Assembly (NCBI RefSeq): GCF_001936115.1
Contig: NZ_MPDM01000002.1
Coordinates: 62,001-126,000 of the forward strand
Length of the DNA: 64,000 bases
Origin: Boudabousia marimammalium
GTDB lineage: Bacteria; Actinomycetota; Actinomycetes; Actinomycetales; Actinomycetaceae
Direction: 5' to 3'
This document shows, piece after piece, positions 1 through 64,000 of the stretch. Below the pieces are notes generated by a model. It was not told the origin of the DNA. It did no database searches and saw only the letters and a program-made list of their open reading frames with translations. Position 1 is the first letter of the stretch; each line of letters opens with the position of its first letter. A program made the position numbers and the translations under genes.

Positions 1-219
1 CAGCGAAATCGCACGCACCATATTATCGCCCAAGTACTGTGCGACCTCGAGAGTAATCTTTGAGGTCTTCTTGCCACCGTCCTCTGTCTCCAGATCAACC
101 TCGATCTCGAGGGCGTTGTACATCTGCGGAATCTGATCCGGCGGAAATTCGATGTCAACGACGGGGCCAATCACACTCGCGATCCGACCGACGCCGGCAT
201 TCTGATCTTTCGTAGTCAT
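1..219 (-). CDS. atpD: F1 ATP synthase beta subunit, N-terminal 73 residues (partial)
   Basis: This is the 5' end of the catalytic beta subunit of F1Fo ATP synthase; the rest lies beyond the left edge. Translating from the ATG at 217-219 gives [20 protein letters not shown], followed by [11 protein letters not shown] and YNALEIEV, the beta-barrel domain typical of AtpD. The nucleotide-binding domain is outside the window. It starts 8 bases after the atpG stop, so it is the next gene of the atpBEFHAGD operon. The reading frame is open to base 1. The identity rests on both sequence and operon position. Confidence 0.95.
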
Positions 220-227
220 TTGATTCC

Positions 228-1148
228 TCATTCCTTAGCGGCGCTCAGTGCGTCTGCACCAGAGACGATTTCGCTGATTTCCTGCGTGATTTCCGCCTGG
301 CGAGCCGTATTTGCCAAGCGAGTGTAGTTAGTAATAAGTTCCTGAGCATTGTCAGTAGCAGTGTGCATGGCGCGCTGACGGCTCGCCAGCTCTGAAGTAG
401 CAGCCTGCAAGAGCGCGTTGTTTACGCGGGTAAAAATATAGAGAGGGAGAATCTGATCCAAAACTGCTTCTGGAGATGGATCAAACTCATAGAGCGGTTC
501 AGGGTTTGAGTCCCCGTCATTCTCGTTAGAAATTGGAGCCGAGCCAGAATCCACCACAGTCAACGGCAGCACCTGACGGACCTCAACATTCTGTTTCACC
601 ATATTTTGGAACCGCGTGAATACAAGATGCACTTCGGAGACCGCTGAATCAGAATCCGGGTCCAAGAAACGCTCGAGAATCTCATCTGCAATCTCGGAAG
701 CCATACGCTTTGAAGGAGCATCAGACTCACCGCTCCACATCCGTTCTACTGGACGGTTACGGAACTTGAAAAAACTCGCTCCACGTCGACCCGAGGTGTA
801 CAGAACAGGCTCTTTGCCTTCTTCCTGCAGTCTTTCCAACAGGTGTTCAGTCGCCCGCAGAACCGAAGCAGAATATGCGCCAGCCATGCCGCGATCAGAA
901 GTCACGCACACCACTGCAACCCGGTTGGTGTCCTCGCGATTACGGGTCAATGGATGATCGAAATCCGTGTGCAAAGCAACCGCAGCTACTGCTTGGGTTA
1001 CTGCCCGCTCGAAAGGACCGGACTGGTCGGCTAGCGTTCTAGCTTTACCAATCCGGGAAGCAGCAATGAGTTCCATCGCCCGGAACACTTTCTTCAGTGT
1101 TTCAGTCGACCGAATCTTCTGCTTATAGATTCTCTGTTTGCCACCCAT
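228..1148 (-). CDS. atpG: F1 ATP synthase gamma subunit
   Basis: This is the central rotor stalk of the F1 head, which couples proton flow through the c-ring to ATP synthesis at alpha/beta. At 306 residues it has the usual length for actinobacteria. The N-terminal helix ([20 protein letters not shown], then [13 protein letters not shown]) and the C-terminal helix ([20 protein letters not shown]) are the antiparallel coiled coil that forms the shaft. A short acidic insert, roughly residues 200-225 ([20 protein letters not shown]), lies where actinobacterial gamma subunits vary. The gene sits 3 bases after atpA and 8 bases before atpD. Confidence 0.97.
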
Positions 1149-1151
1149 TTA

Positions 1152-2780
1152 TCAGGCCTTTGCGCCGCCGCGAACGATTTCTTCACGAGTGGTTTCTGCT
1201 TCCGGCTCGCTGGCACTGTCGACAGATTCTGCTACCGCTCCGCGGAATGTGCCGGCGAAGGCTTTAAGCGCCTCATGCAATTTGCTTTCGGTATCCTCAT
1301 CCAGCTTGCCGGTATCACGGATGGTATCCAGTAAGTCGTAATTGGAGTGCAGGTAGGAAAGCATTTCCTTCTCGAAGCGACGCACATCGCTGACTGCTAC
1401 GTCATCCAAGTAGCCGTTGGTACCCGCCCAGATAGAGGCAACCTGATCTTCCACGCTGTAGGGAGAGTACTGCGGCTGTTTGAGTAGCTCCATCAAACGC
1501 TCACCACGAGCCAACTGGCGGCGGGTAGTGGAGTCCAAGTCCGAAGCGAAGATAGCGAACGCAGCCATGGAGCGGTACTGAGCCAAAGTCAGCTTCAAAG
1601 TACCGGCAACCTGCTTCATTGCCTTAATCTGCGCTGCGCCACCGACACGCGAAACCGAAACGCCGACATCGACAGCGGGACGCTGGTCAGAGTTAAACAA
1701 GTCGGACTGCAAGAAAATCTGACCGTCAGTAATCGAAATTACGTTAGTCGGAATATAGGCAGAGACGTCATTTGCTTTGGTTTCAATAATCGGAAGGCCA
1801 GTCATAGAACCGCCACCGAGCTCGTCAGAAAGCTTCGCACAACGCTCCAGCAGACGCGAGTGCAAGTAGAATACGTCACCGGGGTAAGCTTCGCGACCCG
1901 GTGGACGACGAAGCAGGAGAGATACTGCACGGTAGGCTTCAGCCTGCTTGGAGAGGTCATCAAAGACAATCAGAACATGCTTGCCACCATACATCCAGTG
2001 CTGTCCAATGGCAGAGCCAGTGTAGGGAGCCAAGTATTTGAAGCCGGCCGGGTCAGAGGCAGGAGAGGCCACGATGGTCGTGTACTCCATTGCGCCGGCA
2101 TCTTCCAAAGCGCCGCGCACGGAAGCAATGGTAGAGCCTTTCTGGCCGATGGCTACGTAAATGCAACGAACCTGCTTATTCGGGTCGCCGCTACGCCAGT
2201 TTTCACGCTGGTTCAAGATGGTGTCAATAGCAATAGCAGTTTTACCGGTCTGACGGTCACCAATAATCAACTGGCGCTGTCCGCGGCCAATCGGAATCAT
2301 AGTGTCAATAGCTTTTAGACCAGTCTGCAAAGGCTCATGCACAGACTTACGAGCCATTACACCAGGCGCCTGTAGTTCAAGCACACGACGCCCTTCAATA
2401 TCTTCAATCTCACCACGTCCGTCAATTGGACGACCAAGCGGATCGACTACACGCCCGAGGTATCCATCACCAACGGGAACCGAGAGAACTTCGCCGGTGC
2501 GGTAGACACGCTGGCCTTCTTCGATACCGGTGAAGTCGCCCAGCACGACGACACCAATCACGCGTGGCTCGAGGTTCATTGCCAAGCCGAGGGTTCCATC
2601 CTCGAAGCGCAGTAGCTCATTCGCCATGGTGCCAGGCAGTCCTTCGACTTGAGCAATACCGTCGGCCGCAAGGGTTACGTGCCCAACTTCCTCGGTCACC
2701 GCTTTCGGCGGTTGATAATCCTCCACGAAGCTATCAAGGGCAGCCCGGATTTCTTCGGGACTAATGTGTAAGTCAGCCAT
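1152..2780 (-). CDS. atpA: F1 ATP synthase alpha subunit
   Basis: This is the non-catalytic nucleotide-binding subunit of F1. The 542-residue product has the N-terminal barrel, the Walker A loop GDRQTGKT near residue 173 with the Gln typical of alpha, the Walker B strand [11 protein letters not shown] and the arginine-finger region [17 protein letters not shown]. The C-terminus carries an extension of about 30 residues rich in Glu and Ala, as in other actinobacteria. It begins 29 bases after atpH and is followed immediately by atpG. Confidence 0.98.
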
Positions 2781-2809
2781 AGTTAGTTTCCTTCAACTCT
2801 TTTCTTATC

Positions 2810-3622
2810 TCACACGCCCAAGCGTTGCTTCACGCCGGCGATGCTTGCCTGTAGGGTTCCGTCAATGGCATCACTGCCTACCCGCACGCGCAAACCACCA
2901 ATAAAGTCGGGGTTGACTGCAGTATTAATACTGACTGGACCATATTTTTTACTTAAAACACTGTGCAGACGCTGGAGCTGCTCTTCAGACAACGGCGTAG
3001 CAGACGTGACGCGAACCAAACGCTTCTGGCGGGCATGAGCAACCCGTGAAGCTACCTGATCCAAGGCCGCCACCGTGGACGCATGCTGCGGATGCGACAC
3101 CAGACGGCTAACCAGATGCAAGGTGGAGGCAGTAGCCTTCCCTGCAAGAACTTTTCCGACCAGAGCCACACGCTGCTCTGCGTCAAGTTGCGATGCTGGA
3201 GATAGCGCAATACGCAAATCGCGGTTCTCCCGCAGAAGATTACGAATCAATCCCAGCTCATGCTGAACCTCAACCAATTGATCTGCCTGTCGAGCCATCT
3301 CAATCAGCGCATCGACTCCAAGCTCCTGCAGAGCTCGAATCAAATCCTTTTCGGTTGACCAACGCGCCGCAACCAGAGTCTTCATCACAGCTTGTGTAGG
3401 TGCCAAGACTTTTCCGTCCAACAAGTGATCTGCTAGGGATTGCTTATCCTCTGCGGTACGAGACGGGTCAGAAAGGGAACGACGCAGAGAGCCTTCCTCT
3501 TTCAAGACGTCGGCAAGCGCAAAAAGCTCTTCGGCGACGCGTTCGGCCGAATGATCGCCGAGCAGGCTCGCATCCAGAGTATTACGCCCCGATTCTAGTG
3601 CTTGTGCGCTTGCTGTACGCAT
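2810..3622 (-). CDS. atpH: F1 ATP synthase delta subunit
   Basis: This is the peripheral-stalk delta (OSCP) subunit, which attaches the b stalk to the top of F1. It has 270 residues, longer than the roughly 180 of E. coli but normal for actinobacteria, which carry an N-terminal extension. The C-terminal signature is present (TSATPLSEEQLQRL, KYGPVSINTAVNPDFIGGLRV). The atpF stop and the atpH start share one base (TAATG at 3620-3624), which indicates translational coupling. Confidence 0.95.
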   Translation of the reverse strand: MRTASAQALESGRNTLDASLLGDHSAERVAEELFALADVLKEEGSLRRSLSDPSRTAEDKQSLADHLLDGKVLAPTQAVMKTLVAARWSTEKDLIRALQELGVDALIEMARQADQLVEVQHELGLIRNLLRENRDLRIALSPASQLDAEQRVALVGKVLAGKATASTLHLVSRLVSHPQHASTVAALDQVASRVAHARQKRLVRVTSATPLSEEQLQRLHSVLSKKYGPVSINTAVNPDFIGGLRVRVGSDAIDGTLQASIAGVKQRLGV

Positions 3623-4175
3623 TATGCCTCCTGCATTGCCAGTTCGTTTTCAAGGTCATCCAGGAAACGATCAATCACGCGGTTCGTCAGGTCCTGATCG
3701 CGAAGCTGTTCCCCGACGATCTTTTCAGCCAATTCCGTAGCCAGCCCGCCAACATCGGTGCGCAGACTCTTCAATGCGGCCTCACGCTCAGCGTTAATCT
3801 GGGCGCGCGCGACCTCATCAATGCGCTGCGCTTCCAAAACTGCCTGCTGCTTAGCTTCAGCGATAATCCGACTGGCCTCATCATTTGCCCGAGTGCGAAT
3901 TTCTGCCGCCTCACGGTGTCCTTCTTCACGGATTGCTTCAGCGTCCTGACGGGCTCGAGCTAGAGAAACACGTGCCTCTTCGGCTTCATCAATCCCCTGC
4001 TGGATAGTTTCCGAACGCTCATCCAGAACAGTTCGAAACTTCGGCATCACATACCGGAGCATCACATACAGGAAAGGTAGGAACGCTACAACACCCCACA
4101 CCAAGTCATAGGTGTGTGGCAGAAGCGGGTTGTGCGTAGCGCCGTCCGCGGCGGCGCGTACCAAGGTCATCAACA

Positions 4176-4176
<1 letters not shown>
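3622..4176 (-). CDS. atpF: Fo ATP synthase subunit b
   Basis: This is the membrane-anchored peripheral stalk of ATP synthase. A single transmembrane segment at about residues 24-44 (YDLVWGVVAFLPFLYVMLRY) is followed by a long charged helix rich in Ala, Glu and Arg and a C-terminal delta-binding end. The product has 184 residues. The start given is a GTG at 4174-4176 that overlaps the atpE TAG stop by one base. An in-frame ATG at 4168-4170, two codons later, is an equally plausible start. No strong ribosome-binding site distinguishes them, so coupling to atpE is likely. Confidence 0.95.
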
Positions 4177-5248
<1,072 letters not shown>

Positions 5249-5288
5249 TAAGAAGCCCCTCCGCGATGTTCGTCGAGTGAAATCATTA

Positions 5289-5298
5289 CCAAAGTATA
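5289..5298 (-). promoter_or_regulatory. possible -10 box for the atp operon
   Basis: On the minus strand a TATACT hexamer (5293-5298) lies about 45 bases upstream of the chosen atpB start, in the 119-base gap after the AtpI-like gene. No convincing -35 TTGACA is visible at the right spacing. This is only a candidate internal promoter; the operon may also be read from wecA or further upstream. Confidence 0.25.
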
Positions 5299-5367
5299 GT
5301 CTACACGTTTGCGTCCAGTCTCTCTGCTCATGTGGCAAAGAACCCTGAACCTATTTGAAAATGTGAG

Positions 5368-5775
5368 CTACCGCTCCATGTTCAAGCTGTTTGGGTAGTA
5401 CTTAATCAAAGCGACCGCTTCGGCAATCAAGGTACTAAGTATTCCCACTGCAATCACAATCATGGCACATATATTACAAATCGGCAGGTGACGCGCCAAC
5501 ACCCCCACCACTAGTACCATCACCATCTTAAACAAAAAAGAAAAGAGCGCTATCGGCAACATATGCGTAGAATGATTCGCCAAGGCTTTCAGCTCAAAAA
5601 TAGTTGCGGCAGTAAGCAGTGCTAAACCGAAACATCCAAGCAGTGTTCCCCAAATGCCGGCGCTTCCCGCCAACCACCATGCTAGGCCAACTGCGATTAC
5701 CCCCTCGGCCAATACCACCACGGAAAGCGCTAGGGCTACCCGCTTCTGCGCTTGATTCTCACTAAACTTTCCCAC
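5368..5775 (-). CDS. AtpI-like small membrane protein of the ATP synthase locus
   Basis: This 135-residue protein has four predicted transmembrane segments (about 13-33, 38-60, 73-93 and 100-122). That arrangement and the position just ahead of atpB match the AtpI/UncI group. Its members are thought to help assemble the c-ring or supply Mg2+, though their role is loosely defined. Sequence similarity to AtpI is weak, as is common in actinobacteria, so the call rests largely on topology and context. The start overlaps the end of wecA by 14 bases. Confidence 0.7.
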   Translation of the reverse strand: MGKFSENQAQKRVALALSVVVLAEGVIAVGLAWWLAGSAGIWGTLLGCFGLALLTAATIFELKALANHSTHMLPIALFSFLFKMVMVLVVGVLARHLPICNICAMIVIAVGILSTLIAEAVALIKYYPNSLNMER

Positions 5776-6889
5776 GGGCTTCCTTTCCTAGGCGCTCCAC
5801 CCGGCGACGCCAACTAGGAATCAATCCGACCGTTAAAACTGTGGCTCCCACAGTAGAAGGGACCAAAATCAGCAGCATCTGCCACCAGCTCAAAACCACC
5901 AAAGAAGCCATACAGAAGGCCACTACCGCGGACCATACGTAAAGCAGCAAGACAACTCTGGTATGGGAATGTCCCAAACGCAGGAGCCGATGATGTAAAT
6001 GCTTAGTATCAGGATAGAAGGGCGACTTACCCTTTAATGTCCGCCTAAACACCGCCAAAGTCATGTCCAGCAAGGGGATAAACAAGACCGCGAAAGGCAA
6101 GAGGATTGGTACGATTGCAGAAACTTGCCTGGTTGACTCTAACCGGTTGGGATCAATCTGGCCAGAAACAATAATGCCAGCTGAAGCCACAATCAAACCT
6201 AATACCATCGCCCCGCTATCTCCCATGAAGATGGAAGCAGGATGGAAGTTAAACAGCAAGAAGCCAATACAGATTCCGACCAGCGCCACGCACACCAATG
6301 ATGCTAAGGACGCATATGAGGGCGCCTGCATAACCCTAGTTAAGAAATAGGAATAGGTGAAAAAGGCTGCCGCGCCGATCGCCAAAGTACCAGCCGCTAG
6401 ACCGTCGAGGCCATCGACAAAATTGACGGCGTTAACAGCTGCCACGACCACAATCACGGTTACTAATGCCGACAGTCGCGCAGAACCAATCGTCACACCA
6501 AAAACCGGGAAAGAAATCAGTTGCACTCCCTGCCATGCCATTGCGCCCACAATAATGAACTGTCCAGCCAGCTTCGTGTACCAGTCCAAATCCCAAATAT
6601 CATCAGTCACACCCAAAGCGCACATAGCGATAGTCGCCCAAATCAGCGGCCAAGCCTGGGAAGAATCAAAAATCGGCTGCAGATATGGCATCGAATAAGC
6701 CATCAGCATGGCTCCGGTAAAACCCACCGTCATTGCCACTCCACCTAGGCGAGGAATCGGATGCGCATGCACATCGCGATCACGCACCGGCGTGAGTACC
6801 CGCGCCATAATGGTGAGCCGACGAATAATCGGCGTCACCAAGGCGGTGAAGGCAACAGCAATCAGCAAAATCAGCAGGTAAACTCTCAC
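5762..6889 (-). CDS. wecA: polyprenyl-phosphate GlcNAc-1-phosphate transferase (WecA/TagO family)
   Basis: This integral membrane enzyme transfers a sugar-1-phosphate from a UDP-sugar to polyprenyl phosphate, the first step of a cell-wall glycopolymer. Its 375 residues form about 11 transmembrane helices. The family motifs are present: DDIWD at 96-100 (the DDxxD metal site), NFVDGLDGLAAG near 155, MGDSGAMVLG, and the cytosolic HLHHRLLRLGHS loop that sets acceptor/sugar preference. The start is a GTG that overlaps the tsaC stop as GTGA. Position between tsaC and the atp operon is a classic actinobacterial arrangement (rfe in mycobacteria). The exact substrate is inferred. Confidence 0.9.
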   Translation of the reverse strand: MRVYLLILLIAVAFTALVTPIIRRLTIMARVLTPVRDRDVHAHPIPRLGGVAMTVGFTGAMLMAYSMPYLQPIFDSSQAWPLIWATIAMCALGVTDDIWDLDWYTKLAGQFIIVGAMAWQGVQLISFPVFGVTIGSARLSALVTVIVVVAAVNAVNFVDGLDGLAAGTLAIGAAAFFTYSYFLTRVMQAPSYASLASLVCVALVGICIGFLLFNFHPASIFMGDSGAMVLGLIVASAGIIVSGQIDPNRLESTRQVSAIVPILLPFAVLFIPLLDMTLAVFRRTLKGKSPFYPDTKHLHHRLLRLGHSHTRVVLLLYVWSAVVAFCMASLVVLSWWQMLLILVPSTVGATVLTVGLIPSWRRRVERLGKEARGKV

Positions 6890-7542
6890 GACTGAGTTTC
6901 CTCCACCGTGACAGAAAGCGCCGAAAGTGCCTGGTTGAGTTCTGCAAGGCTGATTGCTCCCATGCGAAGAAGCCGAGGGCGCACTCCAGTTACGTCAACG
7001 ATGGTGGAAGGGACTCCCCCGTCCACTGTGCCTCCATCGATGTAAATATCAACCTCTTGATGGAAATACTCGATGGCCTGAGAGCAACTCAAAGCCGGCG
7101 GGGCCTGCGTCAAGTTAGCGCTAGTGAGAGCTAAAGGCCCCGTATGCTCCAGAACAGATAAGAGTTCACCGTGGTCGGGGATGCGGACCGCTAGGGTGCG
7201 TAAATCCCCAAGGACTGAAACATAGTCTGCGCGAGCGGGCAAAATTAATGTCAAAGCACCCGGCCAGAAAGCCTGAGCCAGAGCCTGCGCTACGGCATTA
7301 AAATCTGTTACCACGGCAGAAAGATCAGAAATCTTGGCGGCCACCACTGGCGGCGGCATCTGACGCCCTCGTCCCTTAGCAGCTAACAGTTTTCTTACTG
7401 CCTCCGAATCGGTGGCCTGCGCACCAATTCCGTAGATTGTGTCGGTGGGGGTTACCAGCAGTCCACCCTCAGCCACGACCTGCGCAATCCGAACGCGGGC
7501 ATTCTCAGTCAAAGGCGTTGACACAGTTTCCACGATACTCAC
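6886..7542 (-). CDS. tsaC: L-threonylcarbamoyladenylate synthase (Sua5/YrdC/YwlC family)
   Basis: This enzyme makes threonylcarbamoyl-AMP from threonine, bicarbonate and ATP, the first step of the t6A37 modification of ANN-decoding tRNAs. The 218-residue product carries the YrdC fold: GGLLVTPTDTIYGIGAQA at about 28-45, the KGRGRQMPPPVV nucleotide/threonine loop, the ALTLILPA strand and the LTSANLTQAPP motif. It lacks the extra C-terminal Sua5 domain. It lies 40 bases after prmC and overlaps wecA by 4 bases. Confidence 0.93.
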   Translation of the reverse strand: MSIVETVSTPLTENARVRIAQVVAEGGLLVTPTDTIYGIGAQATDSEAVRKLLAAKGRGRQMPPPVVAAKISDLSAVVTDFNAVAQALAQAFWPGALTLILPARADYVSVLGDLRTLAVRIPDHGELLSVLEHTGPLALTSANLTQAPPALSCSQAIEYFHQEVDIYIDGGTVDGGVPSTIVDVTGVRPRLLRMGAISLAELNQALSALSVTVEETQS

Positions 7543-7582
7543 CTGTCCATTTTTACATAAGAGCGGTTAAGAAACCTGCCAA

Positions 7583-8452
7583 CTACCGGCGGGCCAATAA
7601 AAATCGGTCCCGACCGGCTAGATCCAATCCGGTTTCTGCGCTACTAAAACCTTGTTGAAGTGCAGTTTCACGGGTGGCTTTACCTTGCGTATCATCGTGC
7701 TCCATCACAAGGGCTCCCCCGCTGACCAGCGCCTGAGCTGCGAAGTCAATAATTTGGTGCGGGATTTGCATTCCATCAACCCCGCCTCCAAACAGTGCGG
7801 CGTGAGGATCATTCTCAATCACGTCAACGGGTAGTTCAACCCCTGCTGGGACATAAGGAGGGTTTGAAACAATTAGGTCCCAGCTCTCCCCCTGCCACCA
7901 TTGTCTCCATACCGTCACGTCCTCGTCGCGTATCAGGATTTCTGCCCCAGCTTGGTCTGCGTTCTGAGCCGCTAGCTGCCGGGCGGCAGCGGAGATCTCT
8001 ACCGCAGCAACTTGAGGATCAAGGCCGAGAGCTCTCAACTCTGTCTGCAAAGCAATCGCAATAGCTCCCGAACCCGTACAAAGATCCATAATCCGTAACC
8101 GGGTTTTTCCAGCTGCAGCTAGACGCCTAGCCTCCGCAATAGCGGATTCCACCACCATCTCTGTTTCAGGTCGGACAATGAACACGCCTTCTCGGGCCTT
8201 CAGCCGCAGGTGCCGGAAATACATGTCGCCGGTAAGCAGCTGGATGGGTTTACCAGCTATCCTTGCCGCCACCAATTCTCGCATCCGAACGGTTTGTTCT
8301 TCTCCGACAGTAGGCGGTGCCAGCACTAGGTGCTCCACCTGCAGGACGTATTCTGCTAGGGTTTTGGCTTCAACCGCGGCCGACGGGTAGCCGGCCGAGG
8401 CCAGAGCGGCCTCCGCTTCAATGAGGAGAGAACGCAAGGAGGAAGCGGACAT
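7583..8452 (-). CDS. prmC: peptide chain release factor N5-glutamine methyltransferase
   Basis: PrmC methylates the Gln of the GGQ motif in release factors using S-adenosylmethionine. The 289-residue product has an N-terminal helical substrate domain, the SAM-binding motif MDLCTGSGAIAIAL (about 121-134) and the NPPYVPAG motif that holds the glutamine amide. The C-terminal GVDGMQIPHQIIDFAAQALVSGG and MEHDDTQG segments are typical. It lies 8 bases downstream of prfA, its substrate gene. Confidence 0.95.
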   Translation of the reverse strand: MSASSLRSLLIEAEAALASAGYPSAAVEAKTLAEYVLQVEHLVLAPPTVGEEQTVRMRELVAARIAGKPIQLLTGDMYFRHLRLKAREGVFIVRPETEMVVESAIAEARRLAAAGKTRLRIMDLCTGSGAIAIALQTELRALGLDPQVAAVEISAAARQLAAQNADQAGAEILIRDEDVTVWRQWWQGESWDLIVSNPPYVPAGVELPVDVIENDPHAALFGGGVDGMQIPHQIIDFAAQALVSGGALVMEHDDTQGKATRETALQQGFSSAETGLDLAGRDRFLLARR

Positions 8453-8460
8453 GGGTGGGT

Positions 8461-9558
8461 TTACTCGGCGCGACCGTTGGCGTTAGCTAGGCGTTCCGCC
8501 TCATCCATCTCAATACAGGACTGGATAACCGGACCCAGTGCCCCATCCAGCACTTGGTCCAAGTTGTATGCTTTGTAACCGGTACGGTGATCAGAGATTC
8601 GGTTCTCCGGGAAGTTATAGGTGCGAATCCGCTCCGAACGGTCTACCGTGCGGACCTGAGAGTGCCGCATATCTGCTTCCGCAGCGGCGCGTTCGGCCTG
8701 CGCTTCCGCTAGGAGGCGGGCACGTAATACGCGCATAGCGGCCTCCTTGTTCTGCAACTGAGACTTTTCATCCTGCATGGAAACCACAATGCCCGAAGGA
8801 ATGTGGGTGATACGTACTGCGGAGTCAGTCGTGTTCACTGACTGGCCACCTGGACCAGAGGAACGGAACACGTCAATCTTCAGCTCATTCGGGTCGAGGG
8901 TGATTTCATCATCGTTATCGTCAGCCTCCGGCATCACTAAAACACCGGCAGCGGAGGTATGGATCCGGCCTTGGGATTCGGTAACCGGCACGCGCTGTAC
9001 GCGGTGCACACCACCTTCGAACTTGAGCTGCGCCCAGATCCCCTCTTCGGGGCTAGGATTTCCCTTGGCCTTGAATGCGATCTGTGCATCTTTAATGCCA
9101 CCCAAGTCCGAGGGCGTAGAAGAGAGCACCTGCGTTGCCCACCCCTTCGTTTCCGCGTATCGCATGTACATGCGCATTAAATCTCCGGCGAAGAGGGCAG
9201 ATTCGTCGCCGCCTTCACCAGCCTTAATCTCCATGATGACATCGCGGATATCATCCGGGTCGCGCGGAGCGAGAACCTTAAGCAGGGCGGCATGAGAGGA
9301 TTCGAGCTCTGCTTCCATGCCGGGGAGCTCAGCGGCAAAAGAATCATCTTCACCGGCTAGTTCGCGGGCAGCTTCCAGCTCGTTTTCCGCTTCACGGTAC
9401 CGGTTCACGGCCTGCACAATCTTGCCTAGCTCAGCATAACGGCGGCCCAGTTTGCGGGCTTTAGCCTGATCGTCGTGGACGGTCGGGTCGCTCAACTGTT
9501 TTTCTACGTCCGCGTATTCATCTAGTAGCGGTTGTACTGCCGCCAGCTGGTCAGTCAT
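8461..9558 (-). CDS. prfA: peptide chain release factor 1
   Basis: RF1 recognises UAA and UAG stop codons and triggers peptide release. The 365-residue product has the codon-reading PVT tripeptide in [16 protein letters not shown], which marks RF1 rather than RF2. The GGQ motif is at residues 237-239 ([20 protein letters not shown]), and the usual C-terminal [20 protein letters not shown] follows. It is followed directly by prmC, which methylates this GGQ glutamine. A 34-base palindrome separates it from rpmE upstream. Confidence 0.98.
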
Positions 9559-9620
9559 TCTTTCCTCACAAGATTTCTAAAGTGCACTCATCCGCACTGA
9601 TTGTACTGTAAACAGGTACG

Positions 9621-9654
9621 GCAAAGCGCCGGCGGAATTCCGCCGGCGCTTTGC
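9621..9654 (-). terminator. 34-base perfect palindrome after rpmE
   Basis: GCAAAGCGCCGGCGGAA is followed at once by its exact reverse complement, giving 17-base arms with no spacer. It lies 7 bases past the rpmE stop and about 60 bases before prfA. The stem is very GC-rich, but neither side has a clear T-run, as is common for actinobacterial terminators. It may act as a factor-independent terminator, an attenuator or an mRNA-stabilising hairpin. Confidence 0.7.
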
Positions 9655-9661
9655 AGATAAG

Positions 9662-9874
9662 CTACTTATTACGCTTGCCGTAACGAGCTTCGAAGCGAGC
9701 CACACGACCACCGGTGTCCATAATCTTCTGCTTACCGGTGTAGAAGGGGTGGCAGGCTGAGCAAACGTCAACACGCATGGTGCCTGAGGTCAGGGTTGAA
9801 CGAGTGTCGAACTCGTTGCCGCACGTGCAAGTCACGTGGGTCGGAACATACTCGGGATGGATGTTCTTTTTCAT
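9662..9874 (-). CDS. rpmE: 50S ribosomal protein L31 (zinc-binding type)
   Basis: This is bL31, a small protein bridging the 50S central protuberance and the 30S head. The 70-residue product has four zinc-ligand cysteines: the CTCGN pair near residues 16-18 and the CSACHPF pair near 38-41. It is therefore the C+ form, which in zinc starvation can be replaced by a cysteine-free paralogue. AAGGAG lies 7-12 bases upstream of the ATG. In actinobacteria it normally follows rho; here a membrane protein and a methyltransferase gene lie in between. Confidence 0.97.
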
Positions 9875-9911
9875 GTTTATCTCCTTAAGGGATTCGAGGA
9901 TGCCGGGTCCA

Positions 9912-9926
9912 CAGTGAAATCCACTG
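9912..9926. repeat. short inverted repeat in the rpmE leader
   Basis: CAGTG and CACTG arms (5 bases) flank AAATC, 38 bases upstream of the rpmE start. A looser pair (AACTA and TAGTT around 9946-9963) and a GATAAT on the minus strand (a possible -10) follow in the same 202-base spacer. These could be leader structure for rpmE, but each is short enough to be chance. Confidence 0.25.
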
Positions 9927-10053
9927 CGGTGAACCGGAAACGCCGAACTATTATCGCATAGTTAAACGGCGATTCTCTACCCCAGATTCCTGCTTTGCGT
10001 GTGATTTCTAACCCATTGGGCAAACTATTTTCTCTGAGAGAATAGTTTTCTTT

Positions 10054-10070
10054 GATTATCTAAGATAATC
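10054..10070 (+). promoter_or_regulatory. inverted repeat over a -10 box, start of a probably leaderless transcript
   Basis: GATTATC and GATAATC are perfect 7-base arms around TAA. The right arm holds a GATAAT hexamer at 10064-10069 that would place transcription start at about 10076-10077, exactly at the GTG/ATG start of the next gene. There is no ribosome-binding site, so a leaderless mRNA is likely. A second, less perfect pair (TTCTCTGAGAGAA, 10030-10042) lies just upstream. A repressor site overlapping the promoter is an inference. Confidence 0.45.
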
Positions 10071-10076
10071 TTAGCT

Positions 10077-12086
10077 GTGATGAGTTTCTTAATGTTTGTA
10101 TTTCTGCTTTTAGCGTTGCTTGTTCCCGGCGCGGTATTCGGGTATTTCTTAAAACTGCGTGGCTACATGCTAGTTGCTGCAACGCCCCTGTTATCTGTGG
10201 CGCTTAGCGGCCTGCTTGGTGTGGTTTCCGGCTTCACCCCCCTGCCATACAGTATCTTCACCTATCTGATTTGGTCAGCTCTAGGATGCGTCGTAGCTTG
10301 GGCGATTTCCCGTTTCTTCCAGCCCACCGAGTCATTCCTGACAAAGTCGGTTAGTGGGAAAACTGTCGTAGATTCATGGGAGTCGATTATCGCGCTGGTA
10401 ACCGGCCTGGTCTTCGGCTTCGGCATTTTTGGTTACGTCTTCTTCAAGTCAATCGGAGATATCACCCTAACGCCCTCACTTTGGGATTTGCAGTTCCACG
10501 CAAATCTAGCCCGCTGGATTGCAGAAACCGGCGAAGGTTCACCTCTCACCGCAGCCTCATGGGCGGGCAACACTCCGTTTGCGAATAGTGGCTTCTATCC
10601 GACCGGCCTGAACCAGTTTGCCTCCTTGCTTGGCGCAGATAATGTGATGCTGGGACTGAACCTAACCGAAATCATTATGATCGGTCTCTTTGGTGCAGGA
10701 ATGTCCGTGCTGGCCACTGTGGTCTCTCGCCGCTACCTGTGGCTCCCCATGTTCACTGTAGCTGTAAGTGCTCTCTTCCTGACCTACTCCACCAAGCTCC
10801 ATGCCACCGGCGGACGCTGGTCCTTCGGATTTGGTTTTGCCCTAGTCCCCTGGGTTTTTGCTCTGTTCTGGCTGTTGGCAAGACGCACTCTTGCTAACCC
10901 CAATCAGAACGAAATTGCCCGCACTGTACTGATCGCCTTGACCGCCACTTTTGCGCTTGGAATTGGGCATCCTGGCGCCATCTATAGTCTTGGTTTCGCC
11001 CTGATTCCCCCAGCTATCGCCACGGTTTGGATCCATCGCAAAGACTCAACCAAACGCCTACTCGCCTTGGTTGGCGCCGCATACATCAGCTTGTTAACCG
11101 TGTTCCTTGGAGTGTGGGGACACCTCTATATTGGTGCAATCTCCTATCCGCAGCTTTCCGGTTTCAAGCGCGCTTTGGTGGAAGGCCTTTCCGCGGGAGA
11201 GATGTCACGCTGGTATCGCGGTTATGAGCAGGTCGGATCATACTGGGTGCTGATCTTGATTCTGGCGTCCCTCGCCCTCGTCATCTGGCGTGGTCAGCGT
11301 TGGGTGCTGTTCAGCTACGCAGGCGGACTACTCCTCTACATCACTGCCACCTACAAGCAGTTGCCCGGCGGCCGGTTGCTCCCTTGGTATGGTATTTTGC
11401 AGCCGCTTTACAACGACAGGACACGTTCTGCCAGCTTGCTGGCGGTTGTCGGGCCGCTGCTCATCACGATTGGCGCCGTCCTGTTCGCGCAGTGGCTGAC
11501 CAAGCGCATGCGAGTACGGAAGAATCCTGATGCATTTATTCGTAGTCTTCCCGTAGCTGCCGCTGTAGTTGTGATTATCGCAATGGCGATTAGCACCGGC
11601 GGATTTCGTGCAGATGAGCGCTTCTATATCGTCAACTCGGTAGCCCGGGTCCAGGACCGGAATTTCTTGGAGCAGGACGAGGTCGCTATGATGCGCGAAT
11701 TCGCTCAGCATTATCCTGAAGCTAAAGTCATCGGTCATCCAGCAACAGGTTCACCCCTGTTCTATGCTGTGGCTGGGATTCCGGCGCTTCCTCGATACTC
11801 CAGTATTAATGTTTCTAGCCGCGAATACCAGACCATGTTGCATGTGGCTGATATTACTAAGCCCGGTGGCGCGAAGAAGTACTGCAAATCCTTCCAAGAG
11901 GAAGGAATTGAGTTCTTCTACACCGACTCCGAACAGTACCGCGGCGGCGAAATGGGTTCCAAGAAGTCATACCAACAATTGGTGGATTTGGCCGCAAAAC
12001 CTAGTGGATTAACTCCGATTATGTCAACTGAGACAGCTGTGATTTACCACTTGGACCCGTGCTTCCCTGACTTTGTCAAGAAGTAG
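10077..12086 (+). CDS. large polytopic membrane protein, DUF6541-like (GT-C-like topology)
   Basis: The 669-residue protein has about 13 hydrophobic helices over residues 1-510 and a soluble C-terminal part of about 150 residues. Features such as LQFHANLARWIAETGE in the first large loop and YNDRTRSASLLAVVGPLL fit the actinobacterial DUF6541 family. That family resembles lipid-linked GT-C glycosyltransferases, so a role in envelope glycan transfer is inferred. No catalytic residue can be named with certainty. The start is GTG at 10077 or the adjacent ATG at 10080; neither has a ribosome-binding site. It is the only plus-strand gene before 24 kb and sits inside a conserved rho-rpmE neighbourhood. 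Confidence 0.75.
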   Translation: MMSFLMFVFLLLALLVPGAVFGYFLKLRGYMLVAATPLLSVALSGLLGVVSGFTPLPYSIFTYLIWSALGCVVAWAISRFFQPTESFLTKSVSGKTVVDSWESIIALVTGLVFGFGIFGYVFFKSIGDITLTPSLWDLQFHANLARWIAETGEGSPLTAASWAGNTPFANSGFYPTGLNQFASLLGADNVMLGLNLTEIIMIGLFGAGMSVLATVVSRRYLWLPMFTVAVSALFLTYSTKLHATGGRWSFGFGFALVPWVFALFWLLARRTLANPNQNEIARTVLIALTATFALGIGHPGAIYSLGFALIPPAIATVWIHRKDSTKRLLALVGAAYISLLTVFLGVWGHLYIGAISYPQLSGFKRALVEGLSAGEMSRWYRGYEQVGSYWVLILILASLALVIWRGQRWVLFSYAGGLLLYITATYKQLPGGRLLPWYGILQPLYNDRTRSASLLAVVGPLLITIGAVLFAQWLTKRMRVRKNPDAFIRSLPVAAAVVVIIAMAISTGGFRADERFYIVNSVARVQDRNFLEQDEVAMMREFAQHYPEAKVIGHPATGSPLFYAVAGIPALPRYSSINVSSREYQTMLHVADITKPGGAKKYCKSFQEEGIEFFYTDSEQYRGGEMGSKKSYQQLVDLAAKPSGLTPIMSTETAVIYHLDPCFPDFVKK

Positions 12087-12098
12087 CCCCAGCGCCTA

Positions 12099-12845
12099 CT
12101 ATTCGCTATCTAGTTGCGCTTGCCAATGATAGGTGAAGTACGGTAGTGAAACTAGCGAAGTCTCTGAGATTTGCAGGTGCTCACGCAAGTACCAGCTCAG
12201 ATTAGCCTGCATACGCTCTTGCTGTGCCCTAGGAGAGGTCAAATATGATGATCGGGTCCGGCCCAACCTCAAGATGTCTTCGATTCTTAGTTTTGCACAC
12301 CAATAATGGTCAGTGCGCACCGGGGTTGCGAAGCCCCCAGTGAGGGTTGGGATCTGATCGGGGCGGTGCACATCCCCTGAACGCATAATTCTAGTCAGAC
12401 GCTTCACCCAAGGAACCCGAACATCTAGCTGGTTATAGATAATATGTACTGAGCTGCCCGGCACAAGGATTCGTTTCAACTCTAGGCTGGTCGCCTCCGG
12501 ATCACACCAATGCCATGACTGTGCGAATACCGCTCCAACCCTAGACGCTTGCGGCAGACCAGTTTCTTCCGCAGTGCCCTTTCGCACCGTCACAAGCCCA
12601 CCTTCTAGGGTGCGAAGCTTCTCCAGCATTGAGTCAGCAGGTTCAACTGCATCCACTGAGAGACCAGCCCTAAGTAGCATCCTCGTCATTTTGCCTGTGC
12701 CCGCGCCGAGCTCAACCAAACGACTGGTATCCTCCCCATCTGCCACCCGCAAGGCTACAGACTTAATCTGCTCAACCACCGCAACCGGATATTCTGGGCG
12801 CACCTGATCGTACAGTCCAGTTTCGAATATATACGGATTTGCCAT
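12099..12845 (-). CDS. class I SAM-dependent methyltransferase
   Basis: The 248-residue protein has the Rossmann-fold methyltransferase signature: LVELGAGTGKMTRMLL (about 42-57, motif I), the acidic DAVEPAD that binds the ribose, and VGAVFAQSWHWCDPEA (motif II region). The QSWHW element is typical of the UbiE/Methyltransf_11 group acting on small molecules. The substrate cannot be told. It converges with the DUF6541-like gene (12 bases between stops) and follows rho behind a terminator, so it probably has its own promoter or weak read-through. Confidence 0.85.
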   Translation of the reverse strand: MANPYIFETGLYDQVRPEYPVAVVEQIKSVALRVADGEDTSRLVELGAGTGKMTRMLLRAGLSVDAVEPADSMLEKLRTLEGGLVTVRKGTAEETGLPQASRVGAVFAQSWHWCDPEATSLELKRILVPGSSVHIIYNQLDVRVPWVKRLTRIMRSGDVHRPDQIPTLTGGFATPVRTDHYWCAKLRIEDILRLGRTRSSYLTSPRAQQERMQANLSWYLREHLQISETSLVSLPYFTYHWQAQLDSE

Positions 12846-12879
12846 GGGAGGGCACCAGTTCCTTCTACTACAGATAATA

Positions 12880-12917
12880 AAATGGCCCTCACAGGTTAAA
12901 CCATGTGAGGGCCATTT
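12880..12917 (-). terminator. rho-gene terminator hairpin
   Basis: AAATGGCCCTCACA and its exact complement (14-base arms) surround a 10-base loop, 9 bases past the rho stop. On the minus strand the stem is followed by TTTTATTAT, so this is a classic intrinsic terminator for rho. It suggests the gene for Rho itself is ended by a Rho-independent signal. Confidence 0.85.
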
Positions 12918-12925
12918 AAGAAGTT

Positions 12926-14830
12926 TTACTCAGCGACAGGCGAGTTCTTCGCCACTGTCATCAAGAACTCCATATTTGAGTTAGTATCCTTCAAACGAGA
13001 GAGGACCAGCTCTGCGGCCTCTTGAGTTTCTAGAGCACCAAGGACGCGGCGGAGGCTCCACAGAATCTTAAGCTCCTGCGCTTCGAACAATGCCTCCTCA
13101 CGGCGGGTGCCGGAAGAGTTAATGTCAACAGCCGGGAAAATACGCTTATCAGCTAGCTGGCGAGACAGGCGCAGTTCCATATTGCCCGTACCCTTAAACT
13201 CCTCGAAGATGACTTCGTCCATCTTCGAACCAGTCTCAATCAAAGCGGTAGCCAGAATCGTCAATGAGCCACCACCTTCAATATTGCGGGCAGCTCCGAA
13301 GAATCGCTTCGGTGGGTAAAGCGCAGAAGCATCCACGCCACCGGAAAGGATCCGCCCTGAAGCGGGGGCGGCCAAATTGTAGGCACGACCCAAGCGGGTA
13401 ATAGAGTCCAACAGAACCACTACGTCTTGCCCCAGCTCCACCAGACGTTTAGCACGCTCAATGGCTAGCTCAGCTACCGTGGTGTGGTCAGAGGCCGGAC
13501 GATCGAAAGTAGAAGCAATCACTTCACCGCGCACGGTGCGCTGCATATCGGTGACTTCTTCGGGACGTTCATCCACGAGGACGACCATCAAATGCACTTC
13601 GGGGTTGTTCACCGTAATAGCGTTAGCAATCTGCTGCAAAACAATCGTCTTACCGGCCTTAGGCGGGGAGACGATCAGACCACGCTGCCCCTTACCAATC
13701 GGAGCGAAGAGGTCAATCACGCGCGGGGTAATGGCTTTAGCGGTGGTTTCTAGGCGCAGCTGCTCATTCGGATACAGGGGAACCAACTTAGAGAACTCAA
13801 CGCGCTCTTGCGCCTGTTCCGCATCCATACCATTAATGGAGTCCAAACGAACCAGAGCATTGTACTTCTGGCGGGGCCGCTCCCCTTCCACAGTGGGACG
13901 GACAGCACCCTGGATGGCATCACCTGAACGCAAGCCCCAACGTCGTACCTGGCCCAAGGTCACGTAGATATCGTTCAAACCAGGCAAGTAGCCGGAAGTA
14001 CGAATGAAAGCATGATTGTCACGAACATCCAAGATACCGGCAACCGGCACTAGGTTGTCATTGCGGTCATCTGCAGACTTATCTTCATTATCGCTTTCAT
14101 CGCGATCATTGTTGCGGTCGCTATTGCGCCCGCGACGGTTATTGTTACGATCGCGACGGTTATTGTTGCGGTCGCGGCCACGGCGGCGGCGGGTGCCGCG
14201 CTCATCATCATCGTCATGACCATTGGTGGAGTGCTCCTCCGGAAGCGCAATCTCATCGAGAGACTCAACCTTGTCCCGGCGACGCCCACGTGAACCAGAC
14301 TGCTCAGTGCCATCTTCGCGCTTTACTGACTGCTTATTTTCATTCTGCGTGTTATCACTAGAGTCATTAGTTCCGGAAGCCTTGCGCTTCGCCTGAAGTT
14401 CAGCCTTCACGTCAATCTGGACGGCTGGACGGTCTTCGTCCTGACTATGCGGAGCACCAGCCGGGGCACTAGCGCGACGCCGGCCACGTCCACGACCACG
14501 CACCGGACGCTCATGTCCATTTTCACGCGGCTTAGAGTCGCGTGGAGACACTACCTCGGCTTCTCCCCCCTTAGCTTCTACAGAATCATCTGATTTCTCT
14601 GCTAAGACTCTAACTGGCTGGAAACCTTCTGTCTGCTGACGCTTTGGTTTCCGGCCACGTTTCGGGGCGGTCCCTGATGCTACGCGAGCCTCACGGATTA
14701 GATTGATTAGCTCGGGACGACGCAACTTCTCTGTGCCGGTTAGTCCCATTTCTGCAGCTAATTGATGGAGTTGGGCTACACGCATAGCGGAGAGCGGGCC
14801 CGTTTTGTTGGTATTGCTATTGTCGCTCAC
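12926..14830 (-). CDS. rho: transcription termination factor Rho
   Basis: Rho is the hexameric RNA helicase that ends transcription at C-rich, unstructured RNA. The 634-residue product starts with the Rho N-terminal domain ([20 protein letters not shown]). Next comes an Arg/Asn/Asp-rich disordered insert of about 200 residues typical of high-GC Gram-positives. The RNA-binding domain ([20 protein letters not shown]) and the ATPase domain follow, with Walker A PPKAGKT, Walker [17 protein letters not shown] and the C-terminal [10 protein letters not shown]. The leader upstream is rich in small hairpins. The upstream neighbour is the ThrB-like gene, as in other actinobacteria. Confidence 0.97.
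14098..14178 (-). repeat. 21-base tandem repeat coding RRDRNNN in rho
   Basis: CGCGACGGTTATTGTT recurs at 14131-14146 and 14152-14167 with a 21-base period, and degenerate copies lie on both sides. In the protein it gives [21 protein letters not shown] within the disordered insert. This is in-frame repeat expansion in a region of Rho that tolerates length change and is thought to bind RNA or promote assembly. Confidence 0.75.
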
Positions 14831-14851
14831 TGGATTCCTTAAACTTGACTT

Positions 14852-14975
14852 ATGCTTCTTGATCGAAGCATGACGTAACTATCGACTAGAGATAGTGAGA
14901 CAACCGTAAAAGACGGTTAATACCCGAGAACGCGACATGTTCAAACGGGCTAAAACAGTTTTCTTAACTGTTAAG
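14852..14975 (-). promoter_or_regulatory. hairpin-rich 5' region of rho
   Basis: The 163-base gap upstream of rho contains four consecutive short inverted repeats: ATGCTTC/GAAGCAT (14852-14871), CTATC/GATAG (14879-14895), AACCGT/ACGGTT (14902-14918) and ACAGTT/AACTGT (14955-14971). On the minus strand the last is followed by TTTTAG and may be a weak terminator for the ThrB-like gene. The rest would form the rho leader. Rho commonly controls its own leader in other bacteria; that it does so here is an inference. Confidence 0.4.
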
Positions 14976-14993
14976 ACTAAAACTATCAAAAAA

Positions 14994-15974
14994 CTAATCT
15001 ATTGTCACTATTTCAGCACCATTTGGGATATGTGTGACACGTCCCGCCTTCCAGCCGGCATTTTGTGCGGCAAAAATGATTTCTTTATTCACCTTTCCCA
15101 GCGCCGCAACCGAGGATCCCAAACCGGCAATGAAGGCCGGTACTTGTGACTGGCGAAGCCACTGCACCATTTCTACAGTGGCCGGGATAACTGGATGCAA
15201 AGCTTCCAAAAGGCCTGGATTATCAGTAACAGTCATGTTCGAAAAAACATCCGCATCACTGTTCAGCAGTTTCGCTCCATACGCAGCAGCCCTAGTATTG
15301 GCGATTTCAACTTGGGATAGATCTAGTGTCGCCCCGCGCGCGGCGGTCACCAAATCAGTAGAGCTAACTTCCGTATCGGGAATGAAAAGGGTAAATACTA
15401 GCGGCTGCACCGGACGCAGATCAGCGATTTCAATCCAGCGTTCACGCGCGCCACCGTTCGCGGCTGGTAGCAGCGCCTGTTCCTCCGGGGTGGCGCCGCG
15501 AGGCAAAGCGAGTTGCACACCCCCACGCATGATGGCGGAGGCCGCAGCAACATTATCTAAGAGGTCCCAAGCTAACTGGTGCATAGTCGCATCTGCAAGT
15601 TCGGGTGGGTTTCCCAAGAATCCTCGCGCCGCCATTAAACCAGCGGTAATTTGAGCGATGCTATCCCCCAGCCCGCGATAGGCCGGGATTGCTCTGCCGT
15701 AATGGATTTCTAAGCCAGCTTGCGGTTGTCCAATCATGTCTATGACATGCCGGAAGGCTCGAACTGTGAGATTCTCGTCGCCTTCGATACGGGTATATTC
15801 ACCCTGTCGGATAGTGACCGTGGTGGGCGCAATTGTCGTGGCTATCCGGACCCGATCCCAGATGCTAACCGCACAGGCCGCCCCACCTGAAGACAGCATA
15901 GCCGAACCCAGCACCCCGAAACCATTGACAGTTGCGGGGATGCGCATGTTTAGCCGAGAATGCTGGTATCTCAT
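14994..15974 (-). CDS. homoserine kinase-like protein with eroded catalytic motifs
   Basis: The 326-residue protein aligns along its length with GHMP-family homoserine kinase (ThrB), and the position just before rho is the usual place of thrB. It keeps IPATVNGFGVLGSAML (13-27), AIPAYRGLGDSIAQITAGL (95-113), the DNVAAASAIMRGG segment and the ATTxxP-like FTLFIPDTEVSST. The key elements are altered. The N-terminal PxSxANLGPGFD is shortened to PATVNGFG. The phosphate loop GLGSSSAA is GLGDSIAQ (101-108). The GHPDN aspartate loop is LLDN (138-141). The C-terminal SGAGPT is AGLGSS (283-288). Kinase activity is doubtful. hom and thrC, normally adjacent, are absent. The frame is intact, so the gene may be retained for another role. 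Confidence 0.75.
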   Translation of the reverse strand: MRYQHSRLNMRIPATVNGFGVLGSAMLSSGGAACAVSIWDRVRIATTIAPTTVTIRQGEYTRIEGDENLTVRAFRHVIDMIGQPQAGLEIHYGRAIPAYRGLGDSIAQITAGLMAARGFLGNPPELADATMHQLAWDLLDNVAAASAIMRGGVQLALPRGATPEEQALLPAANGGARERWIEIADLRPVQPLVFTLFIPDTEVSSTDLVTAARGATLDLSQVEIANTRAAAYGAKLLNSDADVFSNMTVTDNPGLLEALHPVIPATVEMVQWLRQSQVPAFIAGLGSSVAALGKVNKEIIFAAQNAGWKAGRVTHIPNGAEIVTID

Positions 15975-16060
15975 GGCCTCTAAGCTACCTTAACCATCCC
16001 GCTTAAAGTGAGTGACCCGCCCATGAGTCTGCGCACAGGCAGTTTTCTTTTCCCTATTTC

Positions 16061-17305
16061 TTAAGCGACCGACACTGAAACTCTGTTAATCTCTGGAGCT
16101 GCCTGCGCTTCTCCGGTCATGGGAAGGGCAAGAATATCGCCTACTTGAACATTCCCAGGCACTATCAGTTGCGCTCCCCCACTAACTTCCGCAAGTTGTG
16201 CGGGACTATTAGCAACGCGGTTAGCGAGGGTGGCACAGTAGTCCGGGCACCTTGTGGTTTCCATTTGTTTCCGAGGGGGAATCGGCCCACTCAACATCAG
16301 TTTTAGTGCAGCGCCCGCGGCCTCGGAAGTTTCCTCTACCTTCGTGACTTCCACTAGGGTGACTCCGGCTGAGGCAAAAAGATTCTGACTGGCACAAACT
16401 AGTACCTGCGGGACTTCCTGCTGCTGTTGCTGCGTGTACAGATGCAAAAACTCCGCAGCAGATTTTGCCCAAGTAGTCGGATTAAGCACTGGTTCCACGG
16501 TCGGCAAATAATGCACACCCAAACCATCAGCTAGTTGAATCAGAGTAATCTGCTGGCCCTGCTCAATCAGTTTGCCCCGCAAATCAAGCAGCTGAAAGTA
16601 TGACTCTTTTAGCTTTTCCTCTTGTCTTACCGGTACTGGATAACAGATGCGTAAACCAATCAGATTCCAATTGTTTTGGGACAAAAGAGGCAAAAGCACA
16701 GACCAGTTTTCCTCCGCAAAACCAAGTTTTGCGGAGGATGCCGTAACCGGTATAGAAAGGATAATCTCCCTCTCTGGGGGGAGCTGTAACTCTTCATTCA
16801 GGAGCAGCTTCAAAGCCGCAGACGCATCCAGAACGTACCTCACTAATCCTGCTTCTGCCGCACGATTAAGCAAGGCTGAAGCTTGCTCTCCCTCAGTCTC
16901 CTTTAACACCACCAGAACCTGTTCGGATTTAATCTGCAGGTCTTTGACTACGTCTAGCTGCGCTAAGCTGCTAATCTCGACAAGCAAACCAGATTGAAGC
17001 AGGCTTTGGAGCAGTAACCTTGAAGCAATCTGTTCTATTGGGAAGGAAACTTCAGCGCCGGCCAGACCATAACCGTCCCAGAATTCTTCTCCCCACGCAA
17101 AATTCCATACGGTTGCCCGGCCTTGCAGGTCATCCTCGTCAATAATCCGCAGTGACGGCCCATGCAACTCACGCAACTGTGAGGCAGTAAGGTTCCCGAA
17201 GGTTAGCTCTCCCTCGTCGTTACGGGAAACACTCCACGGCCAAAACCCAGCTAGCTCACCTGGTTGCGGGCAGCTGAAAGCGGCAGGATTACAACTTGCC
17301 GGCAT
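16061..17305 (-). CDS. diaminopimelate decarboxylase-like protein lacking the PLP lysine
   Basis: The 414-residue protein follows argS by 4 bases, where actinobacteria carry lysA, and aligns with LysA from end to end. The N-terminus WPWSVSRNDEGELTFGNL..HGPSLRIIDEDDLQGRA (22-63) matches the usual LysA start, and the C-terminus QLIVPGNVQVGDILALPMTG (379-398) matches the end of the second domain. The active site is gone. The PLP-binding AGKAF reads AGAEVSF (82-88), HSHIGSQ reads RICYPVP (219-225), GGGLG reads ADGLG (259-263), EPGR reads ASQN (305-308), and CESGD reads VSGGAQ. It is either a pseudoenzyme with a binding or regulatory role or a gene in slow decay; no stop or frameshift is seen. Confidence 0.75.
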   Translation of the reverse strand: MPASCNPAAFSCPQPGELAGFWPWSVSRNDEGELTFGNLTASQLRELHGPSLRIIDEDDLQGRATVWNFAWGEEFWDGYGLAGAEVSFPIEQIASRLLLQSLLQSGLLVEISSLAQLDVVKDLQIKSEQVLVVLKETEGEQASALLNRAAEAGLVRYVLDASAALKLLLNEELQLPPEREIILSIPVTASSAKLGFAEENWSVLLPLLSQNNWNLIGLRICYPVPVRQEEKLKESYFQLLDLRGKLIEQGQQITLIQLADGLGVHYLPTVEPVLNPTTWAKSAAEFLHLYTQQQQQEVPQVLVCASQNLFASAGVTLVEVTKVEETSEAAGAALKLMLSGPIPPRKQMETTRCPDYCATLANRVANSPAQLAEVSGGAQLIVPGNVQVGDILALPMTGEAQAAPEINRVSVSVA

Positions 17306-17309
17306 CTAC

Positions 17310-18986
17310 CTACATCCGTTCCGGAGCAGACACACCCAATAGCGCCAAACCATTCGCTAACACCTGGGTAACAGCGTCATTGAGCCACAGCCGTGCAACA
17401 TGCTCCGGCATAACTTCACCCTCACGCGGGGTAACCCGGCAGGAGCCATACCAAGTGTGGTAGGCGCTGGCGAGCTGCTCAAGGTAGCGGGCCACGCGGT
17501 GTTGCTCACGCAAAGTGGCAGCTGTAGCTACAATCTCAGGGAACTGCGCCAAGGAACCCAGCAGCTGGTTATCCGCTTCGGAGCTCAGCATGGCAGGATC
17601 AAAGCCCAGTTCACGTTTGACCCCGTAATTTTCCGCATTTTTGTGCACATTGCGGGTGCGGGCATGCGCGTACTGCACGTAGTAAACCGGGTTCTCATTG
17701 CTGGAAGATGCTAACAGATCCAAATCAATATCGATATTTGAATCCATGGAAGAGCGAGCCAGGGCGTAACGAGCGGCATCCACGCCCACGGCGTCCACCA
17801 AATCATCAAGGGTGACGATGGTGCCGGCGCGCTTAGACATGCGTAGCGGCTGGCCGTTCTTGAGCAAGTTCACCATCTGACCAATAATGATTTCTAGGTT
17901 CTCCTTCGGGGTGTCACCAAACGCTGCACACATCGCGTACATACGGCCAATGTAGCCATGATGATCAGCGCCCAGCAGATAGATGGCGGTGTCTGCGCCA
18001 CGCTCACGCTTGTTCAGGTAGTAGGCAATATCGCCACTGAAATAGGCGGCCTGACCATCTGACTTGATAATAACACGGTCCTTATCGTCACCGAACTGTG
18101 AGGTCTTCAGCCAGACAGCGTTATCGCGGTCTTCAATCACACCGCGCTCACGCAGACGCTCAATCGCTTTGTCGACTGCACCAGAGGTATGCAGGGAATC
18201 CTCATGGAAGAAGACATCGAAATCGGCACGGAACTCGTGCAGGTCTCGCTTAATCTCATCGAACATCAAAGCCACGCCGTTAGCGCGGAAGACTTCCAGA
18301 GCTTCCGTGTCAGGCAAATTGGTCGGGTCAGTCTGGCCGGCTTCAGTAACTAGCTTAATAACTTGTTGCGCAATATCTTCGATGTATTGGCCACCGTAGC
18401 CGTCCTCTGGCACTTCTTGCCCGCGGGCGCGGGCCAGAAGTGAGTGCGCGAAACGGTCGATCTGGGATCCGTGATCGTTGAAGTAGTATTCGCGGGTCAC
18501 CTCTGCCCCTTGAGAGGTGAATAAACGAGCCAGGGTGTCGCCCACAGCTGCCCAGCGGGCCCCACCTAGGTGGACAGGGCCGGTAGGGTTCGCTGAAACA
18601 TACTCTAGGTTAATGCGCTTGCCGGACATGGTTTCCCCAATACCGTAAGCAGGGCCGGATTCCACAATAGTACGAGCCAGCTCTCCCGCAGAAGCAGCTG
18701 ATAAACGCACATTCAAAAAGCCTGGACCGGCCACTTCCACTGCGGAGATGCCAGCTTGTGCGCCCAGCTTTTCTACCAGCAGGGCAGCAAATTCTCGCGG
18801 ATTCATACCGGCACGCTTCCCGAGCTGCATAGCAACATTGGTAGACCAGTCACCGTGGTCACGGTTGCGGGGCCGCTCCACCTTGACCGGATCTGGGACT
18901 GCTTCAGCTTCTAAGTTGAGCTGGCCATCAGCAATCAGTGAGAGCAAGATAGTACGAATTAAAACAGCAAGTTCTGTAGGAGTCAT
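17310..18986 (-). CDS. argS: arginyl-tRNA synthetase
   Basis: This class I synthetase charges tRNA-Arg. The 558-residue product has the N-terminal Add1 domain with [18 protein letters not shown]. The HIGH-equivalent is [20 protein letters not shown] (about 135-154) and the KMSK-equivalent is MSKRAGTIV. The C-terminal anticodon-binding DALR domain ends in [14 protein letters not shown]. It heads the argS/LysA-like/ThrB-like/rho series, and its start is 59 bases from the SGNH hydrolase stop. Confidence 0.97.
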
Positions 18987-19045
18987 GCAACTAGATTAGC
19001 GGGTGGAAAGTCTCAGCGCAGTCTTAGTTGCCTAAGCGTGGTGCT

Positions 19046-19624
19046 TTACACGTCGAGGAGGCGGGCAATGGTATCTTCAATCGCTAGAGCCAGCTCAGCG
19101 TGTCCGCGCATCGATGGGTGAATCCCGTCGTTGCTGAAGTTGCTGGGAAGTCCTTGCAGAGGACCAATTAGGGCATCAGAAAAGTAGAAACCGTGCTCTG
19201 CGGCGGCTTGCTCTAGGTACATGCGGAGCCGCCCTGACCGTTCAGATAGCTCGGGAATTGGGTAGAACATAGTGACCAGCACCGGGGTGTGTGGATGCGC
19301 CGCTTTTAGTCTGGAAAAGTCTAATCCAATCGCCTGTGCTACTTCAGCGTCACGTTCACGCATTAGTGGGATATCGTTAACGCCAAGGCAAGTCACAATT
19401 AGATCTGCTGACGTATCACGGACTTCATCCAAAAATGAGTTATCACGACCAGCAGTAGTTTCTCGCTGAGCTAGGAAACCCATGCCGTCTTGGGAGAAGT
19501 TTCGTTCTTGGGCGCCGAGGCGAGCTGAGACGAGGGTGGACCAGCGATAGTCTGGAGCGCCAGCGCGAGCATAACCGCTCACAATCGAATCACCGTAAAA
19601 AACAATCACTGGACGCTTAGGCAT
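19046..19624 (-). CDS. SGNH/GDSL-family hydrolase
   Basis: This 192-residue cytoplasmic esterase-type protein has intact SGNH blocks. Block I is VFYGDSIVSGY with nucleophile Ser13. The block II Gly is in FSQDGMGF, and block III is CLGVNDIPL with the Asn. Block V is NDGIHPSMRGHAEL, which supplies the Asp-His pair. The substrate is unknown; such proteins deacylate small esters or sugars. There is no signal peptide. Compare the paralogue at 27944-28519, where the serine is replaced. Confidence 0.85.
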   Translation of the reverse strand: MPKRPVIVFYGDSIVSGYARAGAPDYRWSTLVSARLGAQERNFSQDGMGFLAQRETTAGRDNSFLDEVRDTSADLIVTCLGVNDIPLMRERDAEVAQAIGLDFSRLKAAHPHTPVLVTMFYPIPELSERSGRLRMYLEQAAAEHGFYFSDALIGPLQGLPSNFSNDGIHPSMRGHAELALAIEDTIARLLDV

Positions 19625-19654
19625 TTGTTTACCCCTCTTTGGGCGATAATTGAG

Positions 19655-19730
19655 TGGTACCCCGAACAGGATTCGAACCTGCGACCTTCTGCTCCGGAGG
19701 CAGACGCTCTATCCACTGAGCTATCGGGGC
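19655..19730 (-). tRNA. tRNA-Arg (anticodon CCG)
   Basis: Read on the minus strand, a full cloverleaf is seen. The acceptor arms GCCCCGA and TCGGGGT pair, with G-T at the first position. The D-arm is AGCTCAGTGGATAGAGC. The anticodon stem TCTGC/GCAGA encloses loop CTCCGGA with CCG at positions 34-36. The T-arm is CAGGTTCGAATCCTG. The discriminator A and a genomically encoded CCA are at 19655-19658. It decodes CGG arginine codons. It stands alone, 30 bases upstream of the SGNH gene on the same strand. Confidence 0.97.
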
Positions 19731-19814
19731 AACTGTGCAATGATAACACCTCTTTAAACTTTGATGCTAAGGCAAAGCCAGTTGTGCCAAAACAATCACA
19801 GTCAAAAATTTAGA

Positions 19815-20630
19815 TTAGCGTTTTATGACCTGCGAAACTTCCAGCGGGTAATCAGTGATAATGGCATCTACGCGGTGCTTATCACCGATCAGTGAGGGAA
19901 TCATGTCTAGCTCATTGATTGTCCAAACATGCACGTCAAAACCAGCTGAGTGCGCGGTGGCTACGAATGACGGGGTGATCACGGGGACCAAATCAAAAAT
20001 GGTCCGCACCGGAACTTGGGCAGCTAGCACCCTGTCATTGAAACGAGACTGCCCAGAGAGAATAAGTTTGCGCAGCTGGGCTTTTCTCGATTGCGTGCTA
20101 CCGGGGAGATAACGAACCGAGGAAAGGATCATGAGACGCAGCACTTCGAGCGGACTCAGTGAGGTCGCAATCCTTCCCTGCGTTCGGGCGCGCAGCGCCT
20201 GCAGTCTGCTATCTGAAAAAGATGAGATACAGACCCTCTCTTGGGCATTCGTGTCTTGCACAGCGGAGAACACTGAATCTAAAGCCCCTTCATCTTTCAT
20301 ATCGATATTGAAATATGTGTCAGGGAAAGCAGAGAGCGCTTCATCAACTCTCATTAGGGTTGAACTGTCGTGGAGTTTAATCCGCTTGATTTCATCCCAA
20401 GTGAGTGCTTGAACCGGAGTGGAAACATCTGAAACAGTAGAAAGATCGGGATCGTGGATGAGTACGGCAACACCATCTTTGGTGGTTCTCGCATCAGTTT
20501 CAATCACATCTGCAGGTAGTTTAACTGCAGCTTCGAAGCTGGCCGAAGTATTTTCCAGGTAATGCCCAGACATTCCCCGGTGTGCTACTACTAATGGAGC
20601 GTGCGGACGCCCCCAAAGTTCAGCAATCAC
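19815..20630 (-). CDS. glycerophosphodiester phosphodiesterase
   Basis: The 271-residue protein has the GDPD TIM-barrel signature: VAHRGMSGHYLENTSASFE (15-33, with the catalytic HR and ENT), VIETDARTTKDGVAVLIHDP with the metal-binding Glu/Asp and the second catalytic His, and the later FNIDMKDEGA strand. The C-terminal VHVWTINELD and GVDAIITDYP-like VDAIITDYP segments are typical. It hydrolyses glycerophosphodiesters to glycerol-3-phosphate and an alcohol. There is no signal peptide, so it is probably cytoplasmic. It lies 8 bases after the M23 peptidase gene and is probably co-transcribed with it. Confidence 0.9.
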   Translation of the reverse strand: MIAELWGRPHAPLVVAHRGMSGHYLENTSASFEAAVKLPADVIETDARTTKDGVAVLIHDPDLSTVSDVSTPVQALTWDEIKRIKLHDSSTLMRVDEALSAFPDTYFNIDMKDEGALDSVFSAVQDTNAQERVCISSFSDSRLQALRARTQGRIATSLSPLEVLRLMILSSVRYLPGSTQSRKAQLRKLILSGQSRFNDRVLAAQVPVRTIFDLVPVITPSFVATAHSAGFDVHVWTINELDMIPSLIGDKHRVDAIITDYPLEVSQVIKR

Positions 20631-20638
20631 GACGGCCT

Positions 20639-21535
20639 CTAGTTACAACCGTCACCGTCGTTAATGTGCCGGGCTTTATGCTGACTCATCCAACTCTGCG
20701 GGTCAATCGCGGTGTTGGTTTCTGGCGCGTTCCCCTTGTGCACTTCAAAATGAACGTGGGGACCCGTTGAGTTTCCACTAGAACCGAGCTTGCCAATTCT
20801 CTGACCAGCAACTACTTTCTGGCCCACCTTCAGAGGAGATGATCCGCTAATCATATGGCCGTAGACTGTGGAGACGTTCAGATGGGAATGATAAATCTTC
20901 ACCGCGTAGCCAAGTCCGTTTGTCCCGCCAACGCTCAATACCACTCCGTCAGAAGCGGCCACCACCGGCGTCCCCATGGAACCGGCCATATCGACACCAG
21001 AGTGGAGACGGTAAACGCCAAGCACGGGGTTTACCCGCATACCGAAGGGAGAACTGAAGTGATAGGAGCCGTTTGCCAGCGGCCAGAAAAGCGCAGGCTC
21101 GTTCTTTTCCTCCGTCAGTGCAGTCCTGGCTCCATTCGCAGAAGCCTTATTGTTCAAGCATTTGTCAATTTCCACCTGATCGCGAATAGCGGCGCGAGTG
21201 GCTGCGGCCGGATCAGTATGCAATGTGTCAGTGTCTGAAACATCTACCTGTGTCTCCAGAGAGGACCAGGAGGCATTGTAAATGCCGGCACTGGCAAAAG
21301 AGATTGCTGGGGTTGCCACACCAGAAACTGGAATCACCACTGTAACGGCTGCGAGTCCGCCGAGTAATGCGACTTTAGCCGCAGAAATCAGGGCGGAGCG
21401 CTGAATAGTCTTATCTGACCTGCGCTGGAAAGTAGAGGAAGTTTGAGGGGAGGATGAAGACTCTTGTGCCCTTAAGCTAATCCGTGACGGAATACTGGGA
21501 TGGGATTCCATCTCGTTCTGCTCTTTCACAAGCAT
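20639..21535 (-). CDS. membrane-anchored M23 family peptidase (LytM type)
   Basis: This is a zinc peptidoglycan endopeptidase. The 298-residue protein has a cytoplasmic N-terminus of about 50 residues and one transmembrane segment (about 51-76). A Ser/Thr/Asp-rich linker and the M23 domain follow, with HSGVDMAGSMGTPVVAASDG (the HxxxD metal site), YGHM and GPHVHFEVHKG (the HxH site). All zinc ligands are present, so it should be active and not a LytM regulator. It acts outside the membrane on cell-wall cross-links. In relatives such genes are often MtrA targets; I see no convincing MtrA box here. Confidence 0.88.
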   Translation of the reverse strand: MLVKEQNEMESHPSIPSRISLRAQESSSSPQTSSTFQRRSDKTIQRSALISAAKVALLGGLAAVTVVIPVSGVATPAISFASAGIYNASWSSLETQVDVSDTDTLHTDPAAATRAAIRDQVEIDKCLNNKASANGARTALTEEKNEPALFWPLANGSYHFSSPFGMRVNPVLGVYRLHSGVDMAGSMGTPVVAASDGVVLSVGGTNGLGYAVKIYHSHLNVSTVYGHMISGSSPLKVGQKVVAGQRIGKLGSSGNSTGPHVHFEVHKGNAPETNTAIDPQSWMSQHKARHINDGDGCN

Positions 21536-21624
21536 CTCCTCTCTTTGCCCACTATCACAAAATGATAACTGATAAAAATCTTTTTAGCTACGAAACTTGT
21601 TTTAAGTTCGCGTATATCACCTTT

Positions 21625-22677
21625 TTACTGCTCTGTACGCTGCATTGTGTCGCGCACTTCACCAACCAGAGCTTCAATAATGTCTTCTAGGAAGATGACG
21701 CCAATCTGCTGGTTCGCTTCAGTAACGATTGCGACGTGGGTAGCGGAGCGTTGCATCTGCTGGAGCACGTCCTCAATCTCAACCTCTGGACTGACGCTGG
21801 CCAGTGACCGAATCCGCCAGGCATCAATCGGCCGTTCCCGCGCCTCGTCTGAACTCTTTTCAGACGCGTAAAGGACATCCTTAATGTGGATATAGCCAAC
21901 TAGTTGCTTCTGCTCATCTTGGATTAGGAACCGAGAAAAACCAGTTCGCGCAGAGGCTCGCTCGACCTGGGCGGGGGTGGTATCTTCGGGGAGAGCCACA
22001 ATCTTATCCACCGATACCATCGCGGTCCGAGCAATCTCTTCAGAGAACTCTAGGGTGCCACTGAGCAACCCAGCTTCGTCATCAAGGAGACCTTCTGCCT
22101 GGGAGACTTCCACGATGGAGGCAACTTCTTCCAGGGTGAAGGTAGCAGCCACTTCACCCCTTGATTCGATACCGAATAGTCCCAGCATCCAGTTCGCGAA
22201 ATGGTCTAGTCCACGCACGATAGGGCCGAGAAGGCGTTCTACCCAGACCAGCGGAGGGGCAAGTAACAAAATGGCTTTATCAGGAAGCGCTACCGAGAGG
22301 TTCTTCGGAACCATTTCGCCGAACACCACATGCGCGAAGATTACGATGGTAAGAGCGCCTGCGAATCCGAAGATGTGAGAAGTTGAAGATGGCAATCCCA
22401 AGCTCACCAGTGGATTATGAATCAGATGGGCGATAGCCGGTTCAGCAACCGCACCTAAACCTGTTGAGCATAAGGTCACACCCAGCTGCGCGGTCGCCAG
22501 CATCACGGTAACGTGCTCGATTGCCCACATGGCACTGACCGCACCACGGCGTTTGGCCGCCAATAAGGGCTCAACTTGGGCACGCCGAGCCGACATAACT
22601 GCAAATTCTGACCCCACGAAGAATGCGTTGGCGAGCAGCAGGAAGATAGTTACGGCTAAAGCAGTAGTAGTGCTCAT
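21625..22677 (-). CDS. CNNM/CorC-type membrane protein with CBS pair (shorter paralogue)
   Basis: The 350-residue protein has a DUF21/CNNM transmembrane domain of about 4 helices (residues 1-180, with LLLANAFFVGSEFAVMSARR). A tandem CBS pair follows (about 210-340, ending EDIIEALVGEV). The C-terminal CorC_HlyC domain is missing, which is common for the second member of such pairs. The family is linked to Mg2+ or other divalent-cation export. The start overlaps the stop of the longer partner by 4 bases (ATGA). Confidence 0.85.
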   Translation of the reverse strand: MSTTTALAVTIFLLLANAFFVGSEFAVMSARRAQVEPLLAAKRRGAVSAMWAIEHVTVMLATAQLGVTLCSTGLGAVAEPAIAHLIHNPLVSLGLPSSTSHIFGFAGALTIVIFAHVVFGEMVPKNLSVALPDKAILLLAPPLVWVERLLGPIVRGLDHFANWMLGLFGIESRGEVAATFTLEEVASIVEVSQAEGLLDDEAGLLSGTLEFSEEIARTAMVSVDKIVALPEDTTPAQVERASARTGFSRFLIQDEQKQLVGYIHIKDVLYASEKSSDEARERPIDAWRIRSLASVSPEVEIEDVLQQMQRSATHVAIVTEANQQIGVIFLEDIIEALVGEVRDTMQRTEQ

Positions 22678-24011
22678 TTGGTTTCCTCCTTCACTGCAGT
22701 AGCTATGGGGTGCACCAAAACTGATTCCACGCGCCGTTTTTCCATGCGCCGTACCGTAAGTTGTGCCTGCCCGGATTTAACGCTGTCACCATAGCGCGGG
22801 ATTCGCCCTAGCGCATGCATGATTAGCCCACCCAGAGTTTCGTATGGACCCTCATCGAGGACCAGAATCGAGGTGAGCTCCCCAAGTTCATCAGGACGCA
22901 TAGTGCCGGGAACAATCCAGTCATTTCCAACGGTCCTAGAGCCCGCCCGGGTCCGCCGGTCGTGCTCATCTGCAACTTCTCCGACGATTTCTTCAACAAT
23001 GTCTTCTAGGGTGAGCAGACCAGAGGTTCCCCCATATTCGTCAACTACGATTGCCATCTGGAAACCACCGTCACGTAGCTCCACCAGTAGCGGAGCCAAG
23101 GAAGCGGTTTCAGGAACGCGGTGTGCTTCAGTCATTAATGACTGGCTGGTAACTACTACGTTGTCTCGCTTTTCGTAGGGAACAGCGATGGCACGTCGCA
23201 GGTACACAATGCCGAGGATGTCGTCGACGCTATCTCCAACTACTGGGAAACGTGAATGTCCGGTACGCGAAGCTAATTTGATTACGTCAGCCGCTGTCTG
23301 ACTTTCACTAATGGAATGCATAGTGGAGCGGTGCGTCATCACGTCCACCGCGAGTAAAGAGCCCAAACCGACGGTCTTAGCAAATAGGGTTGCGGTGGAA
23401 GGATCCAGTACGCCTTCTTCAGCGGAGTGACGCACTAGGGAGGCTAACTCGGTTGCCGAGCGGGCTGAAGAGATCTCTTCTGCCGGTTCCACCCCCAACT
23501 TAATCAGAATCCAGTTTGCTGTACCGTTCAGGACATAAATCAGCGGCCTAAACAGCGTGGTAAAAAACACCTGTAGGGGCGTCACCCAGCGGGCGGTCGC
23601 CAAAGGGTCGGCTAGAGCCATATTTTTCGGAATCAGTTCACCAAAAATCATAGAGAAGGCGTTCACTAGGACAGCTGCAACCAAAACTCCGATGGTGGTG
23701 GCCAAAGTAACCGCTAAACCGAAACTATTCCCCAAATCAGCGAAGAACAAACTAAGGGAAGTCTGGGTGGTGTAACCCAACAAAATGGTGGTCAGCGTAA
23801 TCCCAATCTGCGCACCGGAAAGATGGGTGGATAGTTGTTTTAGCGCTTTCGCAATTTTCGCAGCACTCTTATCGCCACTTTCCGCACGGCGTTCTACGGT
23901 CGCGGAGTCTAGGGCCACCATCGAAAACTCTGCGGCCACGAAGATTGCCGTACCGACAGTTAGGACGACACCTAAGACAATCATCGCAATATCACCCCAC
24001 ACGGTGCTCAC
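22674..24011 (-). CDS. CNNM/CorC-type membrane protein with CBS pair and CorC_HlyC domain
   Basis: The 445-residue protein has the CNNM transmembrane domain (1-190, TAIFVAAEFSMVALDSATVE at the first helix). A CBS pair follows (about 215-345, including VVDEYGGTSGLLTLEDIVEEIVGEV) and then a C-terminal CorC_HlyC domain (about 355-435). These proteins are implicated in Mg2+/Co2+ efflux and were once called hemolysins. With the next gene it forms a two-gene unit that may be a heterodimer. It is divergent from kgd across 198 bases. Confidence 0.87.
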   Translation of the reverse strand: MSTVWGDIAMIVLGVVLTVGTAIFVAAEFSMVALDSATVERRAESGDKSAAKIAKALKQLSTHLSGAQIGITLTTILLGYTTQTSLSLFFADLGNSFGLAVTLATTIGVLVAAVLVNAFSMIFGELIPKNMALADPLATARWVTPLQVFFTTLFRPLIYVLNGTANWILIKLGVEPAEEISSARSATELASLVRHSAEEGVLDPSTATLFAKTVGLGSLLAVDVMTHRSTMHSISESQTAADVIKLASRTGHSRFPVVGDSVDDILGIVYLRRAIAVPYEKRDNVVVTSQSLMTEAHRVPETASLAPLLVELRDGGFQMAIVVDEYGGTSGLLTLEDIVEEIVGEVADEHDRRTRAGSRTVGNDWIVPGTMRPDELGELTSILVLDEGPYETLGGLIMHALGRIPRYGDSVKSGQAQLTVRRMEKRRVESVLVHPIATAVKEETK

Positions 24012-24047
24012 CAGATTTCATGAGGTAGTCCGCCTAGGTTTCAACGC

Positions 24048-24072
24048 GGGTCTGTCAGACCCCTTTTCTTTA
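24048..24072 (+). terminator. hairpin with T-run between the CNNM pair and kgd
   Basis: GGGTCT and AGACCC (6-base arms, 3-base loop, 24048-24062) are followed on the plus strand by CTTTTCTTT. It looks like an intrinsic terminator pointing towards kgd, but no plus-strand gene lies upstream. It could stop antisense transcripts from the CNNM genes or act as an early attenuator. Confidence 0.4.
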
Positions 24073-24149
24073 TCCATCTCGTCCATCATAACGGTTCTAA
24101 GCTCAGGTCGACAAAGATATTAGAGTTGGCGTCGTGTTGCCGTTGAGTT

Positions 24150-24169
24150 ATTAGGCATTTCGTCCTAAT
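24150..24169. promoter_or_regulatory. inverted repeat upstream of kgd
   Basis: ATTAGG and CCTAAT (6-base arms, 8-base spacer) lie 41 bases upstream of the kgd GTG start, in the divergent intergenic region. Position and dyad symmetry suit a regulator-binding site, but the arms are short and no known box is recognised. Confidence 0.3.
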
Positions 24170-24209
24170 GTTTAACTAATGTAAGTTGGCAGACTAATGG
24201 AGACTTAGC

Positions 24210-27200
24210 GTGACAATTCAAAGACGAAACTCAAAGCCGGACTCGTTCTCCTTTGTCCCCTCCCAGCAGGCACAGAAAATTCCCCCGCGCCCGCCGGTCG
24301 GACACGATGATCTTGAGGTGGCTCCGGCTTCAGAAGCTGCTATGCCAGAGACCTCCACACCTCAGACTCTTCCAAACTCGATTGATATTTCGCGTTCTGA
24401 TCTCCCCCCTCTTCCCCCGGTACGTGTTGCCCCACCAACCTCCACCTATGTGCGCACCCGAACTAAAGCCACCACGGAGCGCGGCACTCTAGATGATGAG
24501 TCAATGGAGACTCTACATGGCGTGTCAGCAGCTATTGCACGCAATATGGAAGAATCCCTGCAGGTCCCCACCGCTACTTCTGCTCGCACCCTGCCAGTGC
24601 GTGTGATGATTGAGAACCGTCGATTGATTAATGCCCACTTGGCACGTACCACCGGCGGCAAGGTCTCCTTCACTCACTTGATTTCATACGCTTTGCTGGA
24701 AGCTATGATTGAGCACCCCGACATCAACGTGCGTTATGAGCTCAAAGACGGGAAACCCGCGATTCACCGAATGCCCCATATCGGCTTCGGTATTGCTGTC
24801 GATGTCCCCACCAGAAAAGGCCGCGCTCTATTGGTTCCCGTATTGCGTAAAGCCGACACTCTATCTTTTCCAGAGTTTTGGCGGGCTAGCCAGGACCTCA
24901 TCGACCGAGCACGCGCAGGCAAACTCACCAATGATGACTTTGTTGATGGCACTGTCACTTTGACGAATCCTGGCGTCATCGGCACTGTCCATTCGGTGCC
25001 TCGACTGATGAAGGATCAGTCTTTGATTATTGGCGTAGGCGCCATGGACTTACCAGCAGAATGGGCTGGTGCTTCGATTAGGCAGCGTGCTCACGCTGGA
25101 GTTGGCAAGGTCATGACGGTGACCTCTACCTATGATCACCGCGTGATTCAGGGCGCACTATCGGGCATGTTGTTGCGTACCGTGGAGCTAAAGCTTACCG
25201 GCCAGGATGGCTTTTATGACCGTATCTTCGACTCGCTACGACTGCCGATTGAACCATTACAGTGGGCGCAAAACCATGACTGGGACGCCCACAATCAGAT
25301 GGGTAAGTCAGCCCGAGTTTCCGGCCTCATCCATGCCTACCGTTCCCGCGGACACCTCGCTGCTGACACCGACCCGCTACACTACCGCGTGCGCCGTCAC
25401 CCCGACCTACGCCTAGAACAGCATGGGCTTTCCATTTGGGATTTGGATACAGAGTTTCCTACCGATGGTTTCCGCGGCACTGACAGTCTGACTCTCCGCG
25501 AGATTCTTAGTCAGCTCCGTGACACCTACTCACGCTCGGCCGGGATTGAGTACATGCATATCCATGATCCGGCTCAGCGCCGGTGGATGCAAGATCGGAT
25601 TGAACGTCCCTATGAGAAGCTCAGCACTGATCATCAGCGACGTATCCTCTCTACCTTGAACCAAGCGGAAGCTTTTGAAACCTTCTTGCAGACCAAATAT
25701 CAGGGCCAAAAGCGTTTCTCCCTCGAAGGCGGTGAAACCCTAATTCCGATTCTAGAAAGCATCCTTTACCATAGCGCACAAGATGAACTGGATGGGGTGG
25801 CCATCGGGATGGCACACCGAGGACGTTTGAATGTACTAGCGAATATCGCCGGCAAGTCTTACGCACAGATTTTCCGAGAGTTTGAAGGCGGCACAAATCA
25901 GGACCTCTATGCAGGCTCAGGCGATGTCAAGTATCACCTCGGCACCGAGGGCACATACACGGCCTCAAACGGCAAGCAGACGGCCGTGTATTTGGCCGCT
26001 AACCCTTCCCATCTGGAAGCAGCCGACGGTGTCCTTGAGGGCATCGTTAGGGGCAAGCTTGACGCTTTGGGGACGGAGGCTTCGGTGCTCCCAATTCTGA
26101 TTCACGGTGACGCTGCCTTCATTGGACAAGGTGTCGTCTACGAAACCTTGAATATGAGCCAGCTAGCCGCTTACCGGACCGGCGGTACCATCCATGTGAT
26201 TGTCAATAACCAGATTGGCTTCACGACCGGCCCCACCTCGGCCCGTTCCACTAACTACTGCACGGACTTGGCCAAGGGCCTGCAAGTTCCCATCTTCCAC
26301 ATCAATGCGGACGACCCTGAAACTGCGGTACGGATTGCACATCTGGCTTATGACTACCGTCAAACTTTCAATAAGGACGTCATCATTGACATGGTTTGCT
26401 ATCGTCGTCGCGGACATAACGAGGGTGATGATCCTTCGATGACACAGCCCGTTATGTATGGTCAGATTGATTCTCTCCCGTCGACTCGCGAAGTTTACAC
26501 CCGCAACCTAATTGGGCGCGGTGATATTACCGAAGCACAGGCCTCCGCTGCCTTGGCGGAGTACAAGGAACATTTGAACGAGATCCTGACGCAGACCCGT
26601 GAAGAGGTCGAGAAGTCCGATCAGGGCAATGACTCCGCAGATATTGCAAACTCTACCACCGCTGTGCACGGTCTGGATAAACCGGATGCTCAGCTACCTG
26701 GTACTGCTCAAGTATTGGGCTGGCAGTCCGCGGTATCGCCTGATATTTTACGTCATATCGGATCAGCACATGTCAATGTGCCGGAAGGATTCTCCCCGCA
26801 TCCGAAGCTACGTCAGCTGCTGGAGCGCCGCCAGAAGATGTCCACTGAGGGACACATTGATTGGGGCTACGCTGAGACTCTCGCCTTTGGTTCTTTGCTA
26901 CTGGAGGGAACTCCGGTCCGTTTGGCTGGTGAAGATAGCCGCCGCGGCACCTTCGTGCAGCGGCACGCCGTCCTCCACGATCAAGAGACTGGCCGCGAAT
27001 GGACGCCCCTGCAGAACCTAGCTGAAACACAGGGTAAGTTCTCAGTCTACGACTCTTCGCTTTCAGAATTCGCTCCAATGGCTTTCGAGTACGGCTACTC
27101 GGTAGAACGGCCAGACGCCCTCGTCCTGTGGGAAGCCCAGTTCGGTGATTTTGCTAATGGGGCACAGACCGTAATGGACCAGTTCATTTCTTCTGCAGAG

Positions 27201-27890
27201 CAGAAATGGGGACAGCGATCTTCCGTTGTTCTATTGTTGCCGCACGGCTTCGAAGGACAGGGTCCAGACCACTCCTCCGCACGCATTGAACGCTACCTAC
27301 AGCTATGCGCAGAAGACAATATGCTGGTCACCCAACCCTCTACTCCGGCAAATTATTTCCATCTGCTGCGCACGCAAGCATATCAGCGTCCCCGTAAGCC
27401 GCTAATTGTTTTCACCCCGAAGCAGCTGTTGCGTTTGCCTGCAGCACAGTCCGCGGTGGCTGATTTCACCAAAGGAGGCTTCCTGCCTGTTATTGGTGAG
27501 CATGATGAACGCATCCTCGGCGATTTAGCACAGGTGAACCGCGTGCTACTTTGCAGCGGTCGAATCTACTACGATTTGTTAAAGGAACGCGAAGCGCGAC
27601 AGGACTGGTCCACTGCAATTATTCGACTTGAGCAGCTGTACCCCTTAAATGTTGAGGCCATTAGCGCCGCTCTTACACCATTCGGTTCGGCTGAGCATGT
27701 CTGGGTCCAGGATGAGCCGAAGAATCAGGGAATCTGGTCTCACCTGGCTTTGAACCTACCTCACGAGGTCACAAATGGTCCGCTACGTGTCGTTTCACGA
27801 CCCGCGGCCGCTTCCACCTCTACAGGTTCGCCGAGGGTGCATCGAACCCAAAATGCCGCCATCTTGAAAGCGGCGTTTGACCGCGATTAG
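24210..27890 (+). CDS. kgd: multifunctional 2-oxoglutarate decarboxylase / dehydrogenase E1-E2
   Basis: This TCA-cycle enzyme decarboxylates 2-oxoglutarate with thiamine diphosphate and, with E2/E3 partners, yields succinyl-CoA. The 1226-residue protein is the actinobacterial fusion. A Pro-rich linker covers residues 1-100. An acyltransferase domain follows, with the catalytic DHRVIQG at 309-315. The E1 domain then has FSLEGGETLIPIL, AMAHRGR-like GMAHRGRLNVLAN, the ThDP motif GDAAFIGQG..NNQIGFTT (from 633) and the C-terminal transketolase part LLPHGFEGQGPDHSSARIERYLQ. No lipoyl domain is present, as is usual. The start is GTG, with GGAG 7 bases upstream. Confidence 0.96.
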   Translation: MTIQRRNSKPDSFSFVPSQQAQKIPPRPPVGHDDLEVAPASEAAMPETSTPQTLPNSIDISRSDLPPLPPVRVAPPTSTYVRTRTKATTERGTLDDESMETLHGVSAAIARNMEESLQVPTATSARTLPVRVMIENRRLINAHLARTTGGKVSFTHLISYALLEAMIEHPDINVRYELKDGKPAIHRMPHIGFGIAVDVPTRKGRALLVPVLRKADTLSFPEFWRASQDLIDRARAGKLTNDDFVDGTVTLTNPGVIGTVHSVPRLMKDQSLIIGVGAMDLPAEWAGASIRQRAHAGVGKVMTVTSTYDHRVIQGALSGMLLRTVELKLTGQDGFYDRIFDSLRLPIEPLQWAQNHDWDAHNQMGKSARVSGLIHAYRSRGHLAADTDPLHYRVRRHPDLRLEQHGLSIWDLDTEFPTDGFRGTDSLTLREILSQLRDTYSRSAGIEYMHIHDPAQRRWMQDRIERPYEKLSTDHQRRILSTLNQAEAFETFLQTKYQGQKRFSLEGGETLIPILESILYHSAQDELDGVAIGMAHRGRLNVLANIAGKSYAQIFREFEGGTNQDLYAGSGDVKYHLGTEGTYTASNGKQTAVYLAANPSHLEAADGVLEGIVRGKLDALGTEASVLPILIHGDAAFIGQGVVYETLNMSQLAAYRTGGTIHVIVNNQIGFTTGPTSARSTNYCTDLAKGLQVPIFHINADDPETAVRIAHLAYDYRQTFNKDVIIDMVCYRRRGHNEGDDPSMTQPVMYGQIDSLPSTREVYTRNLIGRGDITEAQASAALAEYKEHLNEILTQTREEVEKSDQGNDSADIANSTTAVHGLDKPDAQLPGTAQVLGWQSAVSPDILRHIGSAHVNVPEGFSPHPKLRQLLERRQKMSTEGHIDWGYAETLAFGSLLLEGTPVRLAGEDSRRGTFVQRHAVLHDQETGREWTPLQNLAETQGKFSVYDSSLSEFAPMAFEYGYSVERPDALVLWEAQFGDFANGAQTVMDQFISSAEQKWGQRSSVVLLLPHGFEGQGPDHSSARIERYLQLCAEDNMLVTQPSTPANYFHLLRTQAYQRPRKPLIVFTPKQLLRLPAAQSAVADFTKGGFLPVIGEHDERILGDLAQVNRVLLCSGRIYYDLLKEREARQDWSTAIIRLEQLYPLNVEAISAALTPFGSAEHVWVQDEPKNQGIWSHLALNLPHEVTNGPLRVVSRPAAASTSTGSPRVHRTQNAAILKAAFDRD

Positions 27891-27943
27891 TTCAGCACTG
27901 CCGTATGATAGGGGCATTGAACTAAAGCCAACAAGGAGTTGTC

Positions 27944-28519
27944 ATGACCCGACTGATTATTCTTGGTGATGAGCTAGTCGCTGGAACCGGAGACATGCGT
28001 GGTTTAGGCTGGGTGGGCCGTGCCGTCGCACGCACAGAGTTTACTTCTGAAACTCACGTGATTAGTTTGCCAGTCCCACATGAGAATACCTCTGATTTGG
28101 CTGCTCGCTGGGAATCTGAGGTCATGCGCCGGCTAGGTCCTGATGACGAGCCACTCTACGCTGCTGTGGCGATGGGGGTTCACGATATTCCTGCTGGGAT
28201 TGCGGGAGCTCGGACACGCTTGAATCTGGCCAATACGCTAGACGGGCTTTACAAGTTGGGGGCTCGTTGCATGCTGGTCGGGCCACCTCCACTGCCGGGT
28301 GTTGATTCAGCTTCAATTGAGGCGCTGGTTAAGATTGGTAAAGAGGTAGCCCACCGTCGTAACATCCCATGGGTGGACACGTACACTCCCTTGGTGAATC
28401 ATGAGCATTGGCGCGCCGAGTTTCTAGAACCGGGGGCCAGCTACCCTGGCCAAAGTGGCTACGGATTACTAACTTGGGTGGTCCTACACGAAGGCTGGTA
28501 CGAGTGGCTTTCTGCCTAG
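27944..28519 (+). CDS. SGNH hydrolase-like protein with Ser replaced by Glu
   Basis: The 191-residue protein follows kgd by 53 bases, behind an AAGGAG ribosome-binding site. Its layout is that of the SGNH fold: LIILGDELVAGTG (5-17), MGVHDIPAGI and YPGQSGYGLL. However, the nucleophile position is Glu10 (GDE for GDS), the block III Asn is His (GVHD for GVND), and the block V DxxH is not recognisable. Ordinary esterase chemistry is therefore unlikely. It could be a binding protein or use different chemistry. I recall GDE-type SGNH proteins elsewhere in actinobacteria, so this may be a family trait and not local decay. Confidence 0.65.
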   Translation: MTRLIILGDELVAGTGDMRGLGWVGRAVARTEFTSETHVISLPVPHENTSDLAARWESEVMRRLGPDDEPLYAAVAMGVHDIPAGIAGARTRLNLANTLDGLYKLGARCMLVGPPPLPGVDSASIEALVKIGKEVAHRRNIPWVDTYTPLVNHEHWRAEFLEPGASYPGQSGYGLLTWVVLHEGWYEWLSA

Positions 28520-28524
28520 GCTCT

Positions 28525-28582
28525 CTAATCGTATGACTGATTAGAATTGCAGTAACCCCGCATTTTCATGCGGGGTTACTGC
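28525..28582. terminator. bidirectional terminator, with a second small hairpin
   Basis: GCAGTAACCCCGCA and its exact complement (28549-28582, 14-base arms, loop TTTTCA) lie between the stops of the SGNH-like gene (plus) and the bL37 gene (minus). The plus-strand side runs into TTAAGTTTATTT. A smaller hairpin, CTAATC/GATTAG (28525-28544), sits just before it. The large one should serve both converging transcripts. Confidence 0.85.
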
Positions 28583-28595
28583 TTAAGTTTATTTA

Positions 28596-28670
28596 TCACG
28601 CGTTGGGACGACGGCCATGATTAGCGGCGTTCTTCTTCCGTGCGCGACGTTTGCGACCACGCTTTGACAT
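28596..28670 (-). CDS. 50S ribosomal protein bL37 (24 residues)
   Basis: A 24-codon frame with a strong ribosome-binding site (GAGGAGGAG, 4-5 bases upstream) encodes MSKRGRKRRARKKNAANHGR then RPNA. This very basic peptide matches from memory the actinobacterial ribosomal protein bL37, first seen in mycobacterial 70S structures, which has the same length, an N-terminal KRGRK and an ANHGKRPN end. It binds 23S rRNA. The gene is too short for usual ORF calling. It lies alone between a terminator and the rsrA 3' end, so it should have its own promoter within 28671-28797. Confidence 0.88.
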   Translation of the reverse strand: MSKRGRKRRARKKNAANHGRRPNA

Positions 28671-28797
28671 GATGCTCCTCCTCGTTCCATCGGCTCGCCG
28701 CCGACCATAAGGAGCGGTCTCGCGGCATTACAACCTCTTTAGTATCTCACAATCAGGCTCAAGCACAAACTGACTGGTCTAACTGTGTTCAAGTTAA

Positions 28798-29070
28798 TCA
28801 TCTCGGGTTCTTTGCGCGAAAGCGGATTTCTTGTTTAATTCTCAGTCTCAGACTAGCCGGAGCTTGCTGTACGCAGGCTGAACGCAAGATTTCCCGTAGA
28901 TGCGCTTCCACGTCCACTGCATCTCGGCAGTACTGGCACTTATTGATATGCACATCTACGCGATGCTGAGGATCTTCGGAGAGCTGACCATCCATGTATG
29001 CAAAGAGGTTTTCCAGCACTTCCGCACAGTCTCCACTCTCGATACAGTCTTCGATTTTATCTTCACTCAT
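28798..29070 (-). CDS. rsrA: zinc-containing anti-sigma factor of SigR (RsrA family)
   Basis: This redox-sensing anti-sigma factor holds SigR inactive in reducing conditions and releases it on thiol oxidation. From the ATG at 29068-29070 ([13 protein letters not shown], 90 residues) it has the ZAS signature: Cys15, then His41, Cys45 and Cys48 in VHINKCQYC. These are the zinc ligands and the redox trigger. That start overlaps the sigma stop by 8 bases (ATGAGTGA), implying coupled translation and balanced amounts. An ATG four codons upstream is possible but not needed. Confidence 0.92.
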
Positions 29071-29668
29071 TGTTGACCCCAATACCGTATTCAGAAGCTA
29101 AGTCCTGTAGTTGTTCACGCAGCTGCCTCCGCCCCCGATTTAACCGTGACATCACGGTACCAATCGGAATCTCAAGTGCCGCCGCAATTTCCTTGTACGA
29201 CAATCCTTCAACGTCCGCTAGGTACACAACCATCCGTCGTTCTTCGCTCAGCGAATCCATTGCCTTCGCAATCTCATCTGAGGGAATTGCATTTAACGCT
29301 TCAGCTTCAGCTGAAACTAGGCCCGTCCCATCATGTTTGGCTGCCTCATAGAGCTGCCAATCTTCAACCGTGTCGGTTCCATTCCGCTGAGGGCTACGCT
29401 GAGCTTTGCGATAGGAGTTGATAAAGGTATTTTTCAAGATGCGATACATCCAGGCACGGAAATTAGTTCCTTGCTGATATTGTCCGAAGGCAGAGAAAGC
29501 TTTCGCATAAGCTTCTTGCACAATGTCTTCTGCATCTGCCGGGTTACGGGTCATCCGCAAAGCTGCAGAGTAGAGTGCATCGAGCATTGGCAAAGCTAGT
29601 TCCTCAAAGCTTCCATTCGAAGGAATCTCCGAGACTTCATTTTCGGCTAAGCTTCTTTCAGTTTCCAT
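29063..29668 (-). CDS. sigR: ECF RNA polymerase sigma factor, SigR/SigH type
   Basis: This group IV sigma factor governs the disulfide-stress regulon in actinobacteria. The 201-residue product has region 2 ([20 protein letters not shown] with [20 protein letters not shown]) and region 4 ([20 protein letters not shown] then [13 protein letters not shown]). These are close to Streptomyces SigR and mycobacterial SigH. It is coupled to rsrA. I looked for the autoregulatory GGGAAT...GTT promoter on the minus strand upstream and found only a poor match (GGGAAA near 29695), so autoregulation is not demonstrated. Confidence 0.93.
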
Positions 29669-29801
29669 CAGTTAAGAGCCTACCGCCTTTCTGCTTTCCC
29701 TGACGTGTCAGAGTGCTAAACCCGATACAATAGCAACTGAAGCTAAGAATACACTCCTAGTTTCATCTACAGTTCAGCATACACAACCCGGGAATAACGC
29801 C

Positions 29802-30326
29802 ATGAATATTTTAAGAACTTTGATTCGCCCCATGATAGCCGCTCCCTTCATTGCCGATGGTGTTGACGCGGTCCGTCGTCCGAAGGCGCACACCAAGAAA
29901 ATGCAGCCCTACGCCCCACTGTTGCGCCGTTGCGGTTTGTCTTATGTAGCTGACAATCCGGTGTTGGCGACTCGAGTTACCGGTGTAGCTACCATTGTTG
30001 CCGGTAGCCTTTTGGCGGTTGGGAAGTTCCCCCGCACGAGCGCAGCCGTACTTACCGCGATTTCCATTCCAACCTCAGTTATCCAGACTTCTGCGGAGAA
30101 GACCACCGCAGATAAGATTTCTAGCGGCATCCATCGGGGCGCATTGACTGGCGCGATGGTTCTGGCAGCTTTGGATCGTCAGGGTGAGCCTTCCGTTGCC
30201 TGGCGAGCTTCCAACTGGATGAATCGTCAGCGCATTCTAGCTGCCGCTAAGTGGAACTCATTGCGAGATTCCGCAGAATCTGAGCTGGACGTCGCCCGCT
30301 CAAATGTTTCCGCTCTGCTCGGTTGA
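29802..30326 (+). CDS. DoxX family membrane protein
   Basis: The 174-residue protein has the DoxX layout: IRPMIAAPFIADGVDAVRRP at the N-terminus, then three more hydrophobic helices (TRVTGVATIVAGSLLAVGKF, TSAAVLTAISIPTSVI, GALTGAMVLAALD) and a basic C-terminal tail. DoxX proteins are membrane partners in redox or thiol-stress complexes in some actinobacteria. That would fit the divergent sigR/rsrA pair, but the link is inferred. Its TGA stop overlaps the TTG start of aroA by four bases. Confidence 0.85.
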   Translation: MNILRTLIRPMIAAPFIADGVDAVRRPKAHTKKMQPYAPLLRRCGLSYVADNPVLATRVTGVATIVAGSLLAVGKFPRTSAAVLTAISIPTSVIQTSAEKTTADKISSGIHRGALTGAMVLAALDRQGEPSVAWRASNWMNRQRILAAAKWNSLRDSAESELDVARSNVSALLG

Positions 30327-31738
30327 GCATTTCAGATTCGCTCTGGGAGGCACCTGCCGCCCGAGGTCCAGTTACTGGAAAGATTCGGGTTCCCGGCTCC
30401 AAGTCTTTAACTAACCGTGAAATGGTTCTCTCCACTTTGGCGGATGGTCCTTCCCTGTTGCGCGGCGCACTTTGGTCGCGCGATACGCAGCTAATGCTGG
30501 ATGCCATCAAGTCCCTTGGCGCTAAAGCGAAGGTAGTTCTTCCTGACTCTACTTCAACCAGTAGAGTCGACATTGAGGTTAGCCCCGCGCATTATTTGTC
30601 TTGGCGTGCAAATACTGCGCAAGCCACCTCTGGCTGCGAACGCACAGGCAGCGCGATTACTTTAGCCGAGGTCGATTGTGGCCTATCCGGTACGGTCATG
30701 CGATTCATTCCGCCTCTGGCTGTGTCCCTAGGCGTTAGCGCCCGCTTTGACGGTGACCCGCAGGCTTATCTTCGACCACAGGCAACCCTGATTGACGCAC
30801 TTCGGCAGCTCGGAGCCGTCATTGTGGAGCATGGTGATCCTGGATCTCTGCCTTTCACAGTGCAGATGCCCTCCGAATCAGCGCGACTTTCCTCTCCCGC
30901 TGAGAGTTTGACTACTCCCGTAGTCACTATCGACAGCTCCGGTTCTTCCCAGTTCGTTAGCGCTCTATTGTTGATCGGCGCTGCTCTCCCTCAGGGATTA
31001 TTCTTACGTGCCCGCGGCAAACTTCCTTCCCTAGCCCACGTAGAAATGACGATTGACTGCCTGGCACAGCGGGGCGTCACAGTCCATCAAGTCAAATCTG
31101 GCTACCTTAACGAATGGAAAGTTGATCCCGCTCCGATAGCTATGCGTAGCGTCCGGCTGGAAACTGATTTATCCAACGCAGGCCCTTTCTTGGCCGCCGC
31201 AGCAGTGACCGGGGGTGAGGTCAGTATCTTAGACTGGCCCGAGCACACGACCCAAGCCGGTGACGCGTGGCGGGAGATTATGCCCCGATTGGGGGTAAAG
31301 ATTAGCTGGGAGAACGGAACTTTAACCGCACGGGGGCCAGCTGGAGGCGCCTCCGCCCTGCATGGCATTGATTGTGACCTGTCGGCTTACGGAGAACTGA
31401 CTCCCACCCTCGGCGCCATCTGTGCTCTCTCCTCTGAGCCGTCTCGGATTCGCGGGATTGGCCACTTACGTGGTCATGAAACCGACCGCCTTAAAGCGCT
31501 GGTTACCGAGGTTGAACGTCTGGGTGGCAGAGCCCGGGCCAGCAGGGACGAGATTGAGTTCCTCTCCCCCGTCACGAAGCCAGGAGTGGTGGAAAGCTAT
31601 CATGACCACCGGATGGCGACTTTCGGGGCTATTCTAGGGCTTAAGCTACCTGGCCTGCGGGTAAGAGAGATTGAGACTACCGCGAAAACACTACCCGATT
31701 TTGTGCAGTTATGGAGCAGTTTGGAGGGGCTAGCATGA
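30323..31738 (+). CDS. aroA: 5-enolpyruvylshikimate-3-phosphate synthase
   Basis: This is the sixth step of the shikimate pathway, joining shikimate-3-phosphate and PEP. The 471-residue product has the expected sites: VPGSKSLTNREMVL (about 24-37), DCGLSGTVMRFIPPLA, FDGDPQAYLRPQATL, SSGSSQFVSALLL, the catalytic DLSAYGELTPTLGAI and HDHRMATFGAILGL. It is about 40 residues longer than E. coli AroA because of an insert near residues 70-110. The start is a TTG that overlaps the DoxX stop (TTGA). No other start precedes the conserved PGSK motif, so translational coupling is likely. Confidence 0.95.
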   Translation: MSISDSLWEAPAARGPVTGKIRVPGSKSLTNREMVLSTLADGPSLLRGALWSRDTQLMLDAIKSLGAKAKVVLPDSTSTSRVDIEVSPAHYLSWRANTAQATSGCERTGSAITLAEVDCGLSGTVMRFIPPLAVSLGVSARFDGDPQAYLRPQATLIDALRQLGAVIVEHGDPGSLPFTVQMPSESARLSSPAESLTTPVVTIDSSGSSQFVSALLLIGAALPQGLFLRARGKLPSLAHVEMTIDCLAQRGVTVHQVKSGYLNEWKVDPAPIAMRSVRLETDLSNAGPFLAAAAVTGGEVSILDWPEHTTQAGDAWREIMPRLGVKISWENGTLTARGPAGGASALHGIDCDLSAYGELTPTLGAICALSSEPSRIRGIGHLRGHETDRLKALVTEVERLGGRARASRDEIEFLSPVTKPGVVESYHDHRMATFGAILGLKLPGLRVREIETTAKTLPDFVQLWSSLEGLA

Positions 31739-32769
31739 GCCGTCGTGATACTGGCACCGATGATCCTCGGGTGAAGGTGCGCCCGGGAAAGCGTTCTCGT
31801 CCGCGTTCTAAACTGCGTCCGGATTATTCTGATCGCCCAATTGGTCACGTGATTGGCGTGGACCGTGGCCGTTTCCGGTTGCGGATGGAATCTGGCGAGA
31901 ATGTCGATGCGATTAAAGCGAAAGAGCTCCCTAAGGGTAGCGTCATTATTGGCGATCGAGTTCGCGTTACCGGTGATGTGTCAGGACGTCCCGATACCTT
32001 GGCGCGCGTGGTCGAAGTTTTGGAGCGGACCTCAGTTTTACGTCGCTCCAGTGAGGACCGCGATGTTCGCGTGGTGGAGAAAGCCATCATTGCTAATGCT
32101 GATTTGATGGTGATTGTGGTTGCTTTGGCTGATCCTCCGCCGCGTCCACGCATGATTGATCGGTGTTTGGTGGCGGCTTTCGCTGCGGGGATGGACACGC
32201 TGTTGTGCCTGACGAAAGCTGACTTGGGTGAGCCTGACGATTTACGGGTTCTCTATGAGCCTTTAGGGGTTCCCGTAATGGTGACCTCTTTAGCTGAGGG
32301 CACTGAGCAGGGCGTCTCCTTAGTGCGCGATTATCTGACTGACCACACATCTGTGTTGGTTGGACATTCGGGCGTGGGGAAGTCTACGCTTTTGAACGCG
32401 CTGATTCCAGGGGCGGGGCGTTCTACCGGCGCGGTGAATGAGGTGACGGGCCGAGGGCGCCATACCTCGACATCTGCAGTGGCGATGGAGCTTCCCGAGG
32501 GCGGATGGGTAGTTGACACACCGGGGGTGCGTTCTTTCGGCTTGGCCCATATTGATGTGGATACAGTAATTGCGGCTTTCCCGGACGTGGCCGAAGTGAT
32601 TGATACGTGCCCGCGCGGTTGCACACATGAGGCTGACGCACCAGATTGTGCTTTGGATCCGTGGATGAAAGAAGCGGGCTTGGAAGAGCCGGAGAGGCTT
32701 CGCCGCGTGGCTCGCGTCGAGTCTTTACGACGGTTGTTAGCTTCACGAATTGATGAGCTAGATTCCTAG
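31735..32769 (+). CDS. rsgA: ribosome small-subunit-dependent GTPase A
   Basis: This circularly permuted GTPase acts in late 30S maturation. It has an N-terminal OB-fold (GHVIGVDRGRFRLRMESGEN). The motifs then come in permuted order: G4 CLTKAD, G1 GHSGVGKSTLLNALIPG and G3 DTPGVRSFG. A C-terminal zinc-binding segment, CPRGCTHEADAPDCALD, completes it. The ATG at 31735 (MSRRDTG, 344 residues) overlaps the aroA stop as ATGA and has GGAGGGG 7 bases upstream, so the in-frame ATG 8 codons earlier is rejected. Confidence 0.95.
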   Translation: MSRRDTGTDDPRVKVRPGKRSRPRSKLRPDYSDRPIGHVIGVDRGRFRLRMESGENVDAIKAKELPKGSVIIGDRVRVTGDVSGRPDTLARVVEVLERTSVLRRSSEDRDVRVVEKAIIANADLMVIVVALADPPPRPRMIDRCLVAAFAAGMDTLLCLTKADLGEPDDLRVLYEPLGVPVMVTSLAEGTEQGVSLVRDYLTDHTSVLVGHSGVGKSTLLNALIPGAGRSTGAVNEVTGRGRHTSTSAVAMELPEGGWVVDTPGVRSFGLAHIDVDTVIAAFPDVAEVIDTCPRGCTHEADAPDCALDPWMKEAGLEEPERLRRVARVESLRRLLASRIDELDS

Positions 32770-32821
32770 AGGTTTCGTGGACTTCGCTTAAATGTCCCGC
32801 GGCCCTTATAGGATTGATGGC

Positions 32822-34075
32822 ATGAAGATTTTACACACCTCGGACTGGCATATCGGCAGAACGCTGCATGGCGCGGATCTCTCTGCCGCGCATGATCTGT
32901 TTTTCCAGGATTTGGAGCAGATCATTAAGGCCGAGGAAGTGTCAGTCCTCTTGGTCTCCGGCGACATTTTGGACCGCGCAGTGCCCTCTACACAGTCTCT
33001 GCTGCAGTTGGAGCGGGCGCTGGAATCTTTAAGCCATTTGTGTCCTGTGGTGATTGCGCCGGGAAATCATGACTCTGCGGCCCGGCTTGGGTTCCTTTCT
33101 TCTCAATTGCGTGATCGGGTGCAGATTATTGCGCGTGACAATCGTGTCGGCCGGGCCGTAGAAGTCACTGACAAGAACGAAACTGTATTACTTTATCCTC
33201 TGCCCTATCTTGATCCTGATATGTGGCGGGAGGTCCTAGCTGATGAGCTTGGCTCTGTCCTGCCCCCTGCTGAGGACGAGGGCGAGGGCGATCAGCTTCT
33301 CAGACTACCGCGCTCTCATGAGGCGGTGATGGCGGCTGCTTTGCGTCGCGTCGGTCGTGATTTGGATGAACGCAATATCTCCGCACAGGATGAACAGCGT
33401 CCGCCGGTGATTGTGATGGCTCACGCTTTCATTACTGGTGGCGCGGCTTCGGATTCTGAGCGTGATATTTCAGTCGGTGGCGTGGATAGTATTCCTGCTG
33501 CTGTGATGTTGAGTTTGGGTAATCCGACTGGCCTTCCTGATTTGCGTTTAAGCTATGTAGCCTTAGGCCATTTGCACCGCCCACAAATAGTAGCGGACCA
33601 GCCTAAGCTCCGCTATTGCGGGTCTCCAATTGCTTTTTCTTTCTCTGAAGCTGGGCAAAAGAAGTCTGTGCTGTTGCTAGAAACGGATGGACCAAGTATT
33701 TCTGCTCGTGAGGTTGAACTGTCTGTGTGGCGTGAAATCTACCGGCTTTCTGGTGCAATGAATGAAGTCATGTCTCACCAAAACGATCCGCAGATACGGG
33801 ACGCCTTTGTTGAGGTGACCGTGACTGACACTGTTCGACCGGAGAGCTTCCACCAGCGGATTAAAGCATCCTATCCCCATGCGCTTGTGATTAGACACCT
33901 GGCGGAGCGCCCCGCCTTACCCTCGCATGCCCCAGCTTCAACTCAGGCAACTAGAGTTCAAGATGTGCTGGTGTCTTTCCTAGCAGATATGAAGGGCTCA
34001 GACCCAACTGAAGGGGAAGTGAAAGTTCTTCTGGATGCATACGATAGCGTACGGTCAGAAAGGAACAGCGGATGA
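32822..34075 (+). CDS. sbcD: SbcCD nuclease subunit D
   Basis: This is the Mre11-type nuclease subunit that cuts hairpins and processes DNA ends. From the ATG at 32822 (MKILHTSDWHIGRTLHGADL, 417 residues) the phosphoesterase motifs appear in order: DWHIG, LLVSGDILDRAVPS, IAPGNHDSAARLGF, MAHAF and LGHLHRPQ. The start is set by MKILHTSDWH, the conserved N-terminus. The longer frame from 32792 adds only ten unrelated residues. It overlaps sbcC by 4 bases. Confidence 0.95.
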   Translation: MKILHTSDWHIGRTLHGADLSAAHDLFFQDLEQIIKAEEVSVLLVSGDILDRAVPSTQSLLQLERALESLSHLCPVVIAPGNHDSAARLGFLSSQLRDRVQIIARDNRVGRAVEVTDKNETVLLYPLPYLDPDMWREVLADELGSVLPPAEDEGEGDQLLRLPRSHEAVMAAALRRVGRDLDERNISAQDEQRPPVIVMAHAFITGGAASDSERDISVGGVDSIPAAVMLSLGNPTGLPDLRLSYVALGHLHRPQIVADQPKLRYCGSPIAFSFSEAGQKKSVLLLETDGPSISAREVELSVWREIYRLSGAMNEVMSHQNDPQIRDAFVEVTVTDTVRPESFHQRIKASYPHALVIRHLAERPALPSHAPASTQATRVQDVLVSFLADMKGSDPTEGEVKVLLDAYDSVRSERNSG

Positions 34076-37000
34076 GACTATTGAAACTTACTTTCGCCGG
34101 AATTGGTCCGTTCCCTGGAGAGCACACAATTGATTTTGAGTCTGCGGAGGACTCTGGACTATTTTTGCTGGAGGGCCCCACCGGTTCAGGAAAATCCACG
34201 ATAATCGATGCAATCACCTTCGCCCTCTTCAACGATGTCGCTGGTGAGAAAGACTCATCAAAAGACCGGATCCGTTCCGATTTTTGCGCCCCTAGCGACG
34301 CTAGCTTTGTCCGCTTGACCTTCTCTGTTCCTCGCGGCACCTATGTGGTTGAACGTACCCCACAGTTTCTGAAACCGGGTAATAAGTCAGCCACCCCGGG
34401 TAAAGCCACCCTGTGGCGGGTGGATTCTGAGTCTGGAGTCTTAGAGCCAGTTGCTACCAAATCGAACCAGGTGGGCGCTGAGATGAGCCAGCTATTGCCT
34501 TTGAAAAAGGAACAATTCCTGCAAACGGTTGTGTTACCACAGGGCAAATTCAATACGTTCTTAAGCGCAGAAAGCGGGGAGAGAGAGAAAGTCCTGCGCA
34601 CCATCTTTGGCACTGAAATCTACACTCTCATCATTGAAAAGCTCAAACAACAAGCCCATGAGTATCAAAAACAGATTGATGCCAGTGGCGCCTCTCTGGT
34701 CTCCGCATATGAATCTCTCCAAGAGTCTATTTCCGCGCTTAAGTTAAACCAACCAGTGCCGGAACTTGAAACACCTGATCTAGGAGCCTTGAAGCAGTAC
34801 GCCAGCCCTCTGCTTTTTTCTGGAAGCCTAGATAATCTACAGGCTGAATTAGCCGCCCACGTGCAGCAGCTAGAAGATAGCGTAGAGAAATACAGTATTG
34901 CTGCCAATGAGAAAATGGATACGGCTAAAGTACGCCAAGACGAAGCTACTTCAGCTCATGAAGCGGGCAAGCGCCTAGTTAAGCTACTCAAACAGCGCGA
35001 AGAAGCTATCTCCCATCGAGAGGCGCTCGCCTCACAATCCACCGAGATTGAAAAGCAACGCCGCTCTCTGCAGCTTGCGCACCGGGCGGAGCTAGTACAA
35101 AAAGCCTTAACCCGAGAACAACGCGCTGAGACTAAGCAAAGAACAGCGTCAGAGGAATCTAAGAAGAAGCAAACGGCGTGGAATCAGTTCTTCTCCTCTG
35201 CCACCGGTAAAAAACTCACTTCACTCCGGCCTATGGTTGTGGCACGGGATGAAGAGAACCTAATTGAGCTAGAGCCGCTTTCCGCAACTGTTTCCTGCCC
35301 AGAAACTGCTGAACAGCTTGCCGGTAGCGGCTATCTTGAGCAAATTGCTGAGAGCCTTTTAACGGCTAAACAGGTCGAATCCGAAGTTGCTTCTTTAGAG
35401 AAACAAATCAAACAAGCTGAAGTTGAAAACGGCCAACAACTGGATTCATTAAAAGAGCTGGAGGCAAAACTCAAACAGCTACCCGACCAGCTCACCAAAG
35501 CAAAGGAGCTCCGCGAGTCCCTTACGCAACAAAGCAGCCAGGTACAGGCTTTGGAGCTCACGGTAGACAAGCTCCAGGAAGTCGAAAAACTCTTCAAAGA
35601 GCTCGGCTCCACGCAGACTCGGGAAGCCAAAGCCGAAAAGCAGTTCAAGACAGCCGAGGCAGCTCTGGTGGAAGCTGATGCGCAGAAGAAATTAGCTCAG
35701 ACCATCTGGGAAGAAGGAGCGGCAGCTCGCCTTGCCAAGGAGCTGGACGAGGGAGCTCCCTGCCCGGTCTGCGGTTCCAAGGCCCACCCGTCCCCTGCCG
35801 AAGGCCAAGCAGATTCTTGGGAAGAAGACACCTACAAGGCAGCCCAAGAGCGTCTCGACAAAGCCCTTGCTGAGTGGAACCAGCGCAAAACTGAGCTGGA
35901 TACAGCGAAAGCACAAGAAGCAGAGCTAAGGGCCCGCATCGGAGAGCGCAAAGCAGCAGACACCTTAACTCTCCTCTCCGAAGCTCAAGAAAATCTGACG
36001 CGAGCCCACCGCGCAAAAGAACAACTCCCTGAAGCTGAAGCTACCCAAAGCCGCCTAGAGGAAGCATCCCAGAAGCTGGCTACACAAATCAGCCAGCTAC
36101 GAGGGCTATCTCAAGCCCAAACTCGAAAGGTCAAAGCCTTAACTGCGCAAAAAGAAACGGCCACCAAGGCACTATCTGCATGGCTTTCCCCTTTCAGTAA
36201 GGTTAGCGAAGCACAAAAATCACTCAACCAAGCCACTGAAGCGCTAAGTGAATACCGTAAAGCCGAAGCGAACCAGAAGCAGGCTGAGAATAGTTTGGCG
36301 GAAGCCCAGGCGGAGAGCCGTTCTGAACTGTTAGAGTCACCCTTCAAAACCACTGAAGAAGCCCAGGCGGCTCGGTTAACCGCCAGTAAACTGACTGAAC
36401 TTGAGGAAGCCATCAAGACCTACGACGCCGATCTAGCTAAGACTTTAGGAGTTCTAGAATCAGAAGAAATCATGGCTCTGCCCAAGGACATTACCCCTCC
36501 GGATCTAGCGGAACTAGCCGAAGCTACCCAGAACGCTCAGAAACAGTATCAGGAAACCTCCAGTCTAGCCGGCACTGTCGTGACACTGACGCAGCAGGCA
36601 AAGCAAAATACCGACCGCTTCCAAGAGCGTTTCCAAGAACTCGCAGACTACTATAAGCAGAATCAGGAGCTTCTCAGGGTCAGTGCCCTAGCCCAAGGCA
36701 GAGGCTCTGAAAATGATGAGTCCACTTCCCTCTCAACCTATGTTTTGCTCTCTCGTTTAGAAGACATCTTGGCACACGCAAACCCGATTCTGTCGCAGAT
36801 TTCGGGCGGCAGATACCAGCTAGCCCGGACACACAAAGAATCACGTCAGCAGTCTCGCTCAGCTGGCTTAGGGCTAGAGATTATTGACCATCAGACCGGC
36901 CACCAGCGTTCCACCAAGACACTATCTGGAGGTGAAGGGTTCTACACTTCACTATCTCTCGCTCTTGCTTTGAGCTCAGTAGTGACTTCAGAAGCCGGCG

Positions 37001-37215
37001 GGATCAACATAGAGACCATGTTTATTGATGAAGGATTTGGCACTCTCTCACCCGAGTATCTAGACCAAGTAATCAGTGAGTTGCACAAGCTCTCCAAAGG
37101 TGGAACCACAATCGGCTTGATTTCCCATGTTAAAGAACTACAAGAACGCATCGCTGACCGGATTACCATCCGCACCAACATGGATGGACACTCCACTTTA
37201 AAAGTCAGCTTCTAA
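34072..37215 (+). CDS. sbcC: SbcCD nuclease subunit C (SMC-like ATPase)
   Basis: This is the Rad50-type partner of SbcD. The 1047-residue protein has an N-terminal Walker A, GPTGSGKSTIIDAITFALF (about 35-53). Two long coiled coils meet at the zinc hook CPVC (564-567). The C-terminal ABC signature TLSGGEGFYTSLSLALALS is followed by Walker B MFIDEGFGTLSPEYLD. It lies last in the DoxX-aroA-rsgA-sbcD-sbcC run. A short hairpin (AGGACT/AGTCCT, 37224-37242) lies just after the stop, overlapping the end of the converging gene. Confidence 0.95.
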   Translation: MRLLKLTFAGIGPFPGEHTIDFESAEDSGLFLLEGPTGSGKSTIIDAITFALFNDVAGEKDSSKDRIRSDFCAPSDASFVRLTFSVPRGTYVVERTPQFLKPGNKSATPGKATLWRVDSESGVLEPVATKSNQVGAEMSQLLPLKKEQFLQTVVLPQGKFNTFLSAESGEREKVLRTIFGTEIYTLIIEKLKQQAHEYQKQIDASGASLVSAYESLQESISALKLNQPVPELETPDLGALKQYASPLLFSGSLDNLQAELAAHVQQLEDSVEKYSIAANEKMDTAKVRQDEATSAHEAGKRLVKLLKQREEAISHREALASQSTEIEKQRRSLQLAHRAELVQKALTREQRAETKQRTASEESKKKQTAWNQFFSSATGKKLTSLRPMVVARDEENLIELEPLSATVSCPETAEQLAGSGYLEQIAESLLTAKQVESEVASLEKQIKQAEVENGQQLDSLKELEAKLKQLPDQLTKAKELRESLTQQSSQVQALELTVDKLQEVEKLFKELGSTQTREAKAEKQFKTAEAALVEADAQKKLAQTIWEEGAAARLAKELDEGAPCPVCGSKAHPSPAEGQADSWEEDTYKAAQERLDKALAEWNQRKTELDTAKAQEAELRARIGERKAADTLTLLSEAQENLTRAHRAKEQLPEAEATQSRLEEASQKLATQISQLRGLSQAQTRKVKALTAQKETATKALSAWLSPFSKVSEAQKSLNQATEALSEYRKAEANQKQAENSLAEAQAESRSELLESPFKTTEEAQAARLTASKLTELEEAIKTYDADLAKTLGVLESEEIMALPKDITPPDLAELAEATQNAQKQYQETSSLAGTVVTLTQQAKQNTDRFQERFQELADYYKQNQELLRVSALAQGRGSENDESTSLSTYVLLSRLEDILAHANPILSQISGGRYQLARTHKESRQQSRSAGLGLEIIDHQTGHQRSTKTLSGGEGFYTSLSLALALSSVVTSEAGGINIETMFIDEGFGTLSPEYLDQVISELHKLSKGGTTIGLISHVKELQERIADRITIRTNMDGHSTLKVSF

Positions 37216-37221
37216 GGCAAA

Positions 37222-37680
37222 TCAGGACTGCTGAAAAGTCCTAATAATCCGCATCCGCTCAGAGGCGTCATACCAAGCTAATGAGGTCTCAGAGAGCTCC
37301 TCCCAAGCGGATTCGTCTCCCTGGGCAGTTTGCGTTACTAACGTCTCTACGCCCTCGTCATCAATCAAGATAGAGGCAACCTGCTTCCAACAGACTGGGG
37401 AAAGTAACTGGATGGAACCGAAATCCTCCGCATCCGCATCCGAAACCTGATCCGGCTCCACCTCAGCTGCCACCACCATCCGGCGGCCAAGCCAATCGTT
37501 GCCTTCCAACACCACCGAAGCCATCGCGGCATAATCAGAAGCCAACTCTTCGCACTCCAGCTCACCATAACCATACTCTTCACCCAAAGCGAGTATTCGA
37601 GGGGTCACAGCATAGGCTAAGCCCGGTTCAATCCGAGTGGCAGACAGAACAGTTAACGAAGCAGGAATATAGATACGCAC
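37222..37680 (-). CDS. DUF6912-like conserved actinobacterial protein
   Basis: The 152-residue acidic, soluble protein starts MRIYIPASLTVLSATRIEPG and ends SLAWYDASERMRIIRTFQQ. It resembles a small actinobacterial family, which I recall as DUF6912, whose members share the MRxYxPA start and a Trp/Tyr-Asp near the C-terminus. No catalytic motif, transmembrane helix or signal peptide is visible. It converges with sbcC (6 bases between stops) and lies 40 bases after the CpaE-like gene on the same strand. Function is unknown. Confidence 0.6.
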   Translation of the reverse strand: MRIYIPASLTVLSATRIEPGLAYAVTPRILALGEEYGYGELECEELASDYAAMASVVLEGNDWLGRRMVVAAEVEPDQVSDADAEDFGSIQLLSPVCWKQVASILIDDEGVETLVTQTAQGDESAWEELSETSLAWYDASERMRIIRTFQQS

Positions 37681-37720
37681 GTCTCTATCTTGTCACGAAC
37701 TGCGCAGAAGTGGAACCGAA

Positions 37721-39163
37721 CTAGCCGTGGCGACGCCAAAAAGCCCAGCGGAAGGCTCTTTTCGCTGGCATGCTAGCCTCATCCGAGAGCAGGCTGATCA
37801 AGTCTTGTATAGCAGTTAAGGATCTCTCACTCTTACGCACCTCAGGCAAAGCTACCCCCTGTAGCAAAGCTGTTGGTATCGCTTCGTCCTCCCAAATCAG
37901 TAAAAGCGGACGCCCTCCAGACAAGGGTTCCACGATGCTTCGGATCTCCGCTTCAGCTGCTGGGCCGCTGCTAGCTGAGCTAACCCGGTTCACTACCAAA
38001 ACCTCTTCCTCGCAGGGGCTATCCTCCAGCAGTGCCACTAGACGAGATATTCCAACCGGGTTGCCCGGGGCAACAGTTACTACCTGGTCGGCGGCAGCAA
38101 CTATCCTCGCGGTAATGGTCTCACGTGCAATAGCAACATCAAAGTCATCTGATTCATCCGGTAACCAGGCAGCGGTATCAACGATTACATAATCAGCCAG
38201 TTTGCGCGCCTCATCCAATACCGCTGTGAGATCCTCAGGGTGCACCTCACGCCACCTCTCTGCCCGGGAAATACCTGAAAGCAACAGTGAATCAGGTCCC
38301 GTAGCATGCAAGAGTCGAGACAAAGTATGAATATCCAGACGGCCGCGTGAAGCCATTCGGCAAGCCACCGCAATTCCTGCCCATTCCGGTCTTGCTCCCG
38401 CCATTAGCCCTAAAGACGGAGCAGATAGGTCACCGTCAACGATAATCACCTTCTTACCGCTTCGTCCCAGCTCAATACCGGTCAGCAAGGCTAAAGTCGA
38501 ACGGCCCGGAGCCCCCTCGGTCCCCCGCACCGCAACTACTCGTCCCAAAGGCTTAACATCCGCTGCCAAAGCAACGCTATCGTATTCTTCTGCAGCGTTC
38601 TCTAGCTGAGTGAAAGGCAGTACAGAATCATCAGCCGCATTCGCTCCCCCTGCACGTCGAGAAGGAAAACGTGTAGCTAACTTCTTTTTCTGAGCGGATT
38701 CTTCAATGCCCTCATCAAAAGGATCCATACTCAGTAAGTCAGCCACATGATCATCTTCTAGCTGTGCAGGGCTGATAACAGTACCGCTTGCAGCTTCAGT
38801 CGGCTGAATCGATGCCCGGAGATCTTCCAAACCCTCCAGACCCGTCACAATAGAACCCGCATTCGCTTGGGTTATCACCAGTGATACACCCATATCTGTG
38901 AGCTCAGTAGCACGCTCGGCGGCCCCCAAAGCCACCACGTCTAAACCGTCATTTAGCAAATCCGAAACCACCGCACGTGAAAGCTCAGCGGTATCCTCAA
39001 GCACGGCGATGGATCCTAATCCTGCAGTCGCTGCCGCGGTTAACTCAATCAAATCCGCACAGCGCCGAGCTACAGCGAAATACGGGTGAGCCTGCAGAAG
39101 CTGAACTAGATCAGCCTCCAGCTCGCCTTCGAGACACAATAAAACTGTTCTCTCAACCATCAT
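37721..39163 (-). CDS. CpaE/TadZ-like P-loop ATPase (MinD/ParA superfamily)
   Basis: The 480-residue protein has an N-terminal domain shaped like a pseudo-receiver (1-115), an acidic linker and a MinD/ParA-type ATPase domain from about 205. The Walker A is GTEGAPGRST (214-223), where Arg replaces the usual Lys before Ser. A' and switch segments IIVDGDLSAPSLGLMAG and DYVIVDTAAWLP follow. TadZ/CpaE proteins place pilus or secretion machinery at the pole, but no tad pilus genes are nearby. It is paired with the SAF protein (6 bases between genes), echoing the CpaB-CpaE pair. Confidence 0.75.
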   Translation of the reverse strand: MMVERTVLLCLEGELEADLVQLLQAHPYFAVARRCADLIELTAAATAGLGSIAVLEDTAELSRAVVSDLLNDGLDVVALGAAERATELTDMGVSLVITQANAGSIVTGLEGLEDLRASIQPTEAASGTVISPAQLEDDHVADLLSMDPFDEGIEESAQKKKLATRFPSRRAGGANAADDSVLPFTQLENAAEEYDSVALAADVKPLGRVVAVRGTEGAPGRSTLALLTGIELGRSGKKVIIVDGDLSAPSLGLMAGARPEWAGIAVACRMASRGRLDIHTLSRLLHATGPDSLLLSGISRAERWREVHPEDLTAVLDEARKLADYVIVDTAAWLPDESDDFDVAIARETITARIVAAADQVVTVAPGNPVGISRLVALLEDSPCEEEVLVVNRVSSASSGPAAEAEIRSIVEPLSGGRPLLLIWEDEAIPTALLQGVALPEVRKSERSLTAIQDLISLLSDEASMPAKRAFRWAFWRRHG

Positions 39164-39169
39164 GACTTC

Positions 39170-39805
39170 CTATTTGCGATGGGTGGGGACAAGAATCAAC
39201 TGTTTGTCCGCACCGATTGCATCAATAACGGAGCCGAGGGACCCTTTCGGTACTGCAATCTCAACTTCATTACCGGCATTGACCCCAATACTGGTCTTCC
39301 CCTGTCGAATATCCATCACGACTGCCTCAGCAGAAAGCAAAGAAGACTGCTCCTGTTCTTGATCGACGCCACCCCTTGCTTTAACTACAGCCCAGACCTG
39401 GACGAGATCTCCCACCTGTGTCTGCGCTGGCAGAGGCTGCTTTGGCGAAACCACAATACGCGAATAGTCTTGAGGAGTACTCGATAAGGAAGCGACCGGA
39501 ATCAGCTCACCTGCTCCAACTGATCGAGTCAAAGTCTTCCCTACCGGGCTATCTGGCGCAGACGCATAGATAGGGTCACCTGGAACCCTGATATCTACGA
39601 TCCGGATATCAGATTCCGAAACAGTGGCCCCAGCAGCAAGAGGTTTTGCCGCAATATAGGCAGAAGTTCCAGCAGAAATGCTCTGAAATAGCCACGCCCC
39701 CAACAAAGCAGATATAACCACTAAAAATACGCCGGCAAGAAATCTACGGTCACGCAGCAATCGGGCCTTACCGACCCCGATTTCAGTAGCACTATTGTTC
39801 TTCAT
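39170..39805 (-). CDS. SAF-domain membrane protein, CpaB/RcpC-like
   Basis: The 211-residue protein has one N-terminal transmembrane helix (22-42) preceded by basic residues. An extracytoplasmic SAF domain follows (about 48-115: AYIAAKPLAAGATVSESDIR, GKTLTRSVGAGELI). The rest is a second beta-rich region that resembles the CpaB C-terminal part. SAF domains bind sugars or form pilus-assembly subunits. With no pilin, TadA or secretin genes nearby, its partner is probably the downstream CpaE-like ATPase. Function is unknown. Confidence 0.75.
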   Translation of the reverse strand: MKNNSATEIGVGKARLLRDRRFLAGVFLVVISALLGAWLFQSISAGTSAYIAAKPLAAGATVSESDIRIVDIRVPGDPIYASAPDSPVGKTLTRSVGAGELIPVASLSSTPQDYSRIVVSPKQPLPAQTQVGDLVQVWAVVKARGGVDQEQEQSSLLSAEAVVMDIRQGKTSIGVNAGNEVEIAVPKGSLGSVIDAIGADKQLILVPTHRK

Positions 39806-39936
39806 GCGTTCAGCATTTCATAAATGTCTGGTATTTCTCAGCAGTTTTCCAAAATTGGTTAGTTATCCACAGGACTTTTTGTTGTAGTCGCAAACTTATG
39901 CACAATTATGAGGATCAAGTTGATATCGGGCGTATT

Positions 39937-39961
39937 CGTGTCATCATTGAACTATGACACG
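39937..39961 (+). promoter_or_regulatory. inverted repeat overlapping the start codon of the HTH gene
   Basis: CGTGTCAT and ATGACACG are perfect 8-base arms around a 9-base spacer. The ATG of the right arm is the start codon at 39954. As DNA it would be an operator at which the HTH protein could act on its own gene; as RNA it would hide the start codon. The core TGACAC resembles the TGACAT repeats at 40718-40772. Confidence 0.5.
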
Positions 39962-40172
39962 TTTTCTCACTCTTGCTGATGTCTCAGAACAACTCTGCAT
40001 TACGCCTGCGGCAGCGCGCAGTTTAGTGCTATCCGGTGAGCTTCCCGGCATTCAAATTGGCGGCCGTAAGCTGTGGAGAGTCGAAGCTACAGAGCTAGAA
40101 AACTACATCCAAAGGCTCTACGCCCAGACTAGGGAAAAAGTAGAAAACGGTAGTTTCCGTGACGAAGCATAG
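39954..40172 (+). CDS. small HTH DNA-binding protein (excisionase/MerR-type)
   Basis: The 72-residue protein is almost wholly a winged HTH_17 domain: FLTLADVSEQLCITPAAARS (4-23), the recognition helix and the wing QIGGRKLWRVEATELENYIQ. It has a short basic-acidic tail. Such proteins (excisionase-like, BldC-like) bind repeated sites. No integrase is near, so it is not a phage excisionase. It is divergent from the SAF gene and converges with the next gene (7 bases between stops). Confidence 0.8.
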   Translation: MTRFLTLADVSEQLCITPAAARSLVLSGELPGIQIGGRKLWRVEATELENYIQRLYAQTREKVENGSFRDEA

Positions 40173-40179
40173 CGGTGAT

Positions 40180-40707
40180 CTATTGACGCCTTCTCGCAGG
40201 TAGCGAAACTGCCAGCAGAGCACTTTTTTGTAAGGTGAGGAGACTGCGTTGCTGATCCACTAAAAAATCAACCCAGTCATCTCCAGCAGCGACCATCTCT
40301 CCCAACCAGTCACCTCTGCGAGAAATCCAGCGGACTTTTGCACGTCTTCGCACCATTTCCCTGATTATCGAGTTCAAAGTAACCCGGCTCTCAATCTGAT
40401 TTAGAGGACGATGCGCTCTTCCTAAGCGAGACACTGCAGCCAGGCCAGACACTGGAACCAGGTAATCTCTTTCCTCACCATGTCCAAGTAGCCAGTCAGG
40501 CCCTACCCTTGCTACCGTCACGCTAATTACTGTGCCATCAAGCAAGAACAACTCAACAATTCCACCTCGGACAGAAGCTAAACGCTCACAGAGGGAAATC
40601 GAAGCCTTTTCAGCTTCTAATAGCTCGGCTTTCAGAGCGTCGCCTTCAACCCTCAACTGAGCTTCAAACTGGCTTTCTAGGTCAAGAAAAACTGCATCAA
40701 TATCCAT
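40180..40707 (-). CDS. conserved actinobacterial protein of unknown function
   Basis: The 175-residue soluble protein starts, in my choice, at the ATG 40705-40707 (MDIDAVFLDLESQFEAQLRV). The frame runs 16 codons further upstream through hydrophobic residues that do not look native. An acidic helix (5-45) is followed by a beta-rich stretch (GGIVELFLLDGTVISVTVAR, VGPDWLLGHGEERDYLVPVS) like a small barrel, then a basic helix and a second similar strand set. Comparable proteins in actinobacteria are sometimes labelled Fis-family regulators without good reason. No motif assigns a function. Confidence 0.65.
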   Translation of the reverse strand: MDIDAVFLDLESQFEAQLRVEGDALKAELLEAEKASISLCERLASVRGGIVELFLLDGTVISVTVARVGPDWLLGHGEERDYLVPVSGLAAVSRLGRAHRPLNQIESRVTLNSIIREMVRRRAKVRWISRRGDWLGEMVAAGDDWVDFLVDQQRSLLTLQKSALLAVSLPARRRQ

Positions 40708-40717
40708 AGCGACATTA

Positions 40718-40774
40718 TGACATATCCACAACCAAGAAAACCCTATTGACATCAAACACTATCAAATGACATCA
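40718..40774. promoter_or_regulatory. TGACAT repeats in the divergent promoter region
   Basis: TGACAT occurs three times on the plus strand, at 40718-40723, 40747-40752 and 40767-40772; the last two are part of identical TGACATCA octamers exactly 20 bases apart (two helical turns). TTGACA at 40746-40751 could also be a -35 element for the LysM gene, although no good -10 follows at 17 bases. The region divides the genes at 40707 (minus) and 40812 (plus). Confidence 0.45.
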
Positions 40775-40811
40775 TAAGCATTGTTTAATCGAACCATGTT
40801 ATGGAGTCACA

Positions 40812-41585
40812 ATGAATACAAGTCTGCAACATTCTCAAACAGACGGGGGACCATTCAAACGCGCCGCCATTATTTCCGCTCCCCCGTTGCTGTTACTGGC
40901 AAGCGGGGCTGCACTGTACCGAACCATACTGAGCACAGATTTCTCCTTCCTTCCCCAAAGCGCAGCAGACTTCAATCTCATCGTGCTGACCATTGTCCTC
41001 ACTACAGGGTTAGGGATTGCCCTGTGGCAAACTCTCTGGTTGCTGATCGCGCTCTACGCTAGAGCCTCTGATTCAATCACGGCTGCAAACCTAGTTCGAA
41101 ACCGCGGACCCAAGTGGATAAATCTGCTACTTGCGTCTTCACTAAGCCTAGGAACAGCTTGTGGAGGTTACGCCACTGAAATCCAGGCAGCCGCGTCCAC
41201 AGTTTCCGATACCTCAAACTACCAGGCATTGGAAGTGCTACAAACTGATCCCACAACAGATTTAACCCTCGCGAACAATCCGAGCTTCCGAGTCTCTGAC
41301 CTTAGGTGGGGTGCAGCTCCCGAAATCTCACTAGGACAAACTAAATCAGTTGAAATAGTCGCAGCACCAGAGCTCTCCACCTACACGGTACAAACAGGAG
41401 ATTCACTGTGGAAAATAGCCAAATCACATCTCGCAACTTTAGGCGAAGCAAAAAGCAATCATCACGTCCATCAGTACGTACTAGAAATCTACCGGGAAAA
41501 TCGCGCAGTAATCGGCGTGAACCCGAATCTAATCATTCCTGGAACGCAACTTGCTCTACCAACCTTGAAGGAGGCTGCAAAATGA
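40812..41585 (+). CDS. LysM-domain membrane protein
   Basis: The 257-residue protein has three hydrophobic segments in the first 130 residues (about 21-41, 53-78 and 93-120). A polar linker follows, and then a C-terminal LysM domain at about 193-252: YTVQTGDSLWKIAKSHL, an insert, and NPNLIIPGTQLALP. The LysM part would sit outside the membrane and bind peptidoglycan. Its stop overlaps the start of the Rv3235-like gene (ATGA). The promoter region carries the TGACAT repeats. Confidence 0.85.
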   Translation: MNTSLQHSQTDGGPFKRAAIISAPPLLLLASGAALYRTILSTDFSFLPQSAADFNLIVLTIVLTTGLGIALWQTLWLLIALYARASDSITAANLVRNRGPKWINLLLASSLSLGTACGGYATEIQAAASTVSDTSNYQALEVLQTDPTTDLTLANNPSFRVSDLRWGAAPEISLGQTKSVEIVAAPELSTYTVQTGDSLWKIAKSHLATLGEAKSNHHVHQYVLEIYRENRAVIGVNPNLIIPGTQLALPTLKEAAK

Positions 41586-42121
41586 GCATCACTGTGGAAG
41601 CTGTCCCCTCTCTGATTCCAGTCGGCAGCAAAAGGTCTCCCATTCAAATAGGGAACCAATCGTGTCACGTTCGGCGAGCGCGCGGAGAGTTCGCACGAAG
41701 CCATGGCCCGGCAGAGCTAGCCCTCTTCCCCGCTACGAATATTGAGTCTCTTCCGGACCGAGGGTGGGATCCGCAGCCAGATGAGCAACCCCTAGTACCG
41801 CATCCCACCCAATGGGCTAAGGGCATCACCCGAATCATCTTCGAATGCATCATGGGGCGACGTGATTACAGCACAGTGAGGCAATGGATACACCCCTATG
41901 TGCTGCGACGTCTCGAAGCACTCAACCGAGACTGGGATAAAGCAGAAATCAAACGCGCCGGCGGCCTAATGAAAGTAGGCCCGATTAATCTCTGCCTGCC
42001 ACGTCCAGGAATCGTCGAAATCTCTACCACCGTAACGATGGCGCAGAAAATTCACGCGGTAGCAATCCGCATGGAAATCATCCGTCGCAGATGGGTCGTC
42101 ACCGCCGTGGAAACCCGCTAA
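41582..42121 (+). CDS. Rv3235-like protein
   Basis: The 179-residue protein is recognised by its C-terminal region (RRDYSTVRQWIHPYVLRRLE, then the beta-rich ISTTVTMAQKIHAVAIRMEI and RRRWVVTAVE) and by its place next to secA, where mycobacteria carry Rv3235. The N-terminal 70 residues are Pro-rich and poorly conserved. The start ATG at 41582 overlaps the LysM stop and has AAGGAGG upstream. Its function is unknown; a role linked to SecA or the cell wall would be guesswork. It converges with secA (5 bases between stops). Confidence 0.75.
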   Translation: MSITVEAVPSLIPVGSKRSPIQIGNQSCHVRRARGEFARSHGPAELALFPATNIESLPDRGWDPQPDEQPLVPHPTQWAKGITRIIFECIMGRRDYSTVRQWIHPYVLRRLEALNRDWDKAEIKRAGGLMKVGPINLCLPRPGIVEISTTVTMAQKIHAVAIRMEIIRRRWVVTAVETR

Positions 42122-42126
42122 CAGAA

Positions 42127-44958
42127 CTACTTCTTACGTTTCTTCTGCGCGCGACGTTGAGCCCGGTTCAGACCCTGTTCAGCGGGTCGGCTAACCTGCA
42201 CACCAGTAGCAGAGGAAGCCGAACCATCGTGCTCACTGGGCCCTGAAGTGGTTACATTCTTGGGAGCTGCATGGCGCTGAATCAAAGAAGGATTAGCGAA
42301 AGTTGCTTTCGGCTTCGGGTGCTCAGCCGCTTCAGCCGAAACCTCACCCTGCTCCACAGCGGCCCGCTGAGCTTCAGCTTCTTGAGCCATTCGCGTCTCC
42401 GTGGCGCGCAGGTTATTCACCGCGACAAAGAGCTGCTGAACCGTGTCCTCACGAATCGCCTTCATCATGGAGGTAAACATGTGAGCACCCTCAGAAGAAT
42501 ACTCAACTAGCGGGTCACGTTGAGCCATCGCGCGCAGACCAATGCCTTCCTTCAGGTAGTCCATCTCGTACAGATGCGCGCGCCAGAGACGATCCACGTT
42601 GTTCAACAATACAATCCGTTCAAGTTCAGCCATCGGCTCTTCACCGAACTGTGACTTCGTGAACTCTGATTCGCTCACATAGTCTTCTGCCTCAATGTAG
42701 GCATCACGTAGTTCTTCCAGTAGTGCATCACGAATATCGCGGGCAGACACATCGTGTTCTTCCTCGGCACGAGTCAAAAGAGCCTTCAACCCATCACTAG
42801 GCTCAAAGAAGGAAACCAACGTACCCCTCAACTGGTCCAGCTCCCATTCGCGCGGGTCAGGATCGGAGGCACTTTCCGCAATCAAAGAGTCAACGAAAGC
42901 TTCAATGAAGAAATCCATCTGATTGCTCAGGTCTTCACCTTCCAGCACCCGCCGGCGCTGCGAGTAAACCATTTCGCGCTGCTCAGTCATCACGTCGTCA
43001 TACTTCAAAACATTCTTACGAATGTCACGGTTACGGCTCTCCACCGAAGCCTGTGCTGAAGCAATCGACTTAGAAATCACCGACATTTCCAGCGGTTCAT
43101 CCTCAGGATAGCTAGAAGACTGCATGATGGAACGGGCCATGCCAGAAGCGAAAAGATTCATCAGCTCATCTTCCATCGACAGATAGAAGCGGGATTCACC
43201 AGGGTCGCCCTGACGTCCAGAACGGCCACGCAGCTGATTATCGATGCGTCGCGACTCATGACGCTCCGTGCCCAGCACGTAAAGACCGCCTAATTCCACA
43301 ACTTCATCATGTTCAGCCTGGACCGCATCCTCGGCATCCTTCAGGGCTTGAGGCCAAGCGGCCTCGAACTCATCGGGGGTCTCATTCGCGGTCAACCCCT
43401 GAGCTTTCAAATTAGCGATTGCAATATGCTCGGCGTTACCACCCAGCATAATGTCGGTGCCACGACCAGCCATATTGGTAGCTACAGTAACTGCACCCTT
43501 GCGACCAGCCAAAGCTACGACAGCGGCTTCAGATTCGTGCTGCTTAGCGTTCAAAACAGTGTGCGGGATACGCTCTTGACGCAACAGCTGCGACAGATAC
43601 TCAGAGTTCTCAACTGAAGTAGTACCCACCAGAACCGGCTGCCCCCTACGGTGACGTTCCACAATGTCAGCCAACACTGCACGATATTTACCGGCCGTAG
43701 TCGGGTAAATCAAATCTTCCTTATCCTGACGAATCATCGGCTTATTCGTCGGAATCGGGACCACACCAATCTTGTAGGTTTCCGCGAACTCCGCTGCTTC
43801 AGTTTCAGCGGTACCGGTCATGCCCGAACGGGAACCCTCCGGGTAGAGACGGAAGTAGTTCTGCAAAGTAACTGTAGCTAAAGTCTGGTTCTCTGCCTTG
43901 ATCTCCACGCCTTCTTTGGCTTCAATCGCCTGGTGCATGCCCTCGTTATAACGACGGCCCGGCAACACACGCCCAGTGTGCTCATCAACAATCAAGACTT
44001 CACCCTTGGAAACGATGTAGTCTTTATCGCGCTTGAACAGCTCCTTAGCCTTAATAGCGTTATTCAAGAAACCAATCAGCGGCGTCCAGGCAGCTTCGTA
44101 GAGGTTATCGAAACCAAGCTGGCGTTCCACCTCATCGATGCCTTCTTCCAGCACCCCGACAGTGCGCTTCTTGCGGTCAACTTCGTAGTGGACATCCTCC
44201 TCAAGACCATCTACCAGTTTTGCAAAGGTCAGATACCATTCATCATTGGAGCCATCTGCCGGACCTGAAATGATCAGCGGGGTACGGGCCTCATCAATCA
44301 AAATCGAGTCAACCTCATCGACGATGACGAAGTTATGTCCGCGTTGCACCAAATCCTCTTTCGCGGTGGCCATGTTGTCACGAAGGAAGTCAAAGCCCAT
44401 CTCATTGTTGGTGCCATAGGTGATATCGCAGTTGTACTGCTGACGGCGCTGGGCGGGAGTCTGACCAGCCATAATACAACCGGTAGTCATCCCCAAAAAG
44501 CGGAATACTCGACCCATCAGTTCTGACTGGTAGGAAGCAAGGTAATCATTCACGGTAACTACGTGAACACCCTTGCCCTCAAGAGCGCGCAAATATGCGG
44601 GCAAAGTAGCGACCAGTGTCTTACCTTCACCAGTTTTCATTTCCGCAATATTGCCGTAATGCAAGGCGGCGCCACCCATAATCTGCACATGGAAATGACG
44701 AAGCCGTAAAGTCCTCGCGGAAGCTTCACGCACTGTCGCGAAAGCCTCAACCAAAAGATCATCCAGGCTTTCACCCTCGCTCAAACGGTGCTTGAACTCT
44801 TCAGTCTTCCCGGCAAGTTCTTCATCGCTAAGCAGTTTGAAATCCTCTTCCAGAGCATCAACTTGGTTAGCAATAACTTCGAGCTTCTTAAGCGTCTTAC
44901 CTTCACCAAAACGCAGAATCTTATTACCTAAGCTCGAAAGCTTACTTCCAATTCCCAC
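42127..44958 (-). CDS. secA: preprotein translocase ATPase SecA
   Basis: This motor drives protein export through SecYEG. At 943 residues it is the housekeeping SecA1 size. It has the helicase Walker [18 protein letters not shown] (about 105-121), [36 protein letters not shown] and [20 protein letters not shown], and a Lys/Arg-rich C-terminus ([13 protein letters not shown]) without the zinc-binding tail, as in other actinobacteria. The start is a GTG with AAGGAG 7 bases upstream. It follows hpf, as in mycobacteria. Confidence 0.98.
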
Positions 44959-45060
44959 CGGGTTCTCCTTACAGAAAAAAAACTGTTTACACCTAAATCT
45001 TAACCAGTCTACGCAAAAGTCGCCGCCCTATTTGACTCATTCACTCTCAGCAGAGTGCAA

Positions 45061-45096
45061 TGCGGGGTGTGAAACCTCATCGTTTCACACCCCGCA
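45061..45096 (-). terminator. strong hairpin between hpf and secA
   Basis: TGCGGGGTGTGAAAC and its exact complement (15-base arms, 6-base loop) start 33 bases past the hpf stop. On the minus strand no T-run follows; on the plus strand the sequence continues TCGACTACTTTTTG. It should end or attenuate hpf transcription and leave secA to its own promoter in 44959-45060. Confidence 0.75.
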
Positions 45097-45129
45097 TCGA
45101 CTACTTTTTGTTAAGAAACCCGATGACAG

Positions 45130-45780
45130 CTAGTCAGCAACCACCGTGTTCAACCGCAGCACGCCGTAGGTCCAGCCATGACGATGGTAGACAACGCAGG
45201 GCTGCCCGGTCTCAATATCAATGAACAGGAAGAACGGGTGGCCGACCAACTCCATCTGATACAGAGCCTGATCGACTGTCATCCGGTCCGCCTCATGAAG
45301 CTTCTGCCGTACAACAACCGGAGAATCTCCCAGCTGTTCTTCCACCGCCTCGCCTACTTCCTGAGGCACCGTCATCGACTCCTCATTCCTAGGGGCAGCT
45401 GAGAACAACTCATCTTCAGGCATAGTAATATCCACTGCACCCAAATCCACCGGGCTGTCCTTCTGGTAGCGGCGACGATGATCTTTAATCCGGTCGCGGG
45501 CCCGACGTAGACGCTCATAGAGCTTACCGACAGCTAGATCCAAAGCTGCGTAACGATCAGAAGAATTCGCTTCAGCGCGAATCACTGGACCCTTGCCAAA
45601 TACCGTAATTTCGACGCGCTCGGCAGTGTCAGCCTGACGCGGATTACGTTCATGAGTCAGTTCCACGTGGACTGCCGTAGCACCCCGATAAAACTGGCTT
45701 ACTTTAGACACCTTCTCTTCCACATATTCACAGAAATTCGGATGAATCTCGGCGTTGCGGGCGGTAATGTTGATGTCCAT
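45130..45780 (-). CDS. hpf: ribosome hibernation promoting factor, long form
   Basis: This factor joins two 70S ribosomes into inactive 100S dimers in stationary phase or stress. The 216-residue product has the N-terminal S30AE/RaiA domain (MDINITARNAEIHPNFCEYV, then VEITVFGKGPVIRAEANSSD and YAALDLAVGKLYERLRRARD). The C-terminal dimerisation domain is also present (VVRQKLHEADRMTVDQALYQ, then MELVGHPFFLFIDIETGQPC). AAGGAG lies 6-7 bases before the ATG. The 191 bases upstream hold no gene and presumably contain its promoter; I could not define the boxes. Confidence 0.95.
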   Translation of the reverse strand: MDINITARNAEIHPNFCEYVEEKVSKVSQFYRGATAVHVELTHERNPRQADTAERVEITVFGKGPVIRAEANSSDRYAALDLAVGKLYERLRRARDRIKDHRRRYQKDSPVDLGAVDITMPEDELFSAAPRNEESMTVPQEVGEAVEEQLGDSPVVVRQKLHEADRMTVDQALYQMELVGHPFFLFIDIETGQPCVVYHRHGWTYGVLRLNTVVAD

Positions 45781-45971
45781 AATTTTCTCCTTGAGAGCTT
45801 AGAAAGATTAACGATAAACAACAGCGTCTTTGCTGCTGCACCTAGAAAGTTCCACCACCCCTTTCTCGCTGCATTCAGCGCCTATAGGATCCTTATTCCT
45901 CACATCATACCGTAGTGGCATACGTCTCACTGTAAAATCTTTAGGTATTTCGCTGGAAGAAAGATAACCAT

Positions 45972-46712
45972 TCAACCGACAGTGGCCGCCTGAGTTGAAG
46001 CACAAGCTACCGCAACGGCTACCACTGCGGCGCCAGCTCCGCGAAGAGCGTTCACACACCCTTTCAAAGTGCCACCCGAAGCAACCACGTCATCTATTAA
46101 CACCACACGAGCAGAATGCGGCAAAACCCCATCAAATGCACTGATTTGGCCACTGCGGAGGTTTCTCTGCGCCGCAGACCGGCCGGCTTGACTCCCTCGT
46201 AAAGCGGAAAGCTGGAGAGCGCAGACCACCTCAACCCGACAGCTCTCCCCCAGTTGTCTGGCTATCTCCACCAAGGACTTCGCCACCTCATGCGACAATT
46301 CGGCAGCCACATACCTGCCTGACCAGCGCCGTGCCAAACCCGAAGGTGCCGGCACCACATACAGAGCTCCGCGACAGTCAATCGACTCCCACAAGCGCTC
46401 AGCCAAATACTGACCGACCACCTCAGTCCACTTCTGCGGGTCAGCTTGCCCGTCATGCTTCGCAGACAAAACACAAAGCCGTGCCACTGCCCGGTAGCGG
46501 GCAGCTGCCACAAAAGTAGAGACCTTCAACAAATCAGCATAAAAACCCTTCTCCACACCGCCAGAGATGACCTCACTAAAACAGCACTCACACAGCTGCT
46601 CTCCCTCGGCCCCGCAACCCAAGCAAAGTGAAGGAAACAACAGACTCAACAGCAAACGCAAGCCGACACCAAACTGGCGAAACAGTGCTCGCACAAAAAC
46701 GATTACTCTCAT
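45972..46712 (-). CDS. ComF-family phosphoribosyltransferase
   Basis: The 246-residue protein has the ComF pattern: an N-terminal hydrophobic stretch with CLGCGAEGEQLCECC (about 31-45, a zinc-finger-like pair), a middle domain, and the PRPP-binding motif VVLIDDVVASGGTLKGCVNAL near residues 207-227. ComF is needed for DNA uptake in competent bacteria, but actinobacterial copies lack known competence partners and probably act in nucleobase salvage or an unknown process. Position between lpqB and hpf is conserved. Confidence 0.88.
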   Translation of the reverse strand: MRVIVFVRALFRQFGVGLRLLLSLLFPSLCLGCGAEGEQLCECCFSEVISGGVEKGFYADLLKVSTFVAAARYRAVARLCVLSAKHDGQADPQKWTEVVGQYLAERLWESIDCRGALYVVPAPSGLARRWSGRYVAAELSHEVAKSLVEIARQLGESCRVEVVCALQLSALRGSQAGRSAAQRNLRSGQISAFDGVLPHSARVVLIDDVVASGGTLKGCVNALRGAGAAVVAVAVACASTQAATVG

Positions 46713-46797
46713 GCTCCCAGCAGAGCAGAAAAGCGCAAAGAAATCGCCTTAAGAAAAGTCAGGTCGGGGAAAACAGATATCCACAACTCGTCCCATA

Positions 46798-48477
46798 TCA
46801 GCCGGAAGTTGCCACCGCGGAAACATTGCGCCCCACCGGAATCCAATGCCGACCATCCAACTGGAACAGCACATTATCATCGGTTACCACATACAAACGA
46901 CGCGCCCCAATGGCAGCCACAAAAGCCCGAGACTTCGGATAAGCCGGCTCCTGAGAACGCAAACCACCCAAAGGCCAAGACAGAATCGAGGCCTCACCCG
47001 ACGCTTCGGAGCGCAACAAGATTGCAGCGGCAGTCGCAGAAGTCCACGCCGGCAAAATCAAAGAATCATGAGGTAGCGGCACAGAAGCAATCAGATCAAC
47101 AGAAACAGGTACACCCCTGTCGTCACGGTTAATCCGCACCAAATCCGCCGCCCGAGTATCCCCACCCCGGGTAGCAATCGCATGCACGCCGGCCGGGCTG
47201 ACCACAAAACTCAACAGCTGATCAGTCGTATAACTAACCGGAACGCGGACGCTCTCACCGCTTGCCCTCACGGCAGTCACAGCACCAGACTGCTTCGTGG
47301 GCACCCAAATCCAGTTCGCATAATCAATACTGGGGGCACCCACGTACTCCGCACTCAAAAGCTGCCGCGGTGACTGATTCTCAGAAATCGTCCAAAGCTC
47401 CCGCTCCGCATTCACAAAAGCTACCGGACTGCCCTTAATCGGACCGCGCGCCGGAGAACTAATCTCCAAATCCCCCGCTTTATCTGCAGACAGCAACACT
47501 GTGTCTCCACTCAAAGTACGCAGATTATTGTCTGATACCACCAAGACCTCAGTGCCGGAATAAGCAGGACCTGCCGGAGGTGAAACTGTCACTAGGTTAT
47601 CGTTCAAAGTAACTTTCACCGAGGTTACCGAAGGCAACTGGCTTAAGGTCGCAGAAATCTGCCACTGCAACAAAGATTGAGCCTCATCCGGTGGTGTCGC
47701 ATCTGGCACCTGAAGGTTAACTAAGGCTTGGCCATTTTCCACTGCAACAGTACGCGAAGGCAAAGAAGTGCCCGCTGGCAGCGCGGTCGCCACGGATGAA
47801 CCCAAGTCCGCGGAAGGGCCGTCCAAAAGATGCTGAGTCAGATAGGTGACCGTCTTAGACTTTGGTACCCAGCGTAAATCTGGAACCAAAATGGTTTTAT
47901 CCGGTGACAGATAGTAGATCGGCAACCGCTGATAGGAGGCATCAAAAGTCCCCTGAGAGATAGTAATACCTGCAGGTAGCTCCGAGATGCGCCACTCCCC
48001 TTCCTCGTCTTGAGCGAAGCTGAAGGTGCCAACCAGCTTCCCGCCCGGGGAACCAACCTGAAACTGCCCCGAAGCGTCAACCTGTCCAGTGGCGGCAATC
48101 GTCAGCTGGGCTTTCTCTTGGGTTTCGCTGAAACCAATTTCTGGGACCTGATCATTGCCGTAGATACGAATGCTGCGCTCAGGTTCCCAGCCGCGGCGCG
48201 CGGTAGAGAGCAGGTACTGACGAGCTGCTTCAAAGTCATTATTGGTCGCCCCCGCGCTACAAGCAGCCATGAAACCGCGCATAATATCCAGCTGGCTAGA
48301 GCCTTTTCGTGGTAACGGTGCAGTCTGCATCGAGCGCCCTTCTGGGGGCAGATCACCTTCAGAAACATGAACTGAGCCGGAGCTAGGAAGAGAGCCGCAG
48401 GCGGACAGTAGTAAGGTTCCAACTAGGGTAATCACCAGCGCAAAGGACTTGCGCCGAGAGGGACGCTGCGTTCTCAT
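46798..48477 (-). CDS. lpqB: lipoprotein LpqB of the MtrAB system
   Basis: This lipoprotein sits outside the membrane and modulates the sensor MtrB. The 559-residue product has a signal peptide ending in the lipobox LLSACGS (Cys at about 27). A GerMN-type domain follows (about 190-290, including LTQHLLDGPSADLGSSVATA then LPAGTSL), then a long beta-propeller region to the C-terminus. It overlaps mtrB by 4 bases and is in the standard mtrA-mtrB-lpqB order. Confidence 0.95.
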   Translation of the reverse strand: MRTQRPSRRKSFALVITLVGTLLLSACGSLPSSGSVHVSEGDLPPEGRSMQTAPLPRKGSSQLDIMRGFMAACSAGATNNDFEAARQYLLSTARRGWEPERSIRIYGNDQVPEIGFSETQEKAQLTIAATGQVDASGQFQVGSPGGKLVGTFSFAQDEEGEWRISELPAGITISQGTFDASYQRLPIYYLSPDKTILVPDLRWVPKSKTVTYLTQHLLDGPSADLGSSVATALPAGTSLPSRTVAVENGQALVNLQVPDATPPDEAQSLLQWQISATLSQLPSVTSVKVTLNDNLVTVSPPAGPAYSGTEVLVVSDNNLRTLSGDTVLLSADKAGDLEISSPARGPIKGSPVAFVNAERELWTISENQSPRQLLSAEYVGAPSIDYANWIWVPTKQSGAVTAVRASGESVRVPVSYTTDQLLSFVVSPAGVHAIATRGGDTRAADLVRINRDDRGVPVSVDLIASVPLPHDSLILPAWTSATAAAILLRSEASGEASILSWPLGGLRSQEPAYPKSRAFVAAIGARRLYVVTDDNVLFQLDGRHWIPVGRNVSAVATSG

Positions 48478-50273
48478 TCCGACTCCTCCGGTTCCTCATC
48501 ATCTAGCGGGTAGTCAGCCAAATAGTAATCAGGAAGCTGCACTGTGAGCTCAGGATTTTCCTCTTCGGTCGGGCCACCTGGGACGTCCTCAGGCCAGATT
48601 GACAAAGCTCGCATCCCCACAATTGCGCCGTGCCGAACCGGAATTGTCATCATAAAAGCCGACCCGACCCCGACCACGCCGTAAGCTTCAAGCAGGCCAT
48701 CATGGACGTTGACATCTTCCTTCGCGATGGCCAGTCCCAGGCCAGTTCCACCAGTGGTTCGTGCCCTTGCTGGGTCCGCGCGATAAAACCGATCGAAAAC
48801 CCGGTTCACCACTTCTGGGCTCATCCCAATACCAGCATCGAAGACACGGACAGAAACACAATCTAGCTGTTTAGCGATAGTAATGGTGACACGGGAGTGG
48901 TCTGCATGCTCGATAGCATTTACCAGCAGGTTACGAATCACGCGTTCAATACGGATCTCATCCATTTCGGCTCGCACCGGGCTTTGCGGGGCGTCGAGGG
49001 TGACTTCCACCCCAAGCTTCTGAGCGAGGGTATCCGCATTCTCGATGACTCTTTCCGTAACGGCAATAATGTCTTGATATTCAAAATCCGGTATGGTTGC
49101 CTGCGCGTCGTAGCGACTGATTTCCAGCAGATCAGCCAGCATCGTATCGAAACGATCAATTTGTTCGTGCAGGAGTTCAGCGGAGCGTTTCGCACCGGCA
49201 GGTAATGTGTCGCGCTGGTTGTAGATAACTTCTCCCGCCATCTTTATGGTGGTGAGCGGGGTACGTAGCTCATGTGAGACATCAGAAACGAACTGCTGCT
49301 GTAGTTTCGCCAGCTCATCATATTCGGCGATGGTGGTTTCTAGAGATTCAGCCATTCCGTTGAAGGAACGGCCCAAGACAGCCAGCTCGTCCTCTCCCTT
49401 GACCTCTACGCGAACCTGGAAGTCTCCTGAAGCTAGCTCCCGCGTAGCCTCAGCGGTACCACGCACGGGACCTAGCACACGGTAGATAATCAGCCAGACC
49501 AGCAAAGCCAAGACGAACAGCAAAACAATTGACCCACCAATCACGGTACGGAGCATAGTGTCCACTGTCCGGGCTTCAGATTGTAAGCTGTAGACTAGGT
49601 ACATTTCGTAGTCACCGGCAGTCGGTACCGTAATTCTTTGCCCAATCACAATGCCGGGAGATTTCAAACCGTCAGGGTTAGTGACTTCCACGGACTGCCA
49701 GAACTGACGGTTTTTGGTGTCCTTTTCCACCCGGGCACGGAGCTCAGTGGAAACCAGTTCAACTAAGGACCGATCTGGATCAATCACTTCGTTGATAGAG
49801 CTAATACTCTCCGTGCGCGGAGCCCGCAAGAGTAGAACACCTATGGCCCGCGCCCCCAAAGCATTGTTACGAGCAGAAGAGACAACGGATACGGCAAGTT
49901 GCTGAGCCTGATCAATAGTACTGATGGTAGCTTCAGAGAAACTCCGGTCAGCTACCGCGAAGCGAATCGCCGCGTCTGCTTCAACCTGGCTAACCCGCTC
50001 ATTGAAAACATCAGCCCGAATATGGCTGGAAATGAACACCGACAACCCGGAGACCATCAAGGCACCTAAAACCGTCAGCAGGATTGAGGTGCGCACCGGC
50101 AAAGAACGATTGAAAAGATTAACTATCGGGTTATGCCTTAGGAAGAATCTAATCCGCCTCCTGCCCTTCCTTTGAGAGCTCTGATTAAGGGGAGGATCCG
50201 CAGGAATCACACCAGATTTCTTGAATGCCTGCATCACATGCAGGGCACCAGTGGATGCCGGTGGTTCAGCCAT
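48474..50273 (-). CDS. mtrB: sensor histidine kinase MtrB
   Basis: This membrane kinase pairs with MtrA in control of cell division and cell-wall genes. The 599-residue product has transmembrane helices at about 59-80 and 235-257 and an extracytoplasmic domain between them. A HAMP linker (VRGTAEATRELASGDFQVRV) follows. The dimerisation domain has phospho-acceptor His334 in DVSHELRTPLTTIKMAGEVI, and the ATPase part has NLLVNAIEHADHS, FDAGIGMSPEVV and GGTGLGLAIAKEDV. An acidic tail (DDEEPEESE) ends it. It lies 12 bases after mtrA. Confidence 0.96.
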   Translation of the reverse strand: MAEPPASTGALHVMQAFKKSGVIPADPPLNQSSQRKGRRRIRFFLRHNPIVNLFNRSLPVRTSILLTVLGALMVSGLSVFISSHIRADVFNERVSQVEADAAIRFAVADRSFSEATISTIDQAQQLAVSVVSSARNNALGARAIGVLLLRAPRTESISSINEVIDPDRSLVELVSTELRARVEKDTKNRQFWQSVEVTNPDGLKSPGIVIGQRITVPTAGDYEMYLVYSLQSEARTVDTMLRTVIGGSIVLLFVLALLVWLIIYRVLGPVRGTAEATRELASGDFQVRVEVKGEDELAVLGRSFNGMAESLETTIAEYDELAKLQQQFVSDVSHELRTPLTTIKMAGEVIYNQRDTLPAGAKRSAELLHEQIDRFDTMLADLLEISRYDAQATIPDFEYQDIIAVTERVIENADTLAQKLGVEVTLDAPQSPVRAEMDEIRIERVIRNLLVNAIEHADHSRVTITIAKQLDCVSVRVFDAGIGMSPEVVNRVFDRFYRADPARARTTGGTGLGLAIAKEDVNVHDGLLEAYGVVGVGSAFMMTIPVRHGAIVGMRALSIWPEDVPGGPTEEENPELTVQLPDYYLADYPLDDEEPEESE

Positions 50274-50285
50274 AACAGCTAAAAC

Positions 50286-50966
50286 CTAGAGGCTGGCGCC
50301 GGAACGGTAGCCGATGCCGCGGACTGTCAAAATTACGGTCGGATTTTCCGGGTCGTGCTCAACCTTGGAGCGCAGGCGCTGGACATGTACGTTGACCAGA
50401 CGGGTATCTGCCGCATGACGGTAGCCCCAGACTTTCTCGAGCAGCTCATTGCGAGAGAATACCTTCCACGGCTCACGTGCCAAAGTAGCCAGCAAATCAA
50501 ATTCTAGTGGGGTCAAAGAAATTATTTCACCGTCACGGGTCACCTGATGCCCTGCCACGTCGATTGACAAATCCGCAATTGAGAGTTTCTCTGCCTGCGG
50601 CTCATCCGTACGACGCAAGCGAGCCCTTACTCGGGCCACTAGTTCCTTGGCCTTGAAAGGTTTCTGCACATAGTCATCAGCTCCTGCTTCTAAACCAGCC
50701 ACCACATCCATGGTGTCTGATTTTGCAGTGAGCATAACGATCGGGACATCAGATTCTTTCCGGATGCGACGGCAGATTTCGATGCCATCCATACCGGGTA
50801 GCATCACGTCCAACAAGATTAAATCTGGGTCAACGCGATGATAAGTATCGAGGGCACGAGCCCCATCAGCACAAAAAGATGCTTGGAAACCTTCGGATTC
50901 CAAAATGATACCAATCATCTCTGCCAAGGCGACATCGTCATCGATAACTAAAATACGTGCATTCAT
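50286..50966 (-). CDS. mtrA: DNA-binding response regulator MtrA
   Basis: This OmpR-type regulator is phosphorylated by MtrB and controls cell-wall hydrolases and replication-linked genes in actinobacteria. The 226-residue product has the receiver domain with acidic pocket DDD at 9-11, phospho-acceptor Asp53 in LILLDVMLPGMDG and conserved Lys in YVQKPFKAKELVAR. The winged-helix domain is LTPLEFDLLATLAREPWKVF..VNVHVQRLRSKVEHDPENP. It is the first gene of the mtrA-mtrB-lpqB unit. Confidence 0.97.
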   Translation of the reverse strand: MNARILVIDDDVALAEMIGIILESEGFQASFCADGARALDTYHRVDPDLILLDVMLPGMDGIEICRRIRKESDVPIVMLTAKSDTMDVVAGLEAGADDYVQKPFKAKELVARVRARLRRTDEPQAEKLSIADLSIDVAGHQVTRDGEIISLTPLEFDLLATLAREPWKVFSRNELLEKVWGYRHAADTRLVNVHVQRLRSKVEHDPENPTVILTVRGIGYRSGASL

Positions 50967-50978
50967 AGAGATAATAAT

Positions 50979-50994
50979 GACACGAAACTGTGTC
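50979..50994. promoter_or_regulatory. short inverted repeat upstream of mtrA
   Basis: GACAC and GTGTC (5-base arms, 6-base spacer) lie 13 bases upstream of the mtrA start, beside an AT-rich stretch (ATAATAAT). This may be an operator or chance; the arms are short. Confidence 0.25.
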
Positions 50995-51094
50995 CAACAT
51001 CCGATTATTAGTCGGCGCGTAACGCCTTTTGACCGTCTAAACTGCTTTCAGAGACATATTTACGTCTTTGCAGATTAAGTTAAAGGAGCGCAGC

Positions 51095-52228
51095 ATGCCG
51101 GAACACAACCAAGCAGAAAATCCGTGGAACTGGGGAAGCTCTGAAGCAGACAACGCTTCGCCAACCCCCGACACGCCCAGCCCTGCCTCGGGGACCCCAG
51201 CCAGCTCTTATGCCCCCGACGGTGCCCCACAGTACACTCCGGCCCCGAATTTCAGCCAAAATCAGGCTAACCAACAGCCGGGAATCATTCCACTGCGCCC
51301 GCTTACTATCTCTGATTTACTAGAAGGCTCTTTTGCTGCTGTCCGTTCCAATCCGGGAGTCATGTTCGGCCTCTCCGTAATTGTGATGAGCATCGTGGCA
51401 GTCATCTCCGGTCTCGCTAACTTGTGGAGTCCGCTTGATGACGTCTTTGCAAATCTTGAGAATAACCCGAACATGAGCGACGATGAGGCCATCGAAGCCC
51501 TAGCTGAAATGTTTACTTCAATGACCACAAGCTTGGTTGGTCCCGCCATTTTAGAATTCTTCGCTGTCATTATTCTGACCGGTCTACTCACGTATGCGGT
51601 ATCTCGCGCAGTAATTGGTAAAGTTACCTCACTGTCTGCAACTTGGAGCAACACGAAAGGCCGTGTTCTCCCGCTAATCGGACTAACCATCCTCACCTCG
51701 ATTTTGACTTTTGTTGTTGCTGCAGTAGTGTCTCTCATTTTCTCTATCCCGCTGATTCTGCTGGCATTCTCAAACCCCGAGGATGCCCTCAGCGGCATCG
51801 CTGGTGCTACCGCGCTGTTGATCGCAGGTATTTTCGTTGCGTTTGCCGCGCTGGCTTACATCAGTGTGAAGCTTTTGGTGGCCCCAATCGTCCTAGTTCT
51901 TGAAGGTGCCGGCCCGATTGAATCGATTAAGCGTTCTTGGAAGCTCACGAAGGGTTTCTTCTGGCCCACACTGGGTCGCATGATTTTGATTGGCATTATC
52001 GTAAGCATAATCGGCCAGGTCCTTGGCCTGATTGTTTCCGTTCCTGTGACTTTGGGATTTGCCACTCAGCCGGGCCTCGCACTCGCGTTGAGCGCATCCG
52101 TCGGAATCTTAGTGTCTGGTTTGATTCTGCCCGTTCAAGCCGCCTATAACTCCCTCATTTACGTCGATCTACGAATCCGTAAAGAAGGCTTGGCAACAAG
52201 CTTGCTCCAAGAATCTGCCAACAGGTAG
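51095..52228 (+). CDS. YciC/GDPD-membrane-domain-like polytopic protein
   Basis: The 377-residue protein begins with a Pro/Ser/Ala-rich cytoplasmic tail of about 70 residues. The conserved PLRPLTISDLLEGSFAAVRSN segment, which marks this actinobacterial family, leads into six transmembrane helices. It resembles the membrane domain found beside glycerophosphodiesterases (GDPD_2/YciC-like), but it has no catalytic domain. The ATG at 51095 has AAAGGAG upstream; an in-frame start nine codons earlier lacks one. It is the first gene of the DUF4129-DUF4350-MoxR-DUF58 operon. Confidence 0.75.
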   Translation: MPEHNQAENPWNWGSSEADNASPTPDTPSPASGTPASSYAPDGAPQYTPAPNFSQNQANQQPGIIPLRPLTISDLLEGSFAAVRSNPGVMFGLSVIVMSIVAVISGLANLWSPLDDVFANLENNPNMSDDEAIEALAEMFTSMTTSLVGPAILEFFAVIILTGLLTYAVSRAVIGKVTSLSATWSNTKGRVLPLIGLTILTSILTFVVAAVVSLIFSIPLILLAFSNPEDALSGIAGATALLIAGIFVAFAALAYISVKLLVAPIVLVLEGAGPIESIKRSWKLTKGFFWPTLGRMILIGIIVSIIGQVLGLIVSVPVTLGFATQPGLALALSASVGILVSGLILPVQAAYNSLIYVDLRIRKEGLATSLLQESANR

Positions 52229-52234
52229 CCAACC

Positions 52235-52855
52235 GTGATCTGGAGAGCAGAGCTGACTCCTGACGGCCCAACTGCAAGAGATTGGGCCGAGGAAGAGCTG
52301 TCTCGGCTAGGCTATAGATCAGCGGAGAACCCGCTAGCAAAATGGATCGCTCGCTTCTTCAAGTGGCTGTTTGGATTCTTCGATTTCGGAGCCACCGATG
52401 GGGATATCCCTTGGCCGCTAGTCGCTCTAGCCATCACAGTGGGCTTAGTAATTATCACGGCTCTTCTGTCACGGCCTTACCTGTTGAAACGTAGCAAGCA
52501 GAAGCTGGCTGTATTTGATGAGCAGGTCACCCGTAAGGAGCTAGAAAAACTCCTCAAAGAACAGATCACGAAGTCAGATTGGACTCAGGCTGTAATCACG
52601 CAGTTTAGGATTATGGTAAAAGCTCTTGACTATCAGGGAGTCTTAGTTGAATCACCTGGTCTCACTGCCTTAGAAGTCTCTCAGATATGTGCCGATCAGG
52701 AGCCTCTCTTGGCCGGACCTCTGTTGAAAGCCGCCACCACTTTTAATAATGTGCGCTACGGAGAGCAGACGGCAAGCGAAGCTGATTTTAGAGAGCTTCA
52801 AGAAACCAGCAAAATGATAGAAGCGAAGTCGATTGCGGCGAAGGAGGAGAAATGA
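52235..52855 (+). CDS. DUF4129 domain membrane protein
   Basis: The 206-residue protein has a conserved N-terminal motif (DGPTARDWAEEELSRLGYRS), one clear transmembrane helix (about 66-87) and a cytoplasmic C-terminal DUF4129 part rich in charged helices. It starts at GTG 6 bases after the previous gene and overlaps the next by 4 bases (ATGA). DUF4129 proteins occur with MoxR ATPases and DUF58 proteins; their function is unknown. Confidence 0.8.
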   Translation: MIWRAELTPDGPTARDWAEEELSRLGYRSAENPLAKWIARFFKWLFGFFDFGATDGDIPWPLVALAITVGLVIITALLSRPYLLKRSKQKLAVFDEQVTRKELEKLLKEQITKSDWTQAVITQFRIMVKALDYQGVLVESPGLTALEVSQICADQEPLLAGPLLKAATTFNNVRYGEQTASEADFRELQETSKMIEAKSIAAKEEK

Positions 52856-53982
52856 CCTCTTCCGCTCCGCAAACTGAACGCACTGGTTTTTGGAAGGCTT
52901 ACCGGGCCCGGATTATTCTGATTACGGCAATCCTTTTGATATTGGCTCTGCTATCTGTAGTAATCTACTTCGCTCCAAACCGCGAAGCACACTCGATTGA
53001 TAGCTACCGCCCCGATGGTAGTGCCGCAGTTGCAAATATTGCCGCCAATCATGGAATGAGCTTCAAACAGGCAGAAACTCCCCAAGCGGCTCTCCGTCTG
53101 GCTCAAGACACAAACCATACCGTGGTTTTACTCAACCCCGAACTGCTACGTCCCGAAGTGGCTGAAGAGGTTAACAAGCTCAGCAACCCAGTGGTCATCA
53201 TTGCGCATACCGATCTCAGGATGGATAGGCTGGGCTTCAGAATGGAACCAATTGCTAATGGGATGACGCTCAATCCTGACTGCTTAGCTCCGGTAGCTAG
53301 AGCCGGACAGATTACGAGCTCCCTATTCGGTGTGGTGGCAGAAACGGGAGACGAGGGTTGTTATCCTGCACAATCTACTAGTACCTGGGTTCACCGTCCG
53401 GCCAATGAAACTCGCGGCGATCGCTACGTCATTGTTGGAGTTTCGCGATTGGAAAATCAGCATCTTGCTGAGCGGGGAAATGCCTCTCTGCTTTTGTCTA
53501 CCATTGGCGCTCACAGCGACAATGTGATTTGGTGGCTGGGCAACACAGACCCTTTGGAACTTCCTGTGGATAAGCAAACCCCTCCTTATTTGAATGAAGT
53601 TTTGGGTCTCCTTCTGGTTCTGTTCCTGGTTTCAGCTTTCGTGTACGGACGTAAATTTGGGCCTCTGGTTCCTGAAGAGCTTCCGGTAGTGGTCCCTTCC
53701 TTGGAGACAGTTCGAGGGCGCGCTAGTTTGTACCGTCGCTCGCGAGACTACGAACATATGGCACAGAGTATGAGAGCTTGGACTTTAAGCCGGATATCTT
53801 CTCAAATCGGCATCTCACAGACTTCCAGCCGACCGGAGGTTTTGCAGGCGGTAGCAAAAGCCACCGGACGGCCCGAAAGTGAAATAGACTCAATCCTGTA
53901 CGGGAACCATCCGAAGACTTTACAAGACTTAAACACTTTGAATAAACAACTCAACCAGCTTGAAAGCGAGGCTACTAAATGA
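52852..53982 (+). CDS. DUF4350 domain membrane protein
   Basis: The 376-residue protein has a helix at about 17-40 and an extracytoplasmic DUF4350 domain in which SYRPDGSAAVANIAANHGMS and TVVLLNPELL give a Rossmann-like, GATase-like fold. A second helix at about 250-270 and a cytoplasmic tail (RSRDYEHMAQSMRAWTLSRI) follow. The domain sits outside the membrane between two helices. It overlaps moxR by 4 bases. No enzymatic residues can be assigned. Confidence 0.82.
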   Translation: MTSSAPQTERTGFWKAYRARIILITAILLILALLSVVIYFAPNREAHSIDSYRPDGSAAVANIAANHGMSFKQAETPQAALRLAQDTNHTVVLLNPELLRPEVAEEVNKLSNPVVIIAHTDLRMDRLGFRMEPIANGMTLNPDCLAPVARAGQITSSLFGVVAETGDEGCYPAQSTSTWVHRPANETRGDRYVIVGVSRLENQHLAERGNASLLLSTIGAHSDNVIWWLGNTDPLELPVDKQTPPYLNEVLGLLLVLFLVSAFVYGRKFGPLVPEELPVVVPSLETVRGRASLYRRSRDYEHMAQSMRAWTLSRISSQIGISQTSSRPEVLQAVAKATGRPESEIDSILYGNHPKTLQDLNTLNKQLNQLESEATK

Positions 53983-55007
53983 GTGAGGCCACCCCGATTA
54001 ACACGACCGGCGCTGAAGGAATCCCCTCCCGCAGATCCGTCGAGGGAGCTAGCCCTTCCTCAGCCAGCCGCAATTCCTTGGTCAAGCTGCGTGGTGAGAT
54101 TTCAAAAGCTGTTGTCGGCCAAGATGCAGTGGTTTCTGGCATTGCTGTTGCACTAATTGCCGGTGGACATGTGCTGCTGGAGGGTGTACCTGGCACAGCA
54201 AAGACACTGTTGGTGCGCACCCTCGGCCATGCCCTCGATCTGGAAATGAAACGCGTCCAGTTCACCCCGGACCTGATGCCTGCCGACATCACTGGCTCTT
54301 TGGTGTATGACTCCAAGGTGGCTGATTTCAAGTTCCGTCCCGGACCGATTTTCACTAATCTCCTGTTGGCTGACGAAATCAACCGCACCCCTCCAAAGAC
54401 ACAATCCGCCCTGTTGGAAGCTATGGAAGAGCAACAGGTGACAGTAGATGCAGTTACCCGCAAACTCCCCTCGCCTTTTATGGTCTTGGCCACTCAGAAC
54501 CCAATTGAACAAGAAGGAACCTATCCGCTTCCTGAAGCTCAGTTGGACCGTTTCCTATTCCACCTGAATTTTGAGTTGCCATCCCGAGATGAAGAGATTG
54601 ACGTGCTTTCACGTCACGCACACGGATTCAATCCACGCGATTTGAACTCGGTTGGGGTACAGACCGTGACTACCGCTGAGGAGCTTTTGCAGGCCCGACT
54701 AGAGGCCGCAAATCTGGAAGTGAATCAGGCGGTCCTCACCTACATTGTAGATTTGGTTCGCGCTACCCGTAGCCATCCTGCTATCAGTCGCGGAGTTTCT
54801 CCCCGTGGCGCGACGGCTCTGCTAGCTGCGGCACGCGCTTGGGCGTGGCTGTCTGGTCGCTCATACGTCATCCCTGATGATGTAAAGATTTTGGCTCTGC
54901 CTGCCATGCGCCACCGAATCGCTTTGAAACCAGAAGCTCAGCTAGAGGGTTTAACCGCCCCACAGTTGCTGAACAATATCCTCGCTGCCGTGCCGGTGCC
55001 ACGCTGA
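53979..55007 (+). CDS. MoxR-family AAA+ ATPase
   Basis: The 342-residue protein is a MoxR chaperone-type ATPase. It has Walker A GVPGTAKTLLVRTL (about 70-83), Walker B LLLADEINRTPPKTQSALLE, sensor 1 VLATQNPIEQEGTYPLPEAQ, the Arg finger region LDRFLFHL and a C-terminal lid with HPAISRGVSPRGATALLAAA. MoxR ATPases are thought to help assemble or activate partner proteins. Partners are probably the DUF58 protein next to it and membrane proteins of this operon. Confidence 0.93.
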   Translation: MSEATPINTTGAEGIPSRRSVEGASPSSASRNSLVKLRGEISKAVVGQDAVVSGIAVALIAGGHVLLEGVPGTAKTLLVRTLGHALDLEMKRVQFTPDLMPADITGSLVYDSKVADFKFRPGPIFTNLLLADEINRTPPKTQSALLEAMEEQQVTVDAVTRKLPSPFMVLATQNPIEQEGTYPLPEAQLDRFLFHLNFELPSRDEEIDVLSRHAHGFNPRDLNSVGVQTVTTAEELLQARLEAANLEVNQAVLTYIVDLVRATRSHPAISRGVSPRGATALLAAARAWAWLSGRSYVIPDDVKILALPAMRHRIALKPEAQLEGLTAPQLLNNILAAVPVPR

Positions 55008-55008
55008 C

Positions 55009-56301
55009 ATGTATCTCACTCCGCTCGCTATTTTGTACACGGCTTTGGGTCTCATCCCACTGCTGTTAGTCCCCTCTGTCTGGACGCTGATCGTGTGGAT
55101 TGTGGTGGGCGGTGTGCTGGTGCTGGTGGACTTGTGGTTAGCGCACAGTCCTCAGCTACTCACGGTGGAACGCACTACTTCACAGTCGACTAGGTTGGAC
55201 AGTCCCGCGCGGTCCACTTTGACACTACGTAACCCTACCGGTGAGAAATACCGGGGCCAAGTCAGAGACGCCTGGCCACCCTCAGCGCAGGCAAATCATC
55301 CAGTCCATAGTTTCCACTTGGATGCGCAGGATGGTTCACGAGTCGTGACCGAGCTGCTTCCTTCCCGACGTGGGACCGTAACGGCCGGACCGATAACGAT
55401 TCGGTCCCGTGGTCCTTTAGGCTTAGCCGGACGCCAGGTCTCTTTGGTCAGCCCGGCTCAAGTGCTGGTCCTGCCGCCTTTCTACGCACGCCGCCATTTG
55501 CCTTCACGCTTGCAACGTCTCAACCAGATTAATGGCTCTACCCCGCTGATTAATCGCGGTGCTGGTAGCGAGTTTGATTCTTTGAGAGAATACGTTCGCG
55601 GCGACGATATCCGTGACATTGACTGGCGTGCAACGGCCCGCTCACGCGACCTGATGGTTCGCACCTGGCGCCCCGAACGAGACCAAGATGTCATCATTAT
55701 TAATGACTCTTCCCGAAATTCGGCTCCACGAATCGATGGTTTCCCTCGTTTGGAGGCACAGATAGAGACCGCTCTTCTGCTGGCCGCTTTGAGCTCCCAT
55801 GCTGGAGATAAGGTACATTACCTTGATGTGGAGTCCTCAGTCAGGGCCCGCGTTACCGGTGTTGGGGCCAAGCAGATTGTTCATGCTATTGCTGTGCCAG
55901 CCGCGTCGATTGATGCGACTCTGGGGGAGATCAACTGGAATCTCATCCCGCATGAGGTCAGCAGATTGACCAGCCATTCAGCTTTGGTCGTGATTTTGAC
56001 TTCGGTTGATTCCACGTCTTTAGACTCTGGACTCATGCAGGCTGTGGTTCAGCTAACTGAGCGCCATAAAGTGATTTTAGCTTCGGCCGTCGACACTAAA
56101 CTCAAGCAAATGGCCCTAGGAGAAGATCCTGAGACTGACCTGTACGAGTCAGCTGCAGCGCAAATTACTTTGCTCAATAGCCAGGGAGTAAAAACCGAGT
56201 TCGCTTCCTTAGGTGCATACCTAGTAGAGGGGTCGGCTGAGGAGCTCCCCCCTCTCGTGGCAGATAAGTATCTGTTGCTGAAATCTATGGGGGCACTATA
56301 G
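55009..56301 (+). CDS. DUF58 domain membrane protein
   Basis: The 430-residue protein has two closely spaced helices near the N-terminus (about 5-45), a beta-rich extracytoplasmic or membrane-proximal domain, and the DUF58 signature EFDSLREYVRGDDIRDIDWR (about 184-203). A vWA-like region with IIINDSSRN follows, which retains part of a metal site (DxS). It begins one base after the MoxR stop, and the MoxR/DUF58 pair is a common module. It converges with spoIIM. Confidence 0.9.
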   Translation: MYLTPLAILYTALGLIPLLLVPSVWTLIVWIVVGGVLVLVDLWLAHSPQLLTVERTTSQSTRLDSPARSTLTLRNPTGEKYRGQVRDAWPPSAQANHPVHSFHLDAQDGSRVVTELLPSRRGTVTAGPITIRSRGPLGLAGRQVSLVSPAQVLVLPPFYARRHLPSRLQRLNQINGSTPLINRGAGSEFDSLREYVRGDDIRDIDWRATARSRDLMVRTWRPERDQDVIIINDSSRNSAPRIDGFPRLEAQIETALLLAALSSHAGDKVHYLDVESSVRARVTGVGAKQIVHAIAVPAASIDATLGEINWNLIPHEVSRLTSHSALVVILTSVDSTSLDSGLMQAVVQLTERHKVILASAVDTKLKQMALGEDPETDLYESAAAQITLLNSQGVKTEFASLGAYLVEGSAEELPPLVADKYLLLKSMGAL

Positions 56302-56356
56302 ACCTAAGCCCGGGTGGAATAGGGACAGTAATAGTCTGACCCGAATCTGATGGCTT

Positions 56357-57355
56357 CTAGCTAACCGGCTGATAGTAGCCGCTGACGGCTTCGCTCCCAA
56401 TTCCGGTGTGGCCTGCGTCTGCGTCTGCGGCACGCTTCCCCAGAACCAGGATATAAATCCACAACAAAATTGTGGTACTGGCACCGATTGTAATCTTCAG
56501 CCACACCGGCAGGCTGGAAGGCGTCAGGTAGGCCTCTTCAATACCGGAAACCAGTAGAATCAAGATTAGTCCGATGCCGATAGTTAAGAGGGCTCTACCT
56601 TCCCTCCCCATCGCTTCCATTCGGGTTCTTCTGCCTGGCGCTAGTAGCGACCAGAACATCCGCAGTCCGGCACCGGTTGCCACGTAGATTGCGCTTAGTT
56701 CTAGCAATCCATGGGGCAGGATGTAGGAGAAAAACAATCCGGGAGAACCAAAATAGCTGACGATCGCGGCGGTTTGTCCCAGCATTGTGGAGTTACCGTA
56801 CAAAATATATATTGGCACCACGCCGGTAATCCCGGTGACCGCGGAGACTACCGCTAAGAGTGCGTTATTCGTCCATACCTGTGTACCAAAGAGAGCGGCA
56901 GGATTCTCAGAATAGTAGTTGACAAAGTCGTCGTTAGCGTAAGCTCTCAATGCGGATTCAGGGGCTAGGGATAGCAACAAATCCTCGTTGTTATACCAGT
57001 AGAATCCGAATGCGCATGCCACCGCGATACTGAAAGCATAGGCTGCAATAATCCACCATCTAGCGAGATAGAGGGCCGCGGGTAACTCCGCTGTGACGAA
57101 ACGGGAGACAGTCGCCATTGGATGTCCACGTCGGCGGGTCATTTGCCCGCGCGCCCGCTGAACCAGATTGGAGATATATCTCACAGTATCTACGTCAGCG
57201 TTTTCCTGTTTGATCCGTGATAAATCGGCAGCCACAAATCGGTATAATGCCGCCATTTCGTCGGCTTCGGCACCAGAAATCCGGCGTTTAGCCAGTAATT
57301 CTTCTAAACGCTGCCACTCTGGTCTTCTCACTGCTTCTAGCGCATCAATGTCCAC
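56357..57355 (-). CDS. stage II sporulation protein M-like membrane protein
   Basis: The 332-residue protein starts at a GTG with the conserved cytoplasmic part VDIDALEAVRRPEWQRLEEL and RISGAEADEMAALYRFVAAD, followed by about six transmembrane helices of the SpoIIM family (GVVPIYILYGNSTMLGQTAA, LPHGLLELSAIYVATGAGLR). In non-sporing actinobacteria these occur with MoxR/DUF58/RDD genes. The role is unknown; it is possibly an envelope transporter or channel. It is divergent from the RDD gene with only 9-18 bases between start codons. Confidence 0.88.
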   Translation of the reverse strand: MDIDALEAVRRPEWQRLEELLAKRRISGAEADEMAALYRFVAADLSRIKQENADVDTVRYISNLVQRARGQMTRRRGHPMATVSRFVTAELPAALYLARWWIIAAYAFSIAVACAFGFYWYNNEDLLLSLAPESALRAYANDDFVNYYSENPAALFGTQVWTNNALLAVVSAVTGITGVVPIYILYGNSTMLGQTAAIVSYFGSPGLFFSYILPHGLLELSAIYVATGAGLRMFWSLLAPGRRTRMEAMGREGRALLTIGIGLILILLVSGIEEAYLTPSSLPVWLKITIGASTTILLWIYILVLGKRAADADAGHTGIGSEAVSGYYQPVS

Positions 57356-57357
57356 AC

Positions 57358-57365
57358 CTGTACAG
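57358..57365. promoter_or_regulatory. CTGTACAG palindrome between the divergent spoIIM-like and RDD genes
   Basis: An 8-base palindrome occupies nearly all the space between the spoIIM-like GTG (57353-57355) and the RDD start (57365 or ATG 57374). TACAGT on the plus strand ends 7 bases before the RDD ATG and could be a -10 box for a leaderless transcript. The promoters of each gene must lie inside the coding region of the other. Confidence 0.4.
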
Positions 57366-57373
57366 TGCCATAT

Positions 57374-58246
57374 ATGAGTACTGTTTTTCTAGAGGAACAC
57401 GACATTAAACGTGAAGTAATTGTCACGGGTGAAGCTGTTGAGCTGGAGATTAGACCGGCCTCAATAATGGCGAGAGTTGCAGGTGCGATTGTTGATGCCG
57501 CATTTTCTTTGATCCTGTTATTCCTCCTTGTCTCTGTTGCCGGGGATGCTATGTCTCGGATTACTGACCGGATTGCTTTGGATACTACTTCCAAAGTGTT
57601 GGTGCGCTTGTCTATGGTGGCCGCATTTATGCTATTGCCAGGCATAGTCGAAGCTTTCACGCATGGCAGGAGCCTCGGCAAGATACTGGCGGGCACCCGC
57701 GTAGTTCGCGACGATGGCGGAATTATTTCCGCCCCGCAAGCTTTTATCCGCTCCATTGTCTGGCTAGTTGAGGGCTGGACGACTCTGGGCTCTGTGGCTA
57801 TGCTGACGGCCACTTTATCCAAGCGAGGAAAACGCCTGGGTGACATGACTGCTGGAACCTACGTCGTCTCTGTGCATGTTAATCACAACCGGGCTTCTTT
57901 GGTGATGCCGCCGCAGCTGACACAGTGGGCCTCTCATGCCAGTTTTGCCCCGCTCCCCACCAACTTGAGTAACAGCATTAGTTCTTTCCTACGCAATGCT
58001 TCTATGCTTAACCCCGGGGTGCGCACTCAGACCGCTACTCAGCTAGCTCATGAAGCTGAAGCCTATGTGGCACCGGCCCCTCCCGAAGGTACTCCCCCAG
58101 AGCATTTCCTAGCGGCCGTGAGCGTAGCTCGACGAGATATCGAATACCGTACAGAATCTAGCCAGCGCAGAGCAGTTTCACAAGCACGCGCGCGTGCCCA
58201 GCGAATTCCTTATGACCTCGCTGAACCGAAATCTGGCTCTAAGTAG
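57374..58246 (+). CDS. RDD family membrane protein
   Basis: The 290-residue protein has an RDD domain at about residues 22-165: RPASIMARVAGAIVDAAFSL, two more hydrophobic helices, then the GRSLGKILAGTRVVRDDGG loop and GKRLGDMTAGTYVV. A cytoplasmic C-terminal region of about 120 residues follows. RDD proteins may be ion or small-molecule transporters. I prefer the ATG at 57374 over the GTG at 57365; neither has a ribosome-binding site. The 3' end overlaps the converging CDF gene by 37 bases. Confidence 0.85.
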   Translation: MSTVFLEEHDIKREVIVTGEAVELEIRPASIMARVAGAIVDAAFSLILLFLLVSVAGDAMSRITDRIALDTTSKVLVRLSMVAAFMLLPGIVEAFTHGRSLGKILAGTRVVRDDGGIISAPQAFIRSIVWLVEGWTTLGSVAMLTATLSKRGKRLGDMTAGTYVVSVHVNHNRASLVMPPQLTQWASHASFAPLPTNLSNSISSFLRNASMLNPGVRTQTATQLAHEAEAYVAPAPPEGTPPEHFLAAVSVARRDIEYRTESSQRRAVSQARARAQRIPYDLAEPKSGSK

Positions 58247-59124
58247 ATTTCGCATTTAAGGGTAGTGAGGCTTTCGGCCACCGCCGTTTCTGCCTGATTG
58301 AGTTTCTCGCTGATTTGATTAGTAGTCAGTTCTGATGGTATCCCGACTTTCGCTACCACCAGCAAGGTATCGGGTCCAAGATGCAGGGTCCGTAGGGTCC
58401 AGATGTTCAGCCCAGATTCAGTGAGTACCTTCCGGATTAGTTTTAGATTGTCGGGGGTGGCGCCCTCGCCTACCAGCATGGACAGGGTTTCGGAGCCGAG
58501 GAAGGTTGTCACAACCACTAGCAGCATACCGATAACCGCGGAGCCGAGGGCGTCCCAACGCCCATCCCCGGTCCAGAGGGTCAATGATACGCCCACCAGA
58601 GCTACCACCAGACCCAGCATCGCTGCGATATCTTCCAGCAAGATGACCGGAATCTCCGGTGCACGTGACTGCTTCAGATACGTGAACAGCGGCATCTGCC
58701 CGCGTAGTTTGCGGGCCTCTAGCACTGCTGTGCGTAGGGAATTCCCCTCCAGCAAAATACCAATCAGCAGCACTACTATAGGCACCCAGTGCCAGGCAGT
58801 AATGGGGTGCGGGTCCACGAACTTGTGGAAAGCCTCATAGAGAGCGAATAGGCCGCCGAGTGTGAAGAGCACAATGGAGACCACAAAGGCCGTAATATAG
58901 CGGGTGCGACCAAAACCAAACTGGTGAGTCTCATCAGCCTTACGGGTGGATCTGCGACTGCCAATCAGCATCAGGAGCTGATTTCCCGAATCCGCGAATG
59001 AATGGATTGCTTCCGCCAGCATTGAGGATGAGGAGGTCAGAATCCAAGCCGCCAGCTTGGTGACCGCGATTCCGAGGTTGGCGACTAGTGCCGCGATAAT
59101 AGCTTTATGTCCGCCGCTGGCCAT
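58210..59124 (-). CDS. cation diffusion facilitator family transporter
   Basis: This 304-residue metal exporter of the CDF type (Zn2+, Fe2+, Mn2+ or Co2+) has six transmembrane helices. The metal site is seen in SMLAEAIHSFADSGNQLLML (helix 2, HxxxD) and in VILLEDIAAMLGLVVALVGV (helix 5, ExxxxxxG type with Asp). The C-terminal cytoplasmic domain is short and lacks the usual His cluster. The QFGFGRTRYITAF segment and Glu at LED match the FieF/YdfM-like subgroup. The metal cannot be told. It begins 2 bases after the Trm112-like gene. Confidence 0.88.
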   Translation of the reverse strand: MASGGHKAIIAALVANLGIAVTKLAAWILTSSSSMLAEAIHSFADSGNQLLMLIGSRRSTRKADETHQFGFGRTRYITAFVVSIVLFTLGGLFALYEAFHKFVDPHPITAWHWVPIVVLLIGILLEGNSLRTAVLEARKLRGQMPLFTYLKQSRAPEIPVILLEDIAAMLGLVVALVGVSLTLWTGDGRWDALGSAVIGMLLVVVTTFLGSETLSMLVGEGATPDNLKLIRKVLTESGLNIWTLRTLHLGPDTLLVVAKVGIPSELTTNQISEKLNQAETAVAESLTTLKCEIYLEPDFGSARS

Positions 59125-59126
59125 AT

Positions 59127-59333
59127 CTAGTCCTCTACGATTTCAAGTTCTGGCCAAGTGAAGGCCGCGGTAGGTAGCAAAACGGGAATTCCGTCAATGA
59201 TTTCGTAGGCGTACTGCTGGCTTTGGGTAACCAGATACATTTCTTGATCTTTGGTGTAGATCCCTAGGCTGTCCCCGGTTCTGGGGCAGCGCAGGTGTTT
59301 GGTGAAATCCTCTAATGGGTTGGGCTGGCTCAC
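59127..59333 (-). CDS. Trm112-like small protein
   Basis: The 68-residue protein has the Trm112/YcaR core: LRCPRTGDSLGIY near residue 14, followed by YEIIDGIPVLLPTAA. The second Cys of the usual CPxC pair is Thr/Gly here, and no C-terminal Cys pair is seen, so zinc binding is unlikely. In other actinobacteria this gene lies with manB and DUF3499; manB is missing from this spot. Function is unknown; it may activate a methyltransferase or support another enzyme. Confidence 0.8.
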   Translation of the reverse strand: MSQPNPLEDFTKHLRCPRTGDSLGIYTKDQEMYLVTQSQQYAYEIIDGIPVLLPTAAFTWPELEIVED

Positions 59334-59368
59334 TGGTTTTTCTTCCTCTTGGCTCTGGCGGTTGGTGA

Positions 59369-59794
59369 TTATTGGCCCTCGCCCTCGACCACTCGAAGAT
59401 AGCCGTGGCGCTTGCCGGGGAGCGGACCCCCTGCTTTGGTGGAGGCGGCAGGTTGTTTCGGTGCGGCGGCAGGCCGGCCAGCGCTGGAGTGACGCACTGA
59501 TTGCCTAGTGATGGCCTGAGCTCGCATGGCGGCTTCGCGGACTGCTTCGGAGAGCTCTTCGAACTCCTCATCGGTCGGTTCCACGTCCGTGAAGTTATTG
59601 ACTAGACGAACTACTTGCCAGCCGGCCGGGGCGGTGAATCGCACTGCGTGTGTGGAGCAAAGATCGTAGCCTCTGGGGGTGGCTTTACTGGAGAGGGGAC
59701 CAATCACGGCAGTAGAGTCCCCATAATCGTAGGTTAAGGTCGCGGCGGCGCGGGCTGAACAACCCGGTTTGGCGCAGATTCTAGCAATGCTCAC
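59369..59794 (-). CDS. DUF3499 family protein
   Basis: The 141-residue protein has the characteristic N-terminal domain: RICAKPGCSARAAATLTYDY, GDSTAVIGPLSS and YDLCSTHAVRFTAPAGWQVV. It carries two pairs of likely zinc ligands (Cys7/Cys12 and Cys46/His49). The C-terminal 50 residues are disordered and Ala/Pro-rich. Its function is unknown. It is divergent from the zincin-like gene across 67 bases, as in mycobacteria (Rv3258c/Rv3259). Confidence 0.9.
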   Translation of the reverse strand: MSIARICAKPGCSARAAATLTYDYGDSTAVIGPLSSKATPRGYDLCSTHAVRFTAPAGWQVVRLVNNFTDVEPTDEEFEELSEAVREAAMRAQAITRQSVRHSSAGRPAAAPKQPAASTKAGGPLPGKRHGYLRVVEGEGQ

Positions 59795-59861
59795 CGGCTC
59801 ATTCTATCATCGGGCGGGTGGGCTCCGGCCGCGACAGGGCGGGCTGCGCTACAATCACAGT

Positions 59862-60332
59862 ATGCCTAATCTTGTCTGGAACACTGCGGTTAATTACGAT
59901 GAGTCCGCTGGCGTGGGACGACGCGCGTTGCTGCACCACCGCCGTGACCGTCATGGCCGGGCGCAGCGGGGCCCATTGTTGGTTCCCACGGTTCCGGGGT
60001 GGAAGTCGATTCGGGATAGTTTCGACGATTTGAGCGCAAAATGTTTAGCTGATTTAGCGCAAACTTTCCCGCCCGCGCAGGAAGTGGAGTTGTGTGTGGA
60101 GGATGTTCCCCCTTCCGACGCGGCCCCGTGGGAGCGTAACGGTGTCCGTTTAGCGCGTTGTTTTGACCGTGATCGCCGCTCCGGCTTGAAGCCGCGGATT
60201 GTGCTGTACCGTCTACCGATTACGCGCCGCTGCTCCCATCAGGAGGCCCTAGAAGAACTGGTGAGAACGCTCTTAGTGGACGCCTTAGCGACCTTGTACG
60301 CCGTTTCCCCGGAGGATGTTGAGGGCTGGTAA
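59862..60332 (+). CDS. zincin (DUF1025-type) family protein lacking HExxH
   Basis: The position next to DUF3499 and the region LVPTVPGWKSIRDSFDDLSA, VELCVEDVPPSDAAPW, PRIVLYRLPITRRCSHQEAL identify the actinobacterial metallopeptidase family. In family members the C-terminus reads roughly LVHEVVVHEVAHxFGI; here it is LVRTLLVDALATLYAVSPED. DALAT at 140-144 stands in place of HExxH. Zinc and proteolysis should therefore be lost while the fold is kept. The start ATG at 59862 gives 156 residues; the frame is open further upstream but without homology. It converges with DUF5719. Confidence 0.75.
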   Translation: MPNLVWNTAVNYDESAGVGRRALLHHRRDRHGRAQRGPLLVPTVPGWKSIRDSFDDLSAKCLADLAQTFPPAQEVELCVEDVPPSDAAPWERNGVRLARCFDRDRRSGLKPRIVLYRLPITRRCSHQEALEELVRTLLVDALATLYAVSPEDVEGW

Positions 60333-60354
60333 GCTGGGGGATTTCTTCCCCCGC

Positions 60355-61842
60355 TCAGGGCCGGGTGTCGAGGGTGTATTGCCCACCAACTGAGCTGATT
60401 GCTTTAACCACCTGGGTGGAGATGGCAGCTTTGCCGTTTGGTAGTCGATACTGCACTGCGGCGTAAAGTGGCCGGTCTGCTTCAAAATCTGCAGAGCTGG
60501 GCAAAGCGATGGTGGTCGAAGATTGCGCGGGTACTTCTTTTGGTACTCCCCCAACCTTCAAGGTAGCCACCTGCGCATGCGGGTTCACGACCAGTAGATC
60601 GGCTTTGATTCCTTGCGGGACCACCAGTTCAGCATGGGTGACCTGCTGGCTGACCCCAACCAGCGCGTAATCGCTGGTGATGCCGGCACTGTCGGTTGCT
60701 GGTCGGGTCACCACTTCGTCCGTAGGATCCTCATCTAGCTGTGTGGTCAGTGCGGTTGCAGCGATAGGCTGAGTGGATTCAATAAATAGTGGTTCCAAAC
60801 CAGTTTGGATACCGCCTAAATCCAAGGGCAGGACGGATCCTGCTGAAATAGTGAGATCTTCTGCGCCCGCAACCGGATTTAGGCCCTCACTGGAAAGAGT
60901 GCTGACTGTCACGCTAGTGGTTTCCTCCCCGGGATTAGTGATCCATAGCGTACCGCCGGCAGCTGAGAGGTTCGTTCCTGCTAGCACTAGCTTGCGGGCC
61001 GGGTCAGGTAGTGCTGGAGCCCATTCGCGTCCGTGACTGACTAAACCATCGTTACGTGTGGTGGCTAGGAAGGCACCAATCGCGGGGCCGTCAGTTTCCA
61101 CTTTCAAAGTGATGATTTCTGCTTCGCTGATTTGGCCAGCTAGCTTTATCCTTTTCACGCTTTTGCCAGCAACCAAGGTTTCTGGAATGGAAGGCAACGG
61201 GCCACTTGCACCCCAACCGGTGATGGTCACTTCGGTTGCAGCGGGAGCCGGGTTGACGAGGATGAGGTCAGCCGTGTTACCACGGTCCGTTGCGGCTCCA
61301 GATAGCCAAGTGATGCTAGCCGCCCGACGGCACTGCGTGCTACTCAGTGCTTGATGTCCAGCTCCGGTGATACTGTCTGCCCGTAAAGAAATGAAGGGTT
61401 GAGACTGGTTCTCCCCAGAAATAATGAAAGCGGAATCATCTACTTGTGTGGGGCTCACAGCAGCACCGGTGAGTGTGGTTAGCTTAGCGGCTGTGGAGCT
61501 GGTCCCAAAACCAAATTTTTGGGTTGCCTGTCCTTGAGTTCCGTCGGGCATAATGACGGTCTGTGGGGTGGCTTCAATTACTGGAGGGCAGATCTGCTGA
61601 ATGGTGACGTTACTTAGTTCAATCTGGGTGTAGGGAGAGTCCTCCGGGGCTTGCGCCGGCATCCACCGGTCAGCAAGTCCGAAAGCCAGCACGCCACCGG
61701 CGACTATCACCAAACTAGCCAGTCCCACAATTGAGCGGGAGATGACCCGCCCATAGTTGAGTTTGGGAGCTTCCCTGGTCTCATCAGGGAGTTGCTGCGG
61801 GCTCGCCTTTTCTGCGCTTACAGTTTCGGGTAATTCGCTCAT
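60355..61842 (-). CDS. DUF5719 family membrane-anchored protein
   Basis: The 495-residue protein has a cytoplasmic N-terminus of about 40 residues, one transmembrane helix (about 40-61, IVGLASLVIVAGGVLAFGLA) and a long extracytoplasmic beta-rich region. Repeats such as ADLILVNPAPAATEVTITGW, GGTLWITNPGEETTSVTVST and ADLLVVNPHAQVATLKVGG suggest three similar beta-sandwich modules. The family always lies beside the GT2/GT-C protein and may be a periplasmic partner in glycan export or modification. The ATG at 61842 has AAGGAGG upstream and overlaps the GT gene stop by 4 bases. Confidence 0.88.
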   Translation of the reverse strand: MSELPETVSAEKASPQQLPDETREAPKLNYGRVISRSIVGLASLVIVAGGVLAFGLADRWMPAQAPEDSPYTQIELSNVTIQQICPPVIEATPQTVIMPDGTQGQATQKFGFGTSSTAAKLTTLTGAAVSPTQVDDSAFIISGENQSQPFISLRADSITGAGHQALSSTQCRRAASITWLSGAATDRGNTADLILVNPAPAATEVTITGWGASGPLPSIPETLVAGKSVKRIKLAGQISEAEIITLKVETDGPAIGAFLATTRNDGLVSHGREWAPALPDPARKLVLAGTNLSAAGGTLWITNPGEETTSVTVSTLSSEGLNPVAGAEDLTISAGSVLPLDLGGIQTGLEPLFIESTQPIAATALTTQLDEDPTDEVVTRPATDSAGITSDYALVGVSQQVTHAELVVPQGIKADLLVVNPHAQVATLKVGGVPKEVPAQSSTTIALPSSADFEADRPLYAAVQYRLPNGKAAISTQVVKAISSVGGQYTLDTRP

Positions 61843-64000
61843 GCCTGCCTCCTTCGATAGGAGAAGATAACGCCGGAGGCCATTAACAGGTACGAGAGAG
61901 CGCACGCGGCCTGCCACCAGCGCAACCAGTCACGTGTCCAGGTCACCGCAAGCTGACCCCCGTTAGGCATTTTGAAAGACTGCATATCGCCTGGAACTGG
62001 CTCAAGTGGCTGTCCGTTTACAGTCGCTTTCCAGCCGCTGGAATAGTTTTCCGCTAGGTGGAGGATGCCCGAGGTTCCCGCCGGCAGGCTGGTTTTGATG
62101 TTTAGTGGACCGGAGGGCACCAGGATACGGCCTTGATTATTTTCCACATAAGCACGCAAAGCGATTGCTCCCGCGTCTGAAGAAGTGTCCGGGGAAGCTA
62201 CGCGCCAGGTAAGTCCGGCTTCGGTAGCACCAATCGCCTCGAGGCCTTCAGTGGCTTCTAACTGCGATTTGACTCGCTTGCCAGCGCGGGTGTCCCATTC
62301 GGTGAGGACTACTTGCTCAACCGCATTATTTGCCAAAAGTAAGGGGAGGTTCTCACCGTGCTGACCAGATCGCAGCTGTCCCATCGCAATGCTGAAGCTA
62401 TCGGTAGCGGGGGCAGTCTCACCGCGGGTTCTAGTGTGAGCGTCCTGAACGTCCAAGATAGCGTTATGTTCTACGTATGTGGCTCCAGCATGACGCCAGA
62501 TTCGAGCTTGCATGGCTCCGTTTTCACTAGCGGTCAAGACCAGGACACGCCCTCGGCGCTCAGACTGGCTGGCCTGTTCCGCGGAGGCAGGAATCGCGTA
62601 ATGCGTGCCTGCTACGGTCGCAGAAGGGAGCTGCCGGGACACATAGGCAGCTGCGCTGGGGGCAACCATTACGGTCGCAGTAGCCAAAGTCATCACAGCC
62701 GCAGCTACCACCGCTGGGGTGGCCCAGATAGCTTTCCGAGGGCGCAATACCCAGGCCCGGTCATAACCTGCAGCAACTATCACAATCAGCACACCCGCAA
62801 CCATTAGCAGGCCGATTCCCGGCCAGGCATTCACAATCTGGTCGGTCGCAGAAACCGCCAGGTTACGAGAGATAACGGTCGCGCCAGCCACTGCGAGGGC
62901 AAGTATCCACAGTCCTCTGACCAGCCAGCCGCGACGGCCTGGACGAAGCGTCACTAACAGCGCGGCAAGCGCCGCAAATGCAAGGGGGAGGCTCCACATC
63001 CACCATGGCCCGATCAGGCTCAGGGCCGAGGGCGCTGTCGGCCATCCCGCGGCCAGCTGCAAAGAGTTAGCCACCGGGGTGACCACAGGTTTATCGATGG
63101 AGCCGAACAGCGCCTGCCAGGCATCGTTGCGGTAGGCGTAGGAGAGGAAGGGGGCAATCTGAATGCTTGCCGGTAACGGCAGAAGCAGTGCGGAGAAGCG
63201 CCGAGAACGGAAAGTTATCAGACCGAATATGCTCAGCGCCCAGGCGGCCACGATGAGGGCGGGTTGCGCGGCGACTGCGACCCATAGCGCCAGGGCGGCA
63301 ATAGTCAGATGTCGGGTGCGCTGGGAGATGGAACGTACCACTACCCCACCGGCAGCCCCAGTTACGATTTCTGATTTATGTAAAAGTCCACCACGCATGA
63401 ATCCCCAGATTACGTAGGGGGCCGCAATTGAGAACATGATGACGGAGACTCGGCCTTGCGCCACAGAGATCCAGTAGGCAGGCAAGCTAATCCAGGTGAG
63501 CGCCGCCCAGATTCTCAAGGGGAGAGCCCGCGTGAAGGTTCCAGCCGCCAGCCAGGCACCCAAAGCTGCCAGCACCGGGGAAATGAACAGAAGGACACGC
63601 AAGGCGGCCGGGAGTTCGATTCCGAAAACAGCAAACGGAGAAAGTAAGACAGCAAAGACCGCCAGGAGCGGATCCGTGGGGGCTTCAGCTCCCAGACCTT
63701 GCGGAACCCATGCCGTCCAAGCATAGCTCCAGAGGGTGGACAGGTCCGGCGGCAAAGTGAGGAAGGCGGAGCCGGTCAGTCCCACTAGCCGCGGACCCCA
63801 GAAGATGAAGGCGGCAACAAAGGCGGCTAAGAGCACTATCAGTAGGCCGAAAAGGGAACGCTCCCGACGAACTTTCAAGCCTTGAGCGGCGACCGGTTCA
63901 AGGACTTCAGTGGGCAGATTAGCGCGTTGCACACGCCGGTCAATCCACCGGTACTTGAACATGGTGTGCGGGCTAACTTCCAAACGTCGCAAACTAGATG
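61839..64000 (-). CDS. large GT-C-like membrane protein, C-terminal part of a probable GT2 fusion (partial)
   Basis: The frame is open to the right window edge, so only the C-terminal 720 residues are seen. The segment RRLEVSPHTMFKYRWIDRRV near the edge precedes a multi-helix membrane region of about 12 helices (from LFGLLIVLLAAFVAAFIFWG). An extracytoplasmic domain of about 200 residues and a final helix follow. In related actinobacteria a GT2 glycosyltransferase domain is fused ahead of this region (WbbL-like neighbourhood). A TTG at 63990-63992 could start a shorter protein, but it has no ribosome-binding site and the frame continues upstream. A role in cell-wall glycan synthesis is inferred. 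Confidence 0.75.
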   Translation of the reverse strand, partial: SSLRRLEVSPHTMFKYRWIDRRVQRANLPTEVLEPVAAQGLKVRRERSLFGLLIVLLAAFVAAFIFWGPRLVGLTGSAFLTLPPDLSTLWSYAWTAWVPQGLGAEAPTDPLLAVFAVLLSPFAVFGIELPAALRVLLFISPVLAALGAWLAAGTFTRALPLRIWAALTWISLPAYWISVAQGRVSVIMFSIAAPYVIWGFMRGGLLHKSEIVTGAAGGVVVRSISQRTRHLTIAALALWVAVAAQPALIVAAWALSIFGLITFRSRRFSALLLPLPASIQIAPFLSYAYRNDAWQALFGSIDKPVVTPVANSLQLAAGWPTAPSALSLIGPWWMWSLPLAFAALAALLVTLRPGRRGWLVRGLWILALAVAGATVISRNLAVSATDQIVNAWPGIGLLMVAGVLIVIVAAGYDRAWVLRPRKAIWATPAVVAAAVMTLATATVMVAPSAAAYVSRQLPSATVAGTHYAIPASAEQASQSERRGRVLVLTASENGAMQARIWRHAGATYVEHNAILDVQDAHTRTRGETAPATDSFSIAMGQLRSGQHGENLPLLLANNAVEQVVLTEWDTRAGKRVKSQLEATEGLEAIGATEAGLTWRVASPDTSSDAGAIALRAYVENNQGRILVPSGPLNIKTSLPAGTSGILHLAENYSSGWKATVNGQPLEPVPGDMQSFKMPNGGQLAVTWTRDWLRWWQAACALSYLLMASGVIFSYRRRQA

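Follow-up and report, generated by a model that had tools for sequence, protein, structure and literature searches.

The 414-codon open reading frame (ORF) that lies directly behind argS in the window, the whole stretch of 64,000 nucleotides analysed here, encodes a homologue of diaminopimelate decarboxylase (LysA) whose PLP site, judged from alignments, is lost. Our leading explanation, which we put forward tentatively and as close to an even call, is that this former decarboxylase is a pseudoenzyme, still made for a non-catalytic job centred on its N-terminus, and that the apparently dead homoserine kinase (ThrB) encoded next to it is kept in a similar way. As judged from the alignments, the drift null and the codon fits, the protein is an enzyme homologue without catalytic residues that is held by selection, as a pseudoenzyme would be, even though the absolute omega values behind this statement are soft.

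Results

The locus and its open frame

The genome that carries the window (G000) belongs to the Actinomycetaceae and measures 1.84 Mb, in an assembly listed as 99.98% complete. It was compared with three other members of the same genus (G001, G002 and G003). On the minus strand of the window the gene order is argS, the 414-aa ORF (pseudo-LysA), a 326-aa ThrB-like ORF (pseudo-ThrB) and rho, with the following features:

17310-18986, minus strand: argS, arginyl-tRNA synthetase, the upstream gene (TIGR00456, 398 bits, above cut-off)
16061-17305, minus strand: pseudo-LysA, 414 aa, with PLP-site motifs replaced or deleted (ORF call, profiles, alignments, AlphaFold2)
16976-17305, minus strand: first approximately 110 codons of pseudo-LysA, retained nearly as in live LysA (identity, omega)
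17066-17083, minus strand: FWDGYG loop, residues 75-80, a clade-specific insertion ahead of the first barrel strand (pattern scan)
17033-17035, minus strand: codon of E91, the former PLP-lysine position (alignments)
16631-16651, minus strand: RICYPVP (219-225), replacing HSHIGSQ (alignments)
14994-15974, minus strand: pseudo-ThrB, 326 aa, with the first and second kinase motifs and EGHPDN altered (TIGR00191, alignment, AlphaFold2)
12926-14830, minus strand: rho, transcription termination factor, the downstream gene (Pfam Rho domains)

A sequence-only reading of this DNA had described a stop-free frame of 414 codons in the position that lysA takes after argS, and both points hold: the minus-strand frame is open (in the plus strand, the frame that starts at 16061 contains stops) and follows argS after a gap of 4 nt. 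The argS-lysA spacing is tight in all four members of the genus. A scan for promoters and terminators returned sites no more numerous than in shuffles.

Loss of the LysA active site

Against the lysA profile TIGR01048 the window protein scores 30.9 bits over residues 28-326, below the curated cut-off of 297.9, and against PF02784 it scores 22.4 bits (23.4 in the genome scan; cut-off 23.4). We defined 74 invariant columns on 29 motif-intact LysA proteins from related actinobacteria, where "motif-intact" and "dead" are labels given from sequence alone. Of these columns 14 are kept in the window protein, 10 in the G001 copy and 20 in the copy from Actinomyces vulturis. In the window protein the AGKAF motif of LysA aligns with P89-I93, which puts E91 where the PLP lysine stood; the G001 and A. 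vulturis copies have S there. The earlier claim that the PLP lysine is gone is thus correct whichever alignment is taken; its location is not, since AGAEVSF (82-88) is not the AGKAF column. The reported change of HSHIGSQ to RICYPVP and the losses of the GGG loop (ADG, 259-261) and of EPGR (CASQ, 304-307) were borne out by the alignments. CESGD is absent as well, through deletion of its segment and not through replacement: alignment with relatives shows that this segment and about 50 C-terminal residues are missing. The homology to LysA, described earlier as running from the first domain to the last, is therefore real and not quite full length. Nine motif-intact copies measure 462-505 aa, and the two degenerate copies of the genus 381 and 414 aa.

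The LysA fold had also been proposed for this protein, and a structure prediction is compatible with it, showing a PLP barrel followed by a beta domain at the C-terminus. AlphaFold2 with an alignment of 32 sequences gave a model with a pLDDT of 85.3 and a pTM of 0.85, and its best PDB matches in Foldseek (5x7n, 5x7m and 1hkw, TM about 0.7) are the LysA proteins of Corynebacterium glutamicum and Mycobacterium. The alignment included live LysA, and live homologues steer such models, so they show compatibility with the fold and not folding.

Parts of the lysine pathway are missing

Pseudo-LysA is the sole PF02784 match in the G000 assembly, so that the search for a canonical lysA suggested by the earlier reading found none. 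Homoserine dehydrogenase (Hom), DapB and DapF gave no match in the G000 genome, and the G001 genome likewise yielded no match to these three or to PF02784; its degenerate LysA is too diverged for either PF02784 or TIGR01048. G002 and G003 have an intact LysA at the argS site, DapB and DapF, with Hom elsewhere in the genome. MurE was found in all 11 genomes searched.

We took the dapA/dapB and dapF neighbourhoods from G002 and G003 and found their flanking genes again in G000 and G001, DapA being searched at its syntenic site only. Tblastn of the syntenic stretches found nothing better than E 0.04 for dapA, dapB or dapF, and at the expected places of the three genes nothing better than E 0.1. 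The gaps left between the aligned parts of the flanking genes in G000 are 170 nt (dapA site), 76 nt (dapB site) and 32 nt (dapF site). In G001 the dapA and dapF sites are closed (54 and 48 nt), and the dapB site is 1.17 kb without a recognisable dapB. Since no remnant was found at these sites, useless pathway genes do get removed in these genomes, yet lysA and thrB at argS-rho stayed. Hom, which is found between lysA and thrB in many relatives, is absent from that place in all four genus members.

A second dead-looking enzyme next to rho

The earlier reading had overlooked that the neighbouring ThrB looks, from its sequence, as dead as LysA, and that other members of the family repeat the pattern. 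Against the homoserine kinase profile TIGR00191 the ThrB-like ORF scores 41.1 bits (cut-off 168.25), and the homoserine-kinase motifs PATSANLGPGFD, GRGLGSSAA and EGHPDN of motif-intact relatives are altered in it. Twenty motif-intact enzymes define 48 invariant columns; of these, 20 survive in the window copy and 13 to 28 across the ten degenerate copies found in the family, among which those of A. vulturis and S3PF19 are the least changed. All four genus members share a six-residue insertion in the first motif, which therefore seems to have been lost in their common ancestor. The AlphaFold2 model (pLDDT 87.4) has mycobacterial and corynebacterial homoserine kinases as its best PDB matches.

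No ThrB over the cut-off was found in the G000 genome. A motif-intact second ThrB lies away from argS-rho in G001 (L142, G001:C4, 6885-7838), G002 and G003 (L143, 8087-8989, and L144, 8470-9399). In G002 and G003 this second ThrB lies near Hom, which is on the opposite strand; G001 retains it while Hom was not found there, an enzyme apparently without its supplier.

Open degenerate copies recur in the Actinomycetaceae

We surveyed the family by profile search of the ORFs around argS and rho, which could see open frames only, together with ORF lists, and re-scanned 15 stretches that follow argS or precede rho, 10 of them extending as far as rho, with stops translated as X. An open degenerate ThrB lies directly upstream of rho in the four genus members, A. 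vulturis, the MAG S30M_Sa_63, Arcanobacterium sp. S3PF19, G018, G048 and G026. By the simplest count on the argS+rho tree these are six lineages; five is the safer number because backbone support is 30-46 in places. An open degenerate LysA is present in four lineages, namely G000, G001, A. vulturis (537 aa) and S30M_Sa_63 (359 aa). Within the genus the two LysA losses look independent, because G000 pairs with G003 (UFBoot 94) and G001 with G002 (UFBoot 100), and both sisters have an intact LysA. A single loss in the genus is disfavoured by this tree and by the PLP-lysine site, where G000 has E and G001 has S. Separate conversions of this kind in a small number of relatives suggest that the protein, though dead as an enzyme, retains some role.

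Clean absence of lysA from argS-rho is as frequent as, or more frequent than, a pseudo-LysA there. It was seen in at least eight species (G026, G027, G029, G032, G033, G047, Mobiluncus curtisii and Arcanobacterium S3PF19); argS stands directly before rho in G033, and an opposite-strand ORF occupies the place of lysA in G027 (L170, 3290-4042, between argS and rho). Because so many species lack lysA there cleanly, pseudo-LysA is dispensable in the family. G018 and G048 also have no lysA at argS-rho, with a LysA match elsewhere in the genome. Across 213 genomes of the family, LysA scores above the cut-off in 176 and not in 37, of which 27 are without any match at E 0.01; the argS-rho interval was seen in only a minority of the genomes without a match.

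Several relatives show further variants of the locus. The whole A. vulturis unit (L048, 9680-13821) seems to be going over together: its degenerate LysA is enlarged to 537 aa, its Hom is low-scoring with an intact N-terminal loop, and its ThrB reads GLGRDAA for GLGSSAA. In G032 (L172, 11257-12540) only a Hom-like ORF lies between argS and rho, with an N-terminal loop GSSNVA where relatives have GxGTVG, and no ThrB over the cut-off was found in that genome; this ORF is possibly a dead Hom on the same theme. Two ORFs take the place of lysA between argS and hom in G029 (L084, 10514-12374), which we take, from their sequence, to resemble arginine deiminase and an ArgR-type regulator.

A purely mechanical reason for open frames must be weighed here. 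The argS, lysA, thrB and rho frames probably belong to one putative transcription unit, in which the dead genes could serve as a translated spacer: missense changes would be free, while stops and frameshifts would be purged lest untranslated RNA allow Rho to halt transcription ahead of the downstream gene, and the product would be merely harmless. We consider this possible, with the balance against it. It fits the observations that all ten pseudo-ThrB and four pseudo-LysA frames are open and upstream of rho, that the spacing behind argS is tight throughout the genus, and that the re-scan of the 15 stretches showed no frame-broken remnant, the sign of decay for which the earlier reading had proposed to look in relatives. 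The pseudo-thrB of G018, however, is open beside rho although an opposite-strand ORF (L166, 3735-4445) separates it from argS. Clean deletion was moreover open to these genomes, since Hom is gone from the middle of the unit in the four genus members and lysA from it in eight other species. The spacer reading does not explain why this route, taken for hom and the dap genes, was not taken for lysA and thrB.

Replacements are more conservative than an open frame demands

We compared the dead copies with a null in which sequences drift with only stops forbidden (100 simulations per LysA and 60 per ThrB copy), run to an identity about 0.02 below the observed one, a small bias that favours the pseudoenzyme reading. 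Matching the G000-G002 LysA identity required about 0.43 substitutions per site and the rejection of about 20 stop mutations, a load that agrees with a translated spacer. The replacements themselves are more conservative than the null. For the G000 LysA the BLOSUM replacement score is -0.44 (null -0.77±0.10), the fraction of hydrophobic residues at conserved hydrophobic columns 0.72 (null 0.56±0.05) and GC1-GC2 0.22 (null 0.10±0.03), each reached by 0 of 100 simulations; the core-over-exposed hydrophobicity contrast is borderline (0.40 vs 0.27; 6 of 100). The G001 and A. vulturis copies point in the same direction (0-1 of 100 for the first three measures; 0 and 3 of 100 for the contrast), and a first version of the null agreed. 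A spacer that needs only to stay open does not predict such conservative replacements.

For ThrB the same test gives a mixed case. In nine of ten copies the replacement score exceeds the null (0.033 or less; S30M_Sa_63, 0.117); the hydrophobic columns do so in five (0.017 or less), the core-over-exposed contrast in two, and GC1-GC2 in two (below 0.05).

The invariant columns behave in the opposite way. The G000 LysA keeps a fraction of 0.29, fewer than the null (0.44±0.03), and all ten pseudo-ThrB copies fall below the null mean. Loss of invariant functional positions beyond the drift expectation weighs against an enzyme with changed chemistry or cofactor that no longer needs PLP, as does the failure to find DapB and DapF, which make the substrate. 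The persistence of the LysA fold, as modelled, would suit such an enzyme. So would the D and S that G001 and A. vulturis both have at the first A and K columns of the PLP-lysine motif, which could be parallel changes; G000 has P and E at these columns. We give this reading very little credence.

Codon models and the retained N-terminus

Codon likelihood was fitted on the four genus members with branch lengths anchored on argS+rho (omega = 0.046), because with free lengths the fits are not identifiable and branches run up to the bound or close to it. Saturation of synonymous sites makes the absolute omega values below soft. Pseudo-ThrB has, after its loss, an omega of about 0.25 within the genus (0.17-0.32 by branch), or 0.07 with free lengths and branches at or near the bound; when branch lengths are left free in both models, fixing omega at 1 costs 62 log units relative to a single free omega. 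Pairwise fits on rho point the same way (0.09-0.41 in five pairs). For the whole LysA, omega is 0.067 on live branches, 0.345 for G000 and 0.574 for G001, and with free lengths at the bound 0.024, 0.157 and 0.117, respectively.

This constraint is unevenly distributed along LysA. Over the 109 N-terminal codons omega is 0.16 for G000, 0.29 for G001 and 0.09 on live branches, and over the other 244 codons 0.46, 0.79 and 0.06. In the C-terminal part of G001 an omega of 1 costs 2dlnL 3.6, which is not significant, and neutrality is not rejected. Identities follow the same division, with the cut at residue 110 set after viewing the conservation profile: the dead copies retain more of the N-terminal part than of the rest in G000-G002 (50/109 vs 75/295, Fisher p 1.5e-4), G001-G002 (45/110 vs 48/252, p 2.3e-5) and A. 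vulturis-A. ruminicola (43/108 vs 77/336, p 0.001). The S30M_Sa_63 copy compared with G025 shows no significant difference (28/90 vs 50/213, p 0.2), so that the bias is present in three of four dead copies. Live pairs have no N-terminal excess (G002-G003, 60/110 vs 209/357) or differ in the opposite direction (G002-G025, 50/106 vs 223/356, p 0.005). A rotation control was weak: counting the unrotated arrangement, 3 of 30 rotations reach the contrast. That the N-terminal segment is conserved as DNA or RNA is ruled out by its third positions, which differ at 0.65-0.71 in dead-live pairs. They are near saturation in both parts of LysA, and therefore selection acts on amino acids. A spacer does not predict this N-terminal retention either.

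Ordinary decay, in which both genes would be pseudogenes whose frames are open by chance and which will follow dapA, dapB and dapF, draws on the same numbers. The C-terminal omega of LysA is 8- to 13-fold above that of live branches, the two degenerate copies of the genus are shortened, and several relatives have lost lysA wholly from argS-rho. On the other side, the 0.43 substitutions per site of the G000 copy would be neutral under decay and would have brought some 20 stops; none is present, in four lineages, and pseudo-ThrB has remained open since before the genus split with an omega of about 0.25. We regard decay as decidedly improbable, and both it and changed chemistry as less likely than the pseudoenzyme and spacer readings, which could also both be true at once. 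The dN/dS near 1 by which the sequence-only reading would have recognised decay applies to one part: in the G001 copy the last two thirds, toward the C-terminus, are indistinguishable from neutral. Its broader claim of selection is supported by the open frame, the amino-acid pattern and the codon fits.

Discussion

A proposed non-catalytic job centred on the N-terminus

The N-terminal part that is retained extends to about the first barrel strand and contains a W..YG loop, which is present in the LysA of one part of the Actinomycetaceae, is kept in all four dead copies and was absent from those copies of Arcanobacterium, Trueperella and Cellulomonas that the pattern scan covered. In barrel enzymes the loop before strand 1 lies on the face away from the active site. 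A tie between this loop and the retention of dead LysA is suggestive only: G029, G032 and G018/G048 are without LysA at argS-rho, though their relatives (Winkia, G036/G014 and L040, respectively) carry the loop.

In the pseudoenzyme reading, LysA catalysis would have been lost as the lysine pathway was dropped, while the protein continued to be produced. Its non-catalytic job would depend mainly on the N-terminal approximately 110 residues, including the clade-specific W..YG loop, which would precede barrel strand 1 on the side that does not face the PLP site. This job would probably involve the binding of a partner, for which ArgS, encoded just upstream, would be a guess. We infer the expression, folding and binding of the product from the patterns described above. 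A more ambitious version, which we think unlikely, would make the N-terminal residues and the loop, in one part of the Actinomycetaceae, an interaction module with a second, non-lysine job, perhaps with ArgS, that outlives the enzyme and turns a single-copy gene into a pseudoenzyme in place in several lineages once the pathway has gone. ThrB beside rho would behave likewise, and argS-rho would be a repeated pseudoenzyme nursery.

If the pseudoenzyme reading is true, these loci are replicated natural experiments in the passage from a metabolic enzyme to a non-catalytic protein and hint at second roles of LysA and ThrB. If the translated-spacer alternative is right, Rho-dependent polarity shapes gene decay.

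Comparison with known systems

With LysA itself (TIGR01048; PDB 5x7n, 1hkw) pseudo-LysA shares its place after argS, its predicted fold and its descent. It differs in having no PLP lysine, HSHIGSQ, GGG, EPGR or CESGD, in its shortened C-terminus and in a genome where DapB and DapF were not found. Antizyme inhibitor and the trypanosome prozymes are dead relatives of polyamine-metabolism enzymes that act by binding, and the first of these had been offered earlier as a parallel. Their targets are an active relative in the same cell or the regulator of that relative, whereas no active LysA-type protein was found in G000. With no such LysA there to be regulated the parallel fails, and regulation of this type is ruled out. 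The cell-wall role that had also been suggested is not supported by this analysis. Among GHMP kinases, yeast Gal3 and worm XOL-1 are pseudoenzymes, and pseudo-ThrB resembles them in keeping the GHMP fold, here a predicted one, without the kinase job.

A bacterial case with an operon neighbour is the streptococcal NADase nga. There, activity was lost by missense changes, early stops or truncations were not observed, and the inactive protein is reported to bind and stabilise the product of its operon neighbour (PMC5596348). The nga case involves point changes in one species and a known partner, whereas pseudo-LysA has undergone wholesale motif loss over several species.

The matches listed in the open-licence literature, a scope that takes in few subscription papers, include no report of a LysA or ThrB pseudoenzyme. 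Pseudoenzymes are an already known kind of protein; the unusual part would be the repeated conversion, in place, of single-copy neighbouring enzymes. They are usually pictured as derived from a spare duplicate. Here, as far as the genomes compared suggest, the sole copy of an enzyme of primary metabolism seems to have been converted where it stood, more than once, as its pathway vanished.
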